From contig JAKOZI010000077.1 of the NCBI GenBank assembly GCA_029780075.1, positions 1 to 34,359 on the forward strand: a stretch of DNA of 34,359 nucleotides, given 5' to 3'. The stretch's first letter is position 1. Every line of letters begins with the position of its first letter. The position numbers and the translations under genes were made by a program. This DNA is from Pseudomonadota bacterium. GTDB lineage: Bacteria; Pseudomonadota; Gammaproteobacteria; Burkholderiales; Rhodocyclaceae. Shown piece after piece: positions 1 through 34,359 of the stretch. The notes below the pieces were generated by a model. The model did not search any database and was not told the DNA's origin. It worked only from the letters and a program-made list of their open reading frames with translations.

Positions 1-153
1 CAGCTTTGGCGCCTGCGCCAGTTCGGCCTCATCAAGAAGGTCGTTCATGGCTATCGCTACTACCTCACCCGCCTGGGTCGCTCGACCATCGCCGCCGCTT
101 GTCGAATCACTGAACAAGCCATCGTTCCGGCTCTCGCCCACGCTACCCCGTGA
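1..153 (+). CDS. C-terminal fragment of a winged-helix-like protein (partial)
   Basis: An open frame enters from the left edge in frame 1 and ends at TGA 151-153, leaving 50 residues. The visible part, LWRLRQFGLIKKVVHGYRYY followed by LTRLGR, has the look of a winged-helix recognition helix and wing: a basic helix, a turn, then an aromatic beta hairpin. The protein's identity and function cannot be judged because the N-terminus lies outside the window. It points towards the end of the convergent atpG gene, 42 bp away. It could be a regulator or part of a mobile-element protein; I do not recognise it. Confidence 0.5.
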   Translation, partial: QLWRLRQFGLIKKVVHGYRYYLTRLGRSTIAAACRITEQAIVPALAHATP

Positions 154-195
154 CCCGATCTGCTCAGGAAATGTAAAGATCTGAGTCATAAGTGA

Positions 196-1050
196 CTAAA
201 CGTGTCCGGCTTCGCCGAGCATGTCGGCCGAGAGCAGGATCAGCTCGATTTCCTCGGTGATTTCCTCCTGGCGCTGGCTGTTGTAGCGGAGTCTGAGCCG
301 TGCGCTGTCGTCATCGAGCCGCTGCAGGGCGCGGTCCATATGCGCCTGACGCTGCCGGTTCTCGGCCATCAGCGAGCTGAACAGCACTTCGTTCAGTACC
401 GCATGCAGATAATGCCCGGTCAGCCCACGCAGGAACTCGATGGGAGGCAGATTCAGTTCCGCCGGGAAAGGGTACGCCCGATCGGGAGCGGGCAGATCGC
501 GCAAGGGCAGCAAGTGACGCATGCGGATATCGCCGGTGGCATCGCCATGATACAGGGCCGAGAGCCCGTAACCGGCGTACTCCTCGCGGGCAAGCAAGCC
601 GCTCAGCTCGCGCGTCAAGCGCAGCAGGACGGCCGGGACTTCGTCGGCGACAATGGCCCCCGGCTGTGCCAAATCGACGCAGTCGCGTTCGCCGATTCGA
701 GCCGCCAGACGGCTGCCGACGACAAGCCAACGAACCGGCGCCTCCTTGTCCTGACACAGTGCCTGCATGCGCGCCAGCAGCGCTTCGTTGAAATCGCCGC
801 AGAAGCCCTGTTCCGAACCCACCAGCACGCAGAGTTCCCGCCCTGGCAGTGGTTCGTCGACAAACTCGGCGTGTCCGGCCAGGAAATCGGCAGCGGCCGC
901 TTCGATCCCTGCCACCATGTGCTGCTGGCTGACGAGGAAATCGCCCAGGATGCGGGTCTCCATCAGCGCCAGGCCTTTCATCGCCGACAGGATGCCGCCG
1001 ATATCGGACAGCGCGTCCAGCCGCCTGGCGATCTCACGCCGGCGGCTCAT
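196..1050 (-). CDS. atpG: N-type ATPase subunit gamma
   Basis: Central rotor stalk of the N-type F1Fo ATPase (284 aa). It couples rotation of the c-ring to catalysis in the alpha/beta hexamer. The N-terminal helix (MSRRREIARRLDAL, then ILSAMKGLALMETRIL) and the C-terminal helix (SLMAENRQRQAHMDRAL, then YNSQRQEEITEEI) match the two long coiled-coil helices of gamma subunits. The ATG at 1050 is preferred over a longer open frame reaching 1509, because the extra 150 or so residues are the antisense of the neighbouring gene and resemble no ATPase sequence. Its start overlaps the last 17 bases of the upstream DUF4276 gene. In N-ATPase operons atpG normally follows atpA directly; here about 11 kb of defence-type genes lie between them, yet the start is intact. 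The gene appears functional. Confidence 0.93.
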   Translation of the reverse strand: MSRRREIARRLDALSDIGGILSAMKGLALMETRILGDFLVSQQHMVAGIEAAAADFLAGHAEFVDEPLPGRELCVLVGSEQGFCGDFNEALLARMQALCQDKEAPVRWLVVGSRLAARIGERDCVDLAQPGAIVADEVPAVLLRLTRELSGLLAREEYAGYGLSALYHGDATGDIRMRHLLPLRDLPAPDRAYPFPAELNLPPIEFLRGLTGHYLHAVLNEVLFSSLMAENRQRQAHMDRALQRLDDDSARLRLRYNSQRQEEITEEIELILLSADMLGEAGHV

Positions 1051-1068
1051 CGCCTGCCTCCCGCAACC
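1032..1068 (-). repeat. att-like direct repeat R1 (atpG-proximal copy)
   Basis: A 37-bp sequence matching R3 (12222-12258) at 34 of 37 positions by eye. On the minus strand it encodes the last residues of AtpA (LREAGDEPPA, stop) and, in another frame, the first codons of atpG (ATGAGCCGCC). It is therefore the junction of the original atpA/atpG overlap. It forms one end of the inserted island. The role as a recombination site is inferred. Confidence 0.75.
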
Positions 1069-1663
1069 CTGCACATGTAAAGGCCATCTGCCTTGCCCAC
1101 TCGCTGTAAAGCTTGCGAAAAGACCGGCTGCGTGCGAATGCCTGCTGCAGGTCCATGCGCGCCGAAAAGGCCGGCTGGTCGGTCGTTTCTCCGTAACTGC
1201 CGCCGCACATGCGCGCCGTGATCCACCCCTTGGCGTTGCGCGGACCTTCGGCATCAATCGCTTCAGCAGGCTTGAATGCGAAACCGCGTTGGCCATCGAG
1301 CGATTCAGCTGCGGCGATGAACCAGGCCTCGTATTCCCTGTTGGCCAGCACGACCGACACCCGACGGTGTGGAACGTATGCTGTTGTTCGCTCGAGAATC
1401 TGTTTCCCCAACTCAGCCGGACAGGCATCATCGGCATCGAGCAGGACGAGAATCCAGCCGTTTTCGCCACACTTTGCGGCTGCCAGCAGCAAGTGCCGGC
1501 GGAATTCATCGTCCCGATTCAGGAATCGATCGCGATGAACGCGAATCGGCGGCAGCGCCTGCAACTGGACATCTGGCGTGCGGCAGGCGTTGATCCGTCG
1601 CAGCAGAATCGGCAGCGCGGCCACCTCGCCGGAACCCTCGACGATCGCCGCAACCGCAATCAC
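1034..1663 (-). CDS. DUF4276-family Toprim-like protein, partner of an AAA ATPase
   Basis: A 209-residue protein with the features of the DUF4276 family, which has a Toprim-like fold. A glutamate lies at the end of the first strand (IVEGSGE, E9), an acidic cluster in LLDADDA (D76, D78), NREYEAWF at 98-105, and a conserved Y-x-E-T-x-D-Q near residues 137-143. Such proteins are commonly encoded beside RecF/OLD-like ATPases in phage-defence loci, where the Toprim unit is thought to be the nuclease effector; that role is inferred. The start is GTG at 1663, overlapping the upstream ATPase stop as GTGA. The last ten residues, LREAGDEPPA, are nearly identical to the end of AtpA ([10 protein letters not shown]) and are encoded by repeat R1, so the natural C-terminus seems to have been replaced. 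The gene end overlaps the atpG start, as atpA would have done before the insertion. Confidence 0.8.
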   Translation of the reverse strand: MIAVAAIVEGSGEVAALPILLRRINACRTPDVQLQALPPIRVHRDRFLNRDDEFRRHLLLAAAKCGENGWILVLLDADDACPAELGKQILERTTAYVPHRRVSVVLANREYEAWFIAAAESLDGQRGFAFKPAEAIDAEGPRNAKGWITARMCGGSYGETTDQPAFSARMDLQQAFARSRSFRKLYSEWARQMAFTCAGLREAGDEPPA

Positions 1664-2865
1664 GGATCGACCTCGCCAAACAGATCAGCCTGTTCCTGTT
1701 CCTGGGCGGCAAGCACCGCCCGATCAGGCGCCAGTTGATTCAGCCGGAGGAGTTCTCCAGCCGAAAAAAGCTGGTCGCGCATGGCCATGCGCGCGGCCTC
1801 GTCCAGCGGTGCGATGCGCGTTTCCCCACCCTCGGAAACCACCGCCAGCAAGGCGTCGGCACTCAAGGACAGATCGTCGAGCAGATCCGGGCTGTGACTG
1901 GTAACGATGACCTGGGTGTCTTGCGAGGCGCGCGCCAGCGCTTCGCGCAAGGCCGCGCTGGCGGCCGGATGCAGCGCCGTTTCGGGTTCCTCGATACCGA
2001 CCAGCGAGGGCGCGTAATCCCGGTTTCCCTGGAACAGCGCAGTCAACACGCCGAGCGCTCGCAGCGTGCCGTCGGACATGTTCTGTGCCGGGAATCGCCA
2101 GGGATGTTTTGCTCCAGCCATGTCCTGGCGGAACTCCAGGGTTTCCATCGGTCCGATCGGCTTGCGCTCGACGCCGTGAACCATCGGCGCAACCGTCTGA
2201 AGATACTCCTGGATAATCTCCAGCCTGTCGGCGGCGCCCCGTTCCAGATGTCCGATCACGCTCGCGATGTTTTCCCCCGCGGGCTTGAGCAAGCGTCCTT
2301 CCTGTGGCTTCTGCAACTCGCGCATCAACTTCGGATTCAGGTTGTAGAAACCCATCGCCGTCAGGGCATCGAACACCGGGCGAAAGACCGCCATGCCCGA
2401 AGCCGCCACCAGCGCCAGACGATCGGCGGTTACCGCTGGAAAGGTTACCTCGCTGCTGGCTTTGAGGTTGCCACGCTCGATACGGAAAAACGGACCCTTG
2501 CCGACACCGCCAAGCACGCACTCCTCGCTTTGTACCTCGTAGCCGCGGCCCGCCAGCGCGCCGATGTTGAAAGCGTAGTGGCCGGCTTGCCCGTTGCTCA
2601 GCGCGAACTCCAGCCGGATGCCGAAGTTCGTCGGATGACCACTGGAGCGCCGCCGGACCTCGTTCAATCCGCCCCGTTCGTTCAGCGCATTGTCGAGAGA
2701 ACCGGCCAGGGCATCCCGTACCAGGTGCAGGGCGTCGAGAAAATTGCTCTTGCCCGATCCGTTGGCACCCACCAGATAGGTGAGCGGGTTGAGGCGGACG
2801 TCGCAGTAACCAATGCTCTTGTAGTTGCGCAGGACCACACGCGTGAGAAAAACCGGGTCAATCAT
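1660..2865 (-). CDS. AAA family ATPase (RecF/SMC-like, AAA_21 type)
   Basis: A 401-residue cytoplasmic ATPase. It begins with the RecF/SMC-like strand LRNYKSIGYCDVRLNPLTYL followed by Walker A GANGSGKS (33-40). A signature-like MSDGTLRALG, Walker B LVGIEEPETALHP and an H-loop VTSHSPDLL follow towards the C-terminus. This is the architecture of OLD-like and other defence-associated ATPases, which sense a trigger and license a partner nuclease. The partner here is the DUF4276 gene directly downstream, coupled by a GTGA overlap. ATG 2865 is preceded by AGGGG at good spacing. Upstream lies a 387-bp gap with repeat R2. It is related to, but clearly diverged from, the second ATPase at 3846-5039. 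The exact trigger and target are unknown. Confidence 0.85.
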   Translation of the reverse strand: MIDPVFLTRVVLRNYKSIGYCDVRLNPLTYLVGANGSGKSNFLDALHLVRDALAGSLDNALNERGGLNEVRRRSSGHPTNFGIRLEFALSNGQAGHYAFNIGALAGRGYEVQSEECVLGGVGKGPFFRIERGNLKASSEVTFPAVTADRLALVAASGMAVFRPVFDALTAMGFYNLNPKLMRELQKPQEGRLLKPAGENIASVIGHLERGAADRLEIIQEYLQTVAPMVHGVERKPIGPMETLEFRQDMAGAKHPWRFPAQNMSDGTLRALGVLTALFQGNRDYAPSLVGIEEPETALHPAASAALREALARASQDTQVIVTSHSPDLLDDLSLSADALLAVVSEGGETRIAPLDEAARMAMRDQLFSAGELLRLNQLAPDRAVLAAQEQEQADLFGEVDP

Positions 2866-3000
2866 TGTCTTGCCCCTTCAAGTTCAGTGCGGGTTGACGC
2901 TTCGCTGCGCTCGGCTGATGCCACTCCTAGCTCCCCCGGTTCCGCACATTGCGGCTGATAATGTATCGGACAGGGCTTCCAGCCTTCTGGTTATCCCAAG

Positions 3001-3038
3001 CCGGTGGCTCATCGCCCGCCTCTTGCAGCCAGGCTGCG
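3001..3038 (-). repeat. att-like direct repeat R2 (internal copy)
   Basis: The aligned core (3003-3032) matches R3 at about 25 of 30 positions and shares the stretch GGCTCATCGCCC on the plus strand. It encodes WLQEAGDEPPA, the AtpA tail, in one minus-strand frame, but the stop is replaced by TGG. It separates the two gene cassettes of the island. Its greater divergence suggests an older or differently derived junction than R1 and R3. Confidence 0.65.
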
Positions 3039-3138
3039 CGCGACCAATGTCTGCTCACCGATCCCGTGCGCGCCATCTTCCAGAAACCAAGAGGTAAACA
3101 ACGTTCCAAGCATCGCATTGAATTATTGAGAAAATAAC

Positions 3139-3161
3139 AAATCCGGCTCCTTGACGGATTT
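3139..3161 (-). terminator. Possible Rho-independent terminator after the Toprim-like gene
   Basis: On the minus strand AAATCCG pairs with CGGATTT across a 9-base loop, followed directly by GTTATTTTCTC, a T-rich run. It lies about 90 bp downstream of the stop at 3253. The stem is short (7 bp), so efficiency is uncertain. Confidence 0.45.
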
Positions 3162-3252
3162 CTCCTACGCCATGTCGCGCTTGGCCATGGGTTCTAGCGG
3201 TACGGGCGGGAAGGCGCTCCGTGGCGGTTTGGATGATCGCTCTATGCCAACT

Positions 3253-3849
3253 TCAACAAGACTGCGTCAATGATCGACCAAGCCTCTTGAAGGCCCTGAG
3301 CTTGCCCAGCATGCCGAAATTGGCGGGCACCTGCTTGATGATGGCAAGCGCATCGGTCTTTGGCGTATAGCTACGTCCGTGCTGTCCAAAGATCCTTTCC
3401 AGTCGCTTCTTCGGATTGGTGTTGTGCTCGACATTTCTTGTGTGCCCGATGATCACTGGGTGAGTCGGTCGCGAGAGCGTGGCGGACAGTGCTGAGCCAT
3501 CCGCCAGCAGCCACGCTTCGAGTTCGGCCTGGATCGCCACCAGAAACAGGCAGGGATGGTCTGCCAACCCTGCTTGCGCCAAAATGGCCCGAATATCGGC
3601 GATATCCTGTTCTTCGCCGTCCGGGCGGCTCCAACGGGGAAATACGTCCCAGACGACCAATACCCGTTCACATCCGGAATCGAACAGGGCCTGGGCCACT
3701 TGGCCGCACTGCACGATCAGGTCCGGTTTCCTTCCCAAAGGCCGAATCATCGGCGTCGCGTCGGGGCGAATACGCCCCGCGAGATGGCGAAGAACCTGCT
3801 CATCCTCCGAACCCAACCCCGCCTCGCAGATGATGCCGATCGTGCTCAC
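3253..3849 (-). CDS. Toprim-like (DUF4276/RloB-type) protein, partner of an AAA ATPase
   Basis: 198 residues. The pattern fits a small Toprim-like nuclease partner: glutamate after the first strand (IICEAG, E9), an aspartate at the end of a hydrophobic strand (VLVVWD, D68), then AELEAWLLAD (109-117), and a late basic segment NPKKRLERIF followed by a Y-x-x-K-x-D-A motif. Family assignment is by motif pattern only; DUF4276 and RloB are both possible. I chose GTG 3849: it has a GGGGAG ribosome site 7 bases upstream and overlaps the ATPase stop as GTGA, the same coupling seen in the other ATPase/Toprim pair. A TTG at 3864 would add five residues but lies before that ribosome site. It is the last gene of the helicase-methylase-ATPase-Toprim operon and is followed by a possible terminator. 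Confidence 0.7.
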   Translation of the reverse strand: MSTIGIICEAGLGSEDEQVLRHLAGRIRPDATPMIRPLGRKPDLIVQCGQVAQALFDSGCERVLVVWDVFPRWSRPDGEEQDIADIRAILAQAGLADHPCLFLVAIQAELEAWLLADGSALSATLSRPTHPVIIGHTRNVEHNTNPKKRLERIFGQHGRSYTPKTDALAIIKQVPANFGMLGKLRAFKRLGRSLTQSC

Positions 3850-5039
3850 TCGTCTTCTCCCCAACCGCCTTCCGGCGCCTCAGCTTCTTGCTCAACGGCA
3901 GGGTGGGTTACGAGCCGCTGCAAGGCATTCATGGTGTAGAGTCGGCCGGGCAGGAAACGGGTACGCCAGGGTTCCATGTCATTTCGACTCGCAGGCCAGG
4001 TAAACTCCGGGCCGCCGGGGCCACGCTCGCAAAGCAGTACATCATCGAGGTCAAGCATGTCCAGCAGATAGGGTGAATGGGTGGTGGCGATGACTTGGGT
4101 GCGCGCGCTGCGCGTGGCATCACGCATCAGGTCGATGACCAGACCCACGGTGCGCGGGTCGAGGCCGTTTTCCAATTCCTCGATGAACACCACCGTCGGC
4201 GGGTCCGGGTCCAGCAGGGTCGCTACCAGGGGCAATACGCGCAGGGAGCCGGAAGACATCAACCAACCGGGGATCTCGTAGCGGTCTTCCAGCAATTGCA
4301 CATAACCCCTGCGCAGCAGGCCGGCATCCATGATCTTCGGCTCCACATCGAGAGCGTAGGGCAACACGAAGCGCATCGCCTGGGCGACCGTGTCGAACGC
4401 GCTCGGCGAACGTTCGCGCAGGTCGATGAGATATTCCGCCACGTTGGCGCCGTCGCCGGACAAGCGCATACGCCCACCAGTTCGCCTGAGCGGCTGCAGT
4501 TTGCCTATGGCATCCGGGTTCAGGCGAAGAAATAAAGTCTCACGGAGGGCTTCGGCGGTTTCTGCCAGAGCCGGCACCCCGAACATGGCCGACCGGTCTT
4601 CAGCCAAGGCTTGCGGATGAATGACTCGCTCGCGGGTCAATTCCGGCCCCTTTCCTGTTCGGAAGCGCTCCTCCTGGATGTAGAGTCGATTTCCTGCCTC
4701 CCGCACATTCACCTTGAGGCTCAGGTCAACCGGCCCAAAAGGCATGGCCAACTTCAACCTGAAACTCATGGCCCCATGCTGCCGCGTGGGGTCAACGCGA
4801 GCAGCCGTGGTCAAGCGAGATACCGCTCCCTTGTGGCGGATATGCTCGAAGCCTTGCCAATGTTCCATCGCCGCATCGACGCCCTCCAGCACGACCTGGC
4901 GATAGGTTTCCACCGCCTCCAGCAGACTGGATTTGCCGCTACCGTTATTGCCGATCAGTACCGTGAGGGGCTTCATGCGGACGACGCCGCTGTCCTTCAA
5001 TGATTTGAAGTTCTCGATGGCGATGGACTTGATCTGCAT
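3846..5039 (-). CDS. AAA family ATPase (AAA_21/RecF-like)
   Basis: 397 residues. The N-terminus IAIENFKSLKDSGVVRMKPL leads into Walker A GNNGSGKSS (30-38). Near the C-terminus, MSSGSLRVLPLVATLLDPD resembles a signature helix, VVFIEELENGLDP is Walker B with leucine where related ATPases often have proline, and ATTHSPYLLDMLDLDD is the H-loop. The start at 5039 (MQIKSI) has AAAGGGA just upstream. An in-frame ATG at 5057, overlapping the methylase stop as TGATG, would add six residues and is a real alternative. The gene sits between the methylase and the Toprim-like gene in a gapless operon. An ATP-dependent sensor or gate for the Toprim partner is the likely role, by analogy with other ATPase/Toprim defence pairs. 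Confidence 0.85.
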   Translation of the reverse strand: MQIKSIAIENFKSLKDSGVVRMKPLTVLIGNNGSGKSSLLEAVETYRQVVLEGVDAAMEHWQGFEHIRHKGAVSRLTTAARVDPTRQHGAMSFRLKLAMPFGPVDLSLKVNVREAGNRLYIQEERFRTGKGPELTRERVIHPQALAEDRSAMFGVPALAETAEALRETLFLRLNPDAIGKLQPLRRTGGRMRLSGDGANVAEYLIDLRERSPSAFDTVAQAMRFVLPYALDVEPKIMDAGLLRRGYVQLLEDRYEIPGWLMSSGSLRVLPLVATLLDPDPPTVVFIEELENGLDPRTVGLVIDLMRDATRSARTQVIATTHSPYLLDMLDLDDVLLCERGPGGPEFTWPASRNDMEPWRTRFLPGRLYTMNALQRLVTHPAVEQEAEAPEGGWGEDE

Positions 5040-5056
5040 GGTATGTTCCCTTTGCA

Positions 5057-8000
5057 TCAGGTAATCAGACCTTGCGCCACACGGCGGTAGGCATTGTGGG
5101 CGTCGACCTTCACCGGCTCCGGCACCAGCGGGAAGGTGGCGAGGATGTGGGCGAATTCGGCTTCGCTGAGGCCATAGAGGTGGGCCACCAGGCCGTCGAT
5201 CTCGGCGCGCAGGCATGCACGTTCGACGGGGTTTAGGGGCTGGTGTCGTTCGAGGCCAACTTCTTTGGCCAGTTCATCGAATTCGAGCGTGGTACAAGTG
5301 AGGCGGGCGGCGCGGTTAACCAGGGCTAGAGCTTGCTTCGAGTCTGCCGCAAGGCGCGGCGCCGGCGTGTTATAAACGAAGAAGAAAGACACATGCGCCG
5401 TGACGCTCTGGCGGATGAACCAGTCGAAAACAATGCTATTGAATATGGCGAGCACGAACAGGCGCTCGGCAGAGTTCAGACGGCGGATGCTCTGGTGGCC
5501 CTTGGGCGTGACTTCATCGAAAAATACCTGTTCCAGACTGACCGTGTGCGGGCAGAAGCGATCAGGCGGCAGGAGGCAGGCAATGACAGTGCGCTCATCG
5601 GTGTTACGGCCCACGTCGCGGAACGCCAGGCGGTAGCTGCGGTAGTCGAGGCTTACCCGTTCCGGATCAGGCACTCCCGGCACGGCCCGAGCGACGAGCT
5701 GGCGCTGGAGCGCGCGCAGCCGGGGCGCCAACAAAGCCGCTCTGGCCTCTTCTTCATCGAGCCAATAGTGGGGTAGCGCGAAATCAGCCTGGAACTGGTG
5801 GAACTGTTTGCCTTCCCACAACGGCAGAAGCCCTGGCCCTGGCGCTGACCTGAAGAGATTGCTGTCGTCTGTCATGTGAAATTCGCGATGCAGGCTGAGG
5901 TTCCAGGAATTCTGGATTCGTTCACCCAGCAGCGGAAACTTGAGCATCTTCTCGGCGATATGCACGTCGAGTTCGCTCTTGAATTCCATCACTGAGTGCG
6001 AATCCGGCGACAAGCGGCGGATCAGTTTCACGTCCAGCCACAAGGCCCCTTCCGCCGGAAAGCGATCGAGTTCCGCTACATCCCAACGCATGAAGGCTGC
6101 GGGGAAACGGGTCGTGCCGAGTTCGCCGATGCGCACCGGCGATAGCAGATCGTCCGGAGGCGCGCTAGCGTTCTTCTCACCGGGCTGCTGCACGCGCAAC
6201 GAGGCGGTTCTTTCGAAAGTGAGCACGACGAATTTGAAGCTGCGATGTACTCCTTCGAAGATCTCCTTACGATTTTCGAAGCAGAACAAGCCTTCAATGC
6301 GGGTTCTGTCGAACAGCAGGTCGCGCAGCCCCTTGGCGCCCAGGTCGGTGTAGATACCGCTGGGAATGACGATGCCGCAGTGCCCGCCCGGGCGCAGCAA
6401 CAAGAAGCAACGTTCGAGGAACAGCTTGTAGAGGTTGAGATCGGAACCGACCTTGCGACCATCGACCGTTGCGAACTGGCTGGAGTATTCTGGTGCCCGG
6501 CGGAAATACTGATTGACATGCGGAAAGCGGCTCTCATACGCCAGCCACGTTTCGCGAATCGCCTTGTCCTTGAGCAGCTTGCCCTGCTCCTTCTCGAACT
6601 CCTTGATCGTCATCTTGTTCTTCGTCACCAATTCGGAGTGGTCGGCGAAGAACTCCTTGGCCTGCGGCTTGAACACCTCCCACGGTGGGTTGGTGAGCAC
6701 GATGTCAAAGCCGCCGCCGGTTTTGTCAACTGAGTGCATCACCTGGTCGAAGACATAGCCCCAGTGCAGCGGTGTTTCGGCGTCGATGTGGGCACGTTCG
6801 ATACGGCTTTTCTTCGCTTTTCCCAAGCCCTGCTTGTCAGCATCCCAGGTCGCTTGTTCGTACTTCACGCCTAAATCTTCGAACTGGTCACGCAACAGCT
6901 CGTTGAGGATGCCGACCGCGCAGGTCATTTCGGCGTCGATGTCGTCGCGCAGGACGCGCAGGTCCGTGCTCTTGCCCAAGTCGGCGGCGGTATGGCGATA
7001 GACGTCGAGCTTGCGATTTTTCTCTTCGAGCAGCCGGCGAAAGGGGGGCTTGAAGAGGTCATCCTGTTTGCGGTCGAATTCATGTTCGTCGACCCGCATC
7101 AGGCCGACCAGGGAGTTGCCGGGCAGGATGTTGAAGTCGATGTTGGGCAGCGGTTCCAGGTCTTCGACCCTATTCACCGACGCCACCATGGCCAGGAACA
7201 GCCGCAGCTTCGCTATCTCGCAAGCCTCTTCCATGATGTCCACACCGTACAGGTTGTCGCTGACGACACGGCGCTTGATGTAGTAGCCGACGCTGGGATG
7301 GCTTTTCTGGATGCCGCGCAACCAGGTTTCCAGTTCGCGGCTGGCGCCCATGCCGGCACGTCCGACGACGGCGTAATAAATGTTGATCAGCGCCTTGAGC
7401 GCGGCCACCAGAAAGGCGCCGGAACCGACCGCCGGGTCAAGGATGGTGATCGAGGGGAGCACTTCACCTACCAGCTTCAGCGCGGTGCGGGCGTCCATGC
7501 GTGCCAGGAGTTCGGCGACCGAGTCGAACTGGATGGCGGGAAGATTGAATTCCGGCAGCGCCGGGACATTGATGCGCTCAAGCACCAGCTTGTGAATGCT
7601 GCGCTCGGCGAGATAGCTGGTGATCTCAGGCCGCGTGTAATAGGCGCCGAAGGCTTTCTGGTTGATGTATTTCTCGAAGATGTAGCCCAGCACGTCCGGG
7701 TTGATTTCTTCCGGGTTACCGGCGGGGGTGTCGTCCAGATGCCAGGTGAAGGCGCCGAAGACCTCGAACACCCCTGCAAAGGCGGCATCCGGAATGCGCA
7801 AGCGGGTACCGACACGTGGCTGGCGGTTGGCGTCGAGTTCCAGCTTGTGATGCAGGAACAGGCCGCCGTTGAGGAACGGGATGCAGCCGGTCAAGGTTCT
7901 TGCCTGCGCGCTACGCTGATCTTCGGGCAGGGCGAAGGCATCGAAGAAGAGAGCGTTGAGGAATTCGCCGAAGAAGCGGTTTGCCCCGCGTGCGCGTGAT

Positions 8001-8740
8001 TCCTGAAGTTTGTTTGGCAGGTAATCGTAATCACCGCCATTCAAAAAGCCCTTCTTTTGCAGGAACCAGACGAACATCAGCCGGTTGAGGACGACCGAGG
8101 CATACCAGCGTCGGTCCCGCTCGTCGGCGATGCCTTCGATCGCTCCCAGCAGAGCGGCGTGTTGTTCCTGGTAGCGGGTAAAAAAACGCTTGGTGGTTTT
8201 CTCCACGTCCAGGGCGGCGGCCAGGCGGCGCGCTACTTCCAGCACCGGCAACCGGCCGCCGGCATCGAGTTCGGACAATTCCACCACCAGCGCGTGCAGC
8301 TTCGAGGCGAACAGGTCCACTGGCTGGCCGCGAAAGTATTCGTGGCGGCGGGCGGTAGTTTTAGGCTTGCCAGTACTCGTGTCCTTGCCACGTTTGACCC
8401 AGAACCAGAGGCTTTGGCCGGGGTCTTCCCGCCGGTCGGTGAAGATGATCAGATTTTCATGGTGCCGCTGGCTGACGTGACGCCAGATGGCCATGCGTTG
8501 GCTCTCATCGGGCCAGGTGCTGTCTGCCACCACTTGCAGCACCGCCACCCCGGCCAGTTCGGCGACCATGCGGCGGGAATAGGTGGAATGTGTGGAAGGG
8601 GTGCCTGCCTTCAGCTGATCGATTTGCCAGTCGCGCTCGCTGGCGGCGGGGTGATTCCAGCCGAGGACTTCGACGAACAGGGGGGTAAAGGCGAAAGCGG
8701 AAAGGTATTTCTGAAAGGCGGGTAGGTCGAGTTTTGACAT
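5057..8740 (-). CDS. Large N6-adenine DNA methyltransferase (Eco57I/type IIG-like)
   Basis: 1227 residues, far longer than a stand-alone methylase. SAM-binding motif I is LDPAVGSGAFLVAAL (near 434-448), followed by YGVDIMEEACEIAKLRL (motif II region, about 498-514), and catalytic motif IV is NPPW (684-687) in FDIVLTNPPWEVF; this order is the gamma-class N6-adenine type. About 430 residues precede the methylase core and about 400 follow, where a target-recognition domain is expected. I see no convincing PD-(D/E)XK nuclease motif in the N-terminal part, so cleavage may come from the PLD or Toprim partners. The ATG at 8740 follows the helicase stop by 2 bases (TAA-GC-ATG), so I reject the longer frame starting at 8773. 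The gene probably marks host DNA for self recognition. Confidence 0.88.
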   Translation of the reverse strand: MSKLDLPAFQKYLSAFAFTPLFVEVLGWNHPAASERDWQIDQLKAGTPSTHSTYSRRMVAELAGVAVLQVVADSTWPDESQRMAIWRHVSQRHHENLIIFTDRREDPGQSLWFWVKRGKDTSTGKPKTTARRHEYFRGQPVDLFASKLHALVVELSELDAGGRLPVLEVARRLAAALDVEKTTKRFFTRYQEQHAALLGAIEGIADERDRRWYASVVLNRLMFVWFLQKKGFLNGGDYDYLPNKLQESRARGANRFFGEFLNALFFDAFALPEDQRSAQARTLTGCIPFLNGGLFLHHKLELDANRQPRVGTRLRIPDAAFAGVFEVFGAFTWHLDDTPAGNPEEINPDVLGYIFEKYINQKAFGAYYTRPEITSYLAERSIHKLVLERINVPALPEFNLPAIQFDSVAELLARMDARTALKLVGEVLPSITILDPAVGSGAFLVAALKALINIYYAVVGRAGMGASRELETWLRGIQKSHPSVGYYIKRRVVSDNLYGVDIMEEACEIAKLRLFLAMVASVNRVEDLEPLPNIDFNILPGNSLVGLMRVDEHEFDRKQDDLFKPPFRRLLEEKNRKLDVYRHTAADLGKSTDLRVLRDDIDAEMTCAVGILNELLRDQFEDLGVKYEQATWDADKQGLGKAKKSRIERAHIDAETPLHWGYVFDQVMHSVDKTGGGFDIVLTNPPWEVFKPQAKEFFADHSELVTKNKMTIKEFEKEQGKLLKDKAIRETWLAYESRFPHVNQYFRRAPEYSSQFATVDGRKVGSDLNLYKLFLERCFLLLRPGGHCGIVIPSGIYTDLGAKGLRDLLFDRTRIEGLFCFENRKEIFEGVHRSFKFVVLTFERTASLRVQQPGEKNASAPPDDLLSPVRIGELGTTRFPAAFMRWDVAELDRFPAEGALWLDVKLIRRLSPDSHSVMEFKSELDVHIAEKMLKFPLLGERIQNSWNLSLHREFHMTDDSNLFRSAPGPGLLPLWEGKQFHQFQADFALPHYWLDEEEARAALLAPRLRALQRQLVARAVPGVPDPERVSLDYRSYRLAFRDVGRNTDERTVIACLLPPDRFCPHTVSLEQVFFDEVTPKGHQSIRRLNSAERLFVLAIFNSIVFDWFIRQSVTAHVSFFFVYNTPAPRLAADSKQALALVNRAARLTCTTLEFDELAKEVGLERHQPLNPVERACLRAEIDGLVAHLYGLSEAEFAHILATFPLVPEPVKVDAHNAYRRVAQGLIT

Positions 8741-8742
8741 GC

Positions 8743-11700
8743 TTATTGGCCCGGTATAAGCCCCAGCGAGCACACCACGCGCGGCTCACGAAATTGTGCG
8801 TCTTCTTCCGTGTAGGTCAGGCGGCCCTCCTCGCGCAAGGTCTTCACTGCCCCGGCAAGCTCCTCGTCGTTGACGCCACCGCGCATGAGTCGATTGAGAA
8901 GGTCGGCTGCCGTTTCCAGCAGGGGGCGGGCGTAGAGGTCATCGAGCGCACGTTCCAGTTCTTCGTCGCGAAACAGGGTGTGCCTCTGGGCTTCCGCGTA
9001 GCGCTTGAGGCGCTCGTAGGCGCGGCGGCGGGGGCTGGAGGGCCGACCCAGGCCGCCGCCGATCGCCTTGTCCTGGTGCACCGCCAGCTTCAACCCTTCA
9101 GCGACCAGTTCGTGGTGGTTTTCGGCACGGGGCACGGCGGGGGTGTCTGGTGCACATTCAGCCACGCGCAGGATGGTGAACTGGGATTCGGTGACTGTCT
9201 TGCCGTCAGGGCTGATCCAGGCGAGGTGGTCATTGTCTTCGGGTGACTTCACATACACCAGTGTGCCACCGCGCGCGGCATCGTCACCGAGTGAGGGCAA
9301 CGTAGTCCCGTCGAACGCGAAGGCGCGCGCCGAGTAAACCACCGGCGGCATGGATTCGACGGCGTGCGCGAGTTCAGGTTTGTCTTGCGTGGCTTGTTTC
9401 CAGATTTGCCAGGCGTAGGAAGCAAGATCGACGTCGTCGTCACTATCGTCAAGGACACCGGACTTCTCTGTGTAGAGGTCGCGGATGGTGTTGGCGTCGT
9501 CGTCCTCGAAAAAGGCTTCGTCGGTACCGACGACTTCGGCGTTTTCCAGCAGGCGCTGCTGGATGCGGGCGCGCAAGTTGATGAGACGCTCGACACCTTC
9601 GGCGGGCAAGAAAGAATAACAGTGGATTTCCTCGGCGCGCTGGCCGATGCGGTCCACTCGGCCGGCACGCTGAATCAGCCGGATGATCGCCCACGGCAGG
9701 TCGAAGTTGACGACCACGTTGCTGTCTTGCAGGTTCTGGCCTTCTGAAAGCACGTCGGTACAGATGAGAACTCGCACCTCGTCGGACTTGCTGACGCTCT
9801 TGTTATTCGACCTGGGCGAGAAGCGACACGCCAGCGCATAGGGGTCGGCGCTGGCGCCGGTAGCGACTTCCACTTGAGTGATACCGGTGCGGCGTACTTC
9901 CCGCGCCAGGTAGCGCGCCGTGTCCGCGAATTGGGTAAAGATCAGCACCTTGTCCTTGGCGTGTGTGCGTTCGACAAGACGCTGCAGCGCGATCAACTTC
10001 TGGTCACGTTGTGGATCCCATCGTCCGTGCGCGCGCAGCAGATCAAGGAGGGCTTGCGTGTCCGCAGCCAGATGTTCGGAAAGCGACCGTTTGAACAGGG
10101 TGGGGCGTATCCACTTGAAGCGCTTCTTGTATTCGCAAGCATATTGCTGATAGACGATCCTGGCGCGCGCCAGGCCGTCGGGTGCGGCGTCCGCCTCGGC
10201 CACAGGTTCAACCAGGCCGTCGAGCAGATCTTCGGGGTCGCCTTCCAGGCCTTCAGCGTCTTCGTCCACCCTTCCCAGGTCGAGCAAGCCGGCGTCGAGC
10301 ACACCTACCGGGAGGTCCAGCCCGTTTTCGATGGCATAGAGGTAAATCTGGTTGCGCAGAACGTGCCGGTCGATCGACTGCAGGAATGAAAAGCCGTTGG
10401 ATTCCAGGCGCTTGAAGAGGTTGGTGCGGCAGAACCCCATCAGCCGCTTGCCAGCGCGGCCCAGGTTGTCGATCAGCTTGCGCTCCGCGGCCGTGGCGGT
10501 CTTTTCCGCCAGCGGGTCGACATACAAACCCATGCCGTAGCGGGGCACATGCAGGGCATTGATCTGATCGACCATTTCGGCCGAGTAGAGCCTCGCATAG
10601 CGGTCATCCGGGTCGGCCTCGTCGACGGCGAATTTCAGCGAAATGGGCATGCGTTTCGGGAAGTAACGTTTCTCGCCATCGTTGTCGGCGATGTAACGAC
10701 GGCCGTTGTCATCTTCCGCCGTGTAGTGCTCGATGATAAAGCTGCGCGTGCGTCGAACCATGTACAGGCGGATCAGCTCGCGCCAGTCGTCAAACTCTTC
10801 GCTCTTTTCGATGGCGAGAATCGAATTGGCTTTGCACTGGTGCCGGCGCTCGAACTCAGGTTCGCTGATGCCATGTTTGCGCATGTGCCGCTCGGGTCGA
10901 ATGCCGATGTTGGCCTTTTCGTCGATAAACAGCCGTAGCTGGCTCGACAGGTCGGTCTTGGTTTTGTTGTAGGGAGTGGCGGTGAGCAGGATTGCTTTCG
11001 CATCGCAACTGCGGATGTAATCGGCAATCGCTTTGTAGCGTCGCCCCTCTCGGTTGCGCAGATTATGGCTTTCGTCGATGAGCACCAGACGATAGCGCTT
11101 GAGGCTGTGCAGTCGTTTGGACACTTGGCTGATCGGCACGACCATGCCGCGCAGGCCGTATTCAGTGCGGTAGCGCTCCCACATCGGTTCCAGGTTTTTC
11201 GGGCAAATGATGAGGGTCTCGTAGCCGAGATCGTCTTCGAACATACGCGCCAACGCGGTTGCCATCATGGTCTTGCCCAGACCGACGACGTCACCGATCA
11301 TCACCCCGCCGCGCCGATGCAGATGGCGTGCGGCAATCTTCACCGCGCTTTTCTGAAAATCGAATAGTTCCTGCTCGAAGCGTGCCGGCAAACGGAACTG
11401 GCTGAGACCGGCGCGCGCCTCGGTGCTGAGGTGATAGGCGATGTTGAGGTAGATCTGATACGGGGGAATGCTTGCTTCGCGCGCCCAACTCGATTCGATG
11501 ATGGCTGCGAGGTCTTGCGAGACGTCGATGGCCCAGCGGTCTTTCCATCGCTCTTCGAACCATTCCGACAAGCGCTGGGCGGCATGATGTTCCAGCACAT
11601 CGACGTTCAGTTCGCCCTGCTTGGAGAGCCCTTGCAGCGTGAGATTGCTGCTGCCGACGAAGCCGGTGATGGGGTTGTTCACGTCGTCGCGAAATAGCAG

Positions 11701-12129
11701 ATAGAGCTTGGCGTGCAGTGGATACGGCAGAAATAGTCTGACGATGGCCTGGCCTGCTCGCAATTGCCGGGCGAGTCGGCGAAGGCCCGCCTCATCCTTG
11801 CCAGAGGGGATGCCCAAGGTGATCTGTTCGCGCAAGTGGGCCCCGAACTGGGTCTTGAGCCGGGCCGCCGTGCCTTGGTCAATCAGGTTGTTACCTGCGA
11901 CTGCGCGGTAAAGCTCGCGAACTTCCTCGTGAGGCGGGCGTTGCATGCCAACCAATACACGGCAAACCTGGCCGTTAGCCGGTTGCCAGGGCTGTATCAG
12001 GTCATCGATGGCCTGCCAGCCGCGCAGATTGAAGTAGCCCACACAAAAATCTGCCCGGTTCGAAACTTGCAGAGTGGCTCGCAAGGCTTCGAGCAGTTCT
12101 TGTTGGATGTTGTCGAAGATGCGAGGCAT
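8743..12129 (-). CDS. SNF2-family helicase with N-terminal PLD-like nuclease domain
   Basis: 1128 residues. An N-terminal phospholipase-D-like domain is shown by HAKLYLLF (H139, K141) followed by GFVGSSNLT (157-164), a single HKD-type half site. The SNF2 helicase core follows: Walker A GDVVGLGKT (279-287), a DESH box at 352-355, ILLTATPYNKTK (motif III), then VLIFTQFADTARYLA, CTDVLSEGQNLQ and QRAGRVDRIGQ (motifs IV to VI). Proteins of this kind translocate on double-stranded DNA. Paired with the methylase immediately downstream it resembles the translocase/nuclease arm of restriction-like defence systems, including DISARM and the helicase-methylase-ATPase system Hma. Its ATG at 12129 has AGGA about 10 bases upstream. 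It is the first gene of the four-gene set and starts 94 bp downstream of atpA. Confidence 0.9.
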   Translation of the reverse strand: MPRIFDNIQQELLEALRATLQVSNRADFCVGYFNLRGWQAIDDLIQPWQPANGQVCRVLVGMQRPPHEEVRELYRAVAGNNLIDQGTAARLKTQFGAHLREQITLGIPSGKDEAGLRRLARQLRAGQAIVRLFLPYPLHAKLYLLFRDDVNNPITGFVGSSNLTLQGLSKQGELNVDVLEHHAAQRLSEWFEERWKDRWAIDVSQDLAAIIESSWAREASIPPYQIYLNIAYHLSTEARAGLSQFRLPARFEQELFDFQKSAVKIAARHLHRRGGVMIGDVVGLGKTMMATALARMFEDDLGYETLIICPKNLEPMWERYRTEYGLRGMVVPISQVSKRLHSLKRYRLVLIDESHNLRNREGRRYKAIADYIRSCDAKAILLTATPYNKTKTDLSSQLRLFIDEKANIGIRPERHMRKHGISEPEFERRHQCKANSILAIEKSEEFDDWRELIRLYMVRRTRSFIIEHYTAEDDNGRRYIADNDGEKRYFPKRMPISLKFAVDEADPDDRYARLYSAEMVDQINALHVPRYGMGLYVDPLAEKTATAAERKLIDNLGRAGKRLMGFCRTNLFKRLESNGFSFLQSIDRHVLRNQIYLYAIENGLDLPVGVLDAGLLDLGRVDEDAEGLEGDPEDLLDGLVEPVAEADAAPDGLARARIVYQQYACEYKKRFKWIRPTLFKRSLSEHLAADTQALLDLLRAHGRWDPQRDQKLIALQRLVERTHAKDKVLIFTQFADTARYLAREVRRTGITQVEVATGASADPYALACRFSPRSNNKSVSKSDEVRVLICTDVLSEGQNLQDSNVVVNFDLPWAIIRLIQRAGRVDRIGQRAEEIHCYSFLPAEGVERLINLRARIQQRLLENAEVVGTDEAFFEDDDANTIRDLYTEKSGVLDDSDDDVDLASYAWQIWKQATQDKPELAHAVESMPPVVYSARAFAFDGTTLPSLGDDAARGGTLVYVKSPEDNDHLAWISPDGKTVTESQFTILRVAECAPDTPAVPRAENHHELVAEGLKLAVHQDKAIGGGLGRPSSPRRRAYERLKRYAEAQRHTLFRDEELERALDDLYARPLLETAADLLNRLMRGGVNDEELAGAVKTLREEGRLTYTEEDAQFREPRVVCSLGLIPGQ

Positions 12130-12221
12130 GGACGTGAAATTCCTACTTTGATTCGCCGACGGAAGGTAGCACGAAAAATGTCACCGCCGACCAAAGATGC
12201 GCCGTTACAGAGCGTATTCCC

Positions 12222-12258
12222 TCTCACACCGGCGGCTCATCGCCCACCTCCCGCAACC
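12222..12258 (-). repeat. att-like direct repeat R3 (atpA-proximal copy)
   Basis: Encodes the last residues and stop of AtpA ([10 protein letters not shown]) and continues a few bases into sequence matching the first codons of atpG (ATGAGCCGCC, then GTGAGA), which are useless here because atpG itself is 11 kb away. It matches R1 with three mismatches by eye. It marks the upstream end of the island. Confidence 0.75.
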
Positions 12259-13717
12259 AGCCGGCGACGGCCTCCCGCCATGCCTCCCGACCAGCCGCCA
12301 GTCCCGGCCCCCCAGCCGCCGCCTTGTGCAGCAGTCTCGCCAGCCGTGCCTGGACCACTACACCCGCCAGGGCGTCGAAGGCTCCCTCGTTATAGGCGAC
12401 CAGCCAGGCCAACTGCTGTTCCGGCGACAGCGGTGCGAGGCGTTCCTGCTTGAGCAGCTCCCGCAGCAAGCGGCCGCGCCGGATCTTGGCATCGACGCCG
12501 GCCTCCAGACGCGAGCCAAAGCGGGTGAATACTTCCAGCTCGAGAAACTGCAGGAAATCGAGCTTCATCCGCCCGGCCTCGGTCTTGATAGCCGGCAACT
12601 GGGCCTTGCCGCCAATCCGCGAGACCGAGCGGGTGATGTCGATGGCGGGCAGGAAACCGCGTGCGTAGAGCGCCGGATCGAGATAGATCTGGCCGTCGGT
12701 GATCGAGATCAGATTGGTGGGAATGTAGGCGGCGATCTCGCCCTGCTCGGTTTCGACGATCGGCAGGGCGGTCATGCTGCCGCTCCCGTAGCGCGCTGCC
12801 AGGCAGGTCGAGCGTTCGAGCAGGCGCGCGTGCAGGTAAAAGATATCGCCGGGATAGGCTTCCCGCCCTGGCGGGCGGCGCAGTAGCAGCGAAAGCTCGC
12901 GATAGGCTCGCGCATGCGTGGTGAGGTCGTCGTACACCACCAGCACGTCGCGGCCGCTCCACATCCATTCTTCCGCCAGGGCGCAGCCGGCGAACGGCGC
13001 GAGGAACTTGAGCCCGGGCGTGGTGGTGGCCTCGGCGACGACGACGCAGCTGATATCGAGAACGCGGGCCTGGCGCAGGGTTTCGATGGTCGCGACCACT
13101 GCCGAGCGCTTCTGGCTGATCAGCACGTAGACGCAGAGGACATCGCTCCCCTTCTGGGCGATGATCGTGTCCGTGGCCAGCGAACTTTTGCCGGTACCCG
13201 CGTCGCCGATGATCAGTTGCCGCTGGCCCTTGCCGATCGGGATCATGGTATCGACCATCTTGCTGCCACTCAGCAATGGGCGCCTGACGAAATCACGCGC
13301 GGTGATCGGTGGCGAGGAGACTTCGAGGGGGCGCCGGCGGTTGAATTGCGGTTGCGCACCGCCATCGAGGGGATTCCCCAGCGGGTCCACCACGCGGCCG
13401 AGAAAGCCGTCACCGACGCCGATATCCAGTCGCCGTCCGGTCAGGTGGGCCGCCGCGCCGGCGGCGAGGCCATCCTCCTGACCGAGCAGGATGGCGCCGA
13501 TGCGCCTGCTGCCGAGGTGGAAAACCAGTGCCTCGCTGCCATTCTCGAAGCGCAGGATCTGGTCCATTGCCGCCGAGGGCAGCCCCTCGATCCAGGCGAT
13601 GCCGTCACCGACCGCTGCCAGCTTGCCGATTTCGCTGATCCGCAATCGCGGCTGGTAGTCGGCCAGCCACTGGCTGCGCCGGCCACCAGGGTTTGGGGCA
13701 GAATGCTCAGTGATCAA
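12224..13717 (-). CDS. atpA: N-type ATPase subunit alpha
   Basis: 497 residues, the usual length for alpha. It forms the hexamer with beta and carries the non-catalytic nucleotide sites. Walker A is GDAGTGKSS (171-179) after [12 protein letters not shown], followed by the conserved ALAEEWMW and [43 protein letters not shown], split by strand and helix as in all alpha subunits; ITDGQIYLD and [10 protein letters not shown] also match. No ATG lies near the expected N-terminus. TTG at 13717 is chosen because GGAGG lies 9 bases upstream and gives [12 protein letters not shown] with 11 bases of overlap with atpF. A longer frame to 13867 would be antisense-derived. The last residues lie in repeat R3, so the original end may have been regenerated during insertion of the island. 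Confidence 0.93.
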
Positions 13718-14453
13718 GCCTGCCTGCCTCCGCGAAAACACCCAGTTCGCCGGCCAGACTGAGATCCAGTTGCCAGGCCCCGAGCGATAGCCGGACGCCG
13801 GCCAGCAACTCGCTATCCTCGACGAAAACGAGGTTGACGAGCTTTCCCAGCCGGGCATCGACGGCACCGGAGATCTGCCGGCGTTGTTCCTCCGAGAGCG
13901 GATGGGCGCTGCTCAACACCCCTTGCCCATGACCATTCTGGCCCGCCCGCAAAGGCTCCAGACGTTCTTCGGGCAGAGCCGAGAGTTCCTCGACGAAAAT
14001 TTCTACCAGCCGCGCTTCGATCTCCGGTCCTGCCAATCTGGCCAGCAGTGCGCTGGCGAACTGGCGGGCGAGTGCGCCGGACTGGCTGGCGAGTTCGCGC
14101 TGCAGGGTCTCCTGCCGGTGTGCTTCGCGAGCGGCGCTACGTTGCCGCTCGGCAGCCAGATCCCGGTCCAGCGCCTCCATCTGTCGCGCGTGCTCTGCCG
14201 CCATCTGGGCATCGAACTGGCTGCGGGCTGCCGCCTTTTCTCGCTCCCAGTCCGCCAGACGGCTTTCAAACTGGCGCTGCAGGGCCGCGGCCCGTGCTTC
14301 CGTCGCGCGTGCTTCGTTGAGGGCGCCCTCGATGCCAGCGCGACGCTCAGCCAGGGTCGCCAGCACCGGGCGGTAGAGAAAGCGCTTGAGGATCCAGATC
14401 AGCGCCAGGAAATTGATGATTTCGAGGGCAAAGGTGGTCCAGTCCAGATCCAT
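13707..14453 (-). CDS. atpF: N-type ATPase subunit b (with delta-like C-terminus)
   Basis: 248 residues, much longer than a normal b subunit (about 156). One membrane helix near the N-terminus ([20 protein letters not shown]) is followed by a long charged coiled coil (about 35-130), which is the peripheral stalk. The last part, [21 protein letters not shown] then [17 protein letters not shown], resembles the C-terminal domain of the delta/OSCP subunit. N-ATPase operons lack a separate atpH, so this extended b probably does both jobs; that is known for the family in outline and inferred here. It starts 9 bp after the atpE stop and overlaps the atpA start. Confidence 0.9.
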
Positions 14454-14462
14454 CGCCGCCTC

Positions 14463-14729
14463 CTACTTCAAGAGGTATTCGAGCAGCGGGTTGCGGAAGA
14501 GGATGATCAGCACGATCACCAGGACGTAGATGGCCAGCGACTCGATCATCGCCAGGCCGATGAACAGGGTGCGGGTGATCGACTTCTCCGCCTCCGGCTG
14601 CCGCGACAGCGCTTCGAGCGCCTGCGTAATCGCCCGGCCCATGGCAATGGCCGGGAAGATGATGCCGATCGCGATGGCCAGCGCTGCTACGACGGTGGAG
14701 ACCAGGACAAACCAGTGCATGTCGCTCAT
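14463..14729 (-). CDS. atpE: N-type ATPase subunit c
   Basis: 88 residues, two membrane helices forming the rotor ring. The ion-carrying carboxylate is E63 in GLAMIESLAIY, followed by S64; ALSRQPEAEKS is the polar loop contacting gamma and epsilon. In sodium-binding c subunits such as Ilyobacter tartaricus a glutamine in the first helix (Q32 there) helps bind Na+. The equivalent position here, two residues lower, is M30 in FPAIAMGRA. The ring therefore keeps the glutamate-serine pair but lacks the first-helix ligand, which weakens any assumption of Na+ specificity; the N-type ring of Burkholderia pseudomallei has been reported to be proton specific. Its start overlaps the atpB stop. Confidence 0.95.
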   Translation of the reverse strand: MSDMHWFVLVSTVVAALAIAIGIIFPAIAMGRAITQALEALSRQPEAEKSITRTLFIGLAMIESLAIYVLVIVLIILFRNPLLEYLLK

Positions 14730-15436
14730 GGGGAGCTTCCTTTCGTGTCGTTCGATGAGGGCGCTTCGGAGTGCTCCGCAGCGGCGTGGGATTGCATGCC
14801 GCCGGCGATGTAGATCAGGGCCAGCGTGCCGAAGATGTAGGCCTGGACCAGGGCTTCGACGATGTGCAGCATAAGCACCGGGACCGGCACCAGCAGCCCG
14901 GCAACCAGGAGGACCAGCAGCGCGGCCATTTCGAGGCTCATGATGTTGCCGAACAGGCGCATCGCCAGCGCGATGGTGCGGGAAAACTCGCCGAGCAGAT
15001 GAAACGGCAGGAGGATCGGGCTGGGGACCAGGTAGTGGCGCAGATAATTCTTCAGGCCTTCGCTGCGGATGCCGAACCAGTGCACCGAGACAAAGACCAG
15101 ACAGGCCAGCGCGGCGGTGGTCGACAGGTTGCCGGTCGGCGCATGCAGACCGGGCACGATTCCCGTCAGATTGGCGACAGCGACGAACAGCCAGAGGGTG
15201 CCGACGAAAGGCAGCAGCAGGCCGGCCCGACCCGGTAGCACACCTTCGATGGCCGCCTCGATCGACTGGACGACACCTTCCAGCGCGGTTTGCACAAGAC
15301 CGGGGTGGTCGACCGAGAGTCGTCTGGTCGCCAGTCGGCAGGACAGTCCGAAGGCCAGCAGGATGCCCCAGGTGGTGACCACTGTCGAGGTGATCCGCAA
15401 GCCCCCCAGACTGAAAACAACGCTTGCCGCTTCCAT
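14726..15436 (-). CDS. atpB: N-type ATPase subunit a
   Basis: 236 residues, a polytopic membrane protein forming the ion half-channels against the c-ring. The essential arginine is R160 in FSRTIALAMRLFGNIM, and VEALVQAYIFGTLALIYIAGG (about 193-213) is the conserved last helix with its glutamine. ATG 15436 (MEAASVVF) is chosen: it overlaps the atpQ stop as TAATG, whereas the longer frame to 15514 adds a hydrophilic, arginine-rich, antisense-looking stretch. In most N-ATPase operons atpR lies between atpQ and atpB; here atpQ runs directly into atpB. Confidence 0.93.
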   Translation of the reverse strand: MEAASVVFSLGGLRITSTVVTTWGILLAFGLSCRLATRRLSVDHPGLVQTALEGVVQSIEAAIEGVLPGRAGLLLPFVGTLWLFVAVANLTGIVPGLHAPTGNLSTTAALACLVFVSVHWFGIRSEGLKNYLRHYLVPSPILLPFHLLGEFSRTIALAMRLFGNIMSLEMAALLVLLVAGLLVPVPVLMLHIVEALVQAYIFGTLALIYIAGGMQSHAAAEHSEAPSSNDTKGSSP

Positions 15437-15708
15437 TACCAGTATTTTCTGATGAAGAGATAGACGTTGAAGACGCCGATCGCGAGGCCGATGAGGATCA
15501 GATTCACCGTCCACCGCACCGTGTACCCCTCACCCAGGCTATCAAGCCAGCGCCCGAGATAAGCGCCCGCCAGCAAGGGCGCCAGGAACAGCACCGACAG
15601 ACTGCCGAGGAAGACCGTTTGTGCGAGCAGTGAGCGCCGACTCCGTTCGGCCTCCTTGAGTCTTTCGCTGTCGCGGGAAACCTCGCGACGCCACTTGTCG
15701 TCGTTCAT
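15436..15708 (-). CDS. atpQ: N-type ATPase accessory protein AtpQ (AtpZ/ATPase gene 1 family)
   Basis: 90 residues with a charged N-terminus (MNDDKWRREVSRDSERLKEA) and two membrane helices: SLSVLFLAPLLAGAYLGRWL and WTVNLILIGLAIGVFNVYLF. The small-residue G-x-x-x-G-rich hairpin ending in a short basic tail is typical of the AtpZ-type ATPase gene 1 proteins found in N-ATPase operons. A role in assembly or Mg2+/Ca2+ handling has been suggested for the family; nothing in the sequence proves it. ATG 15708 fits the family length; the frame to 15879 is an antisense extension through atpC. The stop overlaps the atpB start. Confidence 0.82.
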   Translation of the reverse strand: MNDDKWRREVSRDSERLKEAERSRRSLLAQTVFLGSLSVLFLAPLLAGAYLGRWLDSLGEGYTVRWTVNLILIGLAIGVFNVYLFIRKYW

Positions 15709-15730
15709 TATGACCTGTGATGATGGTCGT

Positions 15731-17929
<2,199 letters not shown>

Positions 17930-17930
<1 letters not shown>

Positions 17931-19183
17931 TATCGGAATCCGAAGTTTTCAAAATGGATATGGCGAGGCTTGATGCCCCGCTCGTGGAGGGACTGTCTGA
18001 CCGCGGCCAGCATGCCCGGCGGCCCGCACAGATAGCACTCGTGCCCGGCGAGCTCGCGGGTAGCGGGAAGGAGTGAATCAATATTCGGCGGCTGGTTACC
18101 GGTGGCCAGAGCCTGCAGCGACAGTTGCGGATCCTGCTCAGCGAGCGCGCGCAATTCTTGCAGAAAGGCAGCATCGGCCTCGGCGCGATAGAGATAGACG
18201 AGTGTCGTTTCCTGACTGACCGGGCCCGTCCGCAGCAGCGCCAGGAAAGGCGTGATGCCAATGCCGCCGGCCAGCCACAGTTGCGGCGCTGCGGGTCGCT
18301 CGGCCAGGAAGGTGCCGAATGCGCCATGCACCCGCGCCAGGACACCCGGTTCCATGCCCTGGATGCGTCGGGTGCAATCGCCCAGCGCCTTGACGCCGAC
18401 GCGGATTTCACGGCCGGCACCCATCGAACTGACGGTGAACGGGTGAAACTCGCCGCAACCCCTGAACGTCGGCCCGGCAAAGAAGGCGACCAGGACGAAC
18501 TGCCCTGCGGTCGCGGCAATCGGCTCTGCCAGGGGCTTGAGAGCGATCTCGACCATGCCGTCGGCAACCGGAGTGGCCGATTGCACGATGTACGGCCGGG
18601 CGGCCAAGCCGCTATCCTCCCGGAGGATTCGCCAGCCGAGGAACAGGGCGGCCAGCGCGAGGATCGGCAGTACCGGTTCCTCGATACCGAGCTGCAACAG
18701 ATGCCACAGGCCGACCAGTACGCCGACACCCAGCGAAAAATGCAGCCAGCGCCAGCTTCGATAGGGTATGCGCGTGGCGAAAGTGGCGGCGAGTCCGAGC
18801 ATCAGCAGCAGTAGCGATAGCCAGCCCAGCCTGACCGGCCAGCCCTGGCTGAATGGTGAAAGCGTCTGCCAAGCCAGAGTGGGAGACGCCGGCCAGGCAT
18901 CGGCAGCAAGCTCCAGCGGATGTGCCAGCAGCAAGACGTAAGCGGCCATGCCTACGTGGTGATGCCATTGGTACATCCTCTCCAGTCCCCCCAGCCAGCG
19001 GGACAGCCAGGTTTCCCGCAGCATCAGCAACAGGCTGGCGAGCAGCAGACCACAGCCCGCCCAGCCGAGGACAATGCCCAGACTGCGTGCAGGCGACAGA
19101 CCCTCCGGAAAGGCCCAGTAGACGGGGCCTACGGTAGCAGCCAGGACGAGTAGCGGAATCGATAGCCAGCGAAGGAGGAACAT
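17930..19183 (-). CDS. Ferric-reductase-like transmembrane flavoprotein (FNR family)
   Basis: 417 residues. The N-terminal half has about six membrane helices with two histidine pairs spaced 13 apart (H75/H88 and H148/H161), the bis-heme pattern of ferric reductases. The C-terminal half is a ferredoxin-NADP reductase module: FAD-binding FHPFTVSS (246-253), NAD-binding LAGGIGITP (304-312) and YLCGPPGM near the end. No 2Fe-2S ferredoxin domain is present. It would move electrons from NAD(P)H across the membrane to an outside acceptor, possibly the cytochrome b5 protein encoded next. The natural substrate (metal, quinone or protein) is not evident. Confidence 0.88.
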
Positions 19184-19201
19184 GATGGGCTCGCGCAGGG
19201 A

Positions 19202-19519
19202 TCAACCGGAGGGCTGGCGAGAACCGCTAGCCGGCTGCAGGTGCTCACAGATGTCACGGCCTCCGTGCGGCAACACCATGCCGCGCGCTGTGGCGCGTTC
19301 TTCCATGAGTTGGTGATGCGCGACCTGGTAGCCGCGGCACTCCTCGTACGTCCTGAAGCCACGAATCCGCGATTGATGTTCGATCCGTTCCTCCGGCGTC
19401 ATCAACTGCCAGCCGCGGGTATTTCCCTCGCTGGCGCGCACGGGGCCGCGTGCCTGCGCGGCTGCGGCGACAGACAGCAGCAGCGTGAGGATCAGGACTC
19501 TATTCCTTCGTGTTCGCAT
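19202..19519 (-). CDS. Secreted protein with RGW-LMT-EER motif (paralogue 1)
   Basis: 105 residues. A signal peptide (MRTRRNRVLILTLLLSVAAAAQA) precedes a conserved block, NTRGWQLMTPEER (33-45), then HHQLMEERA (68-76) and two cysteines 30 residues apart (C61, C91). The same block and the same cysteine spacing occur in the protein at 21413-21796. I do not recognise a named family. The start at 19519 has GGGAG 5 bases upstream; the longer frame to 19696 is rejected because the signal peptide would be internal. It lies 18 bp upstream of the ferric-reductase-like gene, so it is probably in the same operon. Periplasmic location is well supported, function is not. Confidence 0.75.
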   Translation of the reverse strand: MRTRRNRVLILTLLLSVAAAAQARGPVRASEGNTRGWQLMTPEERIEHQSRIRGFRTYEECRGYQVAHHQLMEERATARGMVLPHGGRDICEHLQPASGSRQPSG

Positions 19520-19563
19520 CGCCACTCCCGTGTCCATCGCCTCTTGGTCTGATCTGAGGCTTG

Positions 19564-19959
19564 TCACGTCGCACGGCCCTGCTCCTGCTCGGCTTCGAAG
19601 AGCATCGTAGCCAGCGACGTCAGCCCTTCTTTCTGCGCCGCCTCTGATATCTCCTCCAGGCGGGCTTCGGCGTCGATCAGGCGAGCCGTTTCGCATTCGG
19701 GGGGCAGTTCCTGCCGGAACTCCTGCAGGCGATGGACAAGCGCTTCGCTGACGTGGACATTGCTGTCCAGAGCGGCATTGGTTTCACCGCCTTCCTCGCA
19801 GGCCTCGAAGAGTGCGCCGGCCAAGGCGTGCAGACCCTCTTCGGTGGCACAGGCGGAAACCTCCTCGGGGCTTGCATTGCGGGCGATGGCAGCGGCAGTC
19901 TTGCTGTCGTTGGGCAAAGTACCGCCGAAGGAGTCGAGAATCTGTTTGATGATGTCCAT
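19564..19959 (-). CDS. Small acidic protein with an internal repeat, function unknown
   Basis: 131 residues, strongly acidic, alanine and glutamate rich, with no signal peptide or membrane helix. Two segments look like copies of a helical unit: VSACATEEGLHALAGALFEA (from 34) and ISEAAQKEGLTSLATMLFEA (from 104), about 70 residues apart. ATG 19959 has a GGAG site 6 bases upstream. It lies between a secreted protein and the thioredoxin/DsbD-like gene with gaps of about 45 bp, so co-transcription is likely. No family is recognised. Confidence 0.7.
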   Translation of the reverse strand: MDIIKQILDSFGGTLPNDSKTAAAIARNASPEEVSACATEEGLHALAGALFEACEEGGETNAALDSNVHVSEALVHRLQEFRQELPPECETARLIDAEARLEEISEAAQKEGLTSLATMLFEAEQEQGRAT

Positions 19960-20004
19960 GGTGATCTCCAGTCAGTAAGGAGTGCAGCCAGTGTGCCCAT
20001 CCGT

Positions 20005-21312
20005 TCAGTCCGGTCGGCTTTTCTCCGCCTGCCTCGGCTTCCTCAGCCAATGGACCAGCCCGGAAAGGCCGATCGAGCCAAGCAGCAGGACCAGCGCCAC
20101 GCGCAGGTCGTTGAGTGCCGCCGGGGCGGCGATCAGCAGAATGCCGAGCCCCAGCATCATGGTCCCCGAAAGCAGTTTGAGCAATCGTCCCTCGCGCTCC
20201 GACAGCTTTCGCGAGCCGAGGGTGCAGGTGAAGACCACGGTTATGACCAGCAGCGGGATGACGTAGACAACGTTGTAGAAGGCCAGATAGGCGTAGTGTT
20301 GCCACGGCGGCAGCTCAGAAAGGGTCAGCAGTCGGGTATAGATCATGGGGAATCCGGCCGTGCATAAGAGTTCGTAGGAATTGGCGGCGATCGCCAGGGC
20401 GATGGTTCCCAGCGTCAGCGCCGGCAAGCTGTCCGCTCGCAGAAGGCCGCGCACGCGCTGGTAGAGTCCGGGTTTGGCGGTATCCGGGATACTCAGGGAA
20501 ATCCCCTTCTTGAACCAGAAGTAGTCCTTGATGTTGATCAGCGCGATGACGATCGCCAGAACCCCGGCCGCGGTAGTGACCAGAGCGATTTCGCCGAGCC
20601 AGCGGAAAACGTTGAGCCAGGCGGCCATGAACAAAAAGTAGATGAGGCCGGAGAAGAACAGGAAGACGCTGCCGATGAACAGCATGCGGGCGCGACTGCC
20701 GGCATGGATCAGCAGCGAGAGCAGAAACAGGAGAACGAAAAAGGCACAGGGATTGAAGGCATCCAGGCCGGCGATGACCACGGTAAACACTGGTAGCGAG
20801 AGTTGGTCGGGTGCCAATGTGCCGAGCAGCGGGAGGTCGAGTCCGGGAGCTTGGCGAGTTCCCGCGGCAGGCTCCCCAAGCACCGTTCCCCCTGATTCGC
20901 GGCAGAACTGCAAGTCTTCTTCCAGTGCCCGCCCGGTCGTTTCCGGCCGATCGAAACCAACCTTGATCTGCCCGCAGAACAGGAAGGCCGGCACACTGCT
21001 GGCTTCCCGGCCCAGTGACTCGGCCATCGAGACGTAGGCGTCGGCAGCGTACGGGTCGATCGTGAGGTTGCGGCTGTGCAGCACCAGCCAGGGATGACGC
21101 GCCGGCAGCGCTTCGACAAAAGGCCGGGCAGCCTGACAATGCGGACAGGTGCTGGTCCAGAAGAAGTACAGATGAACCCGCCGTTCGCCGGCAGCATTGT
21201 GGTCGATCCAGACCGGTGGCTCTATCGCGGCGGCAAAGGACGAAACGGCAGCGAGCGCGAGAAAGCAGATCAGGCGGAATACTCTGGTCAGATGCAGGAA
21301 ATGCTGGGTCAT
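20005..21312 (-). CDS. Thioredoxin-like/DsbD-type membrane thiol transporter
   Basis: 435 residues. A signal-like N-terminus (about 1-29) leads to a periplasmic thioredoxin-fold domain with CPHC at 56-59 in FFWTSTCPHCQAARPF, and a cis-proline candidate in SVPAFLFC (106-113). From about 172 a DsbD/CcdA-like membrane part follows with several helices and two buried cysteines, C189 (AFNPCAF) and C317 (ELLCTAGFP), the pair that passes electrons across the membrane in this family. Here the thioredoxin domain precedes the membrane part, unlike the order in classical DsbD. ATG 21312 is chosen; ATG 21324 would add four residues. It likely supplies reducing power to periplasmic proteins encoded in the same cluster. 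Confidence 0.85.
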   Translation of the reverse strand: MTQHFLHLTRVFRLICFLALAAVSSFAAAIEPPVWIDHNAAGERRVHLYFFWTSTCPHCQAARPFVEALPARHPWLVLHSRNLTIDPYAADAYVSMAESLGREASSVPAFLFCGQIKVGFDRPETTGRALEEDLQFCRESGGTVLGEPAAGTRQAPGLDLPLLGTLAPDQLSLPVFTVVIAGLDAFNPCAFFVLLFLLSLLIHAGSRARMLFIGSVFLFFSGLIYFLFMAAWLNVFRWLGEIALVTTAAGVLAIVIALINIKDYFWFKKGISLSIPDTAKPGLYQRVRGLLRADSLPALTLGTIALAIAANSYELLCTAGFPMIYTRLLTLSELPPWQHYAYLAFYNVVYVIPLLVITVVFTCTLGSRKLSEREGRLLKLLSGTMMLGLGILLIAAPAALNDLRVALVLLLGSIGLSGLVHWLRKPRQAEKSRPD

Positions 21313-21412
21313 CGCTAATCCCATTCCGTGTCTGGTCGCGAACTTCGATCTCCGCACAGATGAACGTTTTCCGGCCCCACTATGAAGCAACGGGGCGGAG
21401 CCATGGTTACAC

Positions 21413-21796
21413 CTACTTGAAGAAGCCGCGTGCCTGCATACGATCGCAAGCGTTTTGCCGCGGTGCCATCAAGGTCGTGCCTTTTTCCCTGGCGCGTGCC
21501 TCCATGGCCTGATGGTGCTCAACCTGGATCGCCTTGCATGCGTCGAAGGTCTTGGCGGCGAGCATCCTGTCGTGGTACGTGGAACGCTCTTCGGCAGTCA
21601 TCAGCGACCAGCCGCGGGTGTTGTTCTTGTCAAAGGCGAAGCGCATTCCCTGGCCTTGTCCTTGGCCGCCACCCGGTCCCATGCCACTCATTCCTCCCTG
21701 TCCTCCTGCCCCCATGCCGGGGCCGGGTTGAGCGAAGGACGGTACGACTATAGCGGCGCCAAGAAGAGCAAGCAGAGTGATGTGTGAGAGTCTCAT
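21413..21796 (-). CDS. Secreted glycine-rich protein with RGW-LMT-EER motif (paralogue 2)
   Basis: 127 residues. A signal peptide (about 1-22, ending SFAQ) is followed by a Gly/Met/Gln-rich linker (23-51) and the conserved block NTRGWSLMTAEER (59-71), QVEHHQAMEARA (91-102), and cysteines C87 and C117, 30 residues apart as in the paralogue at 19202-19519. The start has AAGGA upstream. It is the first gene of the minus-strand redox/N-ATPase group, after a 316-bp gap. Family unknown; a periplasmic role, perhaps as substrate of the DsbD-like protein because of the cysteine pair, is a guess. Confidence 0.72.
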   Translation of the reverse strand: MRLSHITLLALLGAAIVVPSFAQPGPGMGAGGQGGMSGMGPGGGQGQGQGMRFAFDKNNTRGWSLMTAEERSTYHDRMLAAKTFDACKAIQVEHHQAMEARAREKGTTLMAPRQNACDRMQARGFFK

Positions 21797-22112
21797 CGTG
21801 TTTCCTTTCAGATCTATTGCACCAGAGTGAGTCGCCAGCTTACCCCGACCTGATGCGTCGGCGCTGGTGTTTGTTCAGAGTGGAAACGATCAACGCGGAG
21901 GGCAACAATCGCTCCATACCTTGGGGGACGAGGCTGCCGCAAAAAGGATGCAGGTGCCAAGACCCAGACCAGATCAACTGTCAAATTGACCGAGGGTAGT
22001 AGATTGCCCCGCGGCTGTCCTTGGCAAGCAAAATGGCCGGCTGGAAAGCGCCGGAAACGGGTTCGCTGGTCCGAGCCAGCCTTGCTTTGCTGACCGATGC
22101 CGCAGGAAGGCG
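21797..22112. other. 316-bp region without a supported gene
   Basis: Lies between the end of the ECF sigma gene and the start of the secreted protein gene, both on minus. It is the natural place for the promoter of the redox/N-ATPase gene group. A TTGACA is present on the minus strand near 21980, but the expected -10 position reads CTTGGC, so I do not call a promoter. No convincing hairpin terminator was seen. Confidence 0.4.
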
Positions 22113-22652
22113 CTACAACGGCGAGCGCGGCGTAAAGCTGCAGACCTTTCCGTCGTCGTCGAAGCGAACCCGACAAGCGTTTGTCATTCGTTCCTTCAGG
22201 CGCTTACGGGCACGCTGAACCCGCGACTTGGCTGCGGAGAGGGAGATGCCGAGACGGTCGGCCAGTTCTTGTTGCGAGTGCCCTTCGAGATCGCACAGGA
22301 TAATCGACAGTCGATCGGCCGCGGAGAGTTCGGAGAGTACGCGAGGCAGGCAGGCGCTGAGGTCGTCGACCATAGGAGCCAGTTCGTTCTCGGGGGAGAC
22401 CAGATCGTCCGGCAGGGGAACGTGTTCACGCGACACGCGCAGGCGATCGGCTAGAGCATTGCGCGCCACCTGGAACAGCCATGCCCGCCGGTTATCGATC
22501 GCGCAGAAGTTGCTTCCCTGCCGCAAGGCCTTGATGAAGACCTCCTGCAGTACGTCGTCTGCATCGTCGATCCGGCCGATCCGATGACGAAGATAGCCAC
22601 GCAACTGCGCTTCGCACATCGACCAGGCAGCCAGCAGGCAGGGCGTGCTCAC
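22113..22652 (-). CDS. ECF RNA polymerase sigma factor (SigZ-like)
   Basis: 179 residues. Region 2 contains [16 protein letters not shown] followed by [19 protein letters not shown]; region 4 contains [20 protein letters not shown], then [20 protein letters not shown], the helix-turn-helix that reads the -35 element. The C-terminal tail [15 protein letters not shown] resembles that of the SigZ group. The start is GTG 22652, overlapping the acr3 stop as GTGA, so it is translated with acr3. No anti-sigma gene follows. Its coupling to arsenite efflux suggests a regulatory link, but I could not see a target promoter motif in the window. Confidence 0.88.
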
Positions 22653-23707
22653 ACTCGCGCGCTTTCAGAGGCGAAGTAGCGCTTCTGGAACCACAGCGAG
22701 ACACTCACCAGGCCGATCATCACCGGTACCTCGACCAGCGGACCGATGACGGCAGCGAAGGCGGCGCCGGAATTGATGCCATAGACGGCGACGGCGACGG
22801 CAATCGCCAACTCGAAGTTGTTGCTTGCCGCGGTGAACGACAGGGTGGCGCATTTTCCGTAGCCGGCCCCCACCTTTTTGCTCATGTAGAACGAAATCAG
22901 GAACATCAGCACAAAGTAGATCAGCAGCGGGATGGCGATGCGCAGCACGTCCATCGGGATGCTCACGATCAGCTTGCCCTTGAGGCTGAACATGACGACG
23001 ATGGTGAACAGCAGGGCGACGAGGGTGATCGGGCTGATCTTCGGTACGAACCGCTGGTGATACCACTCCTTCGAGACAAAACGCAGCAGGATCACCCGTG
23101 TCAGTACGCCGGCGACGCAGGGAATGCCCAGGTAGATGAAGACGCTTTCGGCAATCTGCCCGATCGAGACATCGACCACCGAACCCGAGAGCCCGAACAG
23201 CGGCGGCAGGACCGTCACGAAAAGCCAGGCATAGACGCTGTAGAACAGCACCTGGAAAATCGAGTTGAAGGCCACCAGTCCGGCGGCGTACTCGGTCGAA
23301 CCCTTGGCGATCTCGTTCCAGACGATCACCATGGCGATGCAGCGGGCCAGGCCGATCATGATCAGGCCGACCATGTACTCGGGCTTGTCGGGCAGGAAGA
23401 TGATCGCCAGCGCGAACATCAGGATCGGCCCGACGAGCCAGTTCTGCAGCAGCGACAGACCAAGGACTTTCTTGTCGACGAAAACGTCGGGCAGCTCCTC
23501 GTAGCGGACCTTGGCAAAGGGCGGGTACATCATCAGGATCAGTCCCAGTGCGATCGGCAGGTTGGTCGTGCCGACCTGGAAGGCATTGATCAGAGCCTCG
23601 ATACCCGGAACGTAGAAACCCAGGCCGACACCCAGAGCCATCGCGGCGAAAATCCAGACCGTCAGATACCTGTCGAGGAAGGACAGTTTTCTGGTAACCA
23701 CGCTCAT
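22649..23707 (-). CDS. acr3: ACR3-family arsenite efflux permease
   Basis: 352 residues with ten predicted membrane helices. The conserved cysteine is C123 in [16 protein letters not shown], and the conserved glutamate is E299 in [13 protein letters not shown]; both sit in the broken helices typical of ACR3 and are essential for arsenite export in studied members. [13 protein letters not shown] is also typical. It extrudes As(III) using the proton motive force. It is transcribed divergently from the arsenate-detoxifying pair at 23908-26301 and is coupled to the ECF sigma gene. ATG 23707 has a GGGGGT site 6 bases upstream. Confidence 0.95.
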
Positions 23708-23785
23708 GGCAGACCCCCGTTCCGATGATTCAATGTGTCAAGGCCCCCTGGTCGCTGCCTGACGCAGGCAATCCCACAAGGGGGG

Positions 23786-23845
23786 TTTACAGAATTCCAA
23801 GATTCTAGCAATATAAAAACGTTTCGCAAAGCAACGTTGCTTGCG
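23786..23845. promoter_or_regulatory. Divergent ars promoter region with two dyads
   Basis: On the minus strand TTGCGA (23829-23824) and TAGAAT (23807-23802) are spaced by 16 bases and would drive acr3. On plus, TTTACA (23786-23791) is a possible -35 for the GAPDH gene with a poor -10. Two dyads overlap these: AGAAT/ATTCT (23791-23806) and a longer one, CGCAA-a-GCAAC/GTTGC-TTGCG (23825-23845). They are candidate operators. No arsR gene is present in the window. Confidence 0.45.
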
Positions 23846-23907
23846 GCGTTCAATGCTTCGGCTCGCGGGGTGTCCAGCCGGGCAGCATTCACCAGGAGGA
23901 ACAGAAA

Positions 23908-24918
23908 ATGACGGTCAAGGTTGGCATCAACGGTTTCGGTCGCATCGGCAGACTGGCGCTGCGCGCAGCGTGGGACTGCCCGGAGCTGGAGTTCGTGCAT
24001 ATCAACGAGCCGAATGGGCCGGTAGCGTCCGCGGCACACCTGCTCGAATTCGACTCGGTGCACGGCCGCTGGCCACATGCCATCGGGGTCAGCAACGGGC
24101 GCATGCAGGTGGACGGCAGGTCGATCGGCTACAGCACTGCCAGGGACGTAGCCGGCGGGCCGTGGCGCGACGCCGGGGTGGACATCGTCCTCGAAGCCAG
24201 CGGCAAGTGGCGCACGGTCGACGAGTTGTCGCCGTACCTGGCGGCGGGGGTCAGGAAGGTGATCGTTGCCGCGCCGGTCAAGGGCGGGGATACGCTGAAC
24301 ATCGTCATGGGGGTGAACGACCAGCTCTACGACCCGGCGCGCGACCACATCGTCACCGCCGCGTCGTGCACCACCAACTGCCTGGCGCCGGTGGTCAAGG
24401 TCGTGCATGAGGCGATCGGCATCTCGCACGGCATGATCACCACCATCCACAGTTCGACCAACACCCAGAGCGTGCATGATCAGATGCACAAGGATCTGCG
24501 CCGCGCGCGCGCGTCGAGCCTGTCACTGGTACCGACAACCACCGGTTCGGCGACGGCGATCGCGCTGATCTTCCCGGAACTGAAGGGCAAGCTCGACGGC
24601 CACGCGGTGCGCGTGCCGCTGCTCAACGCCTCGATTACCGACTGTGTCTTCGAGATGCAGCGTCCGACCAGCGTCGACGAGGTCAACGGCCTGCTCAAGG
24701 CGGCGGCTGATGGCGCACTCAAGGGAATCCTGGGTTTCGAGGAACGGCCGCTGGTATCGATGGATTACTGCGGCGACCCGCGTTCGTCGATCGTCGACGC
24801 GGCGCACACGCTGGTGATCAACGGCACGCTGGTCAAGATCTACGCCTGGTACGACAACGAGTGGGGCTACGCCAATCGCTATGTCGAACTGGCGCGGAAG
24901 CTTGCCGCGTCGCTGTAG
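23908..24918 (+). CDS. ArsJ-associated glyceraldehyde-3-phosphate dehydrogenase
   Basis: 336 residues. NAD-binding [10 protein letters not shown] at 6-15, catalytic cysteine C154 in SCTTN and H181 in TTIHSST. The typical GAPDH loop is followed by [15 protein letters not shown] near the end. In arsenic gene clusters this enzyme uses arsenate in place of phosphate to make 1-arseno-3-phosphoglycerate, which ArsJ then exports. The next gene is arsJ, so this assignment is strong. AGGAGG lies 9 bases before the ATG. It could in principle also act in glycolysis, but its position favours the arsenic role. Confidence 0.9.
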
Positions 24919-25002
24919 CCGCGCGCTTCCCGACATTGCCATCGGGGCCGGCGCCGCCGCCGCGCCGACCCCGGTGCACCGGAACATCTCAGGAGGAGCA
25001 GC

Positions 25003-26301
25003 ATGAGCAACCCATCCCCGGCCAGGAGCGACGCCGCGCGCGCGGGCCTGCGCAACTACATCCTGGTCACCGCCGCCTACTGGTCAGACACGGTGACCGA
25101 CGGCGCCACGCGCATGCTGGTGCTGTTCTATTTCTACAATCTCGGCTACACGCCTTTTGCCGTCGCTTCGCTGTTCATCTTTTACGAAGTCTTCGGGATT
25201 CTGACCAACCTCTTCGGTGGCTATGTCGGTGCCCGTTTCGGTCTCAAGACCACGCTGTTCATCGGCCTCGGTACGCAACTCGTGGCGCTGTCGATGCTCG
25301 CCTTCGCGCCGCAGGGGTGGCTGGTTGTGGCCTGGGTGATGGTTTCGCAGGCGCTGAGCGGGATTGCCAAGGACATGACCAAGATGAGTTCGAAGAGCGC
25401 GGTCAAGCTGATCGTCCCCGAGGATTCGTCGGCGACGCTGTACCGCTGGGTGTCGATCCTCACCGGATCGAAGAACGCGCTGAAGGGCGTCGGCTTCTTC
25501 CTGGGTGGCCTGCTGCTGACCCTGCTCGATTTTCAGACCGCGCTCAAGTGGCTCGTCGCGCTGGTCGGTGTCACCCTGGTCCTCGCAGCCCTGCTGATGC
25601 GCGGCGGTCTCGGCGAGGCTAACCGCAAGGCAAAGTTCGGGCAGATGTTCTCGCGTAACGGCGCGGTCAACAAGCTTGCCGCGGCGCGCATCTTTCTCTT
25701 CGGCGCGCGTGACGTCTGGTTCGTCGTCGGTTTGCCGGTGTTCCTGTCGAGCGTCCTCGGGTGGACCTTCTGGCAGTCCGGCGGTTTTCTGGCGGTCTGG
25801 GTGATCGGATACGGGATCGTCCAGGCGGCAACGCCCGGCGTGCTGCGCAGTCGCGTCGAGGGACAACACGAGCCGGACGGGCGGACGGCGACGATCCTCG
25901 CCTTCGTCCTTGCTGTATTGCCGGCGGGCATTGCCCTGGCGCTTAGCGCCGGTGTGGCGCCGAGTACGGTGGTCGTCAGCGGCTTGATCGTCTTTGGAGC
26001 GGTGTTCGCCCTGAACTCGGCAGTGCACTCGTACCTGATCCTGGCCTATACCGACAGCGACAAGGTGGCGATGAACGTCGGGTTCTACTACATGGCCAAC
26101 GCCGCCGGCCGCCTCGCCGGCACGGTCCTGTCTGGCGCGCTCTACCAGTGGGGACTGCAGAGCGGCCCGAGCAACGGCCTGATCGCCTGCCTGTGGGCCT
26201 CGTCGGCGTTCGTGCTGGTGGCCGGCCTGCTGTCGCTGCTGCTGCCGCGTCACCTCGGGCCGCGCTCGAAACCGATCAAGCTCGGCGATCTCGGCGAATA
26301 G
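25003..26301 (+). CDS. arsJ: Organoarsenical efflux MFS transporter ArsJ
   Basis: 432 residues, about 12 membrane helices. The N-terminus NYILVTAAYWSDTVTDGATR, then FYFYNLGYTPFAVASLF and KDMTKMSSKSAVKLIVP, matches the ArsJ family. It exports 1-arseno-3-phosphoglycerate made by the GAPDH encoded 84 bp upstream; the product falls apart outside the cell, so the pair acts as an arsenate efflux system. An AGGAGG site lies upstream of the ATG. Together with acr3 it covers arsenate and arsenite. Confidence 0.93.
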   Translation: MSNPSPARSDAARAGLRNYILVTAAYWSDTVTDGATRMLVLFYFYNLGYTPFAVASLFIFYEVFGILTNLFGGYVGARFGLKTTLFIGLGTQLVALSMLAFAPQGWLVVAWVMVSQALSGIAKDMTKMSSKSAVKLIVPEDSSATLYRWVSILTGSKNALKGVGFFLGGLLLTLLDFQTALKWLVALVGVTLVLAALLMRGGLGEANRKAKFGQMFSRNGAVNKLAAARIFLFGARDVWFVVGLPVFLSSVLGWTFWQSGGFLAVWVIGYGIVQAATPGVLRSRVEGQHEPDGRTATILAFVLAVLPAGIALALSAGVAPSTVVVSGLIVFGAVFALNSAVHSYLILAYTDSDKVAMNVGFYYMANAAGRLAGTVLSGALYQWGLQSGPSNGLIACLWASSAFVLVAGLLSLLLPRHLGPRSKPIKLGDLGE

Positions 26302-26729
26302 CGCGGCGAGTTCGTGCTGGCCGGCTGAACAATCTCCTGCTGTCGGCTGGCCTCCTGGCCATCACCGGAGCCACTCCGGCGATGGCTTGAAGCCTTGCGG
26401 GTCAGCCTTGCTGCCTTCATCCGGGAAAAGTATTCAACGAAGTGACAAGGTCGTCAACAATCGCCCGCTGCCGGGGTTCCCGACGCTCCTATGCTGATGA
26501 CTTCAAACCTGTTGTACCGGGCAGCTGCTGGCAATTCTCTGCAAAAGCGCCCAAAAGGGTTTGGCCATGCGACCGCGAGGAGCCTCGACGGGAAACGTGT
26601 AGAGCGGCCAAATCGCGGCCAAAGCGGGAACTGGGCACTTTGTGTTGAAACGATGGACCGACGCAGCCGAGCAAGGTAGACTATTCGGTTGGAGTATCGC
26701 GCAAAGTGCCTTTTGAGGGAAGGATCGTC
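26302..26729. other. 428-bp region without a supported gene
   Basis: Between arsJ and mgtE on the same strand. Apart from the hairpin at 26358-26386 I see no gene, repeat or clear promoter. I looked for an Mg2+ riboswitch-like fold before mgtE and could not support one by eye. Confidence 0.4.
26358..26386 (+). terminator. Possible terminator hairpin after arsJ
   Basis: GCCATCACCGGAG and CTCCGGCGATGGC form a 13-pair stem with one mismatch and a 3-base loop (CCA). It lies about 57 bp after the arsJ stop. No T run follows, so it may act with Rho or only stabilise the transcript. Confidence 0.45.
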
Positions 26730-28118
26730 ATGCAAATCAATGTGGAAGCCAAGCCACCTGCATCCGCCGCCTACGACACGAGAAAAAAGCGGCTCGTTGA
26801 AACGATTGACCGGCTGTATCTGCGCGACGCCAAGGGCTCACTGCAGAAAATGATCTCGCGCATCCACCCGGCGGACATGGCGGCAATTCTCGATGACTTG
26901 CCCCCGGCGCACGTTGTGGATGTGTTCTACTCCATTGCCGACAGCGCGATGGCGTCGGATGTTTTCAACCAGTTGTCACCCGATCTGCGTACACAGGTGA
27001 TGACCGAATCGCCGATCGAGAAGCTGGCGGGCGTACTGGAACACCTTCCTCCGGATGACCTCGCCGACCTCATCGGCGATCTTCCCGAGGATCAGCGGGC
27101 CGAACTGATGGCCTTGCTCGACCGCGAGAGCAAGGATGAGGTCGAGAGTCTGCTGCAGTACGACCCGAACAGTGCCGGCGGGATCATGACCACCGATTTT
27201 TTCTCGCTTCCGCACACCCTGACCATCGAGGAAGCGATCGAGAACATTCGTAACCGCGAAGATGTCGAGATGGTCTTCTACCTGTACCTGACCGACGAGG
27301 GCGGGCGCCTGGTGGGTGTCGTCTCCTTGCGACAGTTGCTGCTGACCCGTTCCGGGACACCGCTGCACAAGGTCATGAACCGGCGCGTGATGAAGGTCAC
27401 TACCGACGCCGACCAGACCACCGTTGCCATGTTGGTCGACAAGTATCGCCTGCTCGCAATCCCGGTGGTGGACGAAGACAATGTGCTGGTCGGCATGGTC
27501 ACGGTCGATGACGTCATCGATGTCATCGAGGAGGAAACAACCCGCGACATGCTGAAGATGGCGGGCACCAGCGAATCGGAGACGCTCACCCACTCGGCAT
27601 TCAAGATCGCCGGGATCCGTCTGCCCTGGCTGCTGGCGGCGTTCATCGGCGGTCTGGCGGCGACGGCGGTGATCGGGCAATACGAGGCGATTCTCGGCGA
27701 GGTTCTGGTACTGAGTGCCTTCCTGCCGGTGGTCATGGGCATGGCCGGCAACGTCGGCGTGCAGTCCGCAACCGTGGCCGTGCGCGGTCTCGCCACGGGT
27801 GCGATCGACGTCAGGGACACGGTGCCGCTGGTGCTCAAGGAATTGCGCGTCGGCCTGGTTCTTGGCGGTTTCTACGGCGTGATCCTGGCCATTTACGGTT
27901 ACCTGGTACACCACAGCCTGCAGCTCGGCCAGGTTGTCGGGCTGACGATCCTCGGCAACATGACCGGCGCGGCGTTACTCGCGGTACTGCTGCCGATGAT
28001 CTTTCAACGCCTGAAGGTAGACCCGGCGGTCGCCACAGGCCCGTTCGTGACCACCGCCATCGACATTCTGGGCGTCCTCAACTACTTCGTGATCGCCAGT
28101 TGGATCTACAAGTTGTGA
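26730..28118 (+). CDS. mgtE: Magnesium transporter MgtE
   Basis: 462 residues. The N-terminal helical domain (about 20-140) contains HPADMAAILDDLPP and the repeats ending LPEDQRAEL. Paired CBS domains follow (about 150-270, with PNSAGGIMTTDF and RLLAIPVVDEDNVLVGMVTV), which sense cytosolic Mg2+. The membrane part starts near 300, with the conserved FLPVVMGMAGNVGVQSATVAVRG and a final helix TTAIDILGVLNYF whose aspartate is the pore Mg2+ ligand in the family. ATG 26730 has GAGGGAAGGA upstream; a GTG-initiated extension to 26706 is less likely. Confidence 0.95.
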   Translation: MQINVEAKPPASAAYDTRKKRLVETIDRLYLRDAKGSLQKMISRIHPADMAAILDDLPPAHVVDVFYSIADSAMASDVFNQLSPDLRTQVMTESPIEKLAGVLEHLPPDDLADLIGDLPEDQRAELMALLDRESKDEVESLLQYDPNSAGGIMTTDFFSLPHTLTIEEAIENIRNREDVEMVFYLYLTDEGGRLVGVVSLRQLLLTRSGTPLHKVMNRRVMKVTTDADQTTVAMLVDKYRLLAIPVVDEDNVLVGMVTVDDVIDVIEEETTRDMLKMAGTSESETLTHSAFKIAGIRLPWLLAAFIGGLAATAVIGQYEAILGEVLVLSAFLPVVMGMAGNVGVQSATVAVRGLATGAIDVRDTVPLVLKELRVGLVLGGFYGVILAIYGYLVHHSLQLGQVVGLTILGNMTGAALLAVLLPMIFQRLKVDPAVATGPFVTTAIDILGVLNYFVIASWIYKL

Positions 28119-28182
28119 CCGTGTCGCCACCGGACCTGGACCGCCGGCGGCGTCCCGTTCAGCAACACCGCACTCCGCGGGC

Positions 28183-28208
28183 CACCAGTCTCGTAACCGG
28201 GACTGGTG
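28183..28208. terminator. Hairpin between convergent genes
   Basis: CACCAGTC and GACTGGTG form an 8-bp perfect stem, extendable by two pairs, within the 105-bp gap where mgtE and the CYTH-CHAD gene converge. There is no clear T run on either side, so a role as shared terminator is only likely from position. Confidence 0.4.
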
Positions 28209-28223
28209 CCGTCACCTGCAATC

Positions 28224-29702
28224 TTACGCCGCCTGCCAAGGCTCTCGCTGCTGCTGGAAGTCAATCAACGCCCTGCTGAATTCAGGCAGCAAGGATTCGG
28301 TCTGTGCCGCCAGCCAGCCTTCTAGCCGTTTGCCCCTGCTGCCAGGCAACGCCTCCGCAACAAGCTGCTCGGCGACCGCCAGGTCGTTCAGACGGCCCAG
28401 CAGATCCTGCAGACAACTTGCCGAGTGATGGTAGTTGGCCAGCACGGGTCCTTCAAGGATCGGGGTAAAAAATTCAAGCGCGTAGCGCAATTGCTTGAAG
28501 GCCACGCGCAAGCGGTGACGGGCGGCAACGCTGGCGCCCAACGCGTCCGCAGCGCGCTCCTTGACCCGCTTCGCGGATTTCTTCAGGCAACGCGGGACGA
28601 ACGTTCCGAGCGGCCCGCCATCGGCTTCCGGCAAGGCCAGGAGCGCGGTGGAGAAGTCGATCAGCAACCGCGAGTACTCTGCCGTGCCAAGCGCTTTCCC
28701 GGTGGCCCTGCGGCTGCTCGCCGAGCGGCGACGGGCGTATGCAGACAGCCGCTCGACCTCGCCGCCGCCTGCAAATGCCTTGTCCAGCACCGGCAAGGTT
28801 TCCGCAAGAAAAACATCCCAGTTACGTGTCTCACCAAGTTGACTGGCGAGTCCCTGCCATAGCGGATCGAAGCGTGCGACGAAGTGCTCCGGCAGCAGCG
28901 GCTCCCACAGACGAATTGCCGACCGTAGTCGGCGGATTGCAACCCGCGCCTGATGCACGAACTCCGGCAGGTCGCTCCGGCCAACACTCTTTTCGTTGCC
29001 TTGCAGGTGGTACAGACACGACAGCGCAATCATGCGAAATGCGCCGATGCACGACATGCCCGCCTCGGTCGCGATGGGTGGCGCCTTCACCGCCGCCAGC
29101 GGCGCATCCGCCAACAGGCGATAGGCCCGCTCCGACTTGCTGCTGACCTCCGGGTGCAGCGGCAGGCTGGCCTGCAACTGCCCGGCCAGCGCGAACAGGT
29201 CACCAATCTCGCCAGAGAGCAGTTCCAGTTCGATCTCGCGGATGGTCTGGCGTTGACCGCGTGCGTCGATCCAGCCACGATCGAGAGCCAATTCGATGCG
29301 CACGCCATGGCGCGGCTCCAGCAGCCAGATATGGCGTCGGAAGTGGGTGGTGAACAGCGGTTGCAATTCGTCCCGAAGAGATTCCAGCAGGTCGCGCAGA
29401 CTGCCGCTATCGACATGTGAAAAATCGAACGCTCCCGGCCGAGCCGGAACCTCCCATTCGCTACGCTGGGCCAGACCAGCCGTGAGTTGCGGGGCCGTCT
29501 TGACAGTCAACAGCCATTGGCTCCCCTTTTGACGGTAGCGAACGACAATTCGCTCGCGCCTGAGGCGCAAGTCAGGTGTGTCGTAATAGGTGTTGATCAG
29601 CAATTGCCGCTGCGGTTCGACGCCGGCCAACAGGGCCTGTTTGGGCACCTGACTGGCGGCGTACGCTGGCAGCGACAACTTGATTTCGGTTTCTGTGGCC
29701 AC
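28224..29702 (-). CDS. CYTH and CHAD domain protein (inorganic triphosphatase-like)
   Basis: 492 residues. The CYTH domain starts with the ExExK signature (E4, E6, K8 in ATETEIKLSL) and continues with basic and acidic strands (LRLRRERIVVRYR, EIELELLSGE) that bind triphosphate and metal. The CHAD domain occupies roughly the second half, beginning near VHQARVAIRRLRSAIRLW, with many surface histidines and arginines that bind polyphosphate. Related YgiF-type enzymes hydrolyse inorganic triphosphate. GTG 29702 is chosen because AGGAGGG lies 6 bases upstream; the frame to GTG 29759 would place that site inside the gene. It follows the K+ channel gene after 73 bp. Confidence 0.88.
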   Translation of the reverse strand: MATETEIKLSLPAYAASQVPKQALLAGVEPQRQLLINTYYDTPDLRLRRERIVVRYRQKGSQWLLTVKTAPQLTAGLAQRSEWEVPARPGAFDFSHVDSGSLRDLLESLRDELQPLFTTHFRRHIWLLEPRHGVRIELALDRGWIDARGQRQTIREIELELLSGEIGDLFALAGQLQASLPLHPEVSSKSERAYRLLADAPLAAVKAPPIATEAGMSCIGAFRMIALSCLYHLQGNEKSVGRSDLPEFVHQARVAIRRLRSAIRLWEPLLPEHFVARFDPLWQGLASQLGETRNWDVFLAETLPVLDKAFAGGGEVERLSAYARRRSASSRRATGKALGTAEYSRLLIDFSTALLALPEADGGPLGTFVPRCLKKSAKRVKERAADALGASVAARHRLRVAFKQLRYALEFFTPILEGPVLANYHHSASCLQDLLGRLNDLAVAEQLVAEALPGSRGKRLEGWLAAQTESLLPEFSRALIDFQQQREPWQAA

Positions 29703-29775
29703 GGCAAACCCTCCTGGAGGGAAAAGCGATGCATACCCCGGAATATTATCCTGCTTCACCTGACGTCGGTTGCCG

Positions 29776-30873
29776 TCAGGACATCTTCTCGATCAGGTGT
29801 GCCTTGAGCTGGGCACGCCCAGACGGATTGGCCAAGGCGATGATCGTGCTACCGGCATGGATGATGTCATCGACCTTGGGATTGAAGACCCATGCGCCAT
29901 CCTGCTCGCGCACGGCCAGCAGAATGTAATCGGGACTGCGCAGGCGCAGGTCGCCCACCCGGGTCGGTGGGAAATTGGTGGGTACCGGTACCTCCTCAAC
30001 GCGCACGTTCTTGTCCGACCGGATCATCTCGTCGAGAAAGCCGACGACATGTGGCCTGACCATCGCCGACGCCAGGCGGATGCCGCCGGTGAAATCCGGG
30101 GAAATCACCGCGTCTGCACCGGCCTTGCGCATCTTTTCGACATTCCGCAACTCCTGCGCGCGCGCCACGATCCGCAAGCCGGGATTGAGTTGCCTGGCGG
30201 TGATGATGATCATCAGATTCCGCGAGTCGTCGCCGGTTACGGCGAACAGTCCTCTGGCGTCTTCGATATCGGCCGCTTCCATCAGGTCGTCGTCCGAGGC
30301 ATCGCCCTGCAGGTAGAGCAGCGCCGGAAACTTGTCGAGATTCTCCTCGAAACGCTCCTCCTCGGGATCGATGGCGACGAAGTGACGTCCCGTGTTCTGC
30401 AGTTCCCGCCCGACACTGCGACCGACGCGCCCGAAACCGCAAATGATGAAATGCTGCCGCAGCTTCTGGATGCGCTTTTCCATCCGTCTCCTCCGAAGGG
30501 AATAATCAAGGTCCTTCTCGAGGAAGAACACTGACAGACTGGTAAACAAAAAGGTCAGCGCGCCGAGACCGGCAATGGCGATGAATCCGGCAAACAGGCG
30601 ATCCTGAAGGGAATGGAGAGGGACAATCTCGCCGTAACCCACGGTCGAAATGCTGATCAGGGTCATGTACAGCGCGTCGGACCAGTTCCCGTTTTCGCCG
30701 GCAATCTGATAGAAACCAAGCGTTCCGACGCCGATCAGCAGCAGCACCGTCATCCCAGCCCAAACGATACGCAGGATGATGCGCTGCAACTGCGCGGCTA
30801 CCCGGACTTCGGATTCACCGAGCCTTCGCATGCGGCGAAGGCGCCGACGCGCCAGCAGCGCGTTATCGGCCAT
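29776..30873 (-). CDS. Two-helix potassium channel with RCK (TrkA-N and TrkA-C) domains
   Basis: 365 residues. Two membrane helices (about 35-58 and 94-118) flank a pore loop with the K+ filter TVGYGE (77-82). A Rossmann RCK domain follows with the nucleotide-binding ICGFGRVGRSVG (144-155), an acidic strand end at VAIDPEEE, and a TrkA-C domain to the C-terminus. It resembles Kch/MthK-like channels gated by ligands on the RCK ring. It lies upstream of the CYTH-CHAD gene on the same strand. Direction of ion flow and ligand cannot be read from the sequence. Confidence 0.92.
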   Translation of the reverse strand: MADNALLARRRLRRMRRLGESEVRVAAQLQRIILRIVWAGMTVLLLIGVGTLGFYQIAGENGNWSDALYMTLISISTVGYGEIVPLHSLQDRLFAGFIAIAGLGALTFLFTSLSVFFLEKDLDYSLRRRRMEKRIQKLRQHFIICGFGRVGRSVGRELQNTGRHFVAIDPEEERFEENLDKFPALLYLQGDASDDDLMEAADIEDARGLFAVTGDDSRNLMIIITARQLNPGLRIVARAQELRNVEKMRKAGADAVISPDFTGGIRLASAMVRPHVVGFLDEMIRSDKNVRVEEVPVPTNFPPTRVGDLRLRSPDYILLAVREQDGAWVFNPKVDDIIHAGSTIIALANPSGRAQLKAHLIEKMS

Positions 30874-31266
30874 ACGGAAGAAGATTCGCTGTCTGGGCTC
30901 TGGAGGTCATCGGCAAGACAAGGGCTGGCAAAGGTTCGGGCAGGTAGCTAACGGTCATGGCCAGGCAAGACACCCCGGATGATGAAAGCCATGACCGTTT
31001 CCCTCACCCCCGACCCCTCTCCCACCAGCGGTCGAGGGGAGGTTCGTGAGTCGCTGGCGCGACTTCCACATTAACAGCTCGCGCCGCATATGCTGAGCGG
31101 GCGAGATTCGCACATTCCCAAGGGATTGTCCACGATTCCCGTGGCCCTGGTCGACACCAGGCGGCAGGTCGATGGCAAGTGGTTGCCGACGGTAAAAGTT
31201 GCTTTACCATCGCCGGCAGGACCTGCCAGAATCATCACTGCACACCAACCCGCCAGGCGACTACCG
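30874..31266. other. 393-bp divergent region holding the left inverted repeat
   Basis: Between the divergent K+ channel and methyltransferase genes. It contains the left copy of a long inverted repeat (30968-31078). Between the repeat and the methyltransferase start there is a weak promoter candidate on plus (TTGCCG near 31185, TACCAT 16 bases further). No gene is supported; a frame from 31090 joins the methyltransferase but lacks family support. Confidence 0.4.
30968..31078 (+). repeat. Left copy of long inverted repeat
   Basis: About 111 bp, nearly identical in reverse complement to 32652-32777 over its whole length, with an outer end reading AGACACCCCGGATGATGAAA and an inner part containing a CCCACCAGCGG hairpin-like core. 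Its middle resembles the GC-rich CCCTCTCCC-type intergenic repeats widespread in proteobacteria. It bounds a two-gene unit with its partner. Confidence 0.8.
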
Positions 31267-31920
31267 ATGCGGTTCCATTCCGACGAACTCGAACAAATTT
31301 CCGCCCGCACGCTGGCCCACTACGACCAACGTGCCGAAGAGTTCCGCGCAGGTACGTGCAGCCACGATGTCAGTCAGAACATCGCCGCCCTGTTGCGGCA
31401 TATTCATGGCCACCCGCCATTTGCGATCCTCGACTTCGGCTGCGGCCCCGGCCGTGACCTGAAGGCCTTTGCCAGTCTCGGTCATTGCGCCATCGGACTG
31501 GACGGGTCGCGGAGCTTCGTGGAAATGGCGTGTGCCGATACCGGCTGTGAGGTCTGGCATCAGGACTTTCTCAAGCTCGATCTTCCGCCCGGACATTTTG
31601 ACGGGGTCTTCGCCAATGCCTCGCTGTTTCATGTGCCTGTTCAGGAGTTGCCACGCGTGCTGCGGCAGCTGCACGATACCCTGAAGATGAACGGCGTACT
31701 GTTCTGTTCAAACCCGCGCGGCAACAATGAGGAGGGCTGGAACAACGGGCGTTACGGTGCCTACCACACCCTCGCGGCATGGCGTTCGCGGATGTCCGAT
31801 GCGGGCTTCGACGAACTCGAACACTATTACCGCCCCCCTGGCCTGCCACGCGCTCAACAGCCGTGGCTCGCCAGTGTGTGGCGCAAAGCCGGACACGATG
31901 AAACACGGATCCACCCTTGA
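31267..31920 (+). CDS. Class I SAM-dependent methyltransferase
   Basis: 217 residues. Motif I AILDFGCGPGRD (53-64) binds SAM; IGLDGSRSFVEMA is the acidic strand-2 end, HFDGVFANASLFHVP is motif IV, and LPRVLRQLHDTLKMNGVLFCSN is the motif V/VI region. It is of the small UbiE/Methyltransf_11 type; the substrate cannot be inferred. ATG 31267 (MRFHSDELEQISARTLAHYD) gives the normal family start; the frame opening at 31090 is longer but runs through intergenic sequence. It is the first gene of the inverted-repeat-bounded unit. Confidence 0.85.
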   Translation: MRFHSDELEQISARTLAHYDQRAEEFRAGTCSHDVSQNIAALLRHIHGHPPFAILDFGCGPGRDLKAFASLGHCAIGLDGSRSFVEMACADTGCEVWHQDFLKLDLPPGHFDGVFANASLFHVPVQELPRVLRQLHDTLKMNGVLFCSNPRGNNEEGWNNGRYGAYHTLAAWRSRMSDAGFDELEHYYRPPGLPRAQQPWLASVWRKAGHDETRIHP

Positions 31921-31978
31921 TAATATCCCGAGTTCGACCCCTTTACGTTCCTTCACCGCCACCAATACGCTGGCCATC

Positions 31979-32608
31979 ATGTCAGACAAACGCTTTGCCA
32001 AGCACCGCACCGGGTTCAGGGCCAGTCAACGAATCGCCGAGGCAATTCTCGACTATGTCGGCCAGACTCCGGCAACCACTGAAGACTGGAACCGGAAACC
32101 CGCAGTGCGCGCGCGGGCGATTGCGCGCCGGGCAGCCGGACAGGCTGCGGTCACCGCCGGCAGCCTGACTCTGCCACCCGGTCCGCTCGGCTGGCTGACC
32201 CTCCTCCCCGAACTGCGGGCACTGTGGCAACTGCAGACACAAATGGTCGCCGACATCGCGGGTTGCCATGGCAAGACCGCGGTTCTGGGCCGCGAAGAGA
32301 TGCTCTACTGCCTGTTCCGGCACACCGACCCGCAGGCGGTCCGCGATCTTGTCAGCCAGATCGGCAATCGCTTTGTCGTCCAGCGCGCCGCCCATCCCGA
32401 TCTTCAGTCAGTAGTACTGAAGATCGGGCTGCACATCTCGCAACGTCTCATCGGCAAGGGGCTTTCACGCTGGATCCCGGTGTTCGGCGCGCTGGGCGCC
32501 GGCGCGTACGCCTATTACGACACCGCACGGGTCGCCCATACGGCAATTGATTTCTTCTCCGGCGTTATTGACGTGCAAACCGAGGAAGCACCGCACGTTG
32601 ACCGTTGA
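31979..32608 (+). CDS. EcsC-like membrane-associated protein
   Basis: 209 residues. A hydrophobic, glycine-rich central segment (LPPGPLGWLTLLPELRALWQ, then LQTQMVADIAGCHGK) and a C-terminal glycine-alanine hairpin (WIPVFGALGAGAYAYYDTAR) are typical of EcsC-family proteins. The function is unknown. Either ATG 31979 (MSDKRFAKHRTG) or ATG 31898, which overlaps the end of the methyltransferase gene, could start it; neither has a strong ribosome site. I chose 31979 because the family-like region begins just after it. It lies 58 bp after the methyltransferase, inside the inverted-repeat-bounded unit. Confidence 0.7.
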   Translation: MSDKRFAKHRTGFRASQRIAEAILDYVGQTPATTEDWNRKPAVRARAIARRAAGQAAVTAGSLTLPPGPLGWLTLLPELRALWQLQTQMVADIAGCHGKTAVLGREEMLYCLFRHTDPQAVRDLVSQIGNRFVVQRAAHPDLQSVVLKIGLHISQRLIGKGLSRWIPVFGALGAGAYAYYDTARVAHTAIDFFSGVIDVQTEEAPHVDR

Positions 32609-32651
32609 CCACAACCAGGCAGCGAACGCAGCACCAGGCCCGGCCCGCTAT

Positions 32652-32777
32652 GCTGATTAAGGTGAAAGTCGCACCAGCGACTCACGAACCTCCCCTCGCC
32701 CACTGGTGGGAGAGGGGTCGGGGGAGAGGGGTCGGGGGAGAGCGACACGGTCATGGCTTTCATTATCCGGGGTGTCT
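32652..32777 (-). repeat. Right copy of long inverted repeat
   Basis: About 126 bp, the reverse complement of 30968-31078 with few mismatches. It is about 15 bases longer because the element GAGAGGGGTCGGGG is tandemly duplicated here. The outer end reads ATTATCCGGGGTGTCT. It lies 87 bp upstream of the GGDEF gene. Confidence 0.8.
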
Positions 32778-32864
32778 CTAGCGATGACCTTTAGCGATCG
32801 GTCGCCGGCGCGGAACGCCTGTTAGAATGGTCCCCACAGACCATTGGAAGAGGCGCACGGGACC

Positions 32865-34337
32865 ATGAGGGTAACCATCAGGGATCTTGAAGACTGGGTA
32901 AGGCCCCGGACGGTCACGATCCTCACACTCATCTTGCTGGCGGCCCTCTGGTCGGTAGTCATTGCCTCTGCGGTTTCGGGACGGCAGGTCAGCATCGCCT
33001 CCACCGGCGAACTTCTACAACGCACCGGACGGGCCGTAGAAGATCAGACCCACCAGCAACTGCGCCTGACCGACGTTCTGCTGGCTACCGCTGCACATTG
33101 GCTACAGGCAAACCCAGGTCGCGATCCCCGCAGTGATCCCGCCTTCCGAAAATTGCTGGAGGGCTTTCACGCCAGAACCGGCGACTCGATCGACATCCAG
33201 CTGCTGGCCATGGATGGCAGCGTCGTCGACATTCTGGGCAAGAGCCCGCGACCACTGACGAATGTCGCCGACAGCGAGTACTTCAAGGGTGCCCTGGCCA
33301 GCAAGGCGCTGTTCATTGGCCGCCCCGAGCGCAGTCGGCGTAGCGGCGGCCATGGCTTGCCGATTGCCCTTGCGTTGCCCAACCCGATACATGGCATCCA
33401 GATGATCGTCGCGCTGGTCGACCTGCCGACACTGATCGGGAGATACGAAGGCCAGCGTCAGCAAGCCGGCGGCACGATCACCCTGCTCCGAAACGACGGT
33501 GTGGTGCTCGCCAGGGCGCCGGCGGATGCATCACTGCCCGGCCAGTCCATCGCCGATGGGCGGCTTTTTGGCGAGCGCCTGAGGCAACCGCCGCGGACCT
33601 TGCTGTTACTCGATGAAACGCGCGCCGGCGAGAAGAAGGAATTCGTCAGCTATTCTCCAGTGGGCGATTTCCCGCTGCTGATCGCCGTCTCCGAGGATTA
33701 CGACGAAGCGCTATTGCCGTGGCTGAAACAGACGCAGTGGATCGTTCTGCTGGCCCTAGGCGTCACCGTGCCGCTCACCATAGTCGCCTTTCGTTCCCTG
33801 CGTCTGCTGCGGGCGCTGGCCAATCGGAATGCCGAATTGCAGCATCTGGTGACGACCGACCCGCTGACCGGGAGCAGCAACCGCCGGCACTTCGTCGAAA
33901 TCCTGGAAGACGAACTGGGGCGAGCGAAGATCCAGAATACTCCCCTGACTCTCCTGTTGCTGGCGGTCGACTTCTTCAAGCAGATCAACGATGGCTATGG
34001 CCATGCCATCGGCGATCAGGTATTGATCGCCTGCGCGCAGGCCGCGACGGGCTGTTTGCGCTCCAGGGACTTGATCGGCAGGCTCGGAGGTGGTGAATTC
34101 TCCATTCTGCTACCCAACACCGAGGCCAGGGAAGCCGTCATGGTTGCCGAGCGTGTGCGCACGGCAATCGCCCGGATCTCGATCCCGACCGACAACGGCA
34201 CGGTCGAGTTCGCGGCCAGCGTTGGCGCGAGCCAGGCCATGACGGAGGACCGCTCGATCGACGATCTGCTGAAGCGCGCGGCAGCCGCCCTGCACAACGC
34301 CAAGGCGGGAGGACACAATCGCGTAGCGGTGGTCTGA
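32865..34337 (+). CDS. Membrane sensor protein with degenerate GGDEF domain
   Basis: 490 residues. Membrane helices at about 17-36 and 290-309 enclose a periplasmic Cache-like sensor domain. The C-terminal GGDEF domain (about 325-490) begins TTDPLTGSSNRRHFVE. The metal-binding aspartate of the DxD motif is replaced by alanine (LLAVDFFKQIND, A367), and the signature reads GGGEF (408-412), so the second metal ligand (E or D) is glycine (G410). The inhibitory-site RxxD (R399, D402) stands exactly five residues before the signature and is intact, as are N375 and D384. Cyclase activity is therefore unlikely; binding of c-di-GMP remains possible. ATG 32865 is chosen over TTG 32844. Confidence 0.88.
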   Translation: MRVTIRDLEDWVRPRTVTILTLILLAALWSVVIASAVSGRQVSIASTGELLQRTGRAVEDQTHQQLRLTDVLLATAAHWLQANPGRDPRSDPAFRKLLEGFHARTGDSIDIQLLAMDGSVVDILGKSPRPLTNVADSEYFKGALASKALFIGRPERSRRSGGHGLPIALALPNPIHGIQMIVALVDLPTLIGRYEGQRQQAGGTITLLRNDGVVLARAPADASLPGQSIADGRLFGERLRQPPRTLLLLDETRAGEKKEFVSYSPVGDFPLLIAVSEDYDEALLPWLKQTQWIVLLALGVTVPLTIVAFRSLRLLRALANRNAELQHLVTTDPLTGSSNRRHFVEILEDELGRAKIQNTPLTLLLLAVDFFKQINDGYGHAIGDQVLIACAQAATGCLRSRDLIGRLGGGEFSILLPNTEAREAVMVAERVRTAIARISIPTDNGTVEFAASVGASQAMTEDRSIDDLLKRAAAALHNAKAGGHNRVAVV

Positions 34338-34359
34338 GGCGGGCTACCAGGCCACCTCT

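Follow-up and report, generated by a model that had tools for sequence, protein, structure and literature searches.

The window analysed in this study, a 34,359-nucleotide stretch of a bacterial contig, carries on its minus strand an N-type ATPase operon in which six non-ATPase genes are placed between atpA and atpG (Table 1). This separation of atpG from the other ATPase genes had been recognized in the initial annotation, and both gene calls and Pfam matches agree with it. Matches to the alternate F1F0 models TIGR03323, TIGR03324, TIGR03305 and TIGR03306 fall short of the respective cut-offs; the N-ATPase designation is adopted because such models are the best or near-best matches, because the gene order D-R-B-E-F-A-G is found in relatives with the window proteins, and because a second, ordinary alpha gene is present elsewhere in the same genome (G000:C79). 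The labels given to subunits E, F, Q/R and C are those that we take to apply to this operon. For atpA, the longest open reading frame is tabulated, and the true start probably lies near 13717.

Table 1. Genes and junction copies of the interrupted N-ATPase operon, in window coordinates
Feature	Position	Strand	Block	Basis and remarks
atpG, N-ATPase gamma	196..1050	-		ATG at 1050; PF00231 1.6e-27; best NCBIfam TIGR03323 58.9 bits, under cut-off 282
R3, atpG-side junction copy	1002..1068	-		native atpG start with Shine-Dalgarno (SD); 37-bp core 1032-1068
HEC-01B (DUF4276)	1034..1663	-	2	PDLC04196 7.2e-88; PF14103
HEC-01A, AAA_21/AAA_15 ATPase	1660..2865	-	2	PDLC04178 6.3e-186; PF13304
R2, relic junction copy separating blocks 1 and 2	2964..3030	-		sequence match; present in UW9-POB too
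Second DUF4276-like protein	3253..3864	-	1	HEC-01B model 2.3e-08; PF14103 26.1 bits, under cut-off 30.2
Second AAA ATPase, HEC-01A-like	3846..5039	-	1	PDLC04178 2.7e-46, scored on a longer ORF reaching 5216; start placed at 5039
Type IIG restriction-methylase-like protein, Eco57I domain	5057..8773	-	1	PDLC03628 3e-103; PF07669
PLD + SNF2-like helicase	8743..12129	-	1	PF13091, PF00176, PF00271; PADLOC C3a139 HKD+Snf2 2.5e-50
R1, atpA-side junction copy	12222..12258	-		position-by-position identity stops ~3 nt past atpA stop
atpA, N-ATPase alpha	12224..13867 (longest ORF)	-		PF00006 5.6e-74; NF009884 above cut-off; TIGR03324 below
Remaining N-ATPase operon: atpF, atpE, atpB, atpQ/R, atpC, atpD	13707..17565	-		atpD and atpB by NCBIfam

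The insert is split by R2 into block 1, which adjoins atpA, and block 2, which adjoins atpG. Block 1 includes a type IIG-like protein, and block 2, which has no restriction or methylase protein, consists of adjacent HEC-01A and HEC-01B genes that both give strong PADLOC matches. Judged by these models, block 2 is a predicted HEC-01 system, and the cargo may serve an antiviral function. Intergenic gaps range from -31 to +94 nt, with 387 nt across R2. A promoter scan returned 1 site against 2.4 expected and a terminator scan 10 against 10.7 expected, and no Rfam match was obtained. The cargo may be expressed by read-through. GC content is 0.602 in block 1, 0.625 in block 2 and 0.649-0.650 in the ATPase genes, with a window mean of 0.622. 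No recombinase or transposase appears in the Pfam matches of the six cargo proteins, no integrase among the ten open reading frames beyond atpA, and no tRNA in the window.

Among 394 sampled genomes of the order, HEC-01A was detected in 6 and the helicase in 5 at the limits used, the window's own genome being counted in each, and none of the 9 other HEC-01A or helicase loci has atpA or atpG nearby at >80 bits. HEC-01B is present at 4 of the 5 other HEC-01A loci. At all four other helicase loci, the IIG-like gene is the helicase's neighbour but the AAA and DUF4276 genes are missing, so that block 1 could itself have a composite origin. In plasmids, HEC-01A has relatives in 3 records and the helicase in 23, all below 60% identity, and one viral-contig scan found no relative of HEC-01A. 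Among solved structures, HEC-01A has weak partial matches only and the helicase has no match at 1e-10. For HEC-01B, an AlphaFold model built from two sequences reached a pLDDT of 57.6, and Foldseek found no match to it at E 0.001 or better.

The ends of the insert are marked by copies of the atpA/atpG junction. Two 37-bp copies had been described in the initial annotation; both are real and match each other at 92%, but the count is three, since R2, inside the insert, had been missed. R2 is 81% identical to the atpG-side copy over 67 bp. With the 36-nt core running from the Shine-Dalgarno sequence to the stop codon, matches of at least 24 of 36 occur at only three places on both window strands, the core of R3 agreeing at 32 of 36 positions with R1 and at 28 of 36 with R2; in the same genome outside the window, there is one weak 26-bp match (contig C121, E 7.2e-4). 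Translated in the atpA frame, R2 gives AAWLQEAGDEPPA, an atpA-like tail; in the atpG frame, it gives MSHRLGITRRLEALSD, resembling atpG codons 1-16. It thus looks like a whole old junction. Between the window and UW9-POB, a related genome described below, R2 differs at 8 of 68 positions and R3 at 3 of 68, which fits R2 as a relic.

The copies nearly agree in one boundary and differ in the other. The left edge of all of them lies near -20 to -26 relative to the atpG start, whereas the match to the native junction extends to about +20, just beyond the atpA stop, in R1 and to +49 in R2. The duplication lengths are accordingly unequal: the helicase/type IIG block is associated with ~38 bp and the HEC-01 block with ~67 bp. 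If atpA is written as P, the 38-bp core as a, the 29 bp after it as b and the remainder of atpG as c, the region today reads P-a-block 1-a-b-block 2-a-b-c. The flanks of the copies were compared in 30 shuffle tests in all, one of which gave 0.0025 for R1 against R3 in the window from +17 to +90, with 0.0825 for the UW9-POB equivalent. Other values below 0.05 outside the known shared stretches were 0.0335 (window R1/R3, +49 to +120), 0.032 (window R2/R3, upstream) and 0.028 (R3 of A. contiguus against that of UW9-POB, upstream). On the 0.0025 value, R1 may once have extended further into atpG, corresponding to a longer first duplication. A similarity between R2 and atpA to the left of ~26 nt before the start was also considered and is unsupported by the shuffles.

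At the atpG side, the last cargo gene is fused to the duplicated sequence. Residues 199-209 of HEC-01B (GLREAGDEPPA, 1037-1069) resemble the atpA C-terminus. The window protein runs to residue 209, whereas in the same numbering four HEC-01B homologues from other genomes stop at about 194-199. HEC-01B overlaps the atpG start by 17 nt, the same overlap as that of the atpA stop in R1. These comparisons show, at the sequence level, that HEC-01B took over the copied atpA tail.

Uninterrupted junctions are the rule in relatives. Surveys of the order, the family, named GTDB genomes and the class and genus were carried out, and these samples overlap. In a 200-genome sample of the order, 17 gamma loci came from 16 genomes other than the window's, and atpA is adjacent in all 17; in 395 genomes of the family, it is adjacent at 22 of 24 further gamma loci, the exceptions being Accumulibacter contiguus (L023) and an atpG fragment (L035). 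The class and genus samples added 15 loci, all adjacent. Among named GTDB loci (the best 80 of 244), atpA lies directly against atpG in 78, with corrected gaps of -27 to +191 nt, and the remaining two belong to Accumulibacter and share the window's insertion, intact in UW9-POB and as remnants in A. contiguus. L035 was rejected as an occupied site, as it contains only the atpG fragment and its genome (G371) shows no N-type atpA; this gamma fragment probably belongs to a decayed operon.

In UW9-POB, the insertion and all three junction copies lie on a contig of 151,757 bases and are ~93% identical to the window where aligned. In A. contiguus, the insertion is split over two contigs: after atpA, ~40 bases that match the window beyond R1 are succeeded by part of the helicase gene (11963-11839) and by 50 bases of the IIG-like gene (8333-8284), and atpG is preceded by a stretch resembling the end of HEC-01B, a resemblance that is weak alone (shuffle 0.028 against UW9-POB, 0.276 against the window). 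Beside this stretch, a putative transposase fragment was read by eye. The window, UW9-POB and A. contiguus, which represent a small group of sludge bacteria, form one clade with 100/93 support in a tree of 81 gamma proteins; a label-shuffle control on this tree compares just five rows and is uninformative. Among 28 genomes of the genus, gamma was matched in 8 and the helicase in 2, the window's own genome included in each. The initial proposal of a defence island at the atpA/atpG overlap, with the junction duplicated and both genes spared, is supported, and the single-copy empty sites it called for in relatives are the rule. Its suggestion of an integration hot spot is not supported at this junction, where the insertion was seen in one lineage, and no other cargo between two junction copies, for which a search had also been suggested, was seen at atpA/atpG among the loci examined.

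Selection was estimated with a Nei-Gojobori script on one genome pair, the window and UW9-POB. All six cargo genes are under purifying selection between the two genomes, with dN/dS values of 0.08-0.30: 0.078 for HEC-01A and 0.259 for HEC-01B in block 2, and 0.163 for the second DUF4276-like gene, 0.296 for the second AAA gene, 0.237 for the IIG-like gene and 0.089 for the helicase in block 1. The corresponding values are 0.143 for atpA and 0.319 for atpG. The dS of the second AAA and DUF4276-like genes (3253-5039) is just 0.04, whereas the other six genes range over 0.14-0.45 (atpA 0.18, atpG 0.22), which suggests that this pair was recently exchanged. Within the IIG-like gene, positions 5317-5787 drop out of the DNA alignment between flanks of ~93% identity and perhaps represent an exchanged target-recognition domain.

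The origin that we favour, with somewhat better than even confidence, is two serial insertions with long target duplication, filtered by selection so that both ATPase genes were kept. The ancestor of the three Accumulibacter genomes would have acquired the two defence blocks successively at the atpA/atpG overlap, possibly by a break-and-join route, the overlap being duplicated over ~38 bp with the helicase/type IIG block and ~67 bp with the HEC-01 block. The upstream copy would have retained the atpA end and stop and the downstream copy the atpG Shine-Dalgarno sequence and start, with the middle copy, R2, left as a decaying relic; HEC-01B would have lost its own stop and run on into the atpA tail of its copy. 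A pair of insertions, each bringing its own duplication, yields the present order whichever block came first. Since the duplicated stretch has the atpG Shine-Dalgarno sequence near one end and the atpA stop near the other, it comprises about the minimum that both genes require, and selection alone can explain the exact placement. The insertion is old, and its original ends and any lost recombinase are no longer visible.

Two serial insertions are supported by the three copies, the atpA-like and atpG-like codons of R2, the empty relatives, the shared insertion in UW9-POB with its remnants in A. contiguus, the single clade, the HEC-01B tail, the dN/dS values, the lower GC of block 1 and the lack of a recombinase among the Pfam matches of the cargo and of a tRNA in the window. 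Restriction-modification (RM) systems are described in PMC3874152 (also PMC3031569 and PMC1643837) as inserting with long, variable target duplications on the order of 100 bp. On the other hand, 38 and 67 bp fall short of that order, the cargo exceeds an RM system, and the GC of block 2 is near the window mean. In addition, the laboratory movement of an RM system described in PMC3031569 was mostly linked to insertion sequences (IS) and essentially absent in an IS-less strain, which, with no transposase in the cargo here, counts against an RM-type route.

The nearly common left boundary of the copies would also be explained by a site-specific enzyme. The initial annotation had proposed such an integration, and a tyrosine or serine recombinase using the junction as its attachment core, its integrase gene since lost, would also account for the exact placement, the 32 of 36 core matches between the ends and the restoration of both genes. 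We nonetheless regard this as improbable, given that all six cargo proteins have counterparts in UW9-POB with no recombinase among their Pfam matches, that the right boundaries and hence the duplications of the two blocks are unequal, and that the named loci (the best 80 of 244) are either empty or share this one insertion. Scarcely more credible is a transfer by homologous recombination from a donor N-ATPase operon in which the cargo was present beforehand. R2 would be its donor-junction trace, and its atpA-like and atpG-like codons, those of a whole diverged junction, are what this reading would expect. However, no donor with a single block was seen among the loci examined, the shared stretches are short, and, between the window and UW9-POB, the dS of atpA and atpG falls inside the span covered by four cargo genes (0.14-0.45), the remaining pair standing at 0.04. 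An assembly artefact might be suspected from the 346 contigs and 6.13% contamination of the window's assembly, but it is refuted for practical purposes by the same arrangement on the long UW9-POB contig and by the A. contiguus remnants.

A second interrupted N-ATPase operon was encountered at a different junction. The atpD-atpA distance, measurable in 59 of the 80 named loci (the best 80 of 244), falls between 2229 and 2918 nt in 58 of them; the exception, at 7686 nt, is L116, a Methylococcales bin with an insertion at atpF/atpA (L116:3207-8543). Another bin, L114, is 99.9% identical where the two overlap, its contig beginning inside the insert. This insert contains a 95-bp relic of the atpA start (78/95 identical), two small minus-strand open reading frames that by eye resemble a toxin-antitoxin pair, a protein with sub-threshold AAA_16 and TPR matches, and a sodium/proton exchanger-TrkA_N fragment. 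Its single PADLOC match has E 0.007, so it is not established as defence cargo. The Methylococcales insertion is independent of that in Accumulibacter. It is a speculative and rather doubtful idea that overlapping N-ATPase junctions repeatedly accept gene blocks with duplication of the downstream gene's start, these two lineages being two outcomes; if true, translation of cargo at such junctions could become coupled to that of an ion pump. Two other loci showed separate peculiarities: in L107, a nicotinate phosphoribosyltransferase-like gene (by eye; L107:4372-7060) lies just upstream of an atpR-like gene, and the ~8.5 kb preceding atpA yielded no atpD; in L105, whose contig has a run of N, no atpD was seen in ~8.4 kb.

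In the open-licence literature searched, no paper was found on N-ATPase in Accumulibacter, on a defence system inserted in an ATP synthase operon, on DUF4276 in defence, or on atpA/atpG as a genomic-island integration site. The three junction copies apparently record two nested events, and a defence gene that ends in its target's tail with a 17-nt overlap makes coupled expression directly testable.

Compared with known systems, block 2 resembles HEC-01 of PADLOC in its side-by-side pair of strongly matching genes and is unlike it in that HEC-01B here has a 10-15-residue tail, 11 residues of it from the ATPase junction. Some genomic islands integrate at tRNA genes or gene ends by means of tyrosine recombinases; like them, the present insertion leaves its target restored by a duplicated core, but the cargo has no detected integrase, no tRNA is involved, and the duplication lengths are unequal. 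The locus is also like RM insertion with long target duplication in Helicobacter pylori (Nobusato 2000 and Furuta 2010, as cited in later papers) in the terminal direct target repeats, the single copy in empty relatives, an RM-like component in block 1 of the cargo and the lack of any mobility gene found. In contrast, the target here is the overlap of two operon genes that both stay intact, the third copy suggests that the same place received insertions twice, the cargo adds HEC-01 modules, and its last gene took the target's tail. RM systems have likewise been found in operons on the same strand, as is the cargo here, although the operons named in PMC4615327 are those of glutamate and histidine metabolism rather than of an N-ATPase. 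The locus would extend this mode of insertion, with its long target duplication, to defence cassettes placed where two operon genes overlap.
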